The notes beneath the pieces are model-generated. The model worked only from the letters and a program-made list of their open reading frames with translations, did no database searches and had not been told where the DNA came from. The translations under genes and the position numbers were made by a program. Of a stretch of 59,488 nucleotides of DNA, positions 1 to 59,488 are shown one piece after another (within the stretch, counting starts at the first letter, position 1; the number at the start of each line of letters is the position of its first letter). The stretch comes from a bacterium (GTDB taxonomy: Bacteria > Fibrobacterota > Fibrobacteria > UBA11236): positions 1-59,488 of the forward strand of contig OMJM01000080.1 of assembly GCA_900299345.1 (NCBI GenBank), read 5' to 3'.

Positions 1-1317
1 AAAACCCAGTCCGAAACCAGCGTGCGGGACACCTCCGAAGCGGCGGAGATCGAGATACCATTTCAAGCTTTCAGGGCTTAATCCCATTTCCTGAATACGG
101 GAAGTCAGGACATCCAGGCGATCTTCGCGTTGCGCGCCTCCGATGATTTCACCGATGTGCGGTACCAGCACATCCATGGCGCGCACGGTTCGGTTGTCGT
201 CATTCACCTTCATGTAAAAAGCCTTGATGGCTTTGGGGTAATCGGTCAGTATGACGGGGCCTTGAAAAACTTTTTCCGTGAGCCAGCGTTCGTGCTCGGA
301 TTGGAGATCGCTCCCCCACTCCACCGGGTATTGAAATTTTTCATCGCTGTTCTTCAAACGTTCCACGGCTTCGGTGTAACTCAGACGTACAAACGGTTTG
401 GAAGCGATTTCTTCTAAACGAGCAATTGCATTGGGCTCCACCCGTTCACGAAAGAATTCCATTTCACGAGGGCATTTCTCCAGCGCGGCTCGACAGAGAT
501 GTTTGAGAAACGCTTCAGCCAATTCCATGTCGTCTTCAAGATCGGCGAAAGCCATTTCAGGTTCCACCATCCAGAACTCGGCAAGATGCCGTGAGGTATT
601 GGAGTTCTCGGCACGGAACGTAGGACCGAAGGTGTAAATGTCTCCGAGGCTCAGGGCATAGGCTTCACCTTCGAGTTGACCGGACACCGTGAGGTTTACG
701 GGCTCGCCGAAAAAGTCCTTTTCAAAATCAGGAGCCTTTCCTGATGCAGCCAACTTCGCCAGATCCAACGTGGTGACCTGGAATGCCTTGCCCGCCCCTT
801 CGCAATCGTTGGCAGTGATGATGGGTGTGTGCACCCAGATGAAGCCGCGTTGATGAAAGAATTCGTGAATGGACTGCGCCATCATGTCGCGCAGTCGTGC
901 CAATGCGCCGAAGGTGTTGGTGCGCGGTCGTAAGTGAGTGTACTCGCGTAGATACTCATATGACATCTTCTGTTTGCCGATGGGATAAGCATGTGGATCG
1001 GCGGAGCCCAAAATCTCGATGGACTCGACTTGCATTTCCACGGCTTGCCGACCGCCCTGCGATGTCACAAGCTTTCCGGCGGCTTGTAGCGAAGTGCCTG
1101 GGTAAAGCTGGGAAATGATGTCAGTCAAACCTGCATCCGCCATGGTCAAGACAAGTTGGAGATTCTCAAAACAGGAACCGTCGTTGATTTCGACAAAAGC
1201 CAATCCTGCTTTCGACTCGCGTTTGGTGCGAACCCAACCCATGACTTGTGTTGCAGGAACAGTCGTCCCTTTTTGCAGAATTTCAGAGATTTTCAGGCGA
1301 TTTTTACGTATGCTCAT
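1..1317 (-). CDS. asnS: Asparaginyl-tRNA synthetase, 3' end cut by the window
   Basis: Class II synthetase that charges tRNA-Asn with asparagine in the cytoplasm. Reading leftward from the ATG at 1317 gives 439 codons open to the window edge. An N-terminal OB-fold anticodon-binding domain (about residues 25-105) is followed by the catalytic domain, with the class II motif 2 region starting FRAE near residue 234. The last visible residues, HAGFGLGF, lead into motif 3, so only roughly 20 C-terminal residues should be missing. AsnS is separated from AspS by the lack of an inserted GAD domain and by the short length. It is divergent from the Suf operon across a 56-nt gap. Confidence 0.95.
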   Translation of the reverse strand, partial: MSIRKNRLKISEILQKGTTVPATQVMGWVRTKRESKAGLAFVEINDGSCFENLQLVLTMADAGLTDIISQLYPGTSLQAAGKLVTSQGGRQAVEMQVESIEILGSADPHAYPIGKQKMSYEYLREYTHLRPRTNTFGALARLRDMMAQSIHEFFHQRGFIWVHTPIITANDCEGAGKAFQVTTLDLAKLAASGKAPDFEKDFFGEPVNLTVSGQLEGEAYALSLGDIYTFGPTFRAENSNTSRHLAEFWMVEPEMAFADLEDDMELAEAFLKHLCRAALEKCPREMEFFRERVEPNAIARLEEIASKPFVRLSYTEAVERLKNSDEKFQYPVEWGSDLQSEHERWLTEKVFQGPVILTDYPKAIKAFYMKVNDDNRTVRAMDVLVPHIGEIIGGAQREDRLDVLTSRIQEMGLSPESLKWYLDLRRFGGVPHAGFGLGF

Positions 1318-1373
1318 ATTGTTTACCTATTCAGTAGATATTTCGTAAATTATGGATAAGACAGAAGGTTATA
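1318..1373. promoter_or_regulatory. Divergent intergenic region between asnS and the Suf operon
   Basis: This 56-nt AT-rich gap must hold the starts of transcription for both asnS (leftward) and the Suf operon (rightward). No convincing -35/-10 pair could be fixed by eye. An AGAAGG ribosome-binding site lies just before the ATG at 1374. The 10-mer TATTCAGTAG (1328-1337) recurs exactly at 18481-18490, in front of the fatty-acid-hydroxylase-like gene, which may be chance. Confidence 0.4.
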
Positions 1374-2234
1374 ATGCTTCCAGAATCCAATCCAAATACC
1401 ACTGTTTCCAGCCCTTCTGAGGGAAATTTGGCCGCTCAAGCCACTGAATCCCGTCAATTTTCGCAGAAAATAGAAAGCCTTGCCCTGAATCCTAAGCACC
1501 GTGGTGCCTTTTTCACCGAGGACGCTACGACCAAGGATTTGGCGTTGGTCACGGCCAAGTACAAGGATATCAAAGTGTATTGGCTGGTGGATCCACAAAG
1601 CGATCTCATCTACGACGCCAAGTTCTTTTCTTACGGCGGCCCGATTTCCATGGCCATGGGTGAAATGCTGTGCTCTTTGGTGCGCGGTATGAAACTCGAC
1701 ACTGCCTGTGATGTCAGCATCGAGGAAATCGAAATCCTGTTGCGCGATGCTCCCGAAACGGCGGCCACCTTGCAGCCGCGTGAGAGTGCCTTCGCCAATC
1801 TCCCCATGTTGCTGGCCACTGCCAAGGAATCCTACCCTGCCGCCAAAGCATTGGCTTTGGCTTCAATTCAACTCAAGCAGCAACAGGCCGATCAGAAACT
1901 CGTCCGTAAAACTCCTTTCCAGGCGTTGACCGAAGCGGATCAGGCGTGGAAGCAGAAGAGCAAGGAAGAGCAAATCACGGCCATTGAAGCAGTATTGACG
2001 AGCGATATACGTCCCGGCCTGAACATGGACGGCGGAGATTTGCAGATCGTCGATTTGGATGACAGCTCGAAGCTCACGGTGAAATACCAAGGCGCCTGCG
2101 GGAGTTGCGGTTCTTCCGTGGGCGCAACGCTTTCCTTCATTGAGGATACATTGCGACGCCAAGTGTACGGCGGCATGCAAGTCGTTCCCGTGGAATTGCC
2201 GGATACGTTCAGCTATATGAGTCCCCCGGGTTAA
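1374..2234 (+). CDS. NifU-like protein: degenerate IscU-type domain fused to an Nfu domain
   Basis: A 286-residue protein at the head of the Suf operon, 3 nt before sufB. The C-terminal part (about residues 200-275) is an Nfu domain with a CGSC (CxxC) motif at C242/C245, which in this family holds a transient Fe-S cluster for delivery to apoproteins. The N-terminal part (about 30-130) resembles IscU/NifU-N in pattern, but the segment that normally reads GCGSA is YGGPI, so scaffold cysteines appear lost. A variable helical linker joins the two. The likely role is an Fe-S carrier rather than the primary scaffold, since a complete SufU is encoded at the operon's end. Confidence 0.8.
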   Translation: MLPESNPNTTVSSPSEGNLAAQATESRQFSQKIESLALNPKHRGAFFTEDATTKDLALVTAKYKDIKVYWLVDPQSDLIYDAKFFSYGGPISMAMGEMLCSLVRGMKLDTACDVSIEEIEILLRDAPETAATLQPRESAFANLPMLLATAKESYPAAKALALASIQLKQQQADQKLVRKTPFQALTEADQAWKQKSKEEQITAIEAVLTSDIRPGLNMDGGDLQIVDLDDSSKLTVKYQGACGSCGSSVGATLSFIEDTLRRQVYGGMQVVPVELPDTFSYMSPPG

Positions 2235-2237
2235 GCC

Positions 2238-3692
2238 ATGGAGACTTCAGCCAATACCCTTGCCGATTCCAAGCTCGCGGGGCGCGAATACCAATACGGC
2301 TTCACCACCGATGTCGAAATGGAAGCTCTGAAGAAGGGTTTGAATGAGGACGTCATTCGCAACCTTTCGGCCAAAAAAAACGAGCCCGCGTTTCTGCTGG
2401 AGTTCCGCCTCAAGGCTTATCGCAAGTGGCTGACCATGACCGAGCCTCTGTGGGCGCACGTCAATTATCCACCCATAGATTATCAGGACATTGTCTATTT
2501 CGCCAAGCCCAAACAGAAACCGCAGATCGCTGGTCTCGACGAAGTCGATCCGGAAATCCTGCGCACTTTTGAAAAGCTTGGCATTCCGTTGGATGAACAG
2601 AAGAAGCTCGCCAATGTGGCTGTGGATGCTGTCTTTGATTCGGTCAGTGTGGCCACGACACACAAGAAAAAATTGTTGGAGCATGGCGTCATTTTCTGCT
2701 CCATCAGCGAAGCGGTGCAGGAATATCCGGAGTTGATCGAGCAGTACCTCGGTTCCGTGGTGCCCATTGGCGACAACTTCTATGCGGCCTTGAATTCCGC
2801 CGTGTTCACGGACGGTTCCTTTGTGTTCATTCCGCCCAACACGCGCTGCCCCATGGAGCTTTCCACGTACTTCCGCATCAACACGGAAGAGAGCGGACAA
2901 TTCGAACGCACCTTGATCGTGTGCTCCGAAGGCAGCCACGTGTCCTATCTCGAAGGTTGCACCGCGCCCAAGTTCGACACGAACCAACTCCATGCGGCAG
3001 TCGTCGAACTGGTGACACTGGACAATGCGGAAATCAAATACAGCACGGTGCAGAACTGGTATTCCGGTGATCCCGTGACTGGCAAGGGTGGGATTTACAA
3101 CTTCGTGACCAAGCGCGGTCTGTGCAAGGGTCGCAACTCCAAGATTTCATGGACACAAGTTGAAACCGGTTCTGCCATCACGTGGAAATACCCAAGCTGC
3201 GTATTGGCTGGAGACAACAGCATCGGCGAGTTTTATTCCGTGGCGCTCACCAACGGATATATGCAGGCTGATACAGGCACCAAGATGATCCATCTTGGGA
3301 AAAACACGCGTTCGCGCATCGTGTCCAAGGGTATTTCTTCGGACAAAAGCACCAATGCTTACCGCGGTTTGGTGCGCATCGGGAAGAACGCCACAGGTGC
3401 GCGGAACTTTTCGCAATGTGACAGCATGCTGGTGGGCTCGGAATGTGCGGCCCATACCTTCCCCTACCTTGAAGTCGGCAACGAAGAGGCTGTGGTCGAA
3501 CACGAAGCCTCGACTTCCAAGATCAGTGAAGATCAACTCTTTTATTTCGAATCCCGCGGCATTGTCCGTGAAGACGCTGTCGCCATGATTCTCAACGGTT
3601 TCTGCAAGGAAGTCTTCCAGCAGCTCCCGATGGAGTTTGCGGTGGAGGCGCAGAAATTGTTGACCCTCAAACTTGAAAACAGCGTGGGATGA
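2238..3692 (+). CDS. sufB: Fe-S cluster assembly protein SufB
   Basis: Core subunit of the SufBC2D scaffold complex that builds Fe-S clusters in the cytoplasm. At 484 residues it has the usual SufB length. It shows the family's beta-helix core and C-terminal region, including the motifs [21 protein letters not shown], and the conserved end with [12 protein letters not shown] and [17 protein letters not shown]. The ATG at 2238 follows the NifU-like stop by 3 nt, and the stop is 1 nt before the sufC ATG, so translation is probably coupled. Confidence 0.97.
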
Positions 3693-3693
3693 C

Positions 3694-4443
3694 ATGACCG
3701 CAATTTTGGATATCAATGAGCTCAAAGCCGGATTGAACGGCGTGGAAATCCTCAAGGGGATTTCTTTGTGTATCCAGCCCGGTGAGGTTCATGCCATCAT
3801 GGGACCCAATGGTTCCGGAAAAAGCACACTGTCAAAGGTTGTTGCGGGGCATCCCGATTATACGGTGGCTTCGGGTGAAATCTTGTTCCACGGGGAAATT
3901 CTTACTGACATTCCTCCGGACGCGCGTGCGCGCAAGGGAATCTTTCTGGGCTTCCAATACCCGGTTGAAATTCCCGGTGTCAACAATTCCGAGTTTCTGC
4001 GTATGGCGTACAACGCGCGGCGCAAGGAAAAAGGTTTGGAAGAACTGGATCCGTTTGATTTTCAGGAGTTGCTGGCCGACAAAATGAAGCTGCTGGATAT
4101 GGATGCACGATTCAAGGACCGCGGTGTGAACGAAGGTTTTTCCGGCGGTGAGAAGAAGCGCAATGAAATCCTGCAGATGGCAGTTTTGGAGCCTTCACTC
4201 GCCATTCTCGATGAAACCGACTCCGGTCTCGATGTGGATGCATTGAAGATTGTTTCCAAGGGAATCAATGCCTTGCGCAAACCGGACAATGCGGTATTGC
4301 TCATTACGCATTACCAGCGACTATTGGATTATGTCCAGCCGGATTATGTGCATGTACTGGCCCATGGCAAAATTTTGAAATCGGGCAAGAAAGATTTGGC
4401 GCGCGAAGTAGAAACCCGAGGATACGATTGGGTGACGGGATGA
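3694..4443 (+). CDS. sufC: Suf ABC-type ATPase SufC
   Basis: Cytosolic ATPase of the SufBC2D complex. This 249-residue protein has Walker [10 protein letters not shown], the signature [10 protein letters not shown] and Walker [13 protein letters not shown], a set characteristic of SufC (the DETDSGLD string is typical of this family). The ATG at 3694 lies 1 nt after the sufB stop. An upstream in-frame TTG at 3673 would run into sufB and add residues that are not family-like. The 3' end overlaps sufD by 4 nt (ATGA). Confidence 0.97.
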
Positions 4444-5654
4444 TTGCTACCACGCAATTCATGCGCAGGGAACTGACTCCGGAGATTCCGGAAGGCCTGC
4501 TCTCCGCGTTTGAAGCCATTCCGGAAAACCCCACGGCTTCGGCGTTGCGTTTTGCTGCATGGCAGGCCTTTGCGAATCGTGGGATTCCCCAGACCAGCGA
4601 TGAGGAATACAGTTTCACATCGATCAGTGAGATTAAAAATCTCCTGTCGCGCATTCCTGGAAACCATTCTGGCAACGGTTTTGCAGTTACAAACGCCGAT
4701 AGACTGGAGCAATTTCCCCTGACATCTTCTTCCACACCGGAAGCGATGGTGTCTGCATGGAAAAAGATCGCGAGTGAGGAAAAGGATGTCGCTTCGGCCT
4801 TGGCCATGGCATTGACGCCTCAATCTATTGCCTTGCGGTTGAAGGCCGGAAAAAAACTGGAGACACCCTTCCCCATCGTTTGCAAGGCCAAAGGTTCACG
4901 CACCGATGCGGCGATGTACTTGCAACTAGACGCCGGAAGTACGGCGAAGATCTCCTTGGCATCCGAGGTGGTGCGTGAGGATTATCTCAATGCCAGCGCA
5001 TCCTTTTATCTCGGCGAAAAAGCGGAACTGGATTTAGCGCAAATCGATCCTATTGCGGGATCGCAAACCTTGAAGTTGCATTTCGTGCTGGAACGCGGTG
5101 CAAAGTTGCGTCTGCTGACGGCTTCCACCGGCGGTCGTTTCCAACGCCTCGCCATCGAAGTGGATTTGATGGGCAGCGATGCCGAGGTGGATCTTCGCGG
5201 AGCCGCAGTGGTCGGTGGAGTCAACCGTTGCCACAGGCACGTGGTTGTCCGTCATCACGTCCCGGATTGCATTTCCCGGCAGTTGTTCAAGGCTGTGGTC
5301 CTCGGTTCCGGGCGTAGCAGCGTGGATGGCACGGTGATCGTCGATCGTGGTGCTCAGCGTACAGATGCCAAGCAATTGTTGCGGCACCTCATGCTCTCCA
5401 AAGAGGGCAAAGCCGATAGCAAGCCGCGTCTGTTCATCCATGCGGACGATGTCAAATGTGGTCATGGGGCGACCGTCGGAAAAATGGACCCGGAGCAGTT
5501 GTTCTATCTGCGTTCGCGCGGCCTGGATCCCGAAGCAGCGATTAGTCTGCTGACGCATGCCTTTCTGGCCGAAGCATTGGATGCTTCTGCATTGACGGAT
5601 TTCCGCGAGGCCGCGCGATTGCGTTTGTTGGCGGCCTTGGAGGAAACTCCGTGA
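4440..5654 (+). CDS. sufD: Fe-S cluster assembly protein SufD
   Basis: Paralogue of SufB in the SufBC2D scaffold. This 404-residue protein has a divergent N-terminal half and a recognisable C-terminal beta-helix with the [12 protein letters not shown] motif, which contains the histidine needed in SufD, followed by [10 protein letters not shown]. The ATG overlaps the sufC stop (ATGA at 4440). Its own stop overlaps the GTG of sufS. The N-terminal part is poorly conserved, as is usual for SufD. Confidence 0.93.
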
Positions 5655-6874
5655 GCAAGCCGTATCTCGACATCAAGAAAAATTTTCCGGTGTTGAACCG
5701 GACTTTCGACGGCAAACCGCTGATCTATCTCGATACTGCGGCCACTTCGCAGAAACCTGCCGTGGTGATCGATGCCATGGATCGTTTCTACCGCGAGAGC
5801 TACGGCACGGTGCGGCGCGGTGTTTACCGCTTGAGCGAGAAGGCCACGCAGGCTTACGAAGGTACGCGTCACAAAGTGGCGAATCTTATCAACGCCGCGT
5901 CCGATCGGGAAATCATCTACACACGCGGCTGCACGGAAAGCCTGAATCTCGTGGCCTATTCCTGGGGGCGTACTTTTCTCAAGCCCGGTGACGAGATCAT
6001 CCTTTCGCAAATCGAGCATCACGCCAACATTGTGCCGTGGCAAATCGTGCGCGACATGTCCGGTGCTGTGATCAAGACCATTCCCTGCGACGATCACGGG
6101 CAACTTCTGCTGGATGAATACCGCAAGTTGTTGTCACCCAAGACCAAAGTGGTTGCGGTCAATCACGTTTCGAATGCGCTGGGAACCATCAACCCCGTCA
6201 AGGAAATGGCGCGATTGGCGCACGAAGTCGGTGCTGTGGTGGTTGTGGATGGTGCCCAGAGCATCAGTCATATGCGTGTGGACGTTCAGGATTTGGGCGC
6301 GGACTTTTATGCCTTTTCAAGCCATAAGATGTTCGGGCCCACCGGCGCGGGTATTCTCTACGGACGTTACGATCTGTTGGAAAAGATGCTCCCGTTCCAG
6401 GGGGGCGGCGACATGATCCGTCAGGTCACTTTTGAAAGGACGACCTTACAGGTTCCTCCCCATCGTTTTGAAGCCGGAACCCCTTCCATTGTGGAAGTGT
6501 TGGGACTCGGAGTCGCCGTGGATTATCTCCAAACCGTGGGACTCGAAAATATCGAAGCCCATGAACATGCACTGCTTGAATACGGGACAAAATTGCTTTC
6601 TGAAATCCCCGGACTGCATTTGATTGGAACCGCTGCAAAGAAGTCCGGCATATTGGGTTTCGCTCTGGATGGCATTCACCCACACGACATCGGCACCTTG
6701 CTCGACATGGAAGGCATTGCCATCCGTGCGGGCCACCATTGCGCCCAGCCTACTATGGAACGTTTCGGAGTTCCGGCCACGGCCCGCGCCTCTTTGGGCC
6801 CTTACAACACCGAATCGGATCTCGACGCGCTGGCGGCCGGCATTCGTAAGATCCAGGGGATGTTTCACCACTGA
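5651..6874 (+). CDS. sufS: Cysteine desulfurase SufS
   Basis: PLP-dependent group II desulfurase that takes sulfur from cysteine for Fe-S assembly. It is 407 residues long. The PLP lysine is K226 in SSHKMFGPTG, and the catalytic cysteine is C364 in RAGHHCAQP, inside the short group II loop, the same numbering as in well-known SufS enzymes. The GTG start at 5651 overlaps the sufD stop (GTGA), and the stop overlaps the sufU ATG by 1 nt. It should work with SufU, encoded next. Confidence 0.97.
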   Translation: MSKPYLDIKKNFPVLNRTFDGKPLIYLDTAATSQKPAVVIDAMDRFYRESYGTVRRGVYRLSEKATQAYEGTRHKVANLINAASDREIIYTRGCTESLNLVAYSWGRTFLKPGDEIILSQIEHHANIVPWQIVRDMSGAVIKTIPCDDHGQLLLDEYRKLLSPKTKVVAVNHVSNALGTINPVKEMARLAHEVGAVVVVDGAQSISHMRVDVQDLGADFYAFSSHKMFGPTGAGILYGRYDLLEKMLPFQGGGDMIRQVTFERTTLQVPPHRFEAGTPSIVEVLGLGVAVDYLQTVGLENIEAHEHALLEYGTKLLSEIPGLHLIGTAAKKSGILGFALDGIHPHDIGTLLDMEGIAIRAGHHCAQPTMERFGVPATARASLGPYNTESDLDALAAGIRKIQGMFHH

Positions 6875-7329
6875 TGTCCCAAGCCAACGAACTGTACCAG
6901 CAGGTGATTCTGGATCATAATCGCAATCCACGCAATTATCATCCCATGCCCGAGGCGACGCATGCCTGTCACGGCCACAATCCGCTTTGTGGCGACAATA
7001 TCACCGTATTCGCTAAAGTGGACGCTACCGGACAATTGCTGGAGGATATGAGCTTTCAGGGCACAGGTTGCGCCATCAGCAAGGCCAGTGCGTCGTTGAT
7101 GACCTCCCAACTCAAAGGAAAACCCACGGCAGAAGCCAGGGAACTATTCGGCGAGTTTCTCGAAATGGTCAAGGGTGGTTTGGATCCGGAATCACAGACC
7201 AATCATTTGGGGAAATTGAAACTGTTTCAGGGAGTCCGGGAATATTCCTCCCGCATTAAATGCGCCACTCTGGCATGGCATGCCTTGATGGGTGCGCTGG
7301 ATCGCAAGGAAACGGCATCCACGGAATGA
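6874..7329 (+). CDS. sufU: SufU-type sulfur acceptor / scaffold
   Basis: A 151-residue IscU-fold protein that receives sulfur from SufS. It has the zinc-site ligands C39 and D41 (NPLCGD), C66 (GTGCAIS) and C130 (IKCATLAWH), and the roughly 20-residue insertion before the last cysteine that marks SufU rather than IscU. It is the last gene of the Suf operon. Coexistence with the degenerate NifU-like protein at 1374-2234 suggests the two have split the transfer and carrier roles. Confidence 0.95.
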   Translation: MSQANELYQQVILDHNRNPRNYHPMPEATHACHGHNPLCGDNITVFAKVDATGQLLEDMSFQGTGCAISKASASLMTSQLKGKPTAEARELFGEFLEMVKGGLDPESQTNHLGKLKLFQGVREYSSRIKCATLAWHALMGALDRKETASTE

Positions 7330-7369
7330 CTTTTGCTTTCAAACCAACACAACAACAAAAGGAGAACAC

Positions 7370-7534
7370 ATGAAAATCATCGCCTACAAACTGGTCAAAT
7401 TCCAGATTGCCAAGGAGCTTGAGGACACGGTCAATGTCCTTATCAAGGAAGGCTGGCAACCTTTGGGTGGCGTATCTATCGCCAACGAAATCATGGACCA
7501 TTGCCAGGCCATGGTGAAGTACGAGAAAGCCTGA
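7370..7534 (+). CDS. DUF1737-type small protein
   Basis: A 54-residue protein beginning MKIIAYKLVKF, with the pattern NVLIKEGWQPLGGVS seen in the DUF1737 family, whose function is unknown. The ATG at 7370 is chosen because AAAGGAG sits just upstream at good spacing. An in-frame extension into the sufU end has no such site. It lies 40 nt after sufU and is followed by a hairpin, so it may be the last gene of that transcript. Confidence 0.75.
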   Translation: MKIIAYKLVKFQIAKELEDTVNVLIKEGWQPLGGVSIANEIMDHCQAMVKYEKA

Positions 7535-7541
7535 TTTTAAG

Positions 7542-7578
7542 AAACCTGGCGCGGGAAATCTCTTCTCGCGCTAGGTTT
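7542..7578 (+). terminator. Hairpin after the DUF1737 gene
   Basis: AAACCTGGCGCG (7542-7553) pairs with CGCGCTAGGTTT (7567-7578) apart from one G-T position, giving a 12-bp stem with a 13-nt loop. Only a short T tract follows, so termination may be partial. It would close the Suf transcript. Confidence 0.6.
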
Positions 7579-7604
7579 TACTCATGATAGTGACCGGAGG
7601 AGGC

Positions 7605-7802
7605 ATGGGACTTTTCATTCTCGCCTTCGTCTGTTTCTTCGCCACTCTCGGTGGCGTGTTACTCGGCAATTCCCTGAAGGCCATGCTGATCTTCAAGGAA
7701 GGCCTGGAAAAAGGCCAACGGAAAATGTTCCGATTGGGTTTGACCGCTCTGTTGGCCGCCCTTGTTCTTGCCTTTGCGTCGTTGCTTCTCCACCACGCCT
7801 GA
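7605..7802 (+). CDS. Small two-helix membrane protein
   Basis: A hypothetical protein of 65 residues with two hydrophobic stretches separated by a basic loop (FKEGLEKGQRKMFR). No family was recognised. An in-frame ATG exists at 7584, but GGAGG lies only a few bases before the ATG at 7605, so the shorter form is preferred. It stands alone between the hairpin at 7542-7578 and the acyl-CoA dehydrogenase gene. Confidence 0.55.
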   Translation: MGLFILAFVCFFATLGGVLLGNSLKAMLIFKEGLEKGQRKMFRLGLTALLAALVLAFASLLLHHA

Positions 7803-7898
7803 TTTCTCCCCAATTCGTCTTGCCAAATCGGCCGACTTTTTCGCGGCCTTGGAAATCGTATTGTGCTACCATAAGGATTAGAACACGGGAGTTCGATC

Positions 7899-9803
7899 AT
7901 GAGCACGGAAACCAAACCGGCTGAATTTGAGCTGAAAATTGACACCAGCAAGATGTCCAAGGAAAAGGCCGAGGCCATGCTGGTGGCCGAGTCCTCCCGT
8001 GAAATGAAATGGGAGCATCCCAGTTTCGCCGGTGGGTTGTTCATGGGCAAATTCCAGACCGAACTCATCACCCCCTACCCCGAACAATCCGCAGAAGACA
8101 AGGCCATTGGCGACAAGTTGCTGGATCAGGTGGGAAATTTTCTCAAGGCCAACCTCGATCCAGATGAAGTTGATCGCACGCGTGAGATTCCGAAAAAGGT
8201 GATGGAGGGACTCACAGCCATGAATCTGTGGGCCATGAAAATTCCCACGCAGTATGGCGGCCTTGGGTTGAGCCAGGTGAATTACAGCCGGGTCATGGCT
8301 TTGATTGCCAGCCACTGCAGCTCCACGGCCGTGTTGCTTTCAGCACATCAAAGCATCGGAGTCCCTCAACCTCTCAAGCTTTTCGGCACAGAGGAACAAA
8401 AGAAGAAATGGCTGCCGCGCTTCGCTGAAGGCGCGATTTCCGCTTTTGCTTTGACTGAGCCGGATGTGGGTTCTGACCCGGCCAAGATTGGAACGACGGC
8501 TACTCCGTCGCCGGACGGCTCGCATTATCTCCTCAACGGCCGGAAGCTGTGGTGCACCAATGGTCCCATTGCCGACATTCTCGTGGTGATGGCACGTACT
8601 CCGCCGCTTCTCAAGAATGGCCGGGAGATTCCACAAATCACGGCCTTTATCGTTGAGAAAAACATGCCTGGGTTCGAAGTCGTTCATCGCTGCGATTTCA
8701 TGGGTATTCGAGGCATTCAAAACGGATTGCTCAGCTTCACCAATGTCAAGGTCCCGAAGGAGAATATCATCCTCGGTGTGGGCAAGGGATTGAAACTGGC
8801 ATTGACCACGCTCAACACGGGGCGGCTTACCATTCCTGCCGCTTCGGTGGGCGCAGGACGACAATGCCTCAATATCGTTCGCAACTGGGGCAATGAGCGT
8901 GTGCAATGGGGGTTGCCCGTGGGTAAACACGAAGCCGTGGCCAATAAACTGGCGGTTATGACGGCCAGCCAGTTTGCTATGGAGTCGGTGACATGGCTGG
9001 CATCGGCCATGGCGGATCGCGGCGGTTACGATATTCGTATCGAAGCGGCGATGGCCAAATTATTCTGCTCGGAAACCGCATGGAAGTTGATCGATGACAC
9101 TTTGCAGATTCGCGGAGGCCGGGGATTTGAGCGGGCGGAGTCGCTCAAGGCACGCGGCGAAAAACCGATTCCCGTGGAGCGCATGATGCGGGATCATCGC
9201 ATCAACCGCATCATCGAAGGCACGACGGATATCATGCATCTCTTCCTGGCGCGCGAGGCATTAGATCCCCACATGGAAGTGGCGGCGGAGTTGATTTTAA
9301 AACACGCTCCATTAGGACGTCGCGTACGCGCGGGAATTCGCATGGCGGAGTTTTACAGCACATGGTATCCGAAGCAGTGGATCAATGCCAGCGAGTTCCA
9401 CACTTACCCGGAGTTCGGGCCCAAGCTGGGCAATCACATGAATTACATCGAACGGACGTCACATCGCCTCGCTCGCGAAATCTTCCATGCCATGGGCATG
9501 TATCAGAATTCGCTGGAACGGCGTCAGATGATTCTGGCCCGCTATGTGGAGATCGGTGTCGAACTATTCGCCATGTCTGCCAGTTGCGCACGAGCCAAAA
9601 TGCTGACGGAACGTAATCCCGGCGATCCGACTCCGGGTCATATTGCCAATTATTTCTGCAAGGAAGCCAAACGGCGTGTCGAGGCTTTGTTCACGGCGCA
9701 GTCGGACAATGACGATCGGCAAGCCAACAAAATCGCAAAAGGGCTTCTGAACGGGGATTACAAATGGATGGAGAATGATATCCTGCTGTGTTATGAGGAC
9801 TGA
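7899..9803 (+). CDS. Acyl-CoA dehydrogenase family protein
   Basis: An FAD enzyme that introduces a double bond into acyl-CoA thioesters, passing electrons to an electron-transfer flavoprotein. At 634 residues it is longer than simple ACADs (about 380) and matches the VLCAD/ACAD9-like layout, with an additional C-terminal helical domain of roughly 170 residues. Family motifs include FALTEPDVGSDP and LNGRKLWCTNG (flavin and substrate region), ILGVGKGLK, QIRGGRGF and RIIEGTTDIM. A GGGAG site precedes the ATG. The exact chain-length preference cannot be read from the sequence. Confidence 0.9.
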   Translation: MSTETKPAEFELKIDTSKMSKEKAEAMLVAESSREMKWEHPSFAGGLFMGKFQTELITPYPEQSAEDKAIGDKLLDQVGNFLKANLDPDEVDRTREIPKKVMEGLTAMNLWAMKIPTQYGGLGLSQVNYSRVMALIASHCSSTAVLLSAHQSIGVPQPLKLFGTEEQKKKWLPRFAEGAISAFALTEPDVGSDPAKIGTTATPSPDGSHYLLNGRKLWCTNGPIADILVVMARTPPLLKNGREIPQITAFIVEKNMPGFEVVHRCDFMGIRGIQNGLLSFTNVKVPKENIILGVGKGLKLALTTLNTGRLTIPAASVGAGRQCLNIVRNWGNERVQWGLPVGKHEAVANKLAVMTASQFAMESVTWLASAMADRGGYDIRIEAAMAKLFCSETAWKLIDDTLQIRGGRGFERAESLKARGEKPIPVERMMRDHRINRIIEGTTDIMHLFLAREALDPHMEVAAELILKHAPLGRRVRAGIRMAEFYSTWYPKQWINASEFHTYPEFGPKLGNHMNYIERTSHRLAREIFHAMGMYQNSLERRQMILARYVEIGVELFAMSASCARAKMLTERNPGDPTPGHIANYFCKEAKRRVEALFTAQSDNDDRQANKIAKGLLNGDYKWMENDILLCYED

Positions 9804-9842
9804 ATTCGCGGAGCTATAAACACCTGTTCTTGCTAACTTTCC

Positions 9843-9863
9843 ACCCCTTCCAAAGGGGTTTTT
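9843..9863 (+). terminator. Short hairpin with T tract touching the ychF start
   Basis: ACCCC (9843-9847) pairs with GGGGT (9855-9859) and is followed by TTTT. It ends 1 nt before the ychF ATG and includes the AAGGGG that would serve as the ychF ribosome-binding site. It could be a weak terminator for the upstream gene, a structure masking ychF translation, or both. Confidence 0.4.
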
Positions 9864-9864
9864 C

Positions 9865-10968
9865 ATGGGTTTCAAGTGCGGCATTGTCGGTCTTCCCAAC
9901 GTCGGAAAATCCACCATTTTCAATGCCCTGACGTCAGCTGGGGCCGAGGCGGCCAACTTCCCCTTTTGCACCAAAGACCCCAATGTGGGCATGGTCAACA
10001 TTCCCGATCCGCGTCTCAAGGAGCTCACCCGCATCTATAAACCCAAACGCGAGGTTCCGGCGGTCATGCAGTTCGTGGATATCGCAGGATTGGTCAAGGG
10101 CGCTTCACAGGGCGAGGGATTGGGAAACCAGTTCCTTTCGCACATCCGCGAAACAGATGCGATCATGCATGTTGTCCGTTGCTTCGAAGACGTGGATGTA
10201 ACCCACGTCGAAGGATCCGTGGATCCCATGCGTGATGCCGATGTGGTCAATCTCGAGCTTGCCTTGCGCGACCTCGACACGCTGGACAAGAAACTGCAGA
10301 AGGACAAAAAACTGGCCGGGCAACCCAGCGCCGAAGCCAAGGAAGCCAAAGCTCGCGTCACGGTTCTGGAGCGCATCAAGGTGTTCTTGGATCAAGGCCA
10401 ACCTGCGCGCATGGCCGGGTTGTCGAAGGAAGAAGAAGACTTGATCAAGGATCTTGGGTTGCTGACTTCTAAACCGATGTTCTACTGCGCCAACATGCGC
10501 GAAGACGAAATTCAGTCCGGCAACGATCATCTCAAGAAGATTCAGGAGTATGCCAAGGGACAAGGCTGTGACGTGGTGGTGATCAGCGGCAAAATTGAAA
10601 GCGAAATTGCCGAGTTGAATCCTGAAGAGAAGGACGATTTTCTCAAGACCATGGGACTAACGGAGAGCGGACTGGATCGAGTCATTCGCAAGGGGTTTTC
10701 CATGCTCGGCCTGCAAACTTATTTCACGGCTGGTGAACAGGAAACGCGGGCATGGACAATTCACAAAGGATGGAAGGCCCCGCAGGCCGCGGGTGTGATT
10801 CACACGGATTTCGAAAAAGGATTCATCCGGGCGGAAACTTTGGGTTATGCCGACTTCACCAAATGCGGAAGCTGGCAGGGCGCCAAGGAAAAGGGCTTGG
10901 TTCGAACCGAAGGCAAAGACTACGTGGTGCAGGATGCCGATATCATGCACTTCCTCTTCAACGTCTAA
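9865..10968 (+). CDS. ychF: YchF family ATPase (Obg-related)
   Basis: Universally conserved P-loop protein of the Obg group that binds ribosomes and prefers ATP in studied members. It is 367 residues, full length. Walker [10 protein letters not shown] is at residues 8-16 and the G3 motif is [10 protein letters not shown]. The G4 position reads YCANMRED instead of NKxD, as expected for YchF. The C-terminal TGS domain carries [15 protein letters not shown] and the family end GWQGAKEKG-like segment. It is convergent with nth. Confidence 0.96.
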
Positions 10969-11011
10969 CTTGTAGTTTTAGTTTATTTTAAATCAATGAG
11001 TTATGGGTGAA

Positions 11012-11671
11012 CTAAACCCGTTTTTTAGACGGTTTTTCCACCATTTTCGATTTGACCCGGTATTTTGAGCATACTGGACATTTTTGGGGATCGTGGCCCC
11101 GAGCGGGGCAATACTCCCGACCGTAATAGATGAGCTGCAAGTGCCGTCTGCCCCACTCTTCAGACGGGAATAAAGCCTTTAAATCCTTTTCCGTTTGTTC
11201 CACGTTCTTGCCATTGGAAAGCCCCCAACGTTCCGCAAGACGGTGAATATGCGTGTCCACCGGAAAGGCCGGTTTGCCGAAAGCTTGCACCATGACCACA
11301 GAGGCTGTTTTGTGGCCCACACCCGGGAGGGCCTCCAACTCCTCCATATTATTCGGGACTTTCCCTCCATGCCGTTCCAGCAGTAGCCGGGCGAGCTTGT
11401 GGAGATTCCGGCTTTTAGTGGGAGCAAGACCCACGGTCTTGATTATGGATTCGATCTCGCGTGGCGTCAGTTTTGCCAATGCTTCTGGCGTGGCTGCGCG
11501 GCGGAAGAGTTCCGGAGTCACGAGGTTCACGGATTTATCGGTGGCTTGAGCGGAAAGCAACACCGCCACACACAAAGTGAATGGATTCTCATGTCGTAGC
11601 GGAATCGGTGGTTTGGGATAGAGTTTGTCCAGAATCGCGCCAATCCGCTTGGCTTTTTCTTTTTGTGTCAT
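11012..11671 (-). CDS. nth: Endonuclease III with a three-cysteine Fe-S region
   Basis: DNA glycosylase / AP lyase for oxidised pyrimidines. It is 219 residues from the ATG at 11671; a TTG 9 nt upstream is less likely. The helix-hairpin-helix reads LPGVGHK, with catalytic lysine K121, and the catalytic aspartate is D139 in FPVDTHIHRL. The C-terminal cluster region has cysteines at 188, 198 and 201 only. The usual spacing C-x6-C-x2-C-x5-C is changed to C-x9-C-x2-C with no fourth cysteine. This may be a lineage variant that uses another ligand or a modified cluster. Confidence 0.93.
   Translation of the reverse strand: MTQKEKAKRIGAILDKLYPKPPIPLRHENPFTLCVAVLLSAQATDKSVNLVTPELFRRAATPEALAKLTPREIESIIKTVGLAPTKSRNLHKLARLLLERHGGKVPNNMEELEALPGVGHKTASVVMVQAFGKPAFPVDTHIHRLAERWGLSNGKNVEQTEKDLKALFPSEEWGRRHLQLIYYGREYCPARGHDPQKCPVCSKYRVKSKMVEKPSKKRV
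11014..11037 (+). terminator. Possible terminator for ychF, overlapping the nth 3' end
   Basis: AAACCCGT can pair with ACGGTTT (one bulged C) across a T-rich loop, followed by TTTTT on the plus strand. It overlaps the last codons of nth on the other strand. The stem is short, so this is a weak call. Confidence 0.35.
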
Positions 11672-11698
11672 GCTCTTCAAAGGATATAACTTTTAAGC

Positions 11699-12700
11699 AT
11701 GCCATCCTCGCCTTGTTATGTCATTACCGGCGCAGCCGGATTCATCGGCAGTGCACTTGCTTATCGTCTCAACCAGCTGGGCCGGGACAATCTCATCCTC
11801 GTGGACGGACTGGGAACGGATACCCGCTGGAAGAACCTGGTTCCCTTGCGTTACGCCGATTATTACGACCGCAAAGATTTTCTGGAAGCCTTGCTGGCAG
11901 GAAAGCTTGACCATTTGCATATCAAGGCCATCTTTCATCTCGGAGCGTGTTCTTCCACTACTGAGGCGGATGCGGGATTCCTGCTCAAGAACAATTTTGA
12001 ATACACGAAGCTTTTGGCGCAATGGTGTGGTCGCCACAAGACGCCGATCCGTTTCATCTACGCGTCTTCTGCGGCGACGTATGGCGACGGCAGTCTCGGT
12101 TACAGCGACGATCATGCCCTGATTCCCCGCCTGCGTCCCTTGAACGGGTATGGATACTCCAAACACCTTTTCGACCTGTGGGCGCTGCGCCATGACGCAT
12201 TCGATTACGCGGTGGGTCTCAAGTATTTCAATGTGTATGGACCCAACGAGTACCACAAGGACGACATGAAAAGCATGGTGGCGAAGGCCCATACCCAGAT
12301 TCATGAAGCCGGTTCGGTGAAGCTGTTCAAATCCTATCGCCCGGATTATCGCGACGGTGAACAGAAACGCGACTTTCTCCATGTGATGGATGCGGTGGAC
12401 ATGACCTTGTTCTTCCTCAATCCCAAGATTGCGGGCGGGATTTACAATGTGGGAACCGGACAATCCCGCACATGGATCGACATGATGAATGCCGTGTTTT
12501 CCGCCATGGGCCGCGAGCCGCGCATCGACTTCATTCCCATGCCGGAAGTGATTCGGGACAAGTACCAATACTTCACCGAAGCGGAGATGGGCAAGATCCG
12601 CAAGGCGGGTTATCGCAAGCCCATTCAATCATTGGAAGAAGGCGTTTCGGCCTATGTTCCCTATCTCGAAATGGGTCAGCAGATATTAGGCTGGAATTAA
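11699..12700 (+). CDS. hldD: ADP-L-glycero-D-manno-heptose 6-epimerase
   Basis: Short-chain dehydrogenase-type epimerase that makes ADP-L-glycero-D-manno-heptose for the LPS inner core. It is 333 residues long. The NAD(P)-binding motif TGAAGFIG lies near residue 10. The HLGACSSTTE, YASSAATYG and YGYSKHLFD motifs (the last with the catalytic Tyr/Lys) and YFNVYGPNEYHK are all characteristic of HldD/RfaD. Start codons of hldD and nth are only 27 nt apart and divergent. This gene is direct evidence for an LPS-bearing outer membrane. Confidence 0.95.
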   Translation: MPSSPCYVITGAAGFIGSALAYRLNQLGRDNLILVDGLGTDTRWKNLVPLRYADYYDRKDFLEALLAGKLDHLHIKAIFHLGACSSTTEADAGFLLKNNFEYTKLLAQWCGRHKTPIRFIYASSAATYGDGSLGYSDDHALIPRLRPLNGYGYSKHLFDLWALRHDAFDYAVGLKYFNVYGPNEYHKDDMKSMVAKAHTQIHEAGSVKLFKSYRPDYRDGEQKRDFLHVMDAVDMTLFFLNPKIAGGIYNVGTGQSRTWIDMMNAVFSAMGREPRIDFIPMPEVIRDKYQYFTEAEMGKIRKAGYRKPIQSLEEGVSAYVPYLEMGQQILGWN

Positions 12701-12704
12701 CCCA

Positions 12705-13457
12705 TTAATGATGCCAAGCGCGGTGCAGATATCCCAGATAAAGTGACACCACCAACGCGGCGATGAATCCGATCCACGCGGTGGGTTTTCTGCGCAACAT
12801 TTGGCCGCTGTGAGGCAACATTCCTGTCAGCACTGTGTAGGTCAGAATCCCTGCTGAAAATCCAAGTAAAGCATCCAGTGTGCTTCGCGGCGCACTTCGC
12901 AAAAACAAACCGATGAAGAAGCATACCGGGCTGATCAGACCGTTGGCCATGCCCATCCATGTCAATCGATTCCCGCGATAATGCCAGTGGCCCAAGGCCA
13001 GAGCCAGAGCGAACGACGACGTGACCTTGTGAAACACCATTCCCAGATTCAGGCCGGACAGAAGTGGGGGATGAATCAAACCGATCAGGACACCATCGTT
13101 GATGGAGCATACGGAGAGCGCCAGAAAAAAAGTCCAACCCAGCGGATCGTGTTTGTGTCCTGCTTCGCAGCATGGATCGCGGTGAAAAACCTTGCGGGAC
13201 ATGAACGCCATGAAACCCGCTCCGGCCAGAAATGCGATCAGAGGTGACTTGGATTCCAGCAAGGCATGGGGTAACAAGGTAATGCCGAGATAACCCAGGA
13301 AAAAAGCCACGGTGATGGGATAAAGATGATCGAGCGCGGAAGTTCCCATATCCTCCGAATGCACCCGATTGCGAAACGGAAGGACTCCCAGAACGAACCC
13401 CAGCCACGAACTGGCGGCCAATCCGGCAGGAAGCCACAAAAAATTCATTTCAGACAT
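12705..13457 (-). CDS. ZIP-like metal transporter
   Basis: A 250-residue, strongly hydrophobic protein with about eight predicted membrane helices. The helix IV/V region reads LSVCSINDGVLIGL and MVFHKVTSSFALALAL, which matches the ZIP pattern (HNxPEG and HKIPEG), though the first motif is altered to S-I-N-D-G. A His/Cys-rich cytoplasmic-type loop (CCEAGHKHD) could bind metal. The ATG at 13457 is chosen as the first plausible start; no strong ribosome-binding site is seen. It is convergent with hldD (4-nt gap). Zinc is the likely substrate, which is inference. Confidence 0.7.
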   Translation of the reverse strand: MSEMNFLWLPAGLAASSWLGFVLGVLPFRNRVHSEDMGTSALDHLYPITVAFFLGYLGITLLPHALLESKSPLIAFLAGAGFMAFMSRKVFHRDPCCEAGHKHDPLGWTFFLALSVCSINDGVLIGLIHPPLLSGLNLGMVFHKVTSSFALALALGHWHYRGNRLTWMGMANGLISPVCFFIGLFLRSAPRSTLDALLGFSAGILTYTVLTGMLPHSGQMLRRKPTAWIGFIAALVVSLYLGYLHRAWHH

Positions 13458-13530
13458 GGAGACGGAAGCGTAAGTCGCGCAGCGTGTTCTGGCAAGCAAT
13501 CTGTCGTGGTTTCATATATTCCTCAATGAA

Positions 13531-14028
13531 ATGAAAAAACCACAAAGATGGAATGTCGCTTTGGTTGCAGCGCTTGTTTTTGCAACACTCCTTGCAGGAT
13601 GTGGCAGGGAGCATCGCGCGGGTGAAATGCCCGATATTTCTTTGAAGACTTATTCAGGGGGAACGTATACCGCTTCATCCGAAGACACACAAGTGACCTT
13701 GGTCGTCTTCTGGGCGACGTGGTGTCGTCCCTGTCTCATGGAGATCCCGGCCTTGGTGCAGTTGCAGCAAAAGTATCAGGATCGCCAGTTTCGCGTTGTC
13801 GGAGTGAATACCGACGATCCTACGGGAGCCAAAGCACTACCTATCATGAAGATGATGGGTGTCAATTATCAGATGGTCATTGGCGACGACAAGATTGCCG
13901 GGAAGTTTGGCGGTGTCTGGGGGCTTCCCACTTCTTTTCTTGTTGGTCGGGATGGATTGATCAAGGAGAAATTTCAAGGATTGTGGCCGGTAGAAGTACT
14001 GGACGAAAAAATCACGGCACAATTGTGA
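13531..14028 (+). CDS. TlpA-like thioredoxin-fold lipoprotein
   Basis: A 165-residue exported thiol-disulfide oxidoreductase. The lipobox LLAGC puts the lipidated cysteine at residue 24. The redox motif is WCRPC (C65, C68) and the cis-proline loop is GLPTSFLV. The AhpC/TSA/TlpA fold suggests a periplasm-facing reductant or a cytochrome-maturation-like function. It is divergent from the ZIP-like gene and lies 70 nt before leuC without functional relation to it. Confidence 0.88.
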
Positions 14029-14098
14029 TTTTATGGCCCGTAGGGTGGGATTTAATCCTGCCTTTACAGGCGCCATTTTCTATTTTGACGTTCCCGCT

Positions 14099-15514
14099 AT
14101 GAAACAGAATCTTTACAACAAGGTCTTTGACCGGCATGTCGTCAGTCGTTTGTCCTCCGGACAGTATCAAGTCTTTATTGGCCTGCATCTAGTCCACGAG
14201 GTCACCTCTCCGCAAGCGTTCGCCTTGATCCGCGAGCGTGGGCTCAAGGTGCGTTTCCCGAACCGCACCTTTGCCACGGTCGATCACATCATCCCGACTG
14301 ACGCGCGGGAGCGGAAACGCCCCTTGCTGGATTCGCTGGCCGAAGAAATGCTCCAGGCCATTGAAAAGAACACGGCGGAATTCGGCGTCAATTATTTCGG
14401 CACCGATTCGGGCCGACAGGGAATTGTTCACGTCATCGGGCCGGAACTCGGCCTGACTCAGCCGGGTATGACCATTGCCTGTGGTGACAGTCATACTTCG
14501 ACACATGGTGCATTTGGTTCGCTGGCGTTTGGAATCGGTACCAGTCAGGTGGCCGATATTCTCGCCACGCAAACCATGAGCTTGGGCCGCCTGAAAGTCC
14601 GCAAGATCCAGGTGAATGGACGCCTCGGCCCCGGCGTGTATGCCAAGGACGTGATTCTCGCCATCATCCGCAAGCTTGGTGTGAATGGCGGCGTAGGCTA
14701 TGCCTACGAGTACACTGGAGATGTGATCTCGAATTTCACGATGGAAGAGCGCATGACGCTGTGCAACATGTCCATCGAGGGTGGTGCGCGTATCGGTTAC
14801 GTGAATCCGGATGAGACGACCTTTGCGTATCTCAAGGGGCGGCCCCATGCGCCGCAAGGCTCTGATTGGGACAAGGCCGTGGAATACTGGCGAAGTGTGG
14901 CTTCAGACAGCGATGCCACCTTTGATGATGTGGTGACGCTGGATGGCAGCAGTTTGGCTCCTCATGTCACTTGGGGTATTACTCCAGGCCAGTCGCTGCC
15001 CGTGGATGGCGCAGTGCCTTCCGTGTCGTCTTTTCAGGAATCGGAACAGCAACTCATCCGTGAAGCGTTGGAATACATGGATCTCAAGGAAGGCCAAAAA
15101 ATTGAAGGCGTTCCTGTGGACGTGGTGTTCATCGGCTCCTGCACCAATGGCCGCATCTCGGATTTGGAAGAAGCGGCCCGTGTCGTGAAAGGCATGAAGG
15201 TGGCATCTGGAGTCAAGGCATTGGTCGTGCCGGGTTCGGAACAGGTGGAGCGTGAAGCCGAAGCCAAAGGGTTGCCAGAAGTATTCCGCGCCGCCGGTTT
15301 TGAATGGCGCGAGCCGGGTTGTTCCATGTGCCTGGCCATGAATCCGGACAAGCTCAAGGATCGCCAAATCAGCGCTTCGACCAGCAACCGCAATTTCAAG
15401 GGGCGCCAGGGTTCACCCTCCGGTCGCACCCTGCTCATGAGTCCCGTCATGGCCGCTGCCGCTGCCGTCACGGGAAAAGTTGCCGACGCACGCAAAGTGT
15501 TCCGGCTGGGATAA
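14099..15514 (+). CDS. leuC: 3-isopropylmalate dehydratase large subunit
   Basis: Fe-S isomerase of leucine biosynthesis (2- to 3-isopropylmalate). It is 471 residues from the ATG at 14099, beginning [15 protein letters not shown] like other LeuC proteins. An in-frame ATG at 14033 would add a 22-residue tail foreign to the family. The 4Fe-4S ligands are in IGSCTNGR and [19 protein letters not shown] and [12 protein letters not shown] are substrate and cluster motifs. It pairs with leuD directly downstream. Confidence 0.95.
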
Positions 15515-15525
15515 GGATTGGAATC

Positions 15526-16137
15526 ATGACTGCTGCTTCAACCATTGTTTCTTCGGTCTCCGGCCGCGTCGTTTCTGTTCGTGGCAACGACATCGACACG
15601 GATCGCATCATTCCCGCGCGATTTCTCCGTTGCGTCACGTTCGACGGGCTGGGAGAACATGCCTTCGAAGACGATCGCCGTGGGTTGAAAGCGAAAGGAC
15701 AGACGCACTCGTTTGACGAGGCGAAATATCAGGGCGCGAGCATTCTGTTTGTGAACAAAAATTTTGGTTGTGGCAGCAGTCGTGAGCATGCTCCCCAAGC
15801 GTTAATGCGCTGGGGAATCCAGGCCGTGGTCGGTGAAAGCTTTGCGGAGATATTTTTTGGAAACTGCGTCTCGCTGGGTATTCCCTGCGTCACGGTGGAC
15901 GAAGCTGCCATCGCAAAATTGATGGCTGCAGCGGAAGCAAATTCCACGGCTTCGTGGACTTTGGATTTGGAAGCGCAAAAGATCTCCGGTCCTGTTTCCG
16001 AGACTGCCACCATGCCCGAAGGACCGCGATCGCAATTCCTCAGCGGTAAATGGAACCCCATGAGCGAGTTGCTGTCCCATCTTGCCGAAGTCGACTCAGT
16101 GGGCGCTGCCCTCCCCTATGTCAGCGGTCGGTGGTAA
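15526..16137 (+). CDS. leuD: 3-isopropylmalate dehydratase small subunit
   Basis: Partner of LeuC that carries the swivelling substrate-recognition domain. It is 203 residues from the ATG at 15526, which lies 11 nt after leuC and follows AAGGATTGG. NDIDTDRIIPARFL and NFGCGSSREHAPQAL are the diagnostic motifs. Upstream in-frame codons overlap leuC and are not used. The 3' end overlaps the start of the aminopeptidase gene by about 20 nt. Confidence 0.95.
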   Translation: MTAASTIVSSVSGRVVSVRGNDIDTDRIIPARFLRCVTFDGLGEHAFEDDRRGLKAKGQTHSFDEAKYQGASILFVNKNFGCGSSREHAPQALMRWGIQAVVGESFAEIFFGNCVSLGIPCVTVDEAAIAKLMAAAEANSTASWTLDLEAQKISGPVSETATMPEGPRSQFLSGKWNPMSELLSHLAEVDSVGAALPYVSGRW

Positions 16138-17560
16138 TACGAGCCTCCTGCAGCGTTATTCCCAAGTCTTTCCAGTCGGTTCCGCGGGTTCGCGTTTCAC
16201 AGCCATTCTGAAACGCCGCCGTCAGCGCCATATCGAAGCGTTGGATGGCTTTGCGATCTTCGCCGGGGTTTCGCACGAACCCGGCGCAGAAAACATCTGG
16301 CACATGAACGGCCTTAAGATTTTTCAGGAACCCGCCCTCATCCATCTTTGCGGCATCAATCAACCCGGAATCGTTCTGGCGCTGATTCCGGGAGGGAAAT
16401 CCCAAGAGATTCTGTTTGTTCCGGAAAAGAACCCTGACAAGGAATTTTGGGATGGAGTGCGCTTTGGATACCCCACCAATGGAAATCCAAAAACGTCGAA
16501 AGACTTGAAAGAGGTACGAAAGCTTACTGGAATTCAGGACGTCCGTCCGATGGGCCAATTCGATGCGTGGTTCGTGGATTTAGTTCGTCGCAACAAGAAG
16601 TCATGGGGCTACAGCTTCTATCACCAGTATCCCGATCCTGTGAAAAAAGGTGGGTTTCGCGTCACTACGACGGATCACAACTTTGCCTTTGAGCAGCGCC
16701 TTGAGAAAATCGCCATACGAGCACGTCGAAATTTCGAAATCCGGAGCAGCGCTTCCCTGCATTTCAAATTACGCTTGCCGTTGGAACCGGAACAGATCAA
16801 AGACGTCGCAAAAGCGACGGCAATCACCGGTTCCGCATTCATCGAAACACTGAGGTCATTGTCGAAATTCCGGAACGAGAACGAGTTGTCGGCGCATTTG
16901 GAACATGGCATGCGCCGTCGCAGTCCCTACGGCTTAAGTTTTCCTTCCATCGTGGCAGGAGGTCGTAACGCCACGGTCTTACATTATCTCAAGAACGACG
17001 AACCCTTGAAGCACGGTTCCCTTGTGCTCATCGATTTTGGCGCCCGTTATGGCACCATGCATGCGGATATTTCACGCACGATCCCGCTGTCTGGTAAATT
17101 CAACCCTTTGCAAAGGCTGCTCTACGGCATCGTCCTGGATGCATTGCGGTTCAATCAACACAATGCCAAGCCAGGAAACACCATCCGCAAGATGAACGAG
17201 GATGTGTGGGCTTTCATTGAGAATGAACTACAGACGAGATTCTACTCAAAAGGTGGCAAGGCGGAAAGGGCTTACTCTGGTAAACCACACGGCGTTTCCC
17301 ATCTCATGGGCGAACAGGAGCACGACGGGGATCCGCATCGCATTTACCACGACGAACCTTTGAAGCCTGGGTGGCAGATTTCCAACGAACCGGGGCTTTA
17401 CGGTCATTTCTCCATACGACTGGGTGGCAGGCGTTATGCAGAGTGGATAGGCATCCGTATCGAAGACAATCTTCTCGTCACCCCCAAGGGATGCCGCAAC
17501 CTCTCCGAATCCATCCCTCGGGAACCTGAAGATATTGAACGCCTCATTGGACTTGACTGA
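16118..17560 (+). CDS. pepP: Xaa-Pro aminopeptidase (M24B, PepP-like)
   Basis: Dinuclear metallopeptidase that removes N-terminal residues preceding proline. From the ATG at 16118 it is 480 residues; an ATG at 16082 is also in frame but lies deeper in leuD. An N-terminal AMP_N-type domain precedes the pita-bread domain, where the five metal ligands are visible: two Asp in DFGARYGTMHADISR, His in HGVSHLMG, Glu in NEPGLY and Glu in IRIEDNLLV. A GRRYAEWIG segment near the end is slightly unusual. The exact start is uncertain. Confidence 0.88.
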   Translation: MSAVGGNTSLLQRYSQVFPVGSAGSRFTAILKRRRQRHIEALDGFAIFAGVSHEPGAENIWHMNGLKIFQEPALIHLCGINQPGIVLALIPGGKSQEILFVPEKNPDKEFWDGVRFGYPTNGNPKTSKDLKEVRKLTGIQDVRPMGQFDAWFVDLVRRNKKSWGYSFYHQYPDPVKKGGFRVTTTDHNFAFEQRLEKIAIRARRNFEIRSSASLHFKLRLPLEPEQIKDVAKATAITGSAFIETLRSLSKFRNENELSAHLEHGMRRRSPYGLSFPSIVAGGRNATVLHYLKNDEPLKHGSLVLIDFGARYGTMHADISRTIPLSGKFNPLQRLLYGIVLDALRFNQHNAKPGNTIRKMNEDVWAFIENELQTRFYSKGGKAERAYSGKPHGVSHLMGEQEHDGDPHRIYHDEPLKPGWQISNEPGLYGHFSIRLGGRRYAEWIGIRIEDNLLVTPKGCRNLSESIPREPEDIERLIGLD

Positions 17561-17578
17561 ACGTGTATATTTGACCCC

Positions 17579-18349
17579 ATGAAGCAGAAGAAACCTGCCA
17601 AAAAGACTCCCGTAAAGCCCGCAAAAAAGGCTCCGGTTAAAAAGGCCGTAAAATCAGTTTCCCTCAAACCAATGGTGAAAAAAGAGCCAGTGAAGCCTAC
17701 GACAAAAACAGAATCACAAAAATCATCCAAACCTTCTTCTAAGCCTGCCGATAATGCGAGTCTCATCAAGAAAACGATTGTTGAAACCCCTGTGACCGTG
17801 GCAAAGCGTACCGAAAGCAAGCCCAAACCCAAAGCGCCACGGATCAAGGATGACGATGAGTTTCTTCTGGATCTTGAAGAAAAAGAGGATATGCTAGATG
17901 AAGAAAAGAAGGATCTGGCCAAGGCTCTTAGCGACGACGATGACGCTCTCGACACCTCCTTCATTCCTACCGACACCTCGGAGCGTTATATCCTTGTGGT
18001 GGATGAAGAGGGGCAACGCCGAATTGAAACAGTGACTATTATCTCTCAAATTCTCCCAAATGCCATCATTGAAGTCGCTGATGATCCGGACGAGGCATGG
18101 GATATCATGCAAGACTGCGAGTTTGATACGTATGTGGTCAACTTCCTCATGCCCGGTTACAGCTCTTCGCCTTTCGTGAAAGCCGTGGCAAATCGCCCTG
18201 ATCACCCCCTGTTGCTTGGGTTTGCGGCAGACAAGATCTCCGATGCCGTGGATCCCAAGAAAGGGTTGAAAATCATTCCCTTGAAACGTCTTTTTGACTT
18301 GGATGTAAGTGCCGGGGCTGAAAACGCTTCCACAGAGGGAGCAGCCTAA
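17579..18349 (+). CDS. Lysine/proline-rich protein with a degenerate receiver domain
   Basis: A 256-residue protein of unknown function in three parts. Residues 1-90 are a low-complexity basic tail of K/P/A repeats (KPAKKAPVKK), similar in composition to histone-H1-like tails. Residues 91-130 are strongly acidic. Residues 137-242 resemble a CheY-type receiver (YILVVDEEG). The phosphoacceptor aspartate is replaced by N188 in VVNFLMPG, and the conserved Thr/Ser step reads LLLGFAADK. Phosphorylation is therefore unlikely. It may bind nucleic acid or an acidic partner through the tail. No operon partner is evident. Confidence 0.6.
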   Translation: MKQKKPAKKTPVKPAKKAPVKKAVKSVSLKPMVKKEPVKPTTKTESQKSSKPSSKPADNASLIKKTIVETPVTVAKRTESKPKPKAPRIKDDDEFLLDLEEKEDMLDEEKKDLAKALSDDDDALDTSFIPTDTSERYILVVDEEGQRRIETVTIISQILPNAIIEVADDPDEAWDIMQDCEFDTYVVNFLMPGYSSSPFVKAVANRPDHPLLLGFAADKISDAVDPKKGLKIIPLKRLFDLDVSAGAENASTEGAA

Positions 18350-18354
18350 ATTTT

Positions 18355-18385
18355 TTATAACTCGCTATTTTTCAGTAAGTTATAA
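18355..18385. terminator. Hairpin-forming inverted repeat after the pseudo-receiver gene
   Basis: TTATAACT (18355-18362) and AGTTATAA (18378-18385) are perfect inverted repeats with a 15-nt loop. The stem is AT-rich and lacks a T tract, so it could be a weak terminator or a regulator site. The rest of the 18350-18543 gap is AT-rich and contains the direct repeats listed next. Confidence 0.4.
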
Positions 18386-18496
18386 TTGCAAACCCAACAT
18401 TTTCCCATGTTGAAAACTTGTTTCCAACGACATAAGTGGTTGATTTTAAAAGAACAGTGAATTCAATGGTATTTATGGGCTATTCAGTAGGTTATA
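18371..18496. repeat. Pair of 14-nt direct repeats before the fatty-acid-hydroxylase-like gene
   Basis: TTCAGTAAGTTATA (18371-18384) and TTCAGTAGGTTATA (18483-18496) differ at one base and are 112 nt apart. The elements TATAACTCGCT (18357-18367) and TATAGCTCGCT (18493-18503) are likewise nearly identical. They flank an AT-rich stretch and could be paired operator sites. Apart from these repeats the gap holds no recognisable gene. Confidence 0.45.
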
Positions 18497-18543
18497 GCTC
18501 GCTGGATTTTTAAATTTTTCGGCGTTTGCTAGAAGGTTCACTC

Positions 18544-19134
18544 ATGGGAAATTTGTCATCCATTGGAATGAACGCCCAAAGGTGGATTTTGAATAAATTT
18601 GCGTTAAGTCGCGTAAATTACTGGTCCACTTTCGTCATAGACTTTTCAACTGCTGTTTTTTTCGTGATTTGGGGCATTCATTATTCTCCGAACCATCTTT
18701 GGAGCGTTGTAACAGCCTTCATAGCAGGGATCGGTTCTTGGACCCTTACCGAATATGTTTTTCATCGCTGGATCTATCATCAACCACAACTGATTTTTGG
18801 GGAAGGGCACGCCCTGCATCACGAAGAAGATGAAATGTTGATTGCCATGCCGTGGTTTATCAGCACACTTTTGATGTTCGCCCTTTGGACCCCTATTACG
18901 TATGTCTTTGGTTTTTCCCTCTTCTCCCCGGTGTTGGGCGGCTGGCTCGTAGGGTTTGTTTATTACTCCCTCGTGCATCACAGCCACCATCATTGGAATC
19001 TCGAAATTGGGTGGATGCGTAAACTCAAGGCTTATCACAGGGTGCATCACCAGTTTCCGAATTGCAATTTCGGCGTGACTATGCGCTTCTGGGATATTGT
19101 GTTCGGGACCCGGTACCGGCGTCCAACCCCTTGA
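18544..19134 (+). CDS. Fatty acid hydroxylase / sterol desaturase family membrane protein
   Basis: A 196-residue di-iron membrane enzyme, probably hydroxylating or desaturating a lipid or carotenoid. Histidine clusters HRWIYH, HALHH, HHSHHHW and HRVHHQ match the family's metal-binding pattern, set between about four hydrophobic helices. The ATG at 18544 follows AGAAGG at good spacing. The stop overlaps the TTG start of the next gene (TTGA), suggesting coupled translation. The substrate cannot be deduced. Confidence 0.82.
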   Translation: MGNLSSIGMNAQRWILNKFALSRVNYWSTFVIDFSTAVFFVIWGIHYSPNHLWSVVTAFIAGIGSWTLTEYVFHRWIYHQPQLIFGEGHALHHEEDEMLIAMPWFISTLLMFALWTPITYVFGFSLFSPVLGGWLVGFVYYSLVHHSHHHWNLEIGWMRKLKAYHRVHHQFPNCNFGVTMRFWDIVFGTRYRRPTP

Positions 19135-20021
19135 TCCGAATTTTTTTCCATTCCGCGCCACTCTTTCTTTGCGCGGCAGTCTGCTTTTCATCTGCAGAGA
19201 TCGAAGACGTCCGCCAGGATTATGCGTTCTTGGAATTTGAATCGTACCCCAAATTCGGAAGCACATCGTCGAGTAATCAAAATTCGTCACATTACTGGCG
19301 AATGGCGGACCAAATATCCTTTCCAGTAGCGCACCTGGGTTCGCATTTACTCTTCGGGTCCTTCAAAAACACATTGATAAGTCGGGACATCGTCTATCAA
19401 AATCAGATGCTCAATGATGGGTTGTTGCAACGTTATTGGATGGCGGGAGGGATTCTGTTGAAAAACACCCCCCGGGAAACTTCAAGTTTCATGGCCGCAG
19501 CAGGCTTGAACAGCGATTTTGCGGATCTCGGACCGAAGGATTGGAACAGTGAATGGATTTACACGCACGCCATCCAGTTCACGCCTCGTTTCAGGGCGGG
19601 TTTGGGTCTGGATATGCAGCAATTTTCCGGAAGATTCTTTCGGGGGCAAATACTGGATTATTTCGTGTTTTACCCGTTGATTTTCATCGATTGGCGACTG
19701 ATGCAAAACACAAAGTTCATCTGGGATGCCGACTATCTTGAATTGCGTCAATTTGTGGGGAACAAGCTGGCATTGACCGCAGGATTGCGGTTCAATCTTG
19801 AATTCTTTGCGTTAAAGAATGATGCCAGTTATGCCTACCAAAGCACGGGTGCGGAAGCAGGAGCTCAATATTCCCTGGGCCAGCATTTCTATTTGCGTCT
19901 GAAGTACAAAGAGTTGCTGATCGGACGGGAAATGATGATCGCGCCCCACGATCAAGCTTTGCATCAGACATGGATTCACTCCGGCAGGAGCATCCGTCTT
20001 AACCTGGCTTATGGGATGTAA
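19131..20021 (+). CDS. Exported outer-membrane-barrel-like protein
   Basis: A hypothetical protein of 296 residues from a TTG at 19131, which overlaps the preceding stop. The start gives a signal peptide (IRIFFHSAPLFLCAAVCFSSA). The remainder alternates polar and hydrophobic/aromatic residues in short stretches typical of beta-barrels, ending LNLAYGM. It may resemble DUF6268-type barrels, but this is not certain. Coupling to a lipid-modifying enzyme gene suggests an envelope role. Confidence 0.6.
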   Translation: MIRIFFHSAPLFLCAAVCFSSAEIEDVRQDYAFLEFESYPKFGSTSSSNQNSSHYWRMADQISFPVAHLGSHLLFGSFKNTLISRDIVYQNQMLNDGLLQRYWMAGGILLKNTPRETSSFMAAAGLNSDFADLGPKDWNSEWIYTHAIQFTPRFRAGLGLDMQQFSGRFFRGQILDYFVFYPLIFIDWRLMQNTKFIWDADYLELRQFVGNKLALTAGLRFNLEFFALKNDASYAYQSTGAEAGAQYSLGQHFYLRLKYKELLIGREMMIAPHDQALHQTWIHSGRSIRLNLAYGM

Positions 20022-20024
20022 GTC

Positions 20025-21878
20025 TTAAACAGCAGCGGCTGCAATGGGAGCCGCGTTCACAGATACGGGCTGAACGCTCAACCAAAGCTCCTCAAGCCGC
20101 AACGATTGTGTCGCGATCTCGGTGGCAAGGGAAGCGATATTTTCTCCCGGCATGCCGTTGGCGGTCAGCATGGGACCGTAATAGGCCATTCCGGCTTCGA
20201 GATTTTCCTTGAACTCACGGAGATAATCCATGCCGGGATCCCCCGATTCCACGTGCCGAGTGGCCAGTTTCTCGAAGTAATTCACGTACAGCAATAAGTC
20301 CTTGGCGAACATGTGCGGCCGGTTTTCAGGAACGAGATTCGGACCAATGCCGTAAATATGTGCCGCCATTTCGCGCAGGGAATACTGGCGGTCGAAGTAA
20401 GCGATATTCGGGCCTGGACACACCGATACCGGCTGGCTGTCTTTCATCTCATCAAGTTCGATCAACGCGCCGTTGGCGAGTTGATCGCAGATACACTGCT
20501 TGGCGTAAACCTTTTGCACAATGGGATCGGGACTGCTCAAAGGGGGAGCCACATCGTAACCTAGAGACTTGAGCTTGAGGCCCTGATATTCCTTGGACGC
20601 GGTGCAAATGGGCTTTTCCGTAAACTCACGATTTGAGACCAGGTAACCCTTGGGGCACGGAGAGCCGGGACGCCCTTCTTCAATGCGTTTGTTCGTCCAC
20701 TGCTCGGACGTGGAATTGCGCAGGTTGTTGAACAAAATTCCCAACGGCGAGGCTTCACTTTGATAAAGCTGATCTTCGCCCGCTTCCGCGAGTTGTTTGC
20801 GGGTGGCATCATCCAACGCCGTGACTTCAGGGACGAGCAGGAAGGGGCTGGCCCAGCCGGTGGCATCCAACCCATAGGAATCCATCAAGCGGCGCATTTC
20901 ACCGTTGTTGCCAATGCCACCCTGCGCCGTCACAAAGATGTGCCGGTTGCGACGTGTTTCAGAATAGGTCCAACCTTTTTTGCGATAGTAGTTGTCGATC
21001 AACGGTTCGAACATCTCCGGAAATTTTTCCCGGTTGTCTTTGAATTCCTGTAAGATGGGTCCCATGAGGAAACCATCCGAAGCAAAGGCATGGCCGCCAC
21101 AGTTCAAGGCGGATTCGATGCGGAATTCCCGTACCTCAACACCCTTCTTGGCTAGAAATTTTCCCTGAATCATGCTGGAGCGGTAATCCGTCACCTTGAG
21201 TATGATTCCCTTTTTCGGGGGTTCACCGTTTTGCGAATAGAAGTCCGGGAATTGTTCGAGATAGCCGTACAAGGTGGGATTGATGCCCGCGCTGAAAACC
21301 ATGCTACCCCGCGCCTTGGACATGGCAAAACCACGCAAGGCGGCTTTCGCGTCGCTGAATTCGGTGGGCAGCGGTGCGCCGTCTTTTCCGTAGGGCAGGC
21401 GATCCAATTTTGTCATGATGTTAACATCAATGGTGCCAGGTACAATCGCTTTGTTCAATTCTTCTTCGAGGGCAGCTTTCTCATTGGCGCCTGCGGCAAG
21501 CCAGCATTCGTACAAGGCGCGAACAGGAGAATCTGGGGGAAGCAGTTCAAAGTATTTGGACTTGTCGTTGCCGGGCTCAAACGGCATCTTGCGCAAATCT
21601 TCGATCTGTGAATCCACCTCATCCTGAACCATGTTCAGGTAGGCCGTAATACGGGCCGCCCGGGCATCAGGATGGCTCTGTGGGATGGGTTCAAAGGGCA
21701 GGCCCTTTTCCTTGCAGTAATGCTTGCGGATGCGCTCAATCAGAATATCGTCCACCAACGACGCGACGGAATTAATGCCGAACCGCGCAACGCGCAGGGC
21801 TGTGTCGATGGTGAATCCAGTCCCCATGACGGGGATGTGGAAACTATGGTGGGTTTGATACGCGGTATTCTGGATCAT
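20025..21878 (-). CDS. Conserved protein of unknown function, possible FMN/TIM-barrel type
   Basis: A 617-residue cytoplasmic protein without signal peptide or membrane helices. The opening FHIPVMGTGFTIDTALRVARFG and the later FVTAQGGIGNNGEM recall TIM-barrel flavoproteins such as nitronate monooxygenase or the glutamate synthase FMN domain. Other notable segments are NCGGHAFASDG and a cysteine-rich C-terminal part (CPKG, PICTASKEY, QCICDQLANG, VCPGPN) that could bind metal or an Fe-S cluster. The stop is 3 nt from the convergent barrel gene. The function is not known. Confidence 0.55.
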   Translation of the reverse strand: MIQNTAYQTHHSFHIPVMGTGFTIDTALRVARFGINSVASLVDDILIERIRKHYCKEKGLPFEPIPQSHPDARAARITAYLNMVQDEVDSQIEDLRKMPFEPGNDKSKYFELLPPDSPVRALYECWLAAGANEKAALEEELNKAIVPGTIDVNIMTKLDRLPYGKDGAPLPTEFSDAKAALRGFAMSKARGSMVFSAGINPTLYGYLEQFPDFYSQNGEPPKKGIILKVTDYRSSMIQGKFLAKKGVEVREFRIESALNCGGHAFASDGFLMGPILQEFKDNREKFPEMFEPLIDNYYRKKGWTYSETRRNRHIFVTAQGGIGNNGEMRRLMDSYGLDATGWASPFLLVPEVTALDDATRKQLAEAGEDQLYQSEASPLGILFNNLRNSTSEQWTNKRIEEGRPGSPCPKGYLVSNREFTEKPICTASKEYQGLKLKSLGYDVAPPLSSPDPIVQKVYAKQCICDQLANGALIELDEMKDSQPVSVCPGPNIAYFDRQYSLREMAAHIYGIGPNLVPENRPHMFAKDLLLYVNYFEKLATRHVESGDPGMDYLREFKENLEAGMAYYGPMLTANGMPGENIASLATEIATQSLRLEELWLSVQPVSVNAAPIAAAAV

Positions 21879-21973
21879 GACGGGACATATTGTAGGAACT
21901 GCCCCCTCGAAAAACCGCGAAATTCTTGTAAAATCGTGTCAGGAACCCTGTAATTCCATGAATTTAAACGAGT

Positions 21974-23545
21974 TCAATTTACATGGAATTTATTGAACGA
22001 TAATTTCGGAAAATTCTTCTCGACCGTTTGCAATCGAAACTCGTTGGGACACAAATAAACGAGGTTGCCTTTTTTGTCCTGCGCCATGTCGAAACTGTGC
22101 TCGGAACGGAACGCTGCCAGTTCCGTGGCATCCCCGTTGACCCAACGTGCCTGATAAATCGTGGCCGGTTCAAAACGGCATTTGGCCCCGTACTCTTCCT
22201 CAAGCCGGAACTTGAGCACATCGAATTGCAGTACTCCGACGACACCTAGCACGGGAATGGGGCCGCTGAGCGGCAGGAAAAGCTGGGTGGCGCCCTCCTC
22301 TGACAGCTGGTTCAAACCCTGCTGCAATTGCTTGCTCTTGAGTGGGTCTTCGAGATAAACCTTGCAGAAGTGTTCCGGCGCAAAGTCCGGGATGCCTTCG
22401 AAGGACAGATTCTCGGATTCGGACAGCGTATCGCTGATGTTGTACAGGCCGGGATCGTGGATGCCAATGATGTCTCCGGCATAAGATTCGTCCAGTACGG
22501 TACGATCATTGGCGAGCAGGGCCGTGGGAGCTGCCAGACGTACTTGTCGTCCCGTGCGGCAATGGGTCACCTTGCTGCCGCGCGAGAATTTTCCGGAGCA
22601 GACACGGATGAAGGCAATGCGATCGCGATGCTTGGGATCGGTATTGGCCTGAATCTTGAAAACAAAACCGGTGAAACACGGTTCGACTGCACTCACTTCA
22701 CGTTCCTTGGCATGGCGCGGCAAAGGTGCCGGGGCAACAGCCACAAAACTGTCGAGCAGATGCTTGACACCGAAATTGTTGATGGCCGAACCGAAATACA
22801 CCGGCGCCTGTTCCCCGTTCAGGTATTTCTCGCGGTCGAAAGGCTCGGTTGCGCCCAGCGCCAGCTCGGCGTGGTCACGGAATTCAGCGAGGTATTTGGC
22901 ATCGAACCATTCGTCGAGTTTAGGATCGTGGATGCTTTGGACCTTGCGGATTTCACTTTCTTCGGCGTCCGGTTGGAACAGATGCACAGAGTTGTCGATG
23001 AAGGAATAAACCCCCTGAAACATCTTGCCGTTGCCGATGGGCATGGTACGCGGAGCGCAGCGTACTCCAAGGATGCGCTCGACTTCATCCATCAAGGCCA
23101 GTGGATCAAGGGCATCGCGGTCCATCTTGTTCATGAACACGGTGATGGGTGTCTTGCGGAGACGGCACACTTCCATGAGCTTGATGGTCTGTGGCTCCAC
23201 GCCTTTGGCAGAGTCGATGAGGACCAAGGCAGAATCCACGGCCGTGAGGGCCCGGTAAGTGTCTTCGCAGAAATCTTGGTGACCTGGCGTGTCCACGAGG
23301 TTGATTTGGCAGTTGCTGTAGGGAAAGGATAAAACGGATGAGGACACGGAAATCCCGCGCTGCTGTTCGATTTTCATCCAGTCCGATGTGGTGAATTTCT
23401 TGCCTGCCTTGGCGCGCACGTGGCCGGCTTCACGGATCACCCCACCATACCACAGGAATTTTTCGGTGATGGTGGTCTTACCCGCGTCCGGGTGGCTGAC
23501 GATGGCAAAAGTCCGTCGCCGCAGGATTTCTTCTTCGAGGGTCAT
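21974..23545 (-). CDS. prfC: Peptide chain release factor 3
   Basis: GTPase that removes RF1/RF2 from the ribosome after termination. It is 523 residues from the ATG at 23545 (MTLEEEILRRR); longer in-frame starts run into the divergent pepF start. GTPase motifs are SHPDAGKTT, the switch II sequence DTPGHQDF and NKMDRDALDP. The RF3-specific C-terminal half includes GVVGVLQFDVLKFRLEEEY. Full length for the family. Confidence 0.96.
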   Translation of the reverse strand: MTLEEEILRRRTFAIVSHPDAGKTTITEKFLWYGGVIREAGHVRAKAGKKFTTSDWMKIEQQRGISVSSSVLSFPYSNCQINLVDTPGHQDFCEDTYRALTAVDSALVLIDSAKGVEPQTIKLMEVCRLRKTPITVFMNKMDRDALDPLALMDEVERILGVRCAPRTMPIGNGKMFQGVYSFIDNSVHLFQPDAEESEIRKVQSIHDPKLDEWFDAKYLAEFRDHAELALGATEPFDREKYLNGEQAPVYFGSAINNFGVKHLLDSFVAVAPAPLPRHAKEREVSAVEPCFTGFVFKIQANTDPKHRDRIAFIRVCSGKFSRGSKVTHCRTGRQVRLAAPTALLANDRTVLDESYAGDIIGIHDPGLYNISDTLSESENLSFEGIPDFAPEHFCKVYLEDPLKSKQLQQGLNQLSEEGATQLFLPLSGPIPVLGVVGVLQFDVLKFRLEEEYGAKCRFEPATIYQARWVNGDATELAAFRSEHSFDMAQDKKGNLVYLCPNEFRLQTVEKNFPKLSFNKFHVN

Positions 23546-23593
23546 GAAGGAGGTCAAAGGTAGCAAGGATGGCCTTGTTAAATTGTGTTTCCC

Positions 23594-25336
23594 ATGATTG
23601 CTCCTGTCTCCCCCGCCCCACAAAACTGGAAACAAAAAGCTGCAAGGCCCTCACCGGATTATCCGCGCCGTTTCGTGCCCCAATCCATCGATCTCGGTGA
23701 CTGGGATATGCAGCGGCCGCTGTGGGAGGAATTGCAGAACCGCTCGTTGCCGGATGCCGTTGCGTTGGGGAAATGGATTGCGGATTGGAACGAGCTTTCC
23801 GATGCCGTGGGTGAGGAATCTTCCCGTCGATACATCGACATGACGTGTTATACGCAGGATCCGGAAAAAGAGGCGGCGTATCTCAAATTCGTAGAGGAAA
23901 TAGAACCCAAATTGGCTCCCATTGGAGACGCCTTGAATCGCAAGCTCGTGGAGCATCCCGGCGTTTCAGGATTGCCCAAAGACTACGCGCCCTGGTTGCG
24001 TTCTGTGAAAACAGGCATTGAGTTGTTCCGTGAAGAAAACATCTCGATCCATACCGAGTTGGCGAAGCTCTCGCAGAGCTATCAAAAGATCATGGGCGAC
24101 ATGACGGTCGAATGGGAAGGACAGACTCGGACCTTGAGCCAGATGTCTACCCTGCTTCAAGAGCCCGACCGTTCCGTGCGCGAAGCCGCATGGCGAAAAA
24201 TTGCGGAGAGACGGTTGCAAGAGCGCGAGCGACTCGATTCATTGTTCGACCAGATGCTTGTGTTGCGTCGAAAGATTGCGGATAACCTCGGTATGGATTA
24301 CATCAGCTACACCTTCAAAGGCAATTTGCGCGATTATACCCCCACTGATTGCCAACGCTTTCATGAGGCTGTCGAAAAAGCCGTGGTTCCAGTGTATCGC
24401 GAGGCATTGGAAGAACGGCGCAAATCCCTTGGACTGGAAAAGCTGAGACCATGGGATTTCAACTGTGATCCTCTGGGTCGCCCTCCACTCAAGCCCTTTC
24501 AAGGTTCTCAGGAATTAATAGATGGCGTCGGACGCATCTTTGAAAAGCTTGATCCAGAACTCGCCGCCATGTTCGATGTGCTGCGAGAGCATGGTCTCAT
24601 GGATTTGGAAAACCGTGTGGGCAAGGCTCCGGGTGGATATCAAAGCAGCCTGACCGAGGTGCGCCTCCCCTTTATCTTCATGAATGCGGTGGGGTTGAAC
24701 GACGACGTATTCACTTTGCTGCACGAAAGCGGCCATTCCTTCCATTATCTCTTGTCCCGCGATCAAACTTTGCCCTTCAATCGCAGCGCTCCCATGGAAT
24801 TTTGCGAAGTGGCCTCCATGTCCATGGAACGACTCGGAGCCAGATTTCTCGGTGAATTCTACCAGCCGGATGAAATCAAGCGTTCCATACGGGTTGAGGA
24901 TGAAGAAGTCTTTCGTCTCTTGCCGTGGGTTGCCACTGTCGATGCATTTCAGCATTGGATCTACTCGACACCGCATACTTCAGAGCAACGCCGCGACCAA
25001 TGGCTGACGTTGGATAAACGTTTCGGCCCGGATGTGGATTGGACCGGCATTGAAGAATTCAGGGGATACGCCTGGCATCGTCAGCTGCACATCTTTGAAT
25101 ATCCGTTCTACTACATCGAGTACGGCATCGCCCAGCTCGGTGCACTGCAAGTCTGGAGTCGTTCTTTGGATAATCCATCCGAGGCGCTGAAGCTTTACAA
25201 GCATGGACTCTCAGTGGGTGGAACCCGTGGGTTGGCGGATCTTTTTGCCGCGACAGGATTGTGTTTTGACATGGGTGAAGCCGCGATTCGTCCATTGATT
25301 GAGAAGGTCAAACAAGAATGGCGGAGCGTGGTTTGA
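23594..25336 (+). CDS. pepF: M3 family oligoendopeptidase
   Basis: Cytosolic zinc oligopeptidase of about 580 residues, the size of PepF-type enzymes. The HExxH motif is HESGH at residues 377-381, and the third ligand is in the EFCEVASMSME segment about 25 residues on. The ATG at 23594 is preferred over the GTG at 23585. The stop overlaps the ATG of the following M20 peptidase gene (TGATG). This suggests a peptide-degradation operon that also contains the ThiO-like oxidase. Confidence 0.92.
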   Translation: MIAPVSPAPQNWKQKAARPSPDYPRRFVPQSIDLGDWDMQRPLWEELQNRSLPDAVALGKWIADWNELSDAVGEESSRRYIDMTCYTQDPEKEAAYLKFVEEIEPKLAPIGDALNRKLVEHPGVSGLPKDYAPWLRSVKTGIELFREENISIHTELAKLSQSYQKIMGDMTVEWEGQTRTLSQMSTLLQEPDRSVREAAWRKIAERRLQERERLDSLFDQMLVLRRKIADNLGMDYISYTFKGNLRDYTPTDCQRFHEAVEKAVVPVYREALEERRKSLGLEKLRPWDFNCDPLGRPPLKPFQGSQELIDGVGRIFEKLDPELAAMFDVLREHGLMDLENRVGKAPGGYQSSLTEVRLPFIFMNAVGLNDDVFTLLHESGHSFHYLLSRDQTLPFNRSAPMEFCEVASMSMERLGARFLGEFYQPDEIKRSIRVEDEEVFRLLPWVATVDAFQHWIYSTPHTSEQRRDQWLTLDKRFGPDVDWTGIEEFRGYAWHRQLHIFEYPFYYIEYGIAQLGALQVWSRSLDNPSEALKLYKHGLSVGGTRGLADLFAATGLCFDMGEAAIRPLIEKVKQEWRSVV

Positions 25337-26727
25337 TGACTCCGCGCGATCAAGCGATTGCCCATTACGATGCGCATCGTCCGGGACACTTGGAATCATT
25401 GAAGAAATTGGTCCGGATTCCCAGCGTCAGTTTTTCGGGTTATGATCCGGAGAATGTGCGCGCATCCGCAAAGGCAACGGCTCAATGGCTGCGCGATTCC
25501 GGGTTGCATAATGTTGAAATCTGGGAACTACCTGACACCTACCCCTCGGTGTATGGTGAATGGTTGGGCGCCAAAGACGCACCCACGGTGCTACTGTACG
25601 CCCATCACGATGTTCAGCCACCTCTTCGCGAGGCATTGTGGAATTCGCCCCCCTTCGAACCGACGGAACGCAACGGCCGTTTATACGGTCGCGGCAGTGC
25701 GGACGACAAGGCCGGAATCGCCGTGCATGCGGCTTCGATTGCGGCATGGCTGAAGACGGCAGGAAATCTTCCGGTGAACGTGAAAGTGTTGATTGAAGGC
25801 GAAGAGGAAATCGGAAGTCCCAACCTGACGGCTTATCTGAAGCATTACAAGGACCGCCTGCGTTGCGATTACATGGTGCTCACCGATTGCGCCAATTACG
25901 ACACTGGAAAACCCAGTCTTACCACCAGTCTGCGTGGGTTGGTGACTTTGGAGATCACTGTTTCAGCGCTGAACTCACCCCTGCACTCCGGCATGTGGGG
26001 CGGCCCCATTCCTGATCCCGTGTCAGGTCTATGCAAAATGCTCGCGAGTCTGACAAATGAAAAAGGCCGTGTTGCTGTTTCCGGTTTGATGGATGCAGTC
26101 GTTCCACCCTCCAAAAGCGAACTTGACGATTTCCGTGCCCTTGGCATGTCTGAAAAGATCTTCCGTGAACAATCCGGTGTACTTGACGGTGTGAGGCTCT
26201 TCGCGGAGAATGAAGAATTACTCGTCCAACTCTGGCGTCAACCCGCCATTTCCATCAACGCCTTTCGGGCTGGAGGAAGTGGCGCGGTGGGCAATGTGTT
26301 GATGGACTCCGCGTGGGCGCGCATCGGCTTACGTCTTGCACCCGGAATGGATCCGGAAGTTTGTACGCGCATGCTGACAGACCACCTTCAAAAAACCTGT
26401 CCTTGGGGTTTGAAGTCTGAAATTGTTCCCGAACAAGGGGCCAAGCCTTGGAAGACCTCCCCGGATCATCCGGTGTTTGAAGTGGCTAAGAAAAGTCTGA
26501 CGCGGGGCTACGGCAGTGACGCCGTCTGCATCGGTTGCGGAGGGACGATTCCGTTCGTGGATCAATTCACCGGGATTTTGGGCGACATTCCGGCACTGCT
26601 GGTCGGAATTGAAGATCCGCGCACCAACGCCCACTCCGAAAACGAGTCGCTGGATTTGGGAGACTTCGACAAGGCCGTGCGTTCTCAGATTCATTTTTTT
26701 GCTGACCTCGCCGAATCCGGTTTATGA
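25336..26727 (+). CDS. M20 family dipeptidase
   Basis: Metallopeptidase of 463 residues with the M20 signatures YAHHDVQP (metal His and catalytic Asp), GRGSADDKAG (bridging Asp) and EGEEEIGS (catalytic Glu and ligand Glu). The dimerisation-domain insertion is in the middle (SGMWGGPIPDP). It belongs to the dipeptidase/CNDP-like branch. The start overlaps the pepF stop, and the stop overlaps the next ATG (ATGA). Confidence 0.92.
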   Translation: MTPRDQAIAHYDAHRPGHLESLKKLVRIPSVSFSGYDPENVRASAKATAQWLRDSGLHNVEIWELPDTYPSVYGEWLGAKDAPTVLLYAHHDVQPPLREALWNSPPFEPTERNGRLYGRGSADDKAGIAVHAASIAAWLKTAGNLPVNVKVLIEGEEEIGSPNLTAYLKHYKDRLRCDYMVLTDCANYDTGKPSLTTSLRGLVTLEITVSALNSPLHSGMWGGPIPDPVSGLCKMLASLTNEKGRVAVSGLMDAVVPPSKSELDDFRALGMSEKIFREQSGVLDGVRLFAENEELLVQLWRQPAISINAFRAGGSGAVGNVLMDSAWARIGLRLAPGMDPEVCTRMLTDHLQKTCPWGLKSEIVPEQGAKPWKTSPDHPVFEVAKKSLTRGYGSDAVCIGCGGTIPFVDQFTGILGDIPALLVGIEDPRTNAHSENESLDLGDFDKAVRSQIHFFADLAESGL

Positions 26728-27839
26728 ATTGCGATCTCGCCATTCTGGGCGGCGGGATCATGGGGCTTGCCTCCGCCGTGGAAGAAGCTCGGCGTGGCAA
26801 AAAGATCGTGGTACTCGACCCAAACCCTGTGGGACATAAGGCCTCATGGGCTGCCGCAGGAATTCTTGTGGCACGCGGCGGTTTATTGGGTCGTTCTCCC
26901 TTACGGGAATTCTACCTGCGTTCGCTCTATGGCTATCCGGAATGGATCGCCGGGATAGAGAAGGAATCCGGAAAATCTGTTGCCTATGAACGCTGTGGCG
27001 ACTACCAGATATTTCCTGCAGACAACGCGGAATCCATACGAAGAATCCAGGCACGGGAACGGCAATTGACACGGGATAGAGCCACGAGATATTCCGTAGA
27101 AGATGTGCTACCCGATTTTCTGCGTCGTCATTCCAAACTCGAAAAGGTTCGCGTCTTTTACTTTCCGGATGAGTCGCGGGTGAACAACCGGATCTTGCTG
27201 GAGGCCTTGGAAGCCGCTGCTCGCAAGCTTGGCGTGGAATTTCTCCCGCATAAACCCATAATGTGGTCTGTCACCGGCAGAGGTTCGGATTTGTCGGGGA
27301 CGGGCTGGAATGTGCAGGCAAAAAAGGTGCTCGTTGGGGCCGGGGCTTGGTGCAACGATGCGCTTTCGCTTTTGGGCCTTTCCGTTTCCATGACTCCCGT
27401 GAAGGGTCAGCTGGCCATGCTGTATGATTTTCACGGTGGGCGGGAAATGATCCATTGCGAGGAAAACTTTTACCTAATACCGCGCGATGGAAAATTGATT
27501 GCGGGCGCCACGACGGAACTTGGAACGTGGGAAGACGGCTTTGATGAAACGGGTGACCTGCATTTGGGCGGGATGTTGAATCGGTTTTTCCCCGACGTGA
27601 AACCGGAGTGGGTCGAAAGTTGGAGCGGTCTCCGCCCACGTACCGGGGATCGACTGCCGCTCATGGGATGGATTGACAAGACGGCGGGAATCGCCATTTG
27701 CACGGGACATTATAAAAGTGGAATCAGCATGGCTCCATTGGCTGCCAGATGCATGTCCGCCTTGCTCAACAACGAGCGTCCAACTGAAAAACTTGAGGCA
27801 TTTTCCCCGTGGCGTTCCACGGGGATGAAAAAACTTTAA
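26724..27839 (+). CDS. thiO: FAD-dependent oxidase, glycine oxidase (ThiO)-like
   Basis: A 371-residue D-amino-acid-oxidase-superfamily protein. The FAD-binding motif GGGIMGLAS is near residue 9, and the C-terminal LRPRTGDRLPLMG and TGHYKSGISMAP match ThiO (glycine to the imine needed for thiazole synthesis). No thiamine gene lies nearby, so the alternative is a peptidase-linked amino acid oxidase. Translation is coupled to the M20 gene (ATGA). It is convergent with the small secreted protein gene. Confidence 0.75.
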   Translation: MNCDLAILGGGIMGLASAVEEARRGKKIVVLDPNPVGHKASWAAAGILVARGGLLGRSPLREFYLRSLYGYPEWIAGIEKESGKSVAYERCGDYQIFPADNAESIRRIQARERQLTRDRATRYSVEDVLPDFLRRHSKLEKVRVFYFPDESRVNNRILLEALEAAARKLGVEFLPHKPIMWSVTGRGSDLSGTGWNVQAKKVLVGAGAWCNDALSLLGLSVSMTPVKGQLAMLYDFHGGREMIHCEENFYLIPRDGKLIAGATTELGTWEDGFDETGDLHLGGMLNRFFPDVKPEWVESWSGLRPRTGDRLPLMGWIDKTAGIAICTGHYKSGISMAPLAARCMSALLNNERPTEKLEAFSPWRSTGMKKL

Positions 27840-27844
27840 ATCGT

Positions 27845-28270
27845 TTACTTCGTTTTTCCGGTCTTGCCTTGTGTGGCCTTCTGTGACGACACATCGGTTG
27901 CATTGGCCATGCAATCGCAATTCATCAAAACGGTGCCAGCGGGACATTCCGTGGGATCGGTGATTTTGCAGTCCACCTTCGCAGTGGAGCCGGTTTTCTT
28001 GTTGACCGTGGGCAGAACTCTGCTTGATGAGGATTCGTCCTTGCCGGAATCAACCTCGACAATACCGGAGGCCGGGCGCCCCTTTGCATCGACCTCCCGG
28101 TGAAAACCTGCGGTCGACGAATCATTCTGACCCGCATTGCCAGAATCCTGTGGCGCCGCCATTCCTGATTTTGTCCTCAGGTTGCTGCGGGAAGTGGAGA
28201 TTCCCGCGGCGGAGACAAAGGCAACGACAGACAACGTCAGGAACGCGACTGGAAAAATGTTCTTTCTCAT
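27845..28270 (-). CDS. Small secreted protein with four clustered cysteines
   Basis: A 141-residue protein with a signal peptide (MRKNIFPVAFLTLSVVAFVSAAG) and a low-complexity Ser/Lys/Asp-rich body. A compact C-terminal segment carries four cysteines (KVDCKITDPTECPAG and MNCDCMANAT). An AAGGGGGA site precedes the ATG. The early SRSNLRTKSG resembles SRSNVSNNK of the neighbouring small secreted protein, suggesting common origin. It is the last gene of the leftward cluster. Function unknown. Confidence 0.65.
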   Translation of the reverse strand: MRKNIFPVAFLTLSVVAFVSAAGISTSRSNLRTKSGMAAPQDSGNAGQNDSSTAGFHREVDAKGRPASGIVEVDSGKDESSSSRVLPTVNKKTGSTAKVDCKITDPTECPAGTVLMNCDCMANATDVSSQKATQGKTGKTK

Positions 28271-28280
28271 TTCATCCCCC

Positions 28281-29007
28281 TTATTTCAGAACCGGATCGG
28301 TTTCAGGCAGCGGCTTCAAGGTGTCAATATCCGCAGGCAGGTTGGGACACCCTTTGCACGGATTGCCCTTCAATTTTCCGGCGGGTTGCGACGCTCCTCC
28401 CGTGCCACTGGAATACGAGACAGGTTTGTGCTGACGTTTACCCGTGGCTTGGCCGGTTGCAACATCGCGCGGGGCCACAGTCTCGTCCATTGCCCCATCC
28501 CCATTAACATCTCCGGTGGCCACACGTTTTCCTGTCGCCTGGCCGGATGCCACGTCACGAGGTGATTGTACGCTACTGCTCGCTGCATTAGAACTTGTCG
28601 ACGTGGGGGCCATCTCCGAGACAGAGGGCATGCTCGATTCCCGCGTGGACGACATCGAAGTACCGCCATTTTCCGAGGCCTGTGAACCGATGTTTGTAGC
28701 CTCTGCAGGAGAAGGATCCGCCGTTCCCGAACCGCTTTTAACCTGGACAGGGGTGTGCTGGCGTTTGCCCGATGCCTGACCTGTTGCCGCATCGCGGGGA
28801 GCACTGACGCTGGCCTCCGTCGCGTTCATTTCATTGCATGGCGAGGTGCTTGGCGATGTATCATCGCAATCCCCCGAAGAAGTCACGGTTCCCTTATTGT
28901 TGGAAACGTTCGACTTCGTTTTTTTTTTGCTGAGCCGCGCCGGTCTCCGTGATGACGATGGCAAGAAAAGCTGCAAAGAGTGTGGACGTGAGGTAATGTC
29001 TGTTCAT
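28281..29007 (-). pseudogene. Secreted GKR-repeat protein interrupted by a frameshift at an A10 tract
   Basis: An AGGAG-preceded ATG at 29007 opens a signal peptide (MNRHYLTSTLFAAFLAIVITETGAA). It then reads QQKKNEVERFQQ and stops near 28888. The other frame, open to 28281, continues KSNVSNNKGT, the sequence expected by comparison with the paralogue at 29049-29708. One A less in the ten-A tract (28919-28928, minus strand) would restore a protein of about 241 residues. It contains three copies of an R-D-A/V-A-S/T-G-Q-A-S/T-G-K-R motif, an EF-hand-like DVNGDGAMDE loop, and a CKGC pair. It could be a sequencing error, a phase-variable gene or a transcriptional-slippage site. Confidence 0.7.
28919..28928 (-). 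repeat. A10 homopolymer directly after a signal peptide
   Basis: Ten adenines on the minus strand at codons 19-22 of the gene starting at 29007. The tract is the exact place where the reading frame must change to join the signal peptide to the repeat-containing body. Confidence 0.9.
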
Positions 29008-29048
29008 GGGAAACTCCTGGGTTGAGGTTTCTTCAAGATGATTCAGGA

Positions 29049-29708
29049 TTACTCTTTCGCTTTGTTTTTCTTGAGAGCATTGGCGACATTCGTTCCTTTA
29101 AAAGGATCGCTACCGGGTCTGGCCTGCACCGTGGTATCCTCCTCAGTCCCATCCGGGCTGGTTGTTACACCATGCTGGCGCTTGCCTGTAGCCTGTCCAG
29201 AGGCGGCATCTCTTGGCGCTCTTCCTGCTTGAGCGCCCGTGCCCTTCGTATTGATGACGTGATCCGTAGTAGTGGGTGGTTCCTCGGCGGCAATGCCTGC
29301 GGTTCCTGTCCCTTTCGTGTTAATGGCATGTTCGTCCGGAGTGGGATTGCCTTCGGGAGAGGAAGCGGACGGAGCCGTAGTGGTTGCAGCCGTGCCTTTC
29401 GAAATGGCAGGAAGGTTCACTTCGGCTTCCGAAGTTTTGGCCTTACGCTTTCCTGAGGCCTGTCCGGATGCAGCATCCCTTGCCGTGGTTTCCACATAAG
29501 GATCCGTTGCATAATCCTTGTTCGCTTTGACGCAGTCAGGTGCGTCTGCGCGACCATCACAGTCCTGATCCTTGGGATCATTAGTCGTTTTATTGTTGGA
29601 CACGTTGCTTCGGCTCACCGGGTGGTTTTTGTCCGCGGCCTGCACACCCGTGACGGTGAAGGCGAAAAAAGTGGCGGCGAGGATTGCGGATGCGAACAGG
29701 TTTTTCAT
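29049..29708 (-). CDS. Secreted repeat protein with GKR motifs and a TSP3-like loop
   Basis: A 219-residue exported protein, intact paralogue of the interrupted gene next to it. The signal peptide is MKNLFASAILAATFFAFTVTG. The early segment KDQDCDGRADAPDC resembles a thrombospondin type 3 calcium loop. ARDAASGQASGKR and APRDAASGQATGKRQH are two copies of the shared motif, and HAINTKGTG/HVINTKGTG form a second repeat pair. The rest is Thr/Ala/Pro/Glu-rich. An AAGGAG site precedes the ATG. Function unknown; possibly a surface protein made with the upstream modules. Confidence 0.7.
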   Translation of the reverse strand: MKNLFASAILAATFFAFTVTGVQAADKNHPVSRSNVSNNKTTNDPKDQDCDGRADAPDCVKANKDYATDPYVETTARDAASGQASGKRKAKTSEAEVNLPAISKGTAATTTAPSASSPEGNPTPDEHAINTKGTGTAGIAAEEPPTTTDHVINTKGTGAQAGRAPRDAASGQATGKRQHGVTTSPDGTEEDTTVQARPGSDPFKGTNVANALKKNKAKE

Positions 29709-29844
29709 GGGGACTCCTTGTTCAAAGAGAAGGGGTGCTCGTTAAACTACTCGATAACAGGGGAACGCGCCGTTCGAAATATGCTGGTAATCATTGATTC
29801 CGTCGTAAAATAGGCATATGGTGATCCAAAACACCTCAGGAAAG

Positions 29845-32025
29845 TCAGAGAAACATTTCGTAATAGGCCCCAGCCGTGATGCTGGATCGACTGCCGTAGG
29901 AGATCCAGCGTTGTCGAAGGTTGACCGACTGGTTTTCGCGGATTCGGTAGGTGACACCCAGAACCTCCCCAAAACTCAAATCATTTTCCGTCTGGGTTTT
30001 AGGGTACTGACTCAGCAAAAGATCAGCGCTGCCGCGCAGTTTGCTCCGCATGAACACATCCTGAACCCCGATGATGACGCTGTTCGTGGGTTTTTGGATG
30101 CCGTTGTTCGCAAAAGTATAGGCCAGCTTGGGAATGAAGCTCGATCCCCGGAAACGGTATTGGAAGGCAGTGTTGATGATATGGGTCTGCGTCACAGGAA
30201 ACGACAGCAGACTGTCCAGTGAGGAGGAATCCGTGGATTGGAGTTCCAGCTCACTGCGGGTGTAACCATACAACAGTGAACCATGCAATGTTCCGGGACC
30301 TGCGTTGACCTGGTGAAAGCCGCCGATATTGAACTGGGCGAAATCCTGGCTGAACTGATAAGGATAAACTCCCTGAGGCACGCGACTCGTCAAACCTCCA
30401 TTGACCCAGAAGGCGGGTTTATAGGCGCCTGGGACGTAACGCACTTCGGCCTTGAACCCCCGCTCTTCCTGCTTGTACAATCCGAGATTTTGCATGAAGT
30501 CGGAGACCTCGCTCCCGAGAAACAGACGATTGTCCAATACGACGAACCGTTGCTGGAGGTTCCAGCCATATCCTGGATTGGAACCGAGAAACGGATTGCC
30601 TTCGCTGTGATAATCTGCGCCGAGATGAGAGAAGCGAAGTTGGGTTTCGGAAACCATTCCCGGAAATGGAAGAGAAGTACCGACACCCATATCATACGCG
30701 CTGCTGGTCTTGAAAAATCCCCAGGGATCCACTCCCTTGCCACCATTTTTGCTTTTGAGAAGATACTGCCAGGCGCGAGTCGTGGGATTGAAAACGAAAA
30801 GCCATTCATAGTCCTTGGGATTAAAAGCCACGTCGAAACTGTCGGTTCCAAATGCCCCGATGGAACGATCGCGTGTGAACAGGCTTCCCGCGTAATCACC
30901 AAAGATTTGAATACGGTCTTGCCAGAAGCCCATGCGGAGATCCAGGCCGAGCACCAGATTATCCACGGGTGTGACACCATGGAGGCTGTCACGCAGGGCC
31001 TGGAACTGGCCGTTACCGTTCTCTTCCGAAGCTTTTAAAACGGTAATTCCGAGATCGAAAGTGGATCCACCGCCAAATCCCAAACGGAATGCCGTTAGAT
31101 TTTGTGACGGTGTTCCTGCAACCGTGTCGAAACGCGTCCCACCGCCGGTATCATATTCGGCAACATAGGCCGGAATTTCGCGTTTGGTTTCTCCCGTAGT
31201 AAACTTGGCATAGGCCCAATGGTTCTCACCACTACCCGTGACCACGGCGGCACCCATTTCCGTGCCTCGGATGCGCGTGCCGTTCAGAATGAGTTCATTG
31301 TAGGTCGGATACACGTCTCCGCCTTTGAGATAGGCCCAGGGTCCATAGGACAATCTTGCGGAAACCCGATCGGCCGGTTGCCGAAAATGGTTCTCATCCG
31401 TACGTACCAGACCTCTGAAATTTCCCTCCCAATATCCGTCCTTGATGGTGTAATTCACCTGTGCAGCGGCATCCACGTCACGCGACAGGGGTGTTTCACG
31501 CGACCCCGAGACAATGCTGTCACCCCGGATTTTCAACTCGGACTGCTGCACGACACGGCTACGCGCGTCTCCGCCTTTCCATTCCGCCTGGGCTGTGACT
31601 CTTCCGAAGCGGCGTAATTTGCCCTTGAGTGTATCCCGTTTGGGTTCCGGAACACGGACAAAAAAATGCACGGAGCGGCTTTGCTCAATGACGCCATTCT
31701 CATTGAGAAAAATCAGCTTGAATTCATGCACTCCCGGAGAAAGTCCGGGAAGGTCGACATTCAGCAAACCATTCTCAAGATGGAGGGGGCGATCCAGGGA
31801 AAAGCCATCGAAAACCGCGAGCATCGCAGCTGGGGGCGTTCCTCCCACATAAGCCACGATCCGCACATCCGGTTTGTAAAAAACGTCTCCTTCGGCCGGC
31901 ATCAGAAAAGAAAGACTCGTCAGGGAGGAAGACGTATCCTTTGCGGCTTCGTCCGACGACTCGGCAGGAGCTTGTTGCGCCTGAAGCGGAATGACGAACA
32001 AGAGCAGACTAAAAAGTGCTCTCAT
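29845..32025 (-). CDS. Outer-membrane barrel-like protein, module copy 1
   Basis: A 726-residue exported protein from the ATG at 32025, which follows GAGGTGGAG. Signal peptide, then an Ig-like domain (about 30-150, LSFLMPAEGDVFYKP to HFFVRVPEPKRDTLKGK). The long remainder has amphipathic beta-strands and aromatic girdles, ending YYEMFL, as in outer-membrane barrels. It overlaps the FecR gene's end by 17 nt. Closely matches the paralogue at 34043-36247 in length and motifs (YGPWAY, GDVYP, LILNGTR, YHSEGNP, WNLQQR). Channel, assembly or secretion role unknown. Confidence 0.7.
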   Translation of the reverse strand: MRALFSLLLFVIPLQAQQAPAESSDEAAKDTSSSLTSLSFLMPAEGDVFYKPDVRIVAYVGGTPPAAMLAVFDGFSLDRPLHLENGLLNVDLPGLSPGVHEFKLIFLNENGVIEQSRSVHFFVRVPEPKRDTLKGKLRRFGRVTAQAEWKGGDARSRVVQQSELKIRGDSIVSGSRETPLSRDVDAAAQVNYTIKDGYWEGNFRGLVRTDENHFRQPADRVSARLSYGPWAYLKGGDVYPTYNELILNGTRIRGTEMGAAVVTGSGENHWAYAKFTTGETKREIPAYVAEYDTGGGTRFDTVAGTPSQNLTAFRLGFGGGSTFDLGITVLKASEENGNGQFQALRDSLHGVTPVDNLVLGLDLRMGFWQDRIQIFGDYAGSLFTRDRSIGAFGTDSFDVAFNPKDYEWLFVFNPTTRAWQYLLKSKNGGKGVDPWGFFKTSSAYDMGVGTSLPFPGMVSETQLRFSHLGADYHSEGNPFLGSNPGYGWNLQQRFVVLDNRLFLGSEVSDFMQNLGLYKQEERGFKAEVRYVPGAYKPAFWVNGGLTSRVPQGVYPYQFSQDFAQFNIGGFHQVNAGPGTLHGSLLYGYTRSELELQSTDSSSLDSLLSFPVTQTHIINTAFQYRFRGSSFIPKLAYTFANNGIQKPTNSVIIGVQDVFMRSKLRGSADLLLSQYPKTQTENDLSFGEVLGVTYRIRENQSVNLRQRWISYGSRSSITAGAYYEMFL

Positions 32026-32680
32026 ACTCCACCTCAAGCGTGCTGAAATCCTCATTGGTCGAATTCATGAAATCGACTTCGAGAATATTCTGACGCAACC
32101 CGGCCTGTTGCAATTCGGAATCCGCAGCGTCGCTGATGCGCAATCCATTGACATCCGACACCGCCTTTTGTCCGCGGCGCACCGTTTCGTTGGAACTCTT
32201 GGCCCGGTTGTTCACTTCCACAGAACCGTCCAGAACGATCAAGGTTGAGTTTTCCGCGTTGGCGCTGAACAAAAATCGCGCCTCCTTTGCCCGTGCCCAT
32301 GAATGGGTGTCCTCGATGAAAAGATCCGGAGAATTTTTCTGCACAGCGAGGGCGATTTGACCGTCTTCGATTTTGATGCGTCGCGCCCTGGAGGAGTCTG
32401 AACGGGAATAATTCAGCCAATAACGGGTTTTGGCACGAGCCTCTATCCGAGTAAAATCGGGATGGAAGCGCAGCACACTCAGGCCATTCTCTCCCGTGAC
32501 CATGGTCTGGCCGGGCGGAATCACATCGCCTTGCTTGATTCCCGTTGCAATGGAAGTATCCTGACCCAGAACGCGTACTTCTCCGCTTTCCTGACGCACC
32601 ACGGCAAGGTAAGGCTCATGCATCGGGGCTGCCCCAAGCATCGCAAAACTCGCGAGTGAAAACAAAAATCCGGTTTTCAT
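32009..32680 (-). CDS. FecR-domain protein, module copy 1
   Basis: A 223-residue exported protein with a short signal peptide and a FecR-type beta domain (VRQESGEVRVLGQD, then GDVIPPGQTMVTGENGLSVLRFHPDFTRIE). In known systems such domains sense or bind ligand in the periplasm and signal to anti-sigma partners. Here there is no transmembrane anchor or sigma factor, so it is more likely structural or ligand-binding. The ATG overlaps the upstream gene by 4 nt, and the end overlaps the barrel gene by 17 nt. Confidence 0.72.
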   Translation of the reverse strand: MKTGFLFSLASFAMLGAAPMHEPYLAVVRQESGEVRVLGQDTSIATGIKQGDVIPPGQTMVTGENGLSVLRFHPDFTRIEARAKTRYWLNYSRSDSSRARRIKIEDGQIALAVQKNSPDLFIEDTHSWARAKEARFLFSANAENSTLIVLDGSVEVNNRAKSSNETVRRGQKAVSDVNGLRISDAADSELQQAGLRQNILEVDFMNSTNEDFSTLEVEYESTF

Positions 32681-33954
32681 TGGAATCTCACCCGCGTCAC
32701 GGTCTGGCGCGACTGTTGGAATTCCCGTGCCAATCTTTCAAGATCTTCCAGAGAGCAGGGGCGTCCATTGATGCGCATTTGCCCTTTGGCTGGAAATTTA
32801 TCCGCGCGAGTCAAGTCCAGGGCTTCGAAGTTTTCACCCAGAATAATCTTGAGTGCCGAGCGAACGCGCTTGATATAATCATCGCCGTAAAGAACCTGCG
32901 CACCGCGTGATTCCGCTTCCACGAAATCACCGCCGGTAAGCTCGGAAGATTCGCCCCCGCCCAATCTTGAATCAATCTGGAATTGAAGCGCGTTGGAAAA
33001 CCGGTATTCATCCTCCGGGCCGCGAAGTAGCGCCCTTACCCTCCAGACATAGGTCCTGCCCGGGACGAATTGCGGCTGATCCGGAGGGTATACAACAGGC
33101 ATTTGGTTGGAAACGGGGAACTTCGCAAATTCCACACCGTCCAGAACGTCCTGTGGATTTTCTCCGTCATGCAGTTCATAGATGAAAATCTCCATTTTGG
33201 GTTCATCATCAGGATACTGGAATTCCTGATTATTGATGAGATCCGAAACCACGCTGAAGAAAGGCGTCAATGTGTAAATGGTCACAGGTTTTGCATTGGT
33301 CACGTCCGTTCCCGGAGTTAATGCTTGCAATGTGTGCACATAACGCAAGGAGGCCGTGTCGCTGTAAACCACATTCTTGAATCCAATGCTTGTGTTTCCT
33401 TCGGTGACGGGAGAGCCGCCGCAGAACAAGCGAATCTCGATATGGAGGTTCATCTGGGGTAATTGCCGCTGCTCAATCAACAATTCGTAGAGGGGATTGT
33501 TCTGGTCAAATTTTGTGCCACCCGCCTGAAATGGCAGCGCAAACACGTCACTCGAGGGCAGTGGAACACCGAGATCGCTGGAATCCAATGGTAATGTGGT
33601 ACGATCGAAAGCCACCATTTTGGGAGGATTTCCAAGCCTTCCCAGACTGGTGTCCGCCCAGATATAAATGCTCAAGGTGAGAGGCCCGGATCCTTTCAGC
33701 AAAGGCGAAAGGTAGAGTGTAAACAACGGCGTACTTTGTTGCGAGTTGTCGGTGTTAAACCAGTTGAGATCGAAGGAGGTAACTGTATAGTCCAGAATGG
33801 GCGCCAATACTGTCATGGGATGAGTATTGGTGGCAATATTGGCGGCACAGGATCGGAAATCTGAGGAGCGGGTCCAACCTTTGCCGGAAAAAAGAAGAAC
33901 AACAGCCACTAGGCCGACAGTAAAACCGGGAAATTTATGGAGCCGAAGATTCAT
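32677..33954 (-). CDS. Exported protein of about 425 residues, module copy 1
   Basis: 425 residues from the ATG at 33954 (GGAGC upstream). A hydrophobic signal peptide is followed by beta-rich sequence. Near residue 315 there is a fibronectin-III-like segment (TYVWRVRALLRGPEDEYRFSN). The C-terminal tail is conserved in the paralogue: YGDDYIKRVRSALKIILGENF, then GQMRINGRPCSLEDLERLAREF. No known family recognised. Probably a periplasmic or surface partner of the FecR and barrel proteins encoded next. Confidence 0.6.
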   Translation of the reverse strand: MNLRLHKFPGFTVGLVAVVLLFSGKGWTRSSDFRSCAANIATNTHPMTVLAPILDYTVTSFDLNWFNTDNSQQSTPLFTLYLSPLLKGSGPLTLSIYIWADTSLGRLGNPPKMVAFDRTTLPLDSSDLGVPLPSSDVFALPFQAGGTKFDQNNPLYELLIEQRQLPQMNLHIEIRLFCGGSPVTEGNTSIGFKNVVYSDTASLRYVHTLQALTPGTDVTNAKPVTIYTLTPFFSVVSDLINNQEFQYPDDEPKMEIFIYELHDGENPQDVLDGVEFAKFPVSNQMPVVYPPDQPQFVPGRTYVWRVRALLRGPEDEYRFSNALQFQIDSRLGGGESSELTGGDFVEAESRGAQVLYGDDYIKRVRSALKIILGENFEALDLTRADKFPAKGQMRINGRPCSLEDLERLAREFQQSRQTVTRVRFQ

Positions 33955-34042
33955 GTAAGCTCCTTGCCGCATCCCTATGTGCCGAAATTAACAAAAGACC
34001 TTTGAATAACCTTGCGATCGCCATCACAGTCCTTGAGTTGGC

Positions 34043-36247
34043 TCAAAAGAACCTCTCATAGTTTCCCCCTAGGATCAGGGTAATCCGGTTCCCATACTTG
34101 GACCATTTCTCACTCATGCGAACCGTCTGCTTCTCTCCGCTGCGCCAGGTGATGGTTAGATTCTGACCAAAGCTGACGGCATTCCGGGTCGTGCTTTTGG
34201 GATATTGCCCCATCAGGAAATTGAGATTCGTGAGGAGCTTCTTGGAAAAAAATGCGTCTTGTACTCCTCCGGTGCCCTTGTGAACGGATTTTTGAACACC
34301 ATTGTCGGAATAGGTGTACGAAACACGCGGCTGCAGATTCGAATCGCGAAAACGGTACTGAACCGAACTGGTGGTCACATGCATTGTGACGGCTGGATAG
34401 TCGTCGGGCGCCACACTCGAGTCGGAGGATTCAACGATGAGCCGGCTGTAGGTATAACCATATTGGGAGGAGAAATTCATAGTGCCAGGTCCGGCTACGA
34501 ACTTGTACTGCCCGCCGATATTCAATTCATGGAAATCCTGTGAGTAATCGTAGGGGGCGTTTCCTCTCGGAAATTGGACTGTCACTCCCCCATTGACCCA
34601 GAACGCCGGCCGGTATGCTCCGGGCGATATGCGGATGTCTCCTTTGAATGAGCGAGCCACTTGGCGATAATCGCCGAGGTCCTGCGTGAAATTGGAGACT
34701 TCCGTCCCGAACTTAAGACGGTTCTCAAGCACGGAGATCCGTTGTTGCAAATTCCATCCCTCACCCGGGTTTCCACCCAATGAAGGATTCCCTTCGCTAT
34801 GGTAATCGATTCCAAGGTGATTATAACTGGCATCGGTTTCAAACACAAAACCGCCCACAGGGATGGAGGTGCTCACACCAGCGTCATAGGCGCTATTGGC
34901 GTCCACAAAGCCGCGGCGATCCGAATGTCCGGTCGAATCGCCGAGCAGATATTCCCATCCCACGGTGGTTGGATTAAGCACAATGAAATCCTCATAGTCG
35001 GCCGGTTCGAAGCTCTGAGCCGTACTGTCGATATTAAAGGCACCAAGGGAACGATCCCGGGTGAAAAGGCTGAGCGCCCATTGCCCGTAAAGTTGAATGC
35101 GCCCCTGCCACAGACCAAGGCGAGAGTCGATACCCGTGACGACGTTTTCACCTGGACGAGGGCCATCCAGATATTCATTGAAAAGTTCGTGCAGGCTGTC
35201 TTCGTCGGCCTCTGATGTTTTCATGACCGTGAGTCCGAGATCAAAATTTTCTCCGCCGCCGACCCCCAGCCGAAACGCGGACAGGTTTTGAGAATAGGTT
35301 CCCGGAACGTAGTCCACACTGTATCCCCCATTACCATCGTCTGTTTCCACGACATACGCCGGGATTTCACGCCGGGATTCTCCGCCAGTCACTTTTGCAT
35401 AGACCCAATGAGTGCCACTGTCACCGGTCACCAGCGCCGTGCCGGCCTCACCACCGCGAAGCCGGGTTCCGTTGAGGATCAAGGAACTATAGGAGGGGTA
35501 GACATCACCGACATTGACATAAGCCCACGGTCCGTAAGACACGCCCGATGAAAATCGGTTGGCGGGTTGCCGGAATCGGTTTTCATCACTGTTCAATTCA
35601 CCGTTGAGGTAGCCTTCCCAATGCCCGTATTTGAAATTGTATGCCACCTCCATGCCCGCATTGAGATTCTTCGAAAAAGGAGCTTCTCCCTTTCCAACAA
35701 CCAAGGTATCATATGGCCACGTTGTATCGGTTTCCGGAACTGTTTCCACTCCCACGAGGGGCGATTGCTTGACAATTCGACTCGCAGCATCTTCCCCCCG
35801 CCATTCAGCTCGCGCCGTGACCTTTCCATACTGGCTGAATTTCCCTTTCACAGTGTCCCGTTTGGGTTCGGGAAGCCGGACGAAGAAATGCACCGGTGGT
35901 GTCGTGGCAATTTTTCCGCTGTCGAGATACAGTACGCGTATTTCGTGGATCCCCTCGCTCAATCCACTGAGGTCAAGACTCAGGACATTGTTTTCAATCT
36001 GCGGAAGTTTCGGTATTGAGAATCCATCCAGCACAATCAATGTCCCCGAAGTGAGACCTTGCAGTCTGGCCACGACATGCAACTCGGGGACATAAAAGAC
36101 ATCCCCTTCAGCGGGAATCAAAAAAGAAATCACGGGCGGATTTTGTGCCGTTGTATCCGACGCAAGACTGTCCCTTGCCGGAGCATTTTGGCCGAATACG
36201 CACGATGCTCCGAGCAACAGACAGACAAGATTAAAAGTTGGTTTCAT
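34043..36247 (-). CDS. Outer-membrane barrel-like protein, module copy 2
   Basis: 734 residues; same plan as the protein at 29845-32025: signal peptide (MKPTFNLVCLLLGASCVFG), an Ig-like domain with FLIPAEGDVFYVPEL and VHFFVRLPEPKRDTVKG, then a barrel-like region ending NYERFF. Shared blocks such as YGPWAY, GDVYPSY, LILNGTRL, YHSEGNPSLGGNPGEGWN and FWVNGG confirm homology, although the two have diverged considerably. It overlaps its FecR gene by 17 nt, as in copy 1. Confidence 0.7.
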   Translation of the reverse strand: MKPTFNLVCLLLGASCVFGQNAPARDSLASDTTAQNPPVISFLIPAEGDVFYVPELHVVARLQGLTSGTLIVLDGFSIPKLPQIENNVLSLDLSGLSEGIHEIRVLYLDSGKIATTPPVHFFVRLPEPKRDTVKGKFSQYGKVTARAEWRGEDAASRIVKQSPLVGVETVPETDTTWPYDTLVVGKGEAPFSKNLNAGMEVAYNFKYGHWEGYLNGELNSDENRFRQPANRFSSGVSYGPWAYVNVGDVYPSYSSLILNGTRLRGGEAGTALVTGDSGTHWVYAKVTGGESRREIPAYVVETDDGNGGYSVDYVPGTYSQNLSAFRLGVGGGENFDLGLTVMKTSEADEDSLHELFNEYLDGPRPGENVVTGIDSRLGLWQGRIQLYGQWALSLFTRDRSLGAFNIDSTAQSFEPADYEDFIVLNPTTVGWEYLLGDSTGHSDRRGFVDANSAYDAGVSTSIPVGGFVFETDASYNHLGIDYHSEGNPSLGGNPGEGWNLQQRISVLENRLKFGTEVSNFTQDLGDYRQVARSFKGDIRISPGAYRPAFWVNGGVTVQFPRGNAPYDYSQDFHELNIGGQYKFVAGPGTMNFSSQYGYTYSRLIVESSDSSVAPDDYPAVTMHVTTSSVQYRFRDSNLQPRVSYTYSDNGVQKSVHKGTGGVQDAFFSKKLLTNLNFLMGQYPKSTTRNAVSFGQNLTITWRSGEKQTVRMSEKWSKYGNRITLILGGNYERFF

Positions 36248-36902
36248 ACTCCATTTCTAGAGTACGAGATTCCTTGGTTGAAGGATTCCAGAAATCCATT
36301 TCCAGGAAATTCTGGAATGCACTGACCTCTTGCAGATCGGCTTGTGAAGCAGTGGTCAGCTTAACGCCGGTGGAATCGGATACTGCTTTTTGCCCACGGT
36401 GGACGGTTTCAACCTGGTTCGTAACGGTATTCCGCAACTTCACTTCGCCCGCAAGCACAACTGTGGTAGACACGCCGGAGGCCGAAGCAAATGAGAACCG
36501 GGATTCGACTGCTTGAACCAGTGAATGCGCATCTTCCGTCTTTAAAGATGGCCCGCGCTTTGAAGCGCTCAAAGCCAGCAGACCCTGATCGAGAACGATG
36601 TCACGTAGTTCTGACGAATCGGAACGTGAAAAGGCCAAGTGGAACATGGTATTGGCACGCGCTACAATCCGCATAAAGTCAGGATGAAACCGCACGATCA
36701 AGCCTCCCCCTTCCCCAACGGCATATTTTTCCCCGGATTGTGGCAAATCGCCGACCTTGACTTCCTTGGATGACGTATCCGGGCCCATTAATCGGACATT
36801 TCCGGAAACCTGTCGCACCACTGCATCATATCCGAAAGGTCTTGCCGCATCCTTTGCGGTTGCCAAAGAAACCCACAATCCAATCCAGATCCAGTATCTC
36901 AT
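36231..36902 (-). CDS. FecR-domain protein, module copy 2
   Basis: 223 residues, exactly the length of the paralogue at 32009-32680. FecR-type domain: VVRQVSGNVRLMGPD, then KVGDLPQSGEKYAVGEGGGLIVRFHPDFMRIVA, and the shared RGQKAVSD. The signal peptide is short. Both junctions (4-nt overlap at the start, 17-nt at the end) match copy 1, so the module duplicated as a unit. No cytoplasmic domain is present. Confidence 0.72.
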   Translation of the reverse strand: MRYWIWIGLWVSLATAKDAARPFGYDAVVRQVSGNVRLMGPDTSSKEVKVGDLPQSGEKYAVGEGGGLIVRFHPDFMRIVARANTMFHLAFSRSDSSELRDIVLDQGLLALSASKRGPSLKTEDAHSLVQAVESRFSFASASGVSTTVVLAGEVKLRNTVTNQVETVHRGQKAVSDSTGVKLTTASQADLQEVSAFQNFLEMDFWNPSTKESRTLEMEYETNF

Positions 36903-38188
36903 CGGAAATTCAACCGGGTCAGACTGTGGCGCGATTTCCCGAATTCACGGGCCAGCCGTTCGAGATCTTCAAGCGAATATGGATCGCCGTTGAGACGAAT
37001 TTGTCCGTTCGCGGGAATCCAATCACCGTGCGGCATCAGGGCGTTGTAGTTGGAGCCGAGAATGACCTTGAGCGCAGCCAGCGCTCGCTTCACGTAGTCA
37101 TCGCCATAGCGGGTCTGTCCCGGAAAAGTCTTGGGTTGCGAAAGTACTTCTGCTGGCTCGCCATCGCCTCCTGTTTCAAGGCGGGGATCGACTTTGAACC
37201 ACAGGGGGTTGGAATAACGGTATTCGCTTTCCGGTCCGCGCAGAAGCGCACGAACCCTCCAGACGTAAACATTTCCGGCAATCAACGGAGGCTGCCCCGC
37301 CAGGTATAGCACGGGATATTCCTTTCCGACTTCAAACCGGGCATACTCCATGCCATTTAAAACTTCACGCGGATTTTGACCGGAATGGACTTCGTAAACG
37401 AAGACCTCCATTCGTGGCTCTCCATCGGGATATCTGAAATCTGAACCATTGAAGAGATCCGATGTGATTTGGAAGACGGGATTCGACGTGTAGATCAATA
37501 CCGGCGACGGATTCGCGGCGTCGGTTCCGGGAGACATGGCTTGCACGGTGTGGACATGGCGGATGGGCGTTTCCGATTCGGAAGTAGCGGACTCAAAGGT
37601 CACGGTCACGCTGTTGTCCGTGACCGCGGCACCATTGCACAGCAATGACAGCGAAACATGCAGGTTCATTTCCGGTACCTGATGCTGCTCCACAATCATG
37701 TTATACAACCCGGAACGCGAATCAAAGGTCACCCCTCCCGGCCGGTAGGGCAACGCAAAAATTTCTCCTGAAGAGAGCGGGTGTCCGATCAAAGAGGAAT
37801 CCAGGGGCATGGTGGTTCGATCGAAGGCCACAATACGGTTCGAGGAATTCGTCGTCCGGCCCAATGCCGTATCCACCCACACGTAAACCCGCAAGGCAAG
37901 GCGGCTGGCATAGGGCAGCATCGCGCTTGAAATGGTCGCTGTAAATAACGGCGGCCCCTGGTACGAAGCATTACCGTTGAACCAATTGGGATCAAAGGAT
38001 GCGATGGTGAATTTGAGCAGTGAGTTGTCCACTCGAAGCGCGGGCTTTCCGCTCACGACCGCAGGATCACCGCATGCTTTGAAATCGGAACGCTTAACCA
38101 GAACCCTCTTGGCCGCAATTGCGCTGCTGAAACTCGACAGCAGCAAACCCAAAGACGTAACGAGACACCATCGGTAGCAAGGACGCAT
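36899..38188 (-). CDS. Exported protein of 429 residues, module copy 2
   Basis: Paralogue of the protein at 32677-33954. Signal peptide MRPCYRWCLVTSLGLLLSSFSSAIA; shared blocks include TLPLDSS/TMPLDSS, YVWRVRALLRGPESEYRYSN, YGDDYVKRALAALKVILGSNY and GDPYSLEDLERLAREF. AAGGAACACG precedes the ATG. Two cysteines near the start of the mature part are also present in copy 1. Function unknown. Confidence 0.6.
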   Translation of the reverse strand: MRPCYRWCLVTSLGLLLSSFSSAIAAKRVLVKRSDFKACGDPAVVSGKPALRVDNSLLKFTIASFDPNWFNGNASYQGPPLFTATISSAMLPYASRLALRVYVWVDTALGRTTNSSNRIVAFDRTTMPLDSSLIGHPLSSGEIFALPYRPGGVTFDSRSGLYNMIVEQHQVPEMNLHVSLSLLCNGAAVTDNSVTVTFESATSESETPIRHVHTVQAMSPGTDAANPSPVLIYTSNPVFQITSDLFNGSDFRYPDGEPRMEVFVYEVHSGQNPREVLNGMEYARFEVGKEYPVLYLAGQPPLIAGNVYVWRVRALLRGPESEYRYSNPLWFKVDPRLETGGDGEPAEVLSQPKTFPGQTRYGDDYVKRALAALKVILGSNYNALMPHGDWIPANGQIRLNGDPYSLEDLERLAREFGKSRHSLTRLNFR

Positions 38189-38218
38189 CGTGTTCCTTCG
38201 CCGGTTGACGTTCCGAAA

Positions 38219-39460
38219 CTAGTAAAAGGCCCGATACAGGTCTTTACCGTACATTTCCTGCACCCAGGTCAGGTCTTTCAACCCGAAGCGAATTGATAAA
38301 CCCTGTGACTCCAGGCCTGTATAAGGCCAGCCGTCATATCCCAGTTTGGGCTTGTCTTGCGAGGGACCTTCAAAGTGAAACCAAAGATCCTTTTCCAGCT
38401 GTCGTGCCGCATCGGGTTTTTCGTTCTGGCAGTACATGTGATAAAGGAGCTGCGCCATGGAACGCCGATGTAAATCCTTGGGCAAACCTTCTTCCAGAAA
38501 TTGCTGTGCTGCTTGACGCGCTTTTTCCGCACGAGGGTCAGCCTCATTCATGCAGCATGCTCGCAAGACCCGGGCGTAGAGCTCATATAGATCCGCTTCA
38601 CGATATCCGGCACGCCCCGCGTTCGCGAGGCAATCCATTGCGAAGTAGTGGTAGCCGAGATGATATTGGGCTTGGGCAAGCAAAAACCATCCCCGCCCGT
38701 ACCCGGAAAGTTTCGCCAGACCGAGATCGAGGTACTTTACCGCTTCGGTATGACGCGCGTGGGATTCCAGAAACTCGCCATAGGCGATTTGTAAATCCGG
38801 AAGCGAGTCACGCACGGAAGATTTCGCTTTCAGAAAGTATTCCCATTCGGAATCGGGGCGCAGCTGTCGCAGTAAAGAAGCCTTGGCCAGCGCCGCAACG
38901 CGGTTATGGGGTTTTTCCCGCAACACATGGTTCAGTAGTGCGTCGGCTTCCGAATATTGAGCTCGAGCGAGGTATAGCCCCAGTAAGTTACGCCATGCCC
39001 CCTCCCCTGCCAGTGAACCGGTCTTCCACTCGCGCTTCCATCCAGATTCGGCCGCTTCAATTTCTCCTCTCAGGCAAAGCAGCAACCCCATATCCACCTT
39101 GACGCAGGCCTGCAAGTACGGAGATGACCTTCTGCCTCTAAGACGACTCCACGCTGAGTCGGCTTTGCCTGAAGACAACCTTTTGATAAAGGCTCTCAAT
39201 CCTTCCACAAAGTCGGTTTCAGATGGTGTCAACGCGCCATTCGGCAACAACAGGGAGGGCACTTCCGTGGTCGAGGCCAGTAAGGCGTAAGTGTTGGAAC
39301 CCGACAAGGAATCCGGGAAAACAAGTACCATGGCGGCAGTGGGTCCGGTTGCATCCCGGTTGTTGGAGGATAGAAGTGGGATCTCCACTTCATAAACACC
39401 CAATGCTCCAATCGAAGGTGCGAGCAGCGTCAGCAACAGGCAAATTCGCAAGAAGAACAT
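38219..39460 (-). CDS. Exported TPR-type protein heading the module cluster
   Basis: 413 residues from the ATG at 39460; the signal peptide is MFFLRICLLLTLLAPSIG. An in-frame start at 39529 would overlap the divergent dcd start and is not preferred. The central part (about 130-380) has helical repeats of TPR character (LLGLYLARAQYSEADALLNHVLREKP; YLDLGLAKLSGYGRGWFLLAQAQYHLGYH). TPR proteins often scaffold envelope complexes. It is 30 nt upstream of module copy 2, so it likely leads the leftward operon. Confidence 0.65.
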   Translation of the reverse strand: MFFLRICLLLTLLAPSIGALGVYEVEIPLLSSNNRDATGPTAAMVLVFPDSLSGSNTYALLASTTEVPSLLLPNGALTPSETDFVEGLRAFIKRLSSGKADSAWSRLRGRRSSPYLQACVKVDMGLLLCLRGEIEAAESGWKREWKTGSLAGEGAWRNLLGLYLARAQYSEADALLNHVLREKPHNRVAALAKASLLRQLRPDSEWEYFLKAKSSVRDSLPDLQIAYGEFLESHARHTEAVKYLDLGLAKLSGYGRGWFLLAQAQYHLGYHYFAMDCLANAGRAGYREADLYELYARVLRACCMNEADPRAEKARQAAQQFLEEGLPKDLHRRSMAQLLYHMYCQNEKPDAARQLEKDLWFHFEGPSQDKPKLGYDGWPYTGLESQGLSIRFGLKDLTWVQEMYGKDLYRAFY

Positions 39461-39527
39461 CCAACCCAACTTACAAAGCCCTTTTCTAAATTGATTCCGC
39501 GCTGTTGACGTCGAAAGAAGAGGCTCC
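39461..39527. promoter_or_regulatory. Divergent start region between the TPR gene and dcd
   Basis: A 67-nt gap that must contain both promoters. An AGAGG ribosome-binding site lies before the dcd ATG. No clear -35/-10 pair was identified. Confidence 0.35.
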
Positions 39528-40094
39528 ATGGTTCTGACAGGTCCCGAAATTATGAGACAGATGGAACTCGGTTCCATTCACATTGCCCCTTTTCAGCGTG
39601 CGCACCTTGGTCCCAACTCCTACGATGTGACTTTGAATTCGAAATTGCTGGTGTATGAATTGGGCTCTGGCGGTTCGCTGGACATGAAACAAAACAATCC
39701 CACGCGCGGGATTGACATTCCAAGTGAAGGACTGGTCTTGCAGCCCGGAACGCTCTACATCGGGTGCACGAACGAAACCGCCACAAGCCGCCGTTATGTT
39801 CCCATGTTCGAGGGGCGCTCGAGCATCGGACGCCTTGGCATCAATACGCACATCACCGCCGGATTTGGAGACGTGGGATGGGGCTATATCCCGGACGAGC
39901 AAGGACAACTCCAATGCCAGTTCCCGACATGGACCTTGGAGATCGAAGTGGTCCACCCGATTCGCGTTTATCCCAATGTCCGCATTGGACAGGTCTACTT
40001 CATGACTCCGGATGGTGAGCTCGCCTTCTACAAAGGGAAATACACCAGCCAAAAAGCTCCGCAGGCCAGTCAGCTTTACAAGGATTTTCAATAG
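39528..40094 (+). CDS. dcd: dCTP deaminase
   Basis: Converts dCTP to dUTP for dTTP synthesis. 188 residues, the usual size. EGRSSIGRLGINTHITAGFGD and TLEIEV, which carries the catalytic Glu, are the family motifs, with the trimer-core segment IRVYPNVRIGQVYF. A stretch between TAGFGDVGWG and TLEI (IPDEQGQLQCQFPTW) is longer than in E. coli Dcd. It is divergent from the TPR gene. Confidence 0.9.
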   Translation: MVLTGPEIMRQMELGSIHIAPFQRAHLGPNSYDVTLNSKLLVYELGSGGSLDMKQNNPTRGIDIPSEGLVLQPGTLYIGCTNETATSRRYVPMFEGRSSIGRLGINTHITAGFGDVGWGYIPDEQGQLQCQFPTWTLEIEVVHPIRVYPNVRIGQVYFMTPDGELAFYKGKYTSQKAPQASQLYKDFQ

Positions 40095-40103
40095 TTCCAT
40101 CAC

Positions 40104-40165
40104 TTTTCAATGCCGAACATTGCTTGACAAATAGTGCCATTTAATTGCCAAGCATGCATTGAAAA
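40104..40165. promoter_or_regulatory. 10-bp inverted repeat upstream of glnA
   Basis: TTTTCAATGC (40104-40113) and GCATTGAAAA (40156-40165) are perfect inverted repeats separated by 42 nt, centred about 160 nt before the glnA ATG. They could be operator half-sites or a termination/attenuation structure for dcd. The spacer holds TTGACA (40124-40129) without a matching -10 box at the usual distance. Confidence 0.45.
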
Positions 40166-40209
40166 CGATTAAAAAGAACCTGTTTTTAACATTTCCTTTC
40201 CGTTTTTCA

Positions 40210-40225
40210 TGGCATGAGATTTTCT
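40210..40225 (+). promoter_or_regulatory. Weak sigma-54-like site before glnA
   Basis: TGGCATG-AGAT-TTTCT resembles the -24/-12 consensus (TGGCACG-N4-TTGCW), but the conserved TTGC is TTTC. It lies about 75 nt before the glnA start, where such a promoter would be expected. Low confidence. Confidence 0.25.
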
Positions 40226-40291
40226 AGTTTAACCCTCCGGTTTTTGTAAAAACACCAACATCCCAAATCCCTCCAAGGAGAAGTCCAGAGT

Positions 40292-41692
40292 ATGACTCCC
40301 AATGACGTGATCAAAATGGCCAAAGACGAAAAAGTCGAGTTCGTGGATTTGATGTACGGAGACATGTTCGGCATTCTCCAGCATTTCAGCTATCCCGTGT
40401 ATCGCCTCGATGAATCCATGTTCAAGGACGGCATCGCTTTCGACGGCTCCTCCATCCGCGGCTGGAAATCCATTGACAAATCCGACATGCTCATGATGCC
40501 GGATCCGAATTCCGCCTTCATCGATCCTTTCCGTGCTCACAAAACCCTCAATCTTTTCTGCGACATTCTCGAGCCGCGTACCGGGGAGCTTTATGACCGC
40601 GATCCGCGCTCCATCGCTAAGAAGGCTCTCGCCTACTTGAAGGCTTCCGGCATCGGCGATACCGCCTATTTCGGACCCGAGCCTGAGTTCTTCGTATTCG
40701 ATGGCCTTCGTTATGAGAGCAAGCCCAATATCGGCTTCTACGAACTGATCACGAATGAAGGCCCTTGGACCAGTGGCGATGAGGGAAGCCTCGGCCACAA
40801 GATGCACCACAAGTTCGGTTACGCCCCCGCCGCCCCGCTGGATACCATGAGTGACCTCCGCGACGAGATGGTGCTGAACCTGATGAAGATGGGCATTACT
40901 CCGGAAATCCATCACCACGAAGTGGCCACCGCGCAGTGTGAAATCGGCACCAAGTTCGATCAGTTGATTCCCGCCGGCGACCAAGTGCACAAGCTCAAGT
41001 ACGCTGTGAAGAACACCGCCGCCAAATACGGCAAAACGGCGACCTTCATGCCCAAGCCACTTTGGGGCGACAACGGTTCCGGCATGCATGTCCATACCTC
41101 CATCTGGAAGGACGGCAAGAACCTGTTTGCGGGTGATGGCTACGCCAACATGAGTAAGATGGCCATTTGGGCCATCGGTGGCATCCTGAAGCACGGTCGT
41201 GCCATCCAGGTGTTCTCCAACTCATCCGTGAACAGCTACCGCCGTTTGGTGCCCGGTTACGAGGCTCCTGTGAACCTCGCATACTCTGCCACCAACCGTT
41301 CGGCGTCCATCCGTATTCCGTACGTGCAGGGCGACAAGGCCCGCCGCTTCGAGTTCCGTTGCCCGGACAGCTCCGGCAGCCCTTATCTGACCTTTGCCGC
41401 CATGCTCATGGCGATGATCGACGGCATCAAGAATCAGATCGATCCGGGTCAGCCGCTAGACAAGAACATCTACGAACTGCCCCCGGAAGAGCTGAAGAAA
41501 GTGCCTTCGACCTGCTACAGCCTCGAACAGGCCGTGGAAGAACTGGAAAAGGACAAGGCCTGGCTCACAGCCGGTGATGTGTTCTCCGAAGACTTTATGG
41601 ACACCTACGTGGACATCAAGAAGACGGCGGAAATCGCACCGGTAAAGCTCCGTCCGAATCCGGTCGAGTTCGAACTGTACTACCAGAACTAA
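40292..41692 (+). CDS. glnA: Glutamine synthetase, type I
   Basis: Dodecameric cytoplasmic enzyme that makes glutamine from glutamate, ammonia and ATP. 466 residues. FDGSSIRGW, the GPEPEFFVFD metal site, NGSGMHVHTS, NRSASIRIPY and FRCPDSSGSPYL are all diagnostic. The adenylylation-type tyrosine is Y394 in KNIYELPPEE, so control by adenylylation is possible. An AAGGAG site precedes the ATG. Confidence 0.97.
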   Translation: MTPNDVIKMAKDEKVEFVDLMYGDMFGILQHFSYPVYRLDESMFKDGIAFDGSSIRGWKSIDKSDMLMMPDPNSAFIDPFRAHKTLNLFCDILEPRTGELYDRDPRSIAKKALAYLKASGIGDTAYFGPEPEFFVFDGLRYESKPNIGFYELITNEGPWTSGDEGSLGHKMHHKFGYAPAAPLDTMSDLRDEMVLNLMKMGITPEIHHHEVATAQCEIGTKFDQLIPAGDQVHKLKYAVKNTAAKYGKTATFMPKPLWGDNGSGMHVHTSIWKDGKNLFAGDGYANMSKMAIWAIGGILKHGRAIQVFSNSSVNSYRRLVPGYEAPVNLAYSATNRSASIRIPYVQGDKARRFEFRCPDSSGSPYLTFAAMLMAMIDGIKNQIDPGQPLDKNIYELPPEELKKVPSTCYSLEQAVEELEKDKAWLTAGDVFSEDFMDTYVDIKKTAEIAPVKLRPNPVEFELYYQN

Positions 41693-41712
41693 ACCAAGGT
41701 TTCATCGAAACG

Positions 41713-41741
41713 AAAAAGCCTTCCAAATGGAAGGCTTTTTT
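41713..41741 (+). terminator. Rho-independent terminator of glnA
   Basis: AAAAAGCCTTCC-AAAT-GGAAGGCTTTTTT forms a 12-bp perfect stem with a 4-nt loop and T tract just after the glnA stop. The A-tract also makes it bidirectional, so it could end the C25 gene's transcript from the other side. Confidence 0.9.
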
Positions 41742-41760
41742 ATTGGACATTGGATTCCCC

Positions 41761-44700
41761 TTATCTGGATAGAACCAGGATATTCCGCAACGACTGCTTC
41801 AATCCTTGTGCCGGAGCCCCATTGCTTTCATCCCACATGGCGGAGACTTGATAGAAGTAAACTCCATTGCCAAGCGACTGTCCCCATGCATCCGTACCAT
41901 CCCAATGCACCTCTCCCGATTTGGCGTCGCGATACTCGCGCACCATATTTCCGGATTGATTGAAGATCCGTAGATCGAATCGTACGCGCTCTGAGTTGGG
42001 GGCGCTTCCCTGCACACCCAGTTGCCCCGCATCCTGCGGTAATGTCGTGGAGAAGTAGAAGGTCGTGCCTGCACGTTTGACGGGATTGGGAGCATTGAAA
42101 GCCTTTACGAACCGTAAGGCGGTATCCGACGAGGTGACAAGCACCATTTGCCGGGAACCGAGATTTCCGAATCCATCGCGCGCCGTGACTTTGAGCAGAT
42201 GCGTTCCAGAGATTTGCCCGTTTTGTAAAGTCAGCTGATAACTCTTGTGATACAGATCATCCACACCCGGCTGGGGGTGGTATGGATCGATGGCTCCGGT
42301 GATTTCGACCGTGGTCCCTTCCTCCGGGCCATCACCGGACATCACTCCACCGAGACTGTCGCTCACATCGATTTGAAGACAATAAGGCAATGAAACTCTC
42401 ACCTTGTCAGGGAAATTCACCCCTCCGCTTTCACGAAGGTTGCACCCGGTTACGGAAATTTTCGGACCGTGCCCATCGTCGGGCACCGTACAAGCACTGG
42501 AGTCCGCCAATCCTTGGATCGAAAGATGTCCAATCGCATGATTTGTTTCCATTGCCTTTTCCGCATCCCAGGCGAAAAATTCGATACGCGCTGTCGAGTC
42601 TCCAAAGGGAACTTCCTTGGGCAAGAAATAATCCATCGCGAATGCCGAGTCCTTGTATTCCATAGTGCGTTCGAAAAGGATGGGACCGCGTTTCATGACC
42701 TCATTGTTGTACGGATATACTTTTCGAATGTTACCGCCCACGATACGAATGTTTATAAAGCCATGACCGCTCCCTCCTGGGATGCGGCCTTTGATCGTGC
42801 CACACTGTAATGACCTCAGCGTATCAGGCGTGGTGAGAGAATCAATTTTTACTCCCGGCCTTCGAATTACTGTGACAGGCTCTCCAAATAGAGTGTACTT
42901 CTGTTTATTGCCACCATCGAAACCAAGAATATTTTTTGCATTCTGAACTGCCATCCCCACTGTTCTTGGAATGGAATCATCCCCCTCCGAAGGGAATAAT
43001 CTCGAAACCATTGCCTTACCTAAATTTTCGTTTGGACCAGGGTATGATTCCCGGGTAGCCGCCAGCCCGGCAATGGCGCCGTAATCCTTCTGTTTAACAT
43101 ACTGTTCGATCATGCCTTCGTCTGTAAGTAATTCAAACCGGCCGACCGTACAACTGAATACCCCCACCATGAAATTCTTGTTTATGTTGCGCATTCGCGA
43201 CAGCGCGTCTGCGGTTTTCATCAGTTGCTCATCCGCCCATTGATTGTAAGCGCCATGCCCAAAAAAATTCAAGTATAGGGTCCCGGCATTCAAGTTGTTC
43301 AATAAATCTGTTTGCGCTTCGGGCTTCAAAAAGTTGGAATTAGCTGGATAGTCGAACAGATAAATCTTATCGGTTCTTGTCCCGGGCTGTTTTGCCAGAA
43401 TTTCGTTTCCGAGTCGTTCCGATTGGGTGGTGTGATCCTTGATGTTGTCGACGTCTCCGGGCTGTCCGTGTTGTGTAGCGTCATCTGCAGCCAATGTCAC
43501 ACGACCACGCCATTCCCCGGCTGTTGAAGGATCCTCGTATTGTTTGATCTTATCCAGATAGTTTGCAGCCTGTTCCGCAGTTTGTACCGGCAAACGTCCT
43601 AACGCAACACTCAATCTTCCGTTTTCCCATCCCGTACCCGAATCCAGTACTGCATAAAAATCATCGGAATTTTCAGGATTAGTACCTGTGGGATCGTCCA
43701 AACTAAACGGCGGAATGTGATTCGGTGTCGGGTTGGTCCGAGAGGCGTTGAGGATATCCCGGTAATCATAATGGCCATCGCCATAGAGCAGGACATATTT
43801 CAGTGCCCCCCCCCAGTGCTTTAAAGCCCACCGCAAGGCATTTCTGATAGCAATCGGGGATCTCCGTCCTCCCGACCACTCGCGATAAATATCTTCGGTG
43901 CGCACCACGGAAGTTGTCAAAGGCAGCAACCTTTTGGAATCGCGACGGTAATCAGCCAGTTTTAATGCCTGTGTCAGCAACGCATCAGGAGCCACAATCA
44001 GATATTGCGGGTTTCCGTTGCCGGTCAGCAGATTTTGCGCCATTCCTGTCTCCGTGTGGATGCGTTCTAAAGACAATGATGTCGGATCCACATTCCGTGC
44101 CGAAGAATAAAGCCAGTAATGGATGTCCTCTCCATCTCCCACACTGTCCGTGAAAACACCATTTCCCCCAATGGACTGAACGGGAAGCCATCGCGCACCC
44201 ACTCCAGATTCAACACGGAGACAGTGGACCCCCGCCCCCGCTTGAATCTTGTAGGCTATCCACCGTCCCGGATCCCCCGGAAATACCACTCGCTCATTTC
44301 CATTCCAGGTTAGATTTCGCTTGTATCGAATCGTGTAACCTTTGAAAGCCCTGTCCGTTCCGCTCCATTGAACGCTATCCAATTCCAATCGAGTGCCGGA
44401 CAAGGCAGGAGCGAAGTACCATGCTCCAAAAATGAAAAACGTCGTGTTAGGCAGAACTGCCATTTGCGAACCATTTCTCCAAGCGCTCAGGTTGGAGTAA
44501 GTCCCCGTATAGGTGAATACACCCACGCAAACGGTGTCCCCTGAGTTTCCCTGTAACGTGTCCGCCGCGGGACTGCGCAACTGCGCTGCGTTCAAGGTGA
44601 CAGGTCGCGGGTTGCTGATGTTGTAACAATCATCCTTGATGTACCAGCTCCAATCATACCCCGATTCTTTGTCGAAGTTATTGGAAAGATCGCAGGAACC

Positions 44701-45870
44701 TGTTTTTTCGTCGTGTTCCGCGCGCAAATAATGTGGTGTCACGGATAAGGAATCCACCGCGCCATGCGGGGAACGGTTTGCCAGACGCTGTGCGGCACCG
44801 TCGCCGCTTCCGCTCCAATCAAGGTAATAGTGATTGATAAAGGAATAGGGATCAGACTCGAACTGCCAGCGAATCGGCAAGTTGAAAACGCCCGTCAATG
44901 CTCTCCAAACACTTGTGCCATGGGCGAAAAACAGGATGCTGTCTCCTGCGTCAAATGTGCCAATGAGGTTCCTGTCTATGATTTGAACAGGAATCTCTTT
45001 CAGTGTCGGAGGCAATCCACCCGACATTGTATCCACCCTAAAATCGGGTTTGTCCTTGGAGCCGGCATACATCCGTAAATTCTGGATCGGAACTCCCGAT
45101 ATCGTCTGACCCGCCTTGTCGCGGACATTTTCATAGGTCAGAGCGTATACGCCATCTTCGGCGAATCCATCCACCTCATGATCACCAATGGAAATGTTGA
45201 GGTAGCTGCTTCCAAGGTTGAAATGCGTTCGTGAAACCTTGGCAAGACTAGCTTGCCGCGGTAGCGAGGTCAGATACTGTCCTCCCTGGACATTTTTGAC
45301 TTCCGCCTGCGCCAGCCATTCTCGTGTACGAGTATCCGGAGTGGCGCGCGCATCGGAAAAAGCCACGTGCACCCGGAACCGCTTGAGCATGTGAACAGCG
45401 TTCGAACCTTCGTTATAAGTTCCCAAAGGCAGGGCAATCTTCCGTAGACTCATGCCGCGATAGATTTCGTTTGGTGAAATCGAGGATGACAGGCTTGCCG
45501 CGGCTGCGAACAAGGTTGCGTCCTTCAATGGTTCTGCACTCTTAGGGGTCGTCCATTTAGGAACCCCCGCCAGCGGCTGGGACAATGCCACATCCTCCCA
45601 TTCCAATGGCTCGATGGAAACGGAAGGTGTTTGAGTCCCGCTGGCAATCTGGAATCCATACCACGGCAGATCCGGTGCGCCTGATTTTCCGCTGGAAGTG
45701 AACCCATCGGTCACCACGCGATCGCCATTCAATCCTGGTTCAATCTGATAGGACGGAACTTCGACTTCCACGGTTAAACGGGAAGGGGCATCCTCAGTGA
45801 CGATCTCCCGGCCGGATATTGGAAAGGCGGCGAAGAACGCCGCCAGCAAGAGGAAACGAAAGCTATGCAC
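41761..45870 (-). CDS. C25 (gingipain/PorU-like) peptidase with a FlgD-like C-terminal domain
   Basis: 1369-residue exported protein. The signal peptide is MHSFRFLLLAAFFAAFPISG. The C25 catalytic region starts near residue 620. Catalytic His872 lies in NFFGHGAYNQW and catalytic Cys907 in VGVFSCTVGRFE, a His-Cys spacing typical of gingipains and PorU. The end (about 1265-1369) is a FlgD-like Ig fold (AFNAPNPVKRAG, GNGVYFYQV). PorU is the T9SS sortase in other FCB bacteria, and the size and end domain favour that role here. The alternative is a secreted gingipain-like protease. It lies just downstream of rpsA. Confidence 0.8.
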   Translation of the reverse strand: MHSFRFLLLAAFFAAFPISGREIVTEDAPSRLTVEVEVPSYQIEPGLNGDRVVTDGFTSSGKSGAPDLPWYGFQIASGTQTPSVSIEPLEWEDVALSQPLAGVPKWTTPKSAEPLKDATLFAAAASLSSSISPNEIYRGMSLRKIALPLGTYNEGSNAVHMLKRFRVHVAFSDARATPDTRTREWLAQAEVKNVQGGQYLTSLPRQASLAKVSRTHFNLGSSYLNISIGDHEVDGFAEDGVYALTYENVRDKAGQTISGVPIQNLRMYAGSKDKPDFRVDTMSGGLPPTLKEIPVQIIDRNLIGTFDAGDSILFFAHGTSVWRALTGVFNLPIRWQFESDPYSFINHYYLDWSGSGDGAAQRLANRSPHGAVDSLSVTPHYLRAEHDEKTGSCDLSNNFDKESGYDWSWYIKDDCYNISNPRPVTLNAAQLRSPAADTLQGNSGDTVCVGVFTYTGTYSNLSAWRNGSQMAVLPNTTFFIFGAWYFAPALSGTRLELDSVQWSGTDRAFKGYTIRYKRNLTWNGNERVVFPGDPGRWIAYKIQAGAGVHCLRVESGVGARWLPVQSIGGNGVFTDSVGDGEDIHYWLYSSARNVDPTSLSLERIHTETGMAQNLLTGNGNPQYLIVAPDALLTQALKLADYRRDSKRLLPLTTSVVRTEDIYREWSGGRRSPIAIRNALRWALKHWGGALKYVLLYGDGHYDYRDILNASRTNPTPNHIPPFSLDDPTGTNPENSDDFYAVLDSGTGWENGRLSVALGRLPVQTAEQAANYLDKIKQYEDPSTAGEWRGRVTLAADDATQHGQPGDVDNIKDHTTQSERLGNEILAKQPGTRTDKIYLFDYPANSNFLKPEAQTDLLNNLNAGTLYLNFFGHGAYNQWADEQLMKTADALSRMRNINKNFMVGVFSCTVGRFELLTDEGMIEQYVKQKDYGAIAGLAATRESYPGPNENLGKAMVSRLFPSEGDDSIPRTVGMAVQNAKNILGFDGGNKQKYTLFGEPVTVIRRPGVKIDSLTTPDTLRSLQCGTIKGRIPGGSGHGFINIRIVGGNIRKVYPYNNEVMKRGPILFERTMEYKDSAFAMDYFLPKEVPFGDSTARIEFFAWDAEKAMETNHAIGHLSIQGLADSSACTVPDDGHGPKISVTGCNLRESGGVNFPDKVRVSLPYCLQIDVSDSLGGVMSGDGPEEGTTVEITGAIDPYHPQPGVDDLYHKSYQLTLQNGQISGTHLLKVTARDGFGNLGSRQMVLVTSSDTALRFVKAFNAPNPVKRAGTTFYFSTTLPQDAGQLGVQGSAPNSERVRFDLRIFNQSGNMVREYRDAKSGEVHWDGTDAWGQSLGNGVYFYQVSAMWDESNGAPAQGLKQSLRNILVLSR

Positions 45871-45898
45871 GAAGGGAAACTACAAAGAAACAGAAAAA

Positions 45899-45930
45899 TC
45901 AAAGGGGTTTCCGATTGGAAACCCCTTTGA
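45899..45930 (-). terminator. Rho-independent terminator of rpsA
   Basis: A 14-bp perfect stem (TCAAAGGGGTTTCC with GGAAACCCCTTTGA) and a GATT loop, followed on the minus strand by GATTTTTC. It lies between rpsA and the C25 gene and should separate their expression. Confidence 0.85.
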
Positions 45931-45949
45931 TAAAGACAATCGAGCGGGT

Positions 45950-47680
45950 TTATTCCCCTTCGATCTTGATCACGTCGCCCAAGGTGGTGCCGCGGGGCTT
46001 GTGGGCCTCAAGGTAGGACTTCCATTCGGCGTCTTCCTTGTTCTTGAAGTAATCCACAACGCTCAACGTCATCTTGCGCGCGCCCACATCGATTTCCGTG
46101 ACCACAGCCGGAACCACGTCGCCTGCCTTGAAGGCGTCGGCCGGGTTCTTGATGGATTCGGTGGTCAGCTTGGATGTTGGGATGAAGCCCTCGATGCCAT
46201 TGGCCAGCTCGATGACCGCACCGCGATCCAGCAGACGCGAGATCTTGGCTTGGACATCCTTGCCCGCCGGGAATTCAGAAGCGACGCTGTCCCACGGATC
46301 ATCCTCGAGATGCTTCATGGACAACGAGATACGGCGCTTTTCCTTGTCGATGGCCAGCACGATGCACTCCACCTTGTCGCCTTTTTTGAAGACTTCAGAG
46401 GGGTGGTTGATCTTCTTGGTCCAGGACATGTCGGAAACGTGGATGAGGCCATCCACACCTTCCTTGATCTCGATGAAGGCACCGAAGGCGGCGAGGTTGC
46501 GGATTTCTCCGGTGACCTTGGATCCGACGGGGAGTTCGTTTTCGATGTTCGCCCACGGATCAGGTTGGATCTGCTTGAGGCCCAACGAGATCTTTTCGTT
46601 CTCGGGATCGAGCTTAAGCACCACGGCTTCGATTTCCTGCCCGGGCTGCACCACCTGCGAAGGATGCTTGATGTGTTGCGTCCAGGACATCTCGGAGATG
46701 TGAATGAGCCCCTCGACACCTTCGGCGATTTCAACGAACACGCCGTAATCGGTGATCGACACAACCTTGCCTTTGACACGAGTGCCTTCGGGGTACTTGG
46801 CGGCCACATCCTCCCAAGGATGCTTGGTCAATTGCTTCATACCAAGAGAGATGCGTTCCTTGCGGTCGTTGAAGTCGAGTACGACCACCTTGACACGCTG
46901 GCCCAATTTGACCACTTCGCTCGGATGGGTCACGCGACCCCAGGACATATCCGTGATGTGCAACAGGCCGTCCACGCCACCGAGGTCGATGAAGGCGCCG
47001 AAGTCCGTGATGTTCTTGACCACGCCCTCGCGGATCTGACCTTTGTCCAAAGTGTCGATGATCTCGTCGCGCATCTTGGAGCGTTCCTGCTCCAGCACCA
47101 CGCGGCGTGAAACCACGATGTTGCGGCGGACCTTGTTGACCTTGATGACCTTGAAGTCCATCTTCTGGCCGAGCAGGGTGTCGAGATCCGGAACCTGGCG
47201 CAGGTCGATTTGCGAACCGGGAAGGAAGGCCTCGATGCCGAAAACGTCCACCACCACGCCACCCTTGATGCGGCGGGTGATCGTTCCCTGCACCATTTCC
47301 TCCTTCTCGAAGGCTTCGCGGATGCGCTCCCAGACGCGCATGAAGTCGGCGCGTTGCTTGGAGAGGATGATCTGGCCGTCCTGGTTTTCGACCTGTTCGA
47401 GATACACGTCGATTTGCGTGCCGGGTTTCAGTTCTTCCTCGTCCTTGAATTCCTCACGGGGAATGACGCCTTCGGACTTGAAATTGATATCGACAAAGAC
47501 GTCGTCATTGGTGACGCGCACCACGACACCCTTGACGATGCTGCCTTCCTTGTAGCCACGCAGCGTGGCGTCGTATTGCTGGAGGATTTGCTCGCGATCG
47601 GCGTCGCTGAGTATGCGGCCGTCCTCGGAGTCGAATTCCTTGAGGTCTTCTTCGGTACCGTATAAAAGTTTGGTTGACAT
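45950..47680 (-). CDS. rpsA: 30S ribosomal protein S1
   Basis: mRNA-binding protein of the small ribosomal subunit. 576 residues from the ATG at 47680 ([16 protein letters not shown]); longer in-frame starts are not family-like. Six S1 repeats can be followed; repeats 3-5 carry the typical [43 protein letters not shown] and [22 protein letters not shown]-type blocks. It is 98 nt from cmk, forming the common cmk-rpsA pair. The end is followed by a terminator. Confidence 0.95.
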
Positions 47681-47778
47681 GGGATTGGTTTCCGTCCGGC
47701 AACGGGTTGATTTCCCGGACATCCGGGAAAAGCTGTTCCAGACTGTGTGGGTGACAGGGCCACCCAAGCCGGATGTCC

Positions 47779-48435
47779 CTAAGGGGCGCTCCGGACAAGG
47801 TTGGCAATGGTAGAAACTTGCTGATCCATTGTTAAGTCGCTGGTGTCGATTTCCACGGCGTTTTCGGCCTTTTTCAGCGGGGCATGTTCCCGATTGGAAT
47901 CCTTGTCGTCCCGTTCCCCAAGGTTGCGCAGGATCTCCTCATATTTCACGGAGTGGCCAGCCAGTTCCAACTCTTTAACTCGACGTTGCGCACGTACTTC
48001 TGGCCTCGCAGTCATGTAGAACTTCCACCGGGCATCGGGAAACACGACAGTGGCCATGTCGCGACCTTCCGCCACACAGGGCTTTGAGAGTCCCAATTTT
48101 CGTTGTTGCAACGCCATGACCTTACGGACTTCGTGAGGCTTGCAGTATTCCGAGACATGCGAGCTGATTTCCGGGGAGCGGATTTCAGAAGGCAACGGCT
48201 TTCCATTGACCATCAATTCTTTGGCATCGGAAAACGAGAAATCCAATTTCTCCGCCAGCCTTCCCAGTTCGTCGTATTGATCCGGTTTTAAACCACTCCG
48301 AATCGCCATCAAGGTGTGAGTGCGATACATGGCTCCTGTATCGAGATGACAGAAGCCAAGCTGCTTGGCCAGCAATTTAGCGGTGCTGCTCTTACCGGAG
48401 CCGCTGACGCCGTCGATGGTGATGACTTGGAGCAC
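47779..48435 (-). CDS. cmk: Cytidylate kinase
   Basis: Phosphorylates CMP/dCMP. 218 residues from a GTG at 48435 that gives MLQVITIDGVSGSGKSS, the usual start of the family. A TTG at 48462 would add nine residues and cannot be excluded. The P-loop GVSGSGKSS, GRDMATVVFPDA and the CMP-binding insert are present. It precedes rpsA as in many bacteria. Confidence 0.93.
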   Translation of the reverse strand: MLQVITIDGVSGSGKSSTAKLLAKQLGFCHLDTGAMYRTHTLMAIRSGLKPDQYDELGRLAEKLDFSFSDAKELMVNGKPLPSEIRSPEISSHVSEYCKPHEVRKVMALQQRKLGLSKPCVAEGRDMATVVFPDARWKFYMTARPEVRAQRRVKELELAGHSVKYEEILRNLGERDDKDSNREHAPLKKAENAVEIDTSDLTMDQQVSTIANLVRSAP

Positions 48436-48477
48436 GGATGAGAAAGTAATTCTCTCACTCAATGCCTGTGGAACGGA

Positions 48478-48786
48478 TTAATTGAAAAGAGTCCTGCCAG
48501 GACTTTGCAGCATCGCCTTGTTTTTCAGGTACAGGAAACTTTCTTCCTCCACTGCATAACCCGGTTGCGAAAGAATGCCCATGATGGAAAGAAATTCAGC
48601 GAAGCTTTTTCCCTTCAAGCCATCTGCCACATTTTCAATGTCATCGGACAAATAACTGGGTATTCGGTAAGGGATGCGGTTTAGGATCGAAATGCGGAGT
48701 TTTTTATCGGTTGCCGCCATCACCTCAGCATATCCCACCACATCGCACACATAATCCAGAATCATTCGCTTGACAGGATTTTCCAT
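48478..48786 (-). CDS. Hypothetical 102-residue protein
   Basis: The ATG at 48786 is preferred because GGAGG lies 5 nt before it. The frame extends further upstream without a ribosome-binding site. The sequence (MENPVKRMILDYVCDVVGYAEVMAATDKK...) has mixed helices and no signal peptide or known motif. It lies before cmk on the same strand, with a 42-nt gap, and may be co-transcribed. Function unknown. Confidence 0.5.
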   Translation of the reverse strand: MENPVKRMILDYVCDVVGYAEVMAATDKKLRISILNRIPYRIPSYLSDDIENVADGLKGKSFAEFLSIMGILSQPGYAVEEESFLYLKNKAMLQSPGRTLFN

Positions 48787-48947
48787 GACAGCCTCCATGC
48801 ATCCTACTGCGTTTGAAGCCATCCTCTTCCCCGACCCTTGTGATAATATATCGCACGAATTCAATCGCCGCACAGATGTTTTCACTGGAAATAAAGCTGA
48901 AATGGGTAGTTCCTGTTTCTTGGATTTCCGCGGAAAATGGAAAAATC

Positions 48948-48970
48948 AATTGTTTCGAATCGAAACAATT
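48948..48970. promoter_or_regulatory. 23-bp palindrome, likely operator
   Basis: AATTGTTTCGA and TCGAAACAATT are perfect 11-nt inverted repeats around one central base. It sits 16 nt upstream of the -35 box of the plus-strand promoter, in the position of an activator or repressor site. TTCGAA is repeated downstream at 48999-49004, within the promoter spacer. Confidence 0.6.
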
Positions 48971-48986
48971 TGATACGATAAAATCC

Positions 48987-49014
48987 TTGCTTTAATCGTT
49001 CGAAGCGATATAAT
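48987..49014 (+). promoter_or_regulatory. Promoter of the 49-residue protein gene
   Basis: -35 TTGCTT (48987-48992), 16-nt spacer, -10 TATAAT (49009-49014, perfect consensus). It would start transcription near 49021, about 60 nt before the GTG. Confidence 0.65.
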
Positions 49015-49082
49015 AAGGGTCGGGAGATGCTCATTTTCTCTCAACATGGATCCAAAGAAACCTTCACCCCGAGAGGTAATCC

Positions 49083-49232
49083 GTGCAAAAGACGATTGAT
49101 TTAGAACACGGTCTGGACGACTTTGACGAGGAAGAAAGATTCGTGGATCCCATGGTGCTGATGGGATTCCTGATGCCCCTCGTCGCCATGAGTGGATTGA
49201 TCCTAGCACATGTTGTGAAACGGCTATTCTAA
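49083..49232 (+). CDS. 49-residue single-helix membrane protein
   Basis: GTG start at 49083 preceded by GAGAGG. The protein begins with an acidic part (QKTIDLEHGLDDFDEEERF) followed by one hydrophobic helix (MVLMGFLMPLVAMSGLILA) and a basic end (HVVKRLF). It has its own consensus promoter and terminator, which supports a real monocistronic gene. No family recognised. Confidence 0.6.
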   Translation: MQKTIDLEHGLDDFDEEERFVDPMVLMGFLMPLVAMSGLILAHVVKRLF

Positions 49233-49248
49233 CAATGGTGAGTTAGGG

Positions 49249-49289
49249 AGCTTCTTGCGGCTCATTGTGGGTCGCAAGATGCTTTTTTT
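49249..49289 (+). terminator. Terminator of the 49-residue gene
   Basis: AGCTTCTTGCG (49249-49259) pairs with CGCAAGATGCT (49273-49283) with one mismatch and is followed by seven T. It lies just before rsmI. Confidence 0.8.
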
Positions 49290-49304
49290 GCATTTTTGGG
49301 CCAA

Positions 49305-50060
49305 ATGTCTGCGGCTCATACAATCAATTCGTCTTCCTCCGAACAGCAATCGCCCTTGGCTGCCGGCCTGTACCTTGTGGCAACCCCCATTGGCAATCTC
49401 GAAGATATCACCTTTCGGGCCGTGAACATTTTAAAGGCTTGCCATCGGATACTGGCCGAAGATACACGGCACTCCCGGGTTTTACTGGATCATTACGGCA
49501 TCCGTAAACCCGTGGAACCTTACCATGATTTCAACAAGGAAAGAACCAGCGGAAGTTACCTCCAACGGTTACGGGATGGTGAGGCGGTGGCTTTGATATG
49601 TGACGCAGGAACTCCAGGCATTGCCGACCCCGCCTTCAATCTGGTCAAAGCCGCATTGGCAGAAGAAATTCCCGTTTTTCCCGTACCAGGTCCATCGGCC
49701 CTGTTGGCAGCTCTCACGGCATCCGGTCTACCAACCGATCGGTTCTCTTTCGAGAATTTTCCGCCGAAGAAATCCGCTCAACGGCTGAGGAAACTTGAAA
49801 CTCTGAAAGCCAAATGGCCGGAAGAGGCGGATCATGCCCCCACCTTGTGCTTCTTCGTGGCACCGTATCAGCTGACAAACTTTCTCGATGAGATTCTGCA
49901 AGTCTTCGGTCCGGATTTATACGTCGTCGTGGCGCGAGAACTGACCAAGAAATTCGAGGAATTCCGGAAGGGACCAGTGGCTGAACTTTCAGCACATTAC
50001 TCCAAACACACGCCACGCGGTGAGTTCGTGCTTTTGTTCCATCCCCAGAACAAGCGATGA
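49305..50060 (+). CDS. rsmI: 16S rRNA 2'-O-methyltransferase (cytidine 1402)
   Basis: SAM-dependent enzyme that 2'-O-methylates C1402 of 16S rRNA. 251 residues from the ATG at 49305. GLYLVATPIGNLEDITFRA and CDAGTPGIADPAF are diagnostic, and the SAM site is in PGPSALLAAL. It overlaps lnt by 4 nt (ATGA). Confidence 0.93.
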   Translation: MSAAHTINSSSSEQQSPLAAGLYLVATPIGNLEDITFRAVNILKACHRILAEDTRHSRVLLDHYGIRKPVEPYHDFNKERTSGSYLQRLRDGEAVALICDAGTPGIADPAFNLVKAALAEEIPVFPVPGPSALLAALTASGLPTDRFSFENFPPKKSAQRLRKLETLKAKWPEEADHAPTLCFFVAPYQLTNFLDEILQVFGPDLYVVVARELTKKFEEFRKGPVAELSAHYSKHTPRGEFVLLFHPQNKR

Positions 50061-51577
50061 TTCAAAAGCGCCCGCTGTTTGTCATCGCGCTGTGTTCCCT
50101 GCTTTGGGCATTGTGCTATCCTCCTTTTCCGTTTGGTTTGCTCAGTTTCGTGGTATTGGCCCCCGCTTTCTGGGCCACGACCGCCTTGACGCCACGTCGC
50201 GCCTTTGGAACATGGTTTCTCGGCGGTCTTGTTTACAACACCGTCATGTATTGGTGGATTTACAATGTCATGAAGGTGGGCCCCGCCTTTGTGATCGGCG
50301 GTGGCCTCGTTTTATTGATCGTATTTCTTTCCCTGTTCAACGGATTGATGGGGTTGGGTTTTCAATGCGCCTCGCGTCATCGATGGCTGCTTGTCACATA
50401 CCCGATTGCGTGGGCTGGGCTGGAAGCGCTGCGCGCCGTGGGAGAAATGTCCTTTCCATGGAATAATCTCGGATACACGTTGGGGCATTTCCCTGCACTC
50501 ATACAAAGCGCCTCCAGCGGCGGCATATATGGACTTTCCGCGATGGTTGTGATTGCCAATCTTTTTTTCTTTCAGGCATTTCGGACACGCAGGTGGATTT
50601 TTGCATTGGCCGGGCTGGGTGTTCCGCTGATTCTTTGCGTGCACGGGATGGCCATCATGCATCATGCGGAAACTTTCAATAATGCTCCGTCCATGAATAT
50701 CAGCCTTGTACAACCGTCCATCCCCCAGACCAAAAAATGGAGCGAACAATACTTTGGTGAAGTTATGGCCAAAACCTTCCGCACGATGGATGGGCCTCAA
50801 GGCGACCTTTCACCCGTGAGAGGATCACAGCTTGTCGTACTAGCGGAAACCGCTGTACCTGAATTTCTCCGCAGCCGTCCGGAGCTTATCGATTCCTTTA
50901 CTTTCCGCGCTCACCGGTTGAGGGCGGAGCTGCTGGTCGGGGCCCTGGATGTCGTCAGGGATCCAAAGCCATGGAGCGAATACCGTTTCTACAACTCGGC
51001 TTTCCTGTTTCATCCCGACACCGCCTCAGTGGAGCAATACTCAAAACGGCGCCTCGTACCCTTTAGTGAAAAACTCCCGTTCGATAAAATCTTTCCGATT
51101 TTGAATTATGTGAATCTCGGAGAGGGAGATTTCAGCCCCGGGGATGGTTACCGTGTCTGGGGGAACAGCGTGCATTATTCACCCTCGATTTGTTACGAGG
51201 TCATCTATCCCTCCTTTGCGCGTGAAGCCAAGGTTGCGGGTGCGAATTTCCTGGTCAACATCACCAACGACGGGTGGTTTGGACGCACCAACGGACCGTA
51301 TCAGCACGCCAACATCGCACGTTTTCGGGCCGTGGAATCTGGAATGCCTATAGCGCGCTGTTCCAATACTGGCGTCAGCGTGTTTTACGATGCTTGGGGA
51401 AGGGATTTAGGGCACACAGAACTCATGGATAGCACGGTGCTCCAACGTGCCTTGCCTATTCCGCACCGCGACACTTTTTACGCAGTTGAGGGCGGCAAAG
51501 TGGACGCCTTCTTCCTGTCGGGGTTGGCAATTTGGGTCTTGGCCTCTTGTGCAGCAGGAGTTCGGCGGACTAGCTAA
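50057..51577 (+). CDS. lnt: Apolipoprotein N-acyltransferase
   Basis: Inner-membrane enzyme that adds the third acyl chain to lipoproteins. 506 residues. About six N-terminal and one C-terminal membrane helices flank a nitrilase-like periplasmic domain. The catalytic triad is visible: Glu in LAETAVPEF, Lys in FSEKLPF and Cys in SICYEVIYP. The start overlaps rsmI, and the kinase gene follows after 10 nt. Confidence 0.95.
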   Translation: MIQKRPLFVIALCSLLWALCYPPFPFGLLSFVVLAPAFWATTALTPRRAFGTWFLGGLVYNTVMYWWIYNVMKVGPAFVIGGGLVLLIVFLSLFNGLMGLGFQCASRHRWLLVTYPIAWAGLEALRAVGEMSFPWNNLGYTLGHFPALIQSASSGGIYGLSAMVVIANLFFFQAFRTRRWIFALAGLGVPLILCVHGMAIMHHAETFNNAPSMNISLVQPSIPQTKKWSEQYFGEVMAKTFRTMDGPQGDLSPVRGSQLVVLAETAVPEFLRSRPELIDSFTFRAHRLRAELLVGALDVVRDPKPWSEYRFYNSAFLFHPDTASVEQYSKRRLVPFSEKLPFDKIFPILNYVNLGEGDFSPGDGYRVWGNSVHYSPSICYEVIYPSFAREAKVAGANFLVNITNDGWFGRTNGPYQHANIARFRAVESGMPIARCSNTGVSVFYDAWGRDLGHTELMDSTVLQRALPIPHRDTFYAVEGGKVDAFFLSGLAIWVLASCAAGVRRTS

Positions 51578-51587
51578 TTTATCCCGC

Positions 51588-52505
51588 GTGAGCCTTCGTT
51601 CCGCAATCTACACCATCATTTTCGTGCTGGCCATCATCATGGTCATCACGTTGCTTGTGTTGTGGAATCTCTATATCATCCAGGATTACCGCACCATCAA
51701 GGGACTTCACATTGCAATGTACGGACAAAGCCACGTGCACACAACCGTGCGCTGGTTCGTGCTCGCCATGGGGATTGCCTTCCTCGCCATTGTCATTGCC
51801 GTCTTGTCGGTCTTCTACGCAAATACCTTGCGCGGAAATCGCTTCAAACAGCAACAACGCGATTTCGCCAACATGGTGACACACGAGTTGCGCCTTCCCC
51901 TATCCTCCATCCAGATATTCGCACAGACCCTGCGGCAACGCATCATGGATCCGGACGAGCGTGATCGTTTTGCCGACGGTATTCTTTCCGAGTGCTCACG
52001 ACTCGGCCTGTTGATCGATCAGCTTCTCAAATTCCAGCAAATGGAACAAGGAAAGTTGACCTTGCGTCGGGTGCAGCTGGACGCCGTTCGCTTTCTTGAG
52101 GATTTCGTCGCAAGGTGGCCCCGTCCCTTGAAATTGCGAGTGGAAGAGACTGTGCGTGTCGATGCCGATCCCCTGCTGCTCGAATTGGTGCTCACCAATT
52201 TCGTCACCAATGCGGAGAAATATGGGCGTGGAAGCGTTCCGGAAATCGTTCTGAGTCGATCCGGTGGGGATGCGAATCTCGCTGTCCGTGATCAGGGCAG
52301 AACGCTGGATCGGAAATATCTCAAACGCATTTTCCGCAAGTTTTATCGCGTGCCCAATCTCAATACGCGCCGCCAAAACGGCATTGGTCTCGGCTTGTAC
52401 ATCGTGAAGCAGATCGCGGAAATGCACGGCGGCAGCGCCCACGCTATTCCACTGGAACCGCCCATGGGCAATGAATTTTTCATCCGCATTCCGGCAGTGA
52501 ACTGA
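51588..52505 (+). CDS. Sensor histidine kinase with a very small sensor loop
   Basis: 305 residues from a GTG at 51588. Two membrane helices (about 7-31 and 56-77) enclose only a roughly 24-residue external loop, so little extracytoplasmic sensing domain exists. The H box is THELRLPLSS, with phosphoacceptor H99. The N box is NFVTNAEKYG and the G2 box is GIGLGLYIV. The DxGxG motif is reduced to DQGRTL. Partner of the response regulator 3 nt downstream. The signal may be membrane state. Confidence 0.9.
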   Translation: MSLRSAIYTIIFVLAIIMVITLLVLWNLYIIQDYRTIKGLHIAMYGQSHVHTTVRWFVLAMGIAFLAIVIAVLSVFYANTLRGNRFKQQQRDFANMVTHELRLPLSSIQIFAQTLRQRIMDPDERDRFADGILSECSRLGLLIDQLLKFQQMEQGKLTLRRVQLDAVRFLEDFVARWPRPLKLRVEETVRVDADPLLLELVLTNFVTNAEKYGRGSVPEIVLSRSGGDANLAVRDQGRTLDRKYLKRIFRKFYRVPNLNTRRQNGIGLGLYIVKQIAEMHGGSAHAIPLEPPMGNEFFIRIPAVN

Positions 52506-52508
52506 GCC

Positions 52509-53207
52509 ATGATGAACCGCATTCTGCTCGTGGAGGACGATCCCAGCATGGCTCTCGGTCTTGAGTTCAATCTCCGTTCCGAGGGGTATGACATCGTCTT
52601 GCGAAATGATGCCGAGAGCGCATTAGACACACTGGCATCGGAGCCTGATTTCGATTTGATTGTGGTCGATTGGATGCTGCCGGGACTGGATGGGATCGGC
52701 ATGCTCCGCCGCCTGCGCGAAGCAGGCAACCGGATTCCGGTACTGCTGTTGACAGCGCGCGATGGCAACGAAGATGTGGTGGAAGGATTGGACAGCGGCG
52801 CGGACGATTACCTGACCAAACCTTTTGATCTCAATGTGCTATTAGCCCGCATTCGGCGACTGCTGAAAAGCCGATCGTGGCGAGCGGAAGGAATCGCACC
52901 CGACGAAGCGTGTTTTGATAACGTTCAAGTGGATTTCAACTCTCTCACCGCCGAAGTACGGGGGAAAGGCATCCGGCTCACCTACAAAGAAGCCCAGATT
53001 CTCAAACTGCTGTGGGAAAAACGCAATCAGATCGTGTCCCGCGAGGAACTGCTGAAAAAAATATGGGGGGTGGAGGGGTACATCCAAAGCCGTACGGTGG
53101 ACAATCACATCGTTCAGTTGCGGAAATTATTGGAGGAAAACCCCAAAAAGCCCAAGTACATTCTGTCCATTCACGGTTCGGGATATAAATTCGTGACAGC
53201 CTCATGA
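52509..53207 (+). CDS. OmpR-type response regulator
   Basis: 232 residues: receiver domain with acidic pocket EDD (residues 9-11), phosphoacceptor D54 in VVDWMLPG, T82 and K104, followed by a winged-helix DNA-binding domain (YKEAQILKLLWEKRNQIVSREELLKKIWG). It is preceded by the kinase gene and overlaps the metallopeptidase gene by 4 nt (ATGA). Target genes are unknown; the coupled peptidase is a candidate. Confidence 0.95.
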   Translation: MMNRILLVEDDPSMALGLEFNLRSEGYDIVLRNDAESALDTLASEPDFDLIVVDWMLPGLDGIGMLRRLREAGNRIPVLLLTARDGNEDVVEGLDSGADDYLTKPFDLNVLLARIRRLLKSRSWRAEGIAPDEACFDNVQVDFNSLTAEVRGKGIRLTYKEAQILKLLWEKRNQIVSREELLKKIWGVEGYIQSRTVDNHIVQLRKLLEENPKKPKYILSIHGSGYKFVTAS

Positions 53208-54955
53208 AATTTTACGCGCTTCTTTTATCCCTTTTCGCCGCTTCACTCGCTGAAGAACACGGCCCGCAAATCCATTGCGGCACCATGCAGGTGGCGGCAC
53301 GCTGGAAAACCCAAGGCACTTCAGGCCTCCCCACTGCAAGGGTTTCGGCCTCGTCCTTGCCTTCGGCGCGGAGCTATGCAACGAACCATTTCGTCATTCA
53401 CTATTCCCTTGCCAAAGATGTAAACAGAGTCAAACTGGTGACGCAGGATTCCGCTCTCAAGCGCAAGGTGGATTCAATCCTGTCTTCTCTTCCTACGTCA
53501 TGGACAACTCTCCGTCGCGATTCCGCGATGCATGCAGGGTTGACTTCGATCAAGGCCCCTCACCCCCTATACATTCAACGGGCTGCCATTTATCTCGAAA
53601 GAGCCTACGCCTACTATGTCGATTCGCTGGGAATGGACGCCCCTTCCGGTTCCAATCCGGACAAGTACTACAACGTTGTATCTGACGGAACCAAGTACAC
53701 GGTATTCATTGGTGACATCAACACCTTGGAGTCCTTTGACGGGAGCGGCCCCACTTATGCGCTGACTTATCCGAATCCGGACGGTTACATGCTGCTTGAA
53801 AACGATTTTTTATACGACGCGTTGTGGGACAATGCACAAAACACCACCTCGGGAAAAGCAATTACTTCGTCGTTAAACAATCAACTTCTTTACGATTACA
53901 CCGTTGAATGGGATCTGGGTCTCAAGGTGACGGTATCTCATGAATACTACCATGCTCTGCAATACACCTATACCGCACCTTCGGATATTCATGCATGGTA
54001 TGAACTCAGTGCAGTGGGCATGGAAGAGCGACTTGTTCCGGAATCCAAGGATTATTTCCAATATCTCCCCTATTCCCTTGGTAAACATGAACAGGTTTCC
54101 CTGTTGGTCACTTATCCAAACCTGCTTGAAAATTACGGCAACGCAACCTTTCACCAATACCTGACAAAAATTTTCGGACGGGCCTTTGATGTCAAAGTGT
54201 GGGCAGCTCTTCGGAGCAACAACAACCTTCAGGCCGCGCTGAATACCATGGTTCAATCCTTTGGAGCCCGCTGGGATACCTTGTATGCGGGATACACGGC
54301 GGCCATGGGAATGGCGGGCCGTGCAGGATCCACCGCTTCCTGTACAGACACTACCGCAACGATTTTCACCCGGGATCTCCGCTGTTGGCCTGTACCAACG
54401 TATGACACGTTGTCGCAAAACATGTCCGCAAAGACACTGAATGTTCCTGCTTTGACTTACCGTTTCGTCAAACCCCTTGCAAGTGGAAAAGCCGGAGTCG
54501 TAACACTTACCAATCTCAACACGGGAACTCAACGTGTGCTCCGAAGCGGGACAGTGTACTCTACAACATCACAGAGCGGAACCGATTTTCTCCTTCCTCC
54601 CAGTCCGGACAGTTCAGTGGTCTTTCTTAGCATCGCCAATGCTTCTTTCACGCAAACAGGAAAAATGGCATTGTCGGTTCGCAGCCTGGGATTTGGCGCG
54701 TATCCCAATCCGGTAGTCACTGGAAACTCGGTATCATTTTTTGCGCCTTCTGGAACGCCGGCGGGAACCCTCTTGACCATCATTTCCCAGTCCGGAAAAC
54801 GCGTGGCACAACTTTCCCTGACAACAGGTTCCGGAAGCGGAGATTCTTGGACATGGAATCAAAGAGACACACAGAACAGAGCCGTACCGCCCGGAACATA
54901 CTTCTACCGCATGTCCGGCCAACCGGTGAAAACGCTGCTTATTCTGGCACATTAA
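53204..54955 (+). CDS. Secreted zinc metallopeptidase-like protein with a T9SS-type tail
   Basis: 583 residues with a signal peptide (MKFYALLLSLFAASLA). The HExxH motif is HEYYH at 246-250, and an acidic ligand candidate lies in WYELSAVGMEE about 25 residues on, as in MXAN_6640-like peptidases. The last 85 residues form a type A sorting domain (YPNPVVTGNSVSF, GKRVAQL, PPGTYFYRM, KTLLIL). It is probably exported by the T9SS. The start is coupled to the response regulator gene. Confidence 0.8.
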   Translation: MKFYALLLSLFAASLAEEHGPQIHCGTMQVAARWKTQGTSGLPTARVSASSLPSARSYATNHFVIHYSLAKDVNRVKLVTQDSALKRKVDSILSSLPTSWTTLRRDSAMHAGLTSIKAPHPLYIQRAAIYLERAYAYYVDSLGMDAPSGSNPDKYYNVVSDGTKYTVFIGDINTLESFDGSGPTYALTYPNPDGYMLLENDFLYDALWDNAQNTTSGKAITSSLNNQLLYDYTVEWDLGLKVTVSHEYYHALQYTYTAPSDIHAWYELSAVGMEERLVPESKDYFQYLPYSLGKHEQVSLLVTYPNLLENYGNATFHQYLTKIFGRAFDVKVWAALRSNNNLQAALNTMVQSFGARWDTLYAGYTAAMGMAGRAGSTASCTDTTATIFTRDLRCWPVPTYDTLSQNMSAKTLNVPALTYRFVKPLASGKAGVVTLTNLNTGTQRVLRSGTVYSTTSQSGTDFLLPPSPDSSVVFLSIANASFTQTGKMALSVRSLGFGAYPNPVVTGNSVSFFAPSGTPAGTLLTIISQSGKRVAQLSLTTGSGSGDSWTWNQRDTQNRAVPPGTYFYRMSGQPVKTLLILAH

Positions 54956-55031
54956 ACGTGTTTTGTTTGCTGGCATGCCGTGAAATGGCTAGCTTCTGCC
55001 CTTCCACAACCCCGAAATTCCGGATTTTATC

Positions 55032-56087
55032 ATGATCATTCCCTTGCATCCGCGCCTTTCAGACGCCGAACTCCATGAACTGGTTGAGATCGCCGCCGAA
55101 TTCAACGTCCGTATTCAGCCAATTCATGGCGAAGGCCGTTCTGTTTACGCTCTTATGGGGGACGAAACCTCGCAGGAGTTGATCAACCGCATCGAGGGAC
55201 TTCCCTACATCGAGCGCATCGACCGCATCCAGGCGCCATACAAGTTGATGGCGAGGGAAAGCAAGTTGTCGGATCACCGCATCACCATCGGCCAGCGAAA
55301 AATCCCCGGGGACTTTTGTGTCATCGCGGGACAATGCACCATTGATCCAAACAACAAGAATTACTTCTTCGAAACTGCCCACTCGGTGAAAGAAGCCGGC
55401 GCCGACATGATCCGCGGTGGTGTGTGGAAACCACGCACTTCTCCCCATTCGTTTCAGGGCGACGCCCGGAGTCTTGAAATCCTGCTTGAAGCGCGTCAAC
55501 GCACCGGACTCCAAATCAATACCGAAGTCATGGATTTCGAACAAGCCAAACTCTGTGTTGAAGCCGGAGTGGATTGCCTGCAAATCGGCGCCCGCAGCGG
55601 ATTGAATTATCGCCTGTTGCAGGAAGTCGGACGCATGACGAAGGGCACGAACATCCGTGTATTACTCAAACGAGCCATGCACATGGGACCCGTTTCCGAA
55701 TTCATCCTTGCCGGTGAATACGTCGTCGCGCAGGGCAATCCCAATATCATGCTGTGTCCACGCGGAACGATGCCCCCGCTGGAAGGCTACCGGAACCATC
55801 CCGATGAAAGCATCACCCCGTTGCTCAAGGAAAAAACCTGGGCGCCTGTTGTGGTCGATCCCTCTCACAGTGTGGGCAAGGCCGTATATGTTCCACATGC
55901 GGCTCTGGCCGCCGTGGCGTATGGCGCAGATGGCCTGCTCATCGAATCGCATTGTCAACCCAAAAAGGGGATTGGCGATGATCCCAAGCAAGCCGTCACA
56001 CCCGATGTTCTGGCCCAGCTCATTCGTGAATCGCGGGAACTGCATAAGCGGGCGCAGCACTTTCTCAAATTGTCCCAGGGAGCATGA
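55032..56087 (+). CDS. aroF: DAHP synthase with N-terminal regulatory domain
   Basis: First enzyme of aromatic amino acid synthesis (PEP + erythrose 4-phosphate). 351 residues. An N-terminal ferredoxin-like regulatory domain (about 1-70) precedes the catalytic barrel, as in the Thermotoga-type enzyme. Motifs are GQCTID (metal Cys), KPRTSPHSFQG, VDPSHSVGK and SHCQP (metal His). Inhibition by aromatic amino acids through the small domain is likely. Overlaps the helicase gene by 4 nt. Confidence 0.93.
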   Translation: MIIPLHPRLSDAELHELVEIAAEFNVRIQPIHGEGRSVYALMGDETSQELINRIEGLPYIERIDRIQAPYKLMARESKLSDHRITIGQRKIPGDFCVIAGQCTIDPNNKNYFFETAHSVKEAGADMIRGGVWKPRTSPHSFQGDARSLEILLEARQRTGLQINTEVMDFEQAKLCVEAGVDCLQIGARSGLNYRLLQEVGRMTKGTNIRVLLKRAMHMGPVSEFILAGEYVVAQGNPNIMLCPRGTMPPLEGYRNHPDESITPLLKEKTWAPVVVDPSHSVGKAVYVPHAALAAVAYGADGLLIESHCQPKKGIGDDPKQAVTPDVLAQLIRESRELHKRAQHFLKLSQGA

Positions 56088-57289
56088 CCCGGCGTTCCAC
56101 TGGAACCGCGTGGAACTTTCTGCCCGCAAGGGCTTTGGAAGCCGTTCAACGGCTGAACTTTTCGAAACCCACTCCGGTCCAGACTGAATGTCTGTCCCCT
56201 GCATTCACGGGTGAGTCTTTTGCCGCCGTGGCACCCACGGGCACTGGTAAGACGTTGGTTTATGGCCTCCCAATTTTCTCTACGCTTCCTTCCTTTCGCC
56301 GCAACCTGATCCTCGTTCCCACGCGCGAACTCGGTTATCAGGTTTCGCAAATGCTTCAGGCATTGTCACCTGAAGTTCGCTCGGGATTGGCTGTATGTGT
56401 GGGAGGGCACTCCCTGGATGCCCAACGGCGTTCCGTGCGAGGTGATTGGCATAGCTTGATCGCCACTCCCGGCCGTTTGCTGGATGTACTGACATACGAA
56501 CCGTCCTTGTTGAAAAACATCCACAGGCTGGTGCTGGATGAGTTTGACCGGCTCATTGATCTGGGTTTCGAAGAGCAGATTGCCGCCATTCTCCCCCACC
56601 TTCCAGCCAAACGTCAGACCCTGCTCTTCTCTGCCACGGACACGGATGCGGCACTGGAACGTCTTCCGCTCGGGAAATTGAAGCGGTACGAAATCCTGTC
56701 TGGAAAGAATGCGCCATTAACCGAACAGTTTTATTTCCTCAAGTCGAATCGCCGAAAAAATGAATTACTGGAAGCGGCCTTGAAGGAAAACAAGGGACAA
56801 GCCATTGTTTTCGTCTCCAACCGCGAGAAAGTCAATCATCTCAACGGATTGCTGAAGCTGCGAGGATTCAAGTCGGGCGCCCTGCATGGAGATCGACTGC
56901 AACGAGAACGCGCCTTGGCGTATCAGGGATTCAAGGAAGGCCGCTTCAAGATCCTCGTCGCCACGGATTTGGCCGGACGTGGATTGGACGTCGGAGAAGT
57001 AGACCTTGTGGTAAATTACGATTTACCGCGCACATTCAAGGATTATGTCCACCGTTCCGGTCGTGCGGCACGCCGCGCACAACCGGGGCAATGTCTCAGC
57101 TTTGCCGGGCCCGACGATTATCTTCAGCTTCTAAAGCTGGAGGCTGGTTTCAACAGTCCGCTTCCTTGTCATCCTGACTACGCGCATCGCGACCTCTGGT
57201 TGGTACAGGCCAAGCGGGTGCATGATGGGAAAGTCCGGGAATCTGAACGTGCTGATTACATCCGTCGCGAACAGGGATTAAAAACCTGA
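56084..57289 (+). CDS. DEAD-box type RNA helicase
   Basis: 401 residues with both RecA-like domains. Q motif FSKPTPVQ, motif I APTGTGKT, motif II DEFD (instead of DEAD), motif III SAT, motif IV VFVSNREK, motif V ATDLAGRGLD and motif VI HRSGRAAR. There is no long C-terminal extension, so the specific RNA partner is unknown. Translation is coupled to the DAHP synthase gene (ATGA), but no functional link is apparent. Confidence 0.92.
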   Translation: MTRRSTGTAWNFLPARALEAVQRLNFSKPTPVQTECLSPAFTGESFAAVAPTGTGKTLVYGLPIFSTLPSFRRNLILVPTRELGYQVSQMLQALSPEVRSGLAVCVGGHSLDAQRRSVRGDWHSLIATPGRLLDVLTYEPSLLKNIHRLVLDEFDRLIDLGFEEQIAAILPHLPAKRQTLLFSATDTDAALERLPLGKLKRYEILSGKNAPLTEQFYFLKSNRRKNELLEAALKENKGQAIVFVSNREKVNHLNGLLKLRGFKSGALHGDRLQRERALAYQGFKEGRFKILVATDLAGRGLDVGEVDLVVNYDLPRTFKDYVHRSGRAARRAQPGQCLSFAGPDDYLQLLKLEAGFNSPLPCHPDYAHRDLWLVQAKRVHDGKVRESERADYIRREQGLKT

Positions 57290-57389
57290 TTGAATATCTA
57301 TAACCCCTTTTTTTTCCGGTCACTTGAGAAGGACGAAAAAGCGGTCTGAAATTACAACTGGAAGTCGTGTCAACGACTAAAAAAATCCT

Positions 57390-57511
57390 TTGCGCGTCGC
57401 ACCGTCTCGCCTTATCTTACCGAAAGTCCCCTCGATTAGTGTCCGTTGCGCGGGTATATAACGGCCTAATCCGAAAGCGGCGGCTTCGCAAGGGGCCGCC
57501 GCCCCCGTTTT
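57390..57511 (+). ncRNA. Possible small RNA between the helicase and DsbA-like genes
   Basis: A promoter-like pair, TTGCGC (57390-57395) and TTATCT (57412-57417) with 16-nt spacing, is followed by about 90 nt containing a small stem (CCGTT/AACGG near 57443-57464). A GC-rich hairpin with a short T tract follows (57477-57511). No reading frame of note is present. It could equally be a terminator region plus chance promoter similarity. No known RNA family recognised. Confidence 0.35.
57477..57511 (+). terminator. GC-rich hairpin with T tract
   Basis: GCGGCGGC (57477-57484) pairs with GCCGCCGC (57495-57502); CCCCCG then TTTT follows. It can end rightward transcription from the helicase operon or the possible small RNA. 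Confidence 0.6.
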
Positions 57512-57523
57512 AATCGAACTTGT

Positions 57524-58237
57524 TTATCGGTTGGATTTTGCTTCCGAGATAAGTCCTGCGAAATAATCGAAAGAGCGATCCGTCGCCAGCTTGCCATTCA
57601 CAAACACAGTTGGCGTTCCTTCCACGCCGACTTTGCGGCCTAATGCAATATCTTCCTGCAGGATGGCGCTGATCTCAGGAAGCTCCTGATCCCGTTTGAA
57701 TCGATCCATGTCAAGATTCAAGTTATGCGCCAGGGCCAGATAGAGGCTGTCTCCGAGGTTTCGGAAATGCGGCGTGGCCATGAAACGAAATTCGAAAAAC
57801 TTTCCTTGTTTCCCCGCGGCATAAGCCGCAGCGGCTGCCGATTTGGCCTGAGGGTGAAACGACAAGGGAAAATTCTTGAAAATGAGCCGCACATCGTTGG
57901 GATAGACTTTGGAAATGGAATCCAATGTGGGCGCAAGCTGAGCGCAATAAGGACATTGCAAGTCTGAAAATTCCACGATGGTCAGCGCGGCGTTCGCAGG
58001 ACCTCTTGTGAAACTGCGACCGATTGGAATGTCCTGTTTTGATGTATCCGGCGGGGGACGCCAACCAAGCCGTGAAGCCACAAAGTCGTTTTTTTCTCTT
58101 TGTTGTCGCAGTAAAGTGAGAATGCTGTCTTGCCGCTGCTCAATGGCTCGCAAACGGCTTTCCAACCCTGGAGATACACATCCGCCAAGCGTCACCGTCC
58201 CGGCTACCGCCAAACCCATGATCGTCCTGCCGAACAT
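57524..58237 (-). CDS. DsbA-like lipoprotein with CPYC motif
   Basis: 237-residue exported thiol oxidoreductase. The lipobox LGGC puts the lipidated cysteine at residue 20. A short coiled coil (SRLRAIEQRQDSILTLLRQQREK) precedes the thioredoxin fold with SDLQCPYC (C95, C98). The cis-proline loop is EGTPTVFVNGK. Family with DSBA / disulfide interchange proteins. AAGGAGC precedes the ATG. It is followed by no Dsb partner in the window. Confidence 0.88.
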   Translation of the reverse strand: MFGRTIMGLAVAGTVTLGGCVSPGLESRLRAIEQRQDSILTLLRQQREKNDFVASRLGWRPPPDTSKQDIPIGRSFTRGPANAALTIVEFSDLQCPYCAQLAPTLDSISKVYPNDVRLIFKNFPLSFHPQAKSAAAAAYAAGKQGKFFEFRFMATPHFRNLGDSLYLALAHNLNLDMDRFKRDQELPEISAILQEDIALGRKVGVEGTPTVFVNGKLATDRSFDYFAGLISEAKSNR

Positions 58238-58255
58238 CTTTGCTCCTTGATAAGG

Positions 58256-58936
58256 TTAAACCGAACCCGCCGCGGCCTTGTCCAATATCAACACCCCGTT
58301 TGGATGTGATGCCAATACGTTGGCAATGGGAAGTTCCCTGTCACCCGAACGTATTTTCTCAATCACGGGGAATTTGGAGGCGCCCAATGCGATGGCCACC
58401 AACGTCCTGCATTCACGCAACGGTTTAAAACCCAAAGTGACGCGACGCGGCGGGGGTTTGGGACCCACAATGTCCAGGACAATGGAGTCATCATCCTGTA
58501 GTGAATCCGAGCCCGGAAACAGAGAAGCCGTATGTCCGTCCTCTCCCATTCCCAAAAAAATTTGATCGAAAATCACAGGACTGCCTTTAAACTCGTTTCG
58601 CAGCAAAGATGAATATTCTGCAGCTGTTGGGGTATAATGAGCCTTTTGTTTAGACAATCCAGCAGGCAGTAAGAGCTCCTCGTAGCATGTTTTCCAATTG
58701 CACTGCGGATCTTCGAAAGGAACCGTGCGCTCATCCACCACGAAAAAACGCAAGTCGTCTCCGGCCGCGACCTTCTGCTTTACTTCGGGGAGCCAATGGC
58801 GAAACAGGGCGGCGAAAGTCGTTCCTCCGGAAACTGCAATGCGAGGACCTCTGACGTATTCCAGCGATTTGCGGCCCGCCTCTTCGGCAGAATCCACCAC
58901 AATGATTTTCAAACCGTCCCCCTGAAAACCCGACAT
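58256..58936 (-). CDS. pgl: 6-phosphogluconolactonase
   Basis: Second step of the oxidative pentose phosphate pathway. 226 residues. ISGGTT-like motif AVSGGTTFAAL, FFVVDERTVPFEDPQCNW and GMGEDGHTASLFPGS are diagnostic. It lies 18 nt before the DsbA-like gene on the same strand. Confidence 0.94.
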   Translation of the reverse strand: MSGFQGDGLKIIVVDSAEEAGRKSLEYVRGPRIAVSGGTTFAALFRHWLPEVKQKVAAGDDLRFFVVDERTVPFEDPQCNWKTCYEELLLPAGLSKQKAHYTPTAAEYSSLLRNEFKGSPVIFDQIFLGMGEDGHTASLFPGSDSLQDDDSIVLDIVGPKPPPRRVTLGFKPLRECRTLVAIALGASKFPVIEKIRSGDRELPIANVLASHPNGVLILDKAAAGSV

Positions 58937-59040
58937 TTATGCCGAAATAAGGTCCATAAAGTTAACCCTTTCGCCCATTCGAAAACAACGAAAGCGGCAT
59001 TTGCAATAAGGCCGCGGCTTTTTTGCACTTTGGATACATC

Positions 59041-59373
59041 ATGGGACGTCTCATTCTGAGCGCATTTTCCTTTCTCTGTCTGATGACGGTCGCGATGTTG
59101 CTATGGCAAACGAGGACTCTTTCAACGGGCCTTCCTCATGGAACCGGAGCATGGATGGCATCATGGTTCCTTCTTTTCACGAATCCATTGACCTGCGTCA
59201 TCCTGCTGATTGGAGCATTCTTTCTGACAGTCGCTTCGGCATGCGCCGGTGAACTTGTGCTGGGGTTAATCCTCTCAGCTTTATCTGCCTTCATTTCAAT
59301 CCTCTGTCTGTTTGGTTTCATGGGCGGCCATTATCCCGCGTTGGCGGAATACATGGAAAAACTTTTCCGATAG
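59041..59373 (+). CDS. Small membrane protein with three helices
   Basis: 110 residues from the ATG at 59041. About three hydrophobic helices (residues 1-20, 42-68, 72-95) and a short polar tail. No family recognised. Just upstream, at 58993-59028, lies a short GCGGC/GCCGC hairpin with a T tract that might attenuate its expression. It is divergent from pgl. Confidence 0.55.
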   Translation: MGRLILSAFSFLCLMTVAMLLWQTRTLSTGLPHGTGAWMASWFLLFTNPLTCVILLIGAFFLTVASACAGELVLGLILSALSAFISILCLFGFMGGHYPALAEYMEKLFR

Positions 59374-59391
59374 GAGCGGTGGCGACATCAC

Positions 59392-59488
59392 GTGAACATT
59401 CAAATTTTCGGCCGCAGGGATTGCAATGACACCCGCAAGGCCGAGCGCTGGTTCAAGGAACGGCGCATACCCTTCCAATTCATCGATC
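59392..59488 (+). CDS. ArsC/Spx-like protein, cut by the window end
   Basis: GTG start at 59392; the 32 visible codons read MNIQIFGRRDCNDTRKAERW and on to RRIPFQFID. The C-x2-T-RKAxxW pattern and the following strand match the arsenate reductase (ArsC) / Spx / YffB family of thioredoxin-fold proteins. The position of the cysteine (residue 11) fits the redox site. Whether it is a reductase or a regulator cannot be decided here. Confidence 0.7.
   Translation, partial: MNIQIFGRRDCNDTRKAERWFKERRIPFQFID

Follow-up and report, generated by a model that had tools for sequence, protein, structure and literature searches.

A FecR-domain gene adjoining the gene of an outer-membrane barrel is the arrangement seen in the FecA-FecR-FecI systems; operons combining FecR with DUF928 are found in cyanobacteria, and FecR-type surface adhesins, Lsa33 and Lsa19, occur in Leptospira. 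A pairing of FecR with the CHASE2 sensor has been described in the Burkholderia biofilm operon BiofilmReg (PMC5192318). The locus analyzed here shares with the Fec systems the adjacency of a FecR-domain gene and a barrel gene, but its FecR-domain protein has no membrane or anti-sigma part, no ECF sigma factor gene is present among the neighboring ORFs, and none of 18 barrel sequences scanned against Pfam matches the plug family of TonB-dependent receptors. A first-pass annotation of this DNA had remarked that the FecR domains lack the usual sigma/anti-sigma pair, and indeed no sigma factor gene adjoins them. Comparable scans of 14 members of the accompanying exported protein recovered no DUF928 domain, and literature searches for FecR with Fibrobacter, or for FecR with DUF928, returned nothing. 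One of the FecR proteins of the locus (F1, below) is similar to Lsa33 in its FecR region (E 4e-5), although its score lies far under the curated cut-off for membership.

The window, i.e. the whole stretch of DNA analyzed, is an entire 59.5 kb contig of a 2.24 Mb metagenome-assembled genome (MAG) from Fibrobacterota. It contains a run of ten minus-strand genes extending from 39460 down to 27845 (Table 1), in which X denotes an exported protein with two Ig-like domains, F a FecR-domain protein and B a predicted outer-membrane barrel. This bears out the single-strand layout given by the first-pass annotation, including the leading position of the TPR gene, which is divergent from dcd and only marginally exceeds a Pfam TPR cut-off (23.7 versus 23.5 bits). 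Scans for promoters and terminators gave results no better than those for shuffled sequences. Near the operon, at 41761-45870, the window encodes a PorU-like C25 peptidase whose C-terminal domain is of the T9SS type.

Table 1. Genes of the ten-gene run in transcriptional order (window coordinates)
Gene	Product	Coordinates	Strand	Remarks
TPR	TPR protein with signal peptide	38219..39460	-	413 aa from internal ATG at 39460; first of run
X2	Exported protein; predicted two Ig/FN3-like domains and C-terminal helix-hairpin-helix tail	36899..38188	-	429 aa
F2	FecR-domain protein; conserved C-terminal tail	36231..36902	-	223 aa
B2	Predicted N-terminal Ig-like domain and ~24-26-strand outer-membrane barrel	34043..36247	-	734 aa
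X1	Paralogue of X2	32677..33954	-	425 aa; ORF opens at 33972
F1	FecR-domain protein above Pfam cut-off	32009..32680	-	223 aa
B1	Paralogue of B2	29845..32025	-	726 aa; conserved 17-nt F1 overlap when read from 32025
S1	Small secreted protein; two Hcp-loop motif copies (residues 77, 166)	29049..29708	-	219 aa
S2	Three Hcp-loop motif copies; signal peptide in other frame	28281..29007	-	ATG 29007
S3	Small protein with signal peptide; no Hcp-loop motif	27845..28270	-	141 aa

The two X-F-B units of this run, which had been read as matching three-gene modules in tandem, proved to be paralogous over their full lengths, with identities of 46-48% for X, 45% for F and 49-51% for B that, by sequence comparison, are far above chance expectation. 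Their overlaps are also equal, namely 4 nt between X and F and exactly 17 nt between F and B in both units (using the starts at 33954 and 32025), and the 17-nt F-B overlap is found again in most relatives. F1 exceeds the Pfam FecR cut-off (31.2 against 24 bits) and is the sole site in the whole genome to do so; F2 falls under it (17 bits), but judged by its sequence is a clear paralogue of F1 despite the weaker score. Two units were seen only in the window genome, and the tandem copy is best explained as an additional paralogue that has diverged, the module normally being single-copy. As B1 and B2 do not group together in the tree of the barrels, the duplication seems to be older than the split from a relative in the same genus (G027), with the trees of X and F being poorly resolved.

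To understand the spread of this module we searched 151 genomes of the phylum with profiles for X and B. B was recovered in 23 of the 151 and X in 21, all of which also contain B. The positive genomes belong to eight families (f1, f5, f7, f8 and f10-f13), often standing beside negative relatives, and neither protein occurs in the large f3 group or in G023, a 98% complete genome of the window's own genus. At every locus that could be checked within a contig the genes follow the order X-F-B on a single strand, the remaining loci being genes at contig ends or on separate short or broken contigs. Unlinked occurrence of the families in relatives, named by the first-pass annotation as grounds for refutation, was not observed; they are linked wherever the contigs permit. 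In f1, the family of the window genome, the same TPR gene lies 5' of X in all genomes with sufficient contig, and the operon occupies a constant position in both genera, between genes that from our own reading of the ORFs we take to be dcd and an FAD-dependent oxidoreductase. These genera differ in genome size, with 2.2-2.7 Mb in the window's genus (g1) and 5-6.8 Mb in its sister (g2). Among named relatives, the closest barrels come from Fibrobacterota MAGs; a contig scan with short patterns reached close relatives and has no bearing on other phyla, and plasmids searched for B gave no match. Two further loci deserve mention. In G070 a frame break or stop divides the B gene between two ORFs (L031:4083-6229), which may reflect a defective gene or a misassembly. 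The G040 locus (L118:8983-14021) has no X; it encodes a FecR protein carrying Ig-type repeats directly 5' of a large barrel that resembles B weakly, perhaps hinting at a wider FecR-barrel class.

Neither X (14 members scanned) nor B (18 members) matches any Pfam family, and for both there was no match in NCBIfam and none credible among PDB sequences; a PDB sequence search with F likewise returned nothing credible. AlphaFold models of the two proteins, built from shallow alignments (7 and 9 sequences), are of low to moderate confidence (pTM 0.37 and 0.50). The model of B displays an N-terminal Ig-like domain followed by approximately 24-26 strands (pLDDT 64), pointing to a very large outer-membrane barrel, a prediction that agrees with the envelope module claimed by the first-pass annotation. 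Foldseek placed the FimD/PapC ushers at the top for B, and its ten best matches further include LptD and MtrB (TM ~0.2-0.35); all of these barrels carry or enclose other molecules. An identity with LptD was rejected, with hhalign assigning a probability of 0.5% against the Escherichia coli protein. The model of X comprises two Ig/FN3-like domains followed by a conserved C-terminal tail folded as a helix-hairpin-helix, and its Foldseek matches are solely to tandem FN3-like proteins. Given the shallow alignments and TM values of ~0.3, the folds of both X and B are to be read at the level of class only.

The F proteins vary in a manner that is informative about their likely architecture. In f1, f5 and f8 they consist of a FecR domain and a short tail, and in f7 and f10-f13 between 1 and 7 InlB-type repeats (Flg_new_2) are inserted between the two. 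The last ~20 residues are alike in all families, with the pattern LxVxF...TLxVxY. These sequences suggest that F is composed of a head, a stalk whose length varies and a constant tail for anchoring or recognition. InlB-type repeats are a usual feature of surface proteins; hence, for the families that bear them at least, presentation of F at the surface is probable, with the repeats suggesting rather than proving exposure.

The trio is thus a real unit, conserved across the phylum, and since no named family was matched it probably represents an undescribed cell-surface system, in line with the earlier observation that the combination resembled no known one: X and B belong to no Pfam, NCBIfam or PDB family, and tests for identity with FecIRA, chaperone-usher and T9SS systems were negative. 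Gene anatomy and linkage are established by these comparisons, while the assembly or surface-display role proposed by the first-pass annotation is inferred, its best-supported mechanism being that F is displayed or anchored at the outer membrane. More specifically, the products of X-F-B may form an outer-membrane complex of fixed stoichiometry, with B anchoring or displaying F and X acting as the periplasmic partner, a proposal that we favor while holding it tentatively. B would be located in the outer membrane, where it would anchor F or allow it to pass, the C-terminal tail of F serving for recognition; the FecR head, together with the repeat stalk where present, would thereby be presented at the outer membrane or the surface. 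X would serve as a periplasmic adaptor, and in f1 the TPR protein might provide a periplasmic scaffold. Where the operon contains a CHASE2-adenylate cyclase, the complex would probably report to the cell interior through the cyclase.

This last association is the source of the main rival to display, namely a trans-envelope sensor in which B or X senses at the outer membrane and F relays the signal in the periplasm to an inner-membrane receptor, which would be a CHASE2-cyclase in some families and some other receptor here. A CHASE2-adenylate cyclase gene is indeed found inside the X-F-B operon in G070 (f7) and G005 (f8), where the FecR partner of CHASE2 is F itself, and across the phylum a FecR gene directly adjoins CHASE2 in 17 of 30 sampled loci (L123-L152), plus one marginal case. 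The FecR gene beside a CHASE2 sensor in f7 and f8 recalls BiofilmReg-type operons, a precedent for the pairing, but BiofilmReg as described has no X or barrel gene (PMC5192318) and the window genome has no CHASE2. Moreover, 9 of the 10 f1 genomes, including that of the window, lack a CHASE2 gene, as do the neighborhoods of most X-F-B loci, and F has a signal peptide as its only targeting feature, with no membrane or cytoplasmic part, and would be unable to signal alone. This distribution ruled out CHASE2 as a universal partner of X-F-B and, given its absence from most f1 genomes, signaling is not the general function as described; it may be a lineage-specific use. Sensing as the basic role thus appears somewhat unlikely, albeit a serious competitor.

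Less probable again is a purely structural complex, in which the task of F and X would be to fasten B to the cell wall or to stabilize the outer membrane, with neither cargo nor signal. The gene overlaps, which suggest a fixed stoichiometry, the TPR scaffold in f1 and, weakly, the LysM-like region that CHASE2-adjacent FecR proteins of the phylum can carry are compatible with it; however, Pfam scans detected no peptidoglycan-binding domain in X, F or B, the variable InlB repeats are better suited to a surface stalk, and the patchy distribution speaks against a housekeeping role. The Foldseek results had also raised a divergent chaperone-usher pathway with B as the usher, X as a two-Ig chaperone and F and the S proteins as subunits. 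The likeness lies in a very large barrel with an exported two-Ig partner, both seen in low-confidence models; against it, there is no sequence homology, with no usher or pilus-chaperone Pfam match in any B or X member and hhalign probabilities of 0.1% for the B profile against FimD and <1% for the X profile against FimC, no pilin-like subunit was found, and the domain order differs, the Ig domain of B being N-terminal and the usher C-terminal domains missing, on which grounds we rejected this very improbable candidate. A role as an accessory of the type IX secretion system of the same genome, suggested by SprA encoded elsewhere and the C25 peptidase gene ~2 kb upstream, is the least credible and was dismissed, because G023 has SprA but no X-F-B, F, X and B match no T9SS component family, and distant X-F-B loci have different neighbors.

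Downstream of the display module proposed above, the small S proteins led to a different set of relationships. S1 and S2 form a related pair; S3 is unrelated and lacks their motif. Four relatives of S1 and S2 are encoded in G027 and one in G100, and all members contain 1-3 copies of RDxASGxxTGKRxHKP or a near variant; small exported proteins of this kind are located at L018:14202-16467, L026:7010-7528 and 28281-29708 of the window. In S1 the differences between codon positions follow the order 3rd > 1st > 2nd, which supports its translation. A profile search with the S proteins recovered Hcp genes, which encode the tube protein of type VI secretion (T6SS), in all six g2 genomes. Conversely, a profile of the g2 Hcps detected S2 (E 2.5e-11), the G100 protein (5.8e-14) and one G027 protein (4.4e-21), and more weakly S1 (0.0026) and another G027 protein (0.066), with shuffled sequences reaching only E 7.5. 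These matches always fall inside Hcp residues 34-69, with no full Hcp domain in the small proteins, and the G027 protein with the best match clears the Pfam T6SS_HCP cut-off and agrees with Hcp at as many as 28 of 34 residues. The segment is the extended L2,3 loop of Hcp, for which contacts between stacked Hcp rings have been reported (PMC4650826, PMC5874247). The repeats of S1 and S2 are, from these profile matches, copies of the L2,3 loop segment; unlike Hcp itself, the proteins have no Hcp barrel fold and possess a signal peptide.

The signal peptide is common to the S1/S2 family except in S2 as read. There, a good signal peptide begins at 29007 in a frame other than that of the mature part, the two frames meeting at an A10 tract (28928-28919), and the break is either phase variation or an assembly error of the MAG. 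Accordingly, of the three small secreted proteins of the first-pass annotation, S1 and S3 have a signal peptide and the ORF of S2 does not. The same annotation considered these proteins possible products of the module. The data support this in part: each of the three g1 genomes with X-F-B has loop proteins beside it, and G023 has neither, but X-F-B is present without loop proteins in g2. The occurrence of the motif in 9 of 10 genomes of the family, the tenth having neither motif nor X-F-B, had raised the idea of an export signal read by X-F-B, which we withdrew as the sister-genus matches are real Hcp genes unlinked to X-F-B. The T6SS sheath gene TssC is found in 6/6 g2 genomes, in contrast to 0/4 of g1. 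Given that L2,3 makes ring-to-ring contacts in T6SS tubes, one could speculate, at rather long range, that X-F-B displays FecR-headed stalk proteins and is combined in this genus with secreted proteins of repeated L2,3 loops that might bind or cap the Hcp of attackers, or self-assemble, in a host without a T6SS.

The S1/S2 proteins offer a clear case of one secretion-tube loop being reused in secreted repeat proteins, and one that is directly testable. The conservation in eight families of a trio with two members outside any named family points to a conserved, unnamed envelope function in Fibrobacterota. It provides X and B with a partner for study, and presents FecR domains at work outside sigma-factor regulation, on a stalk that varies by repeats.
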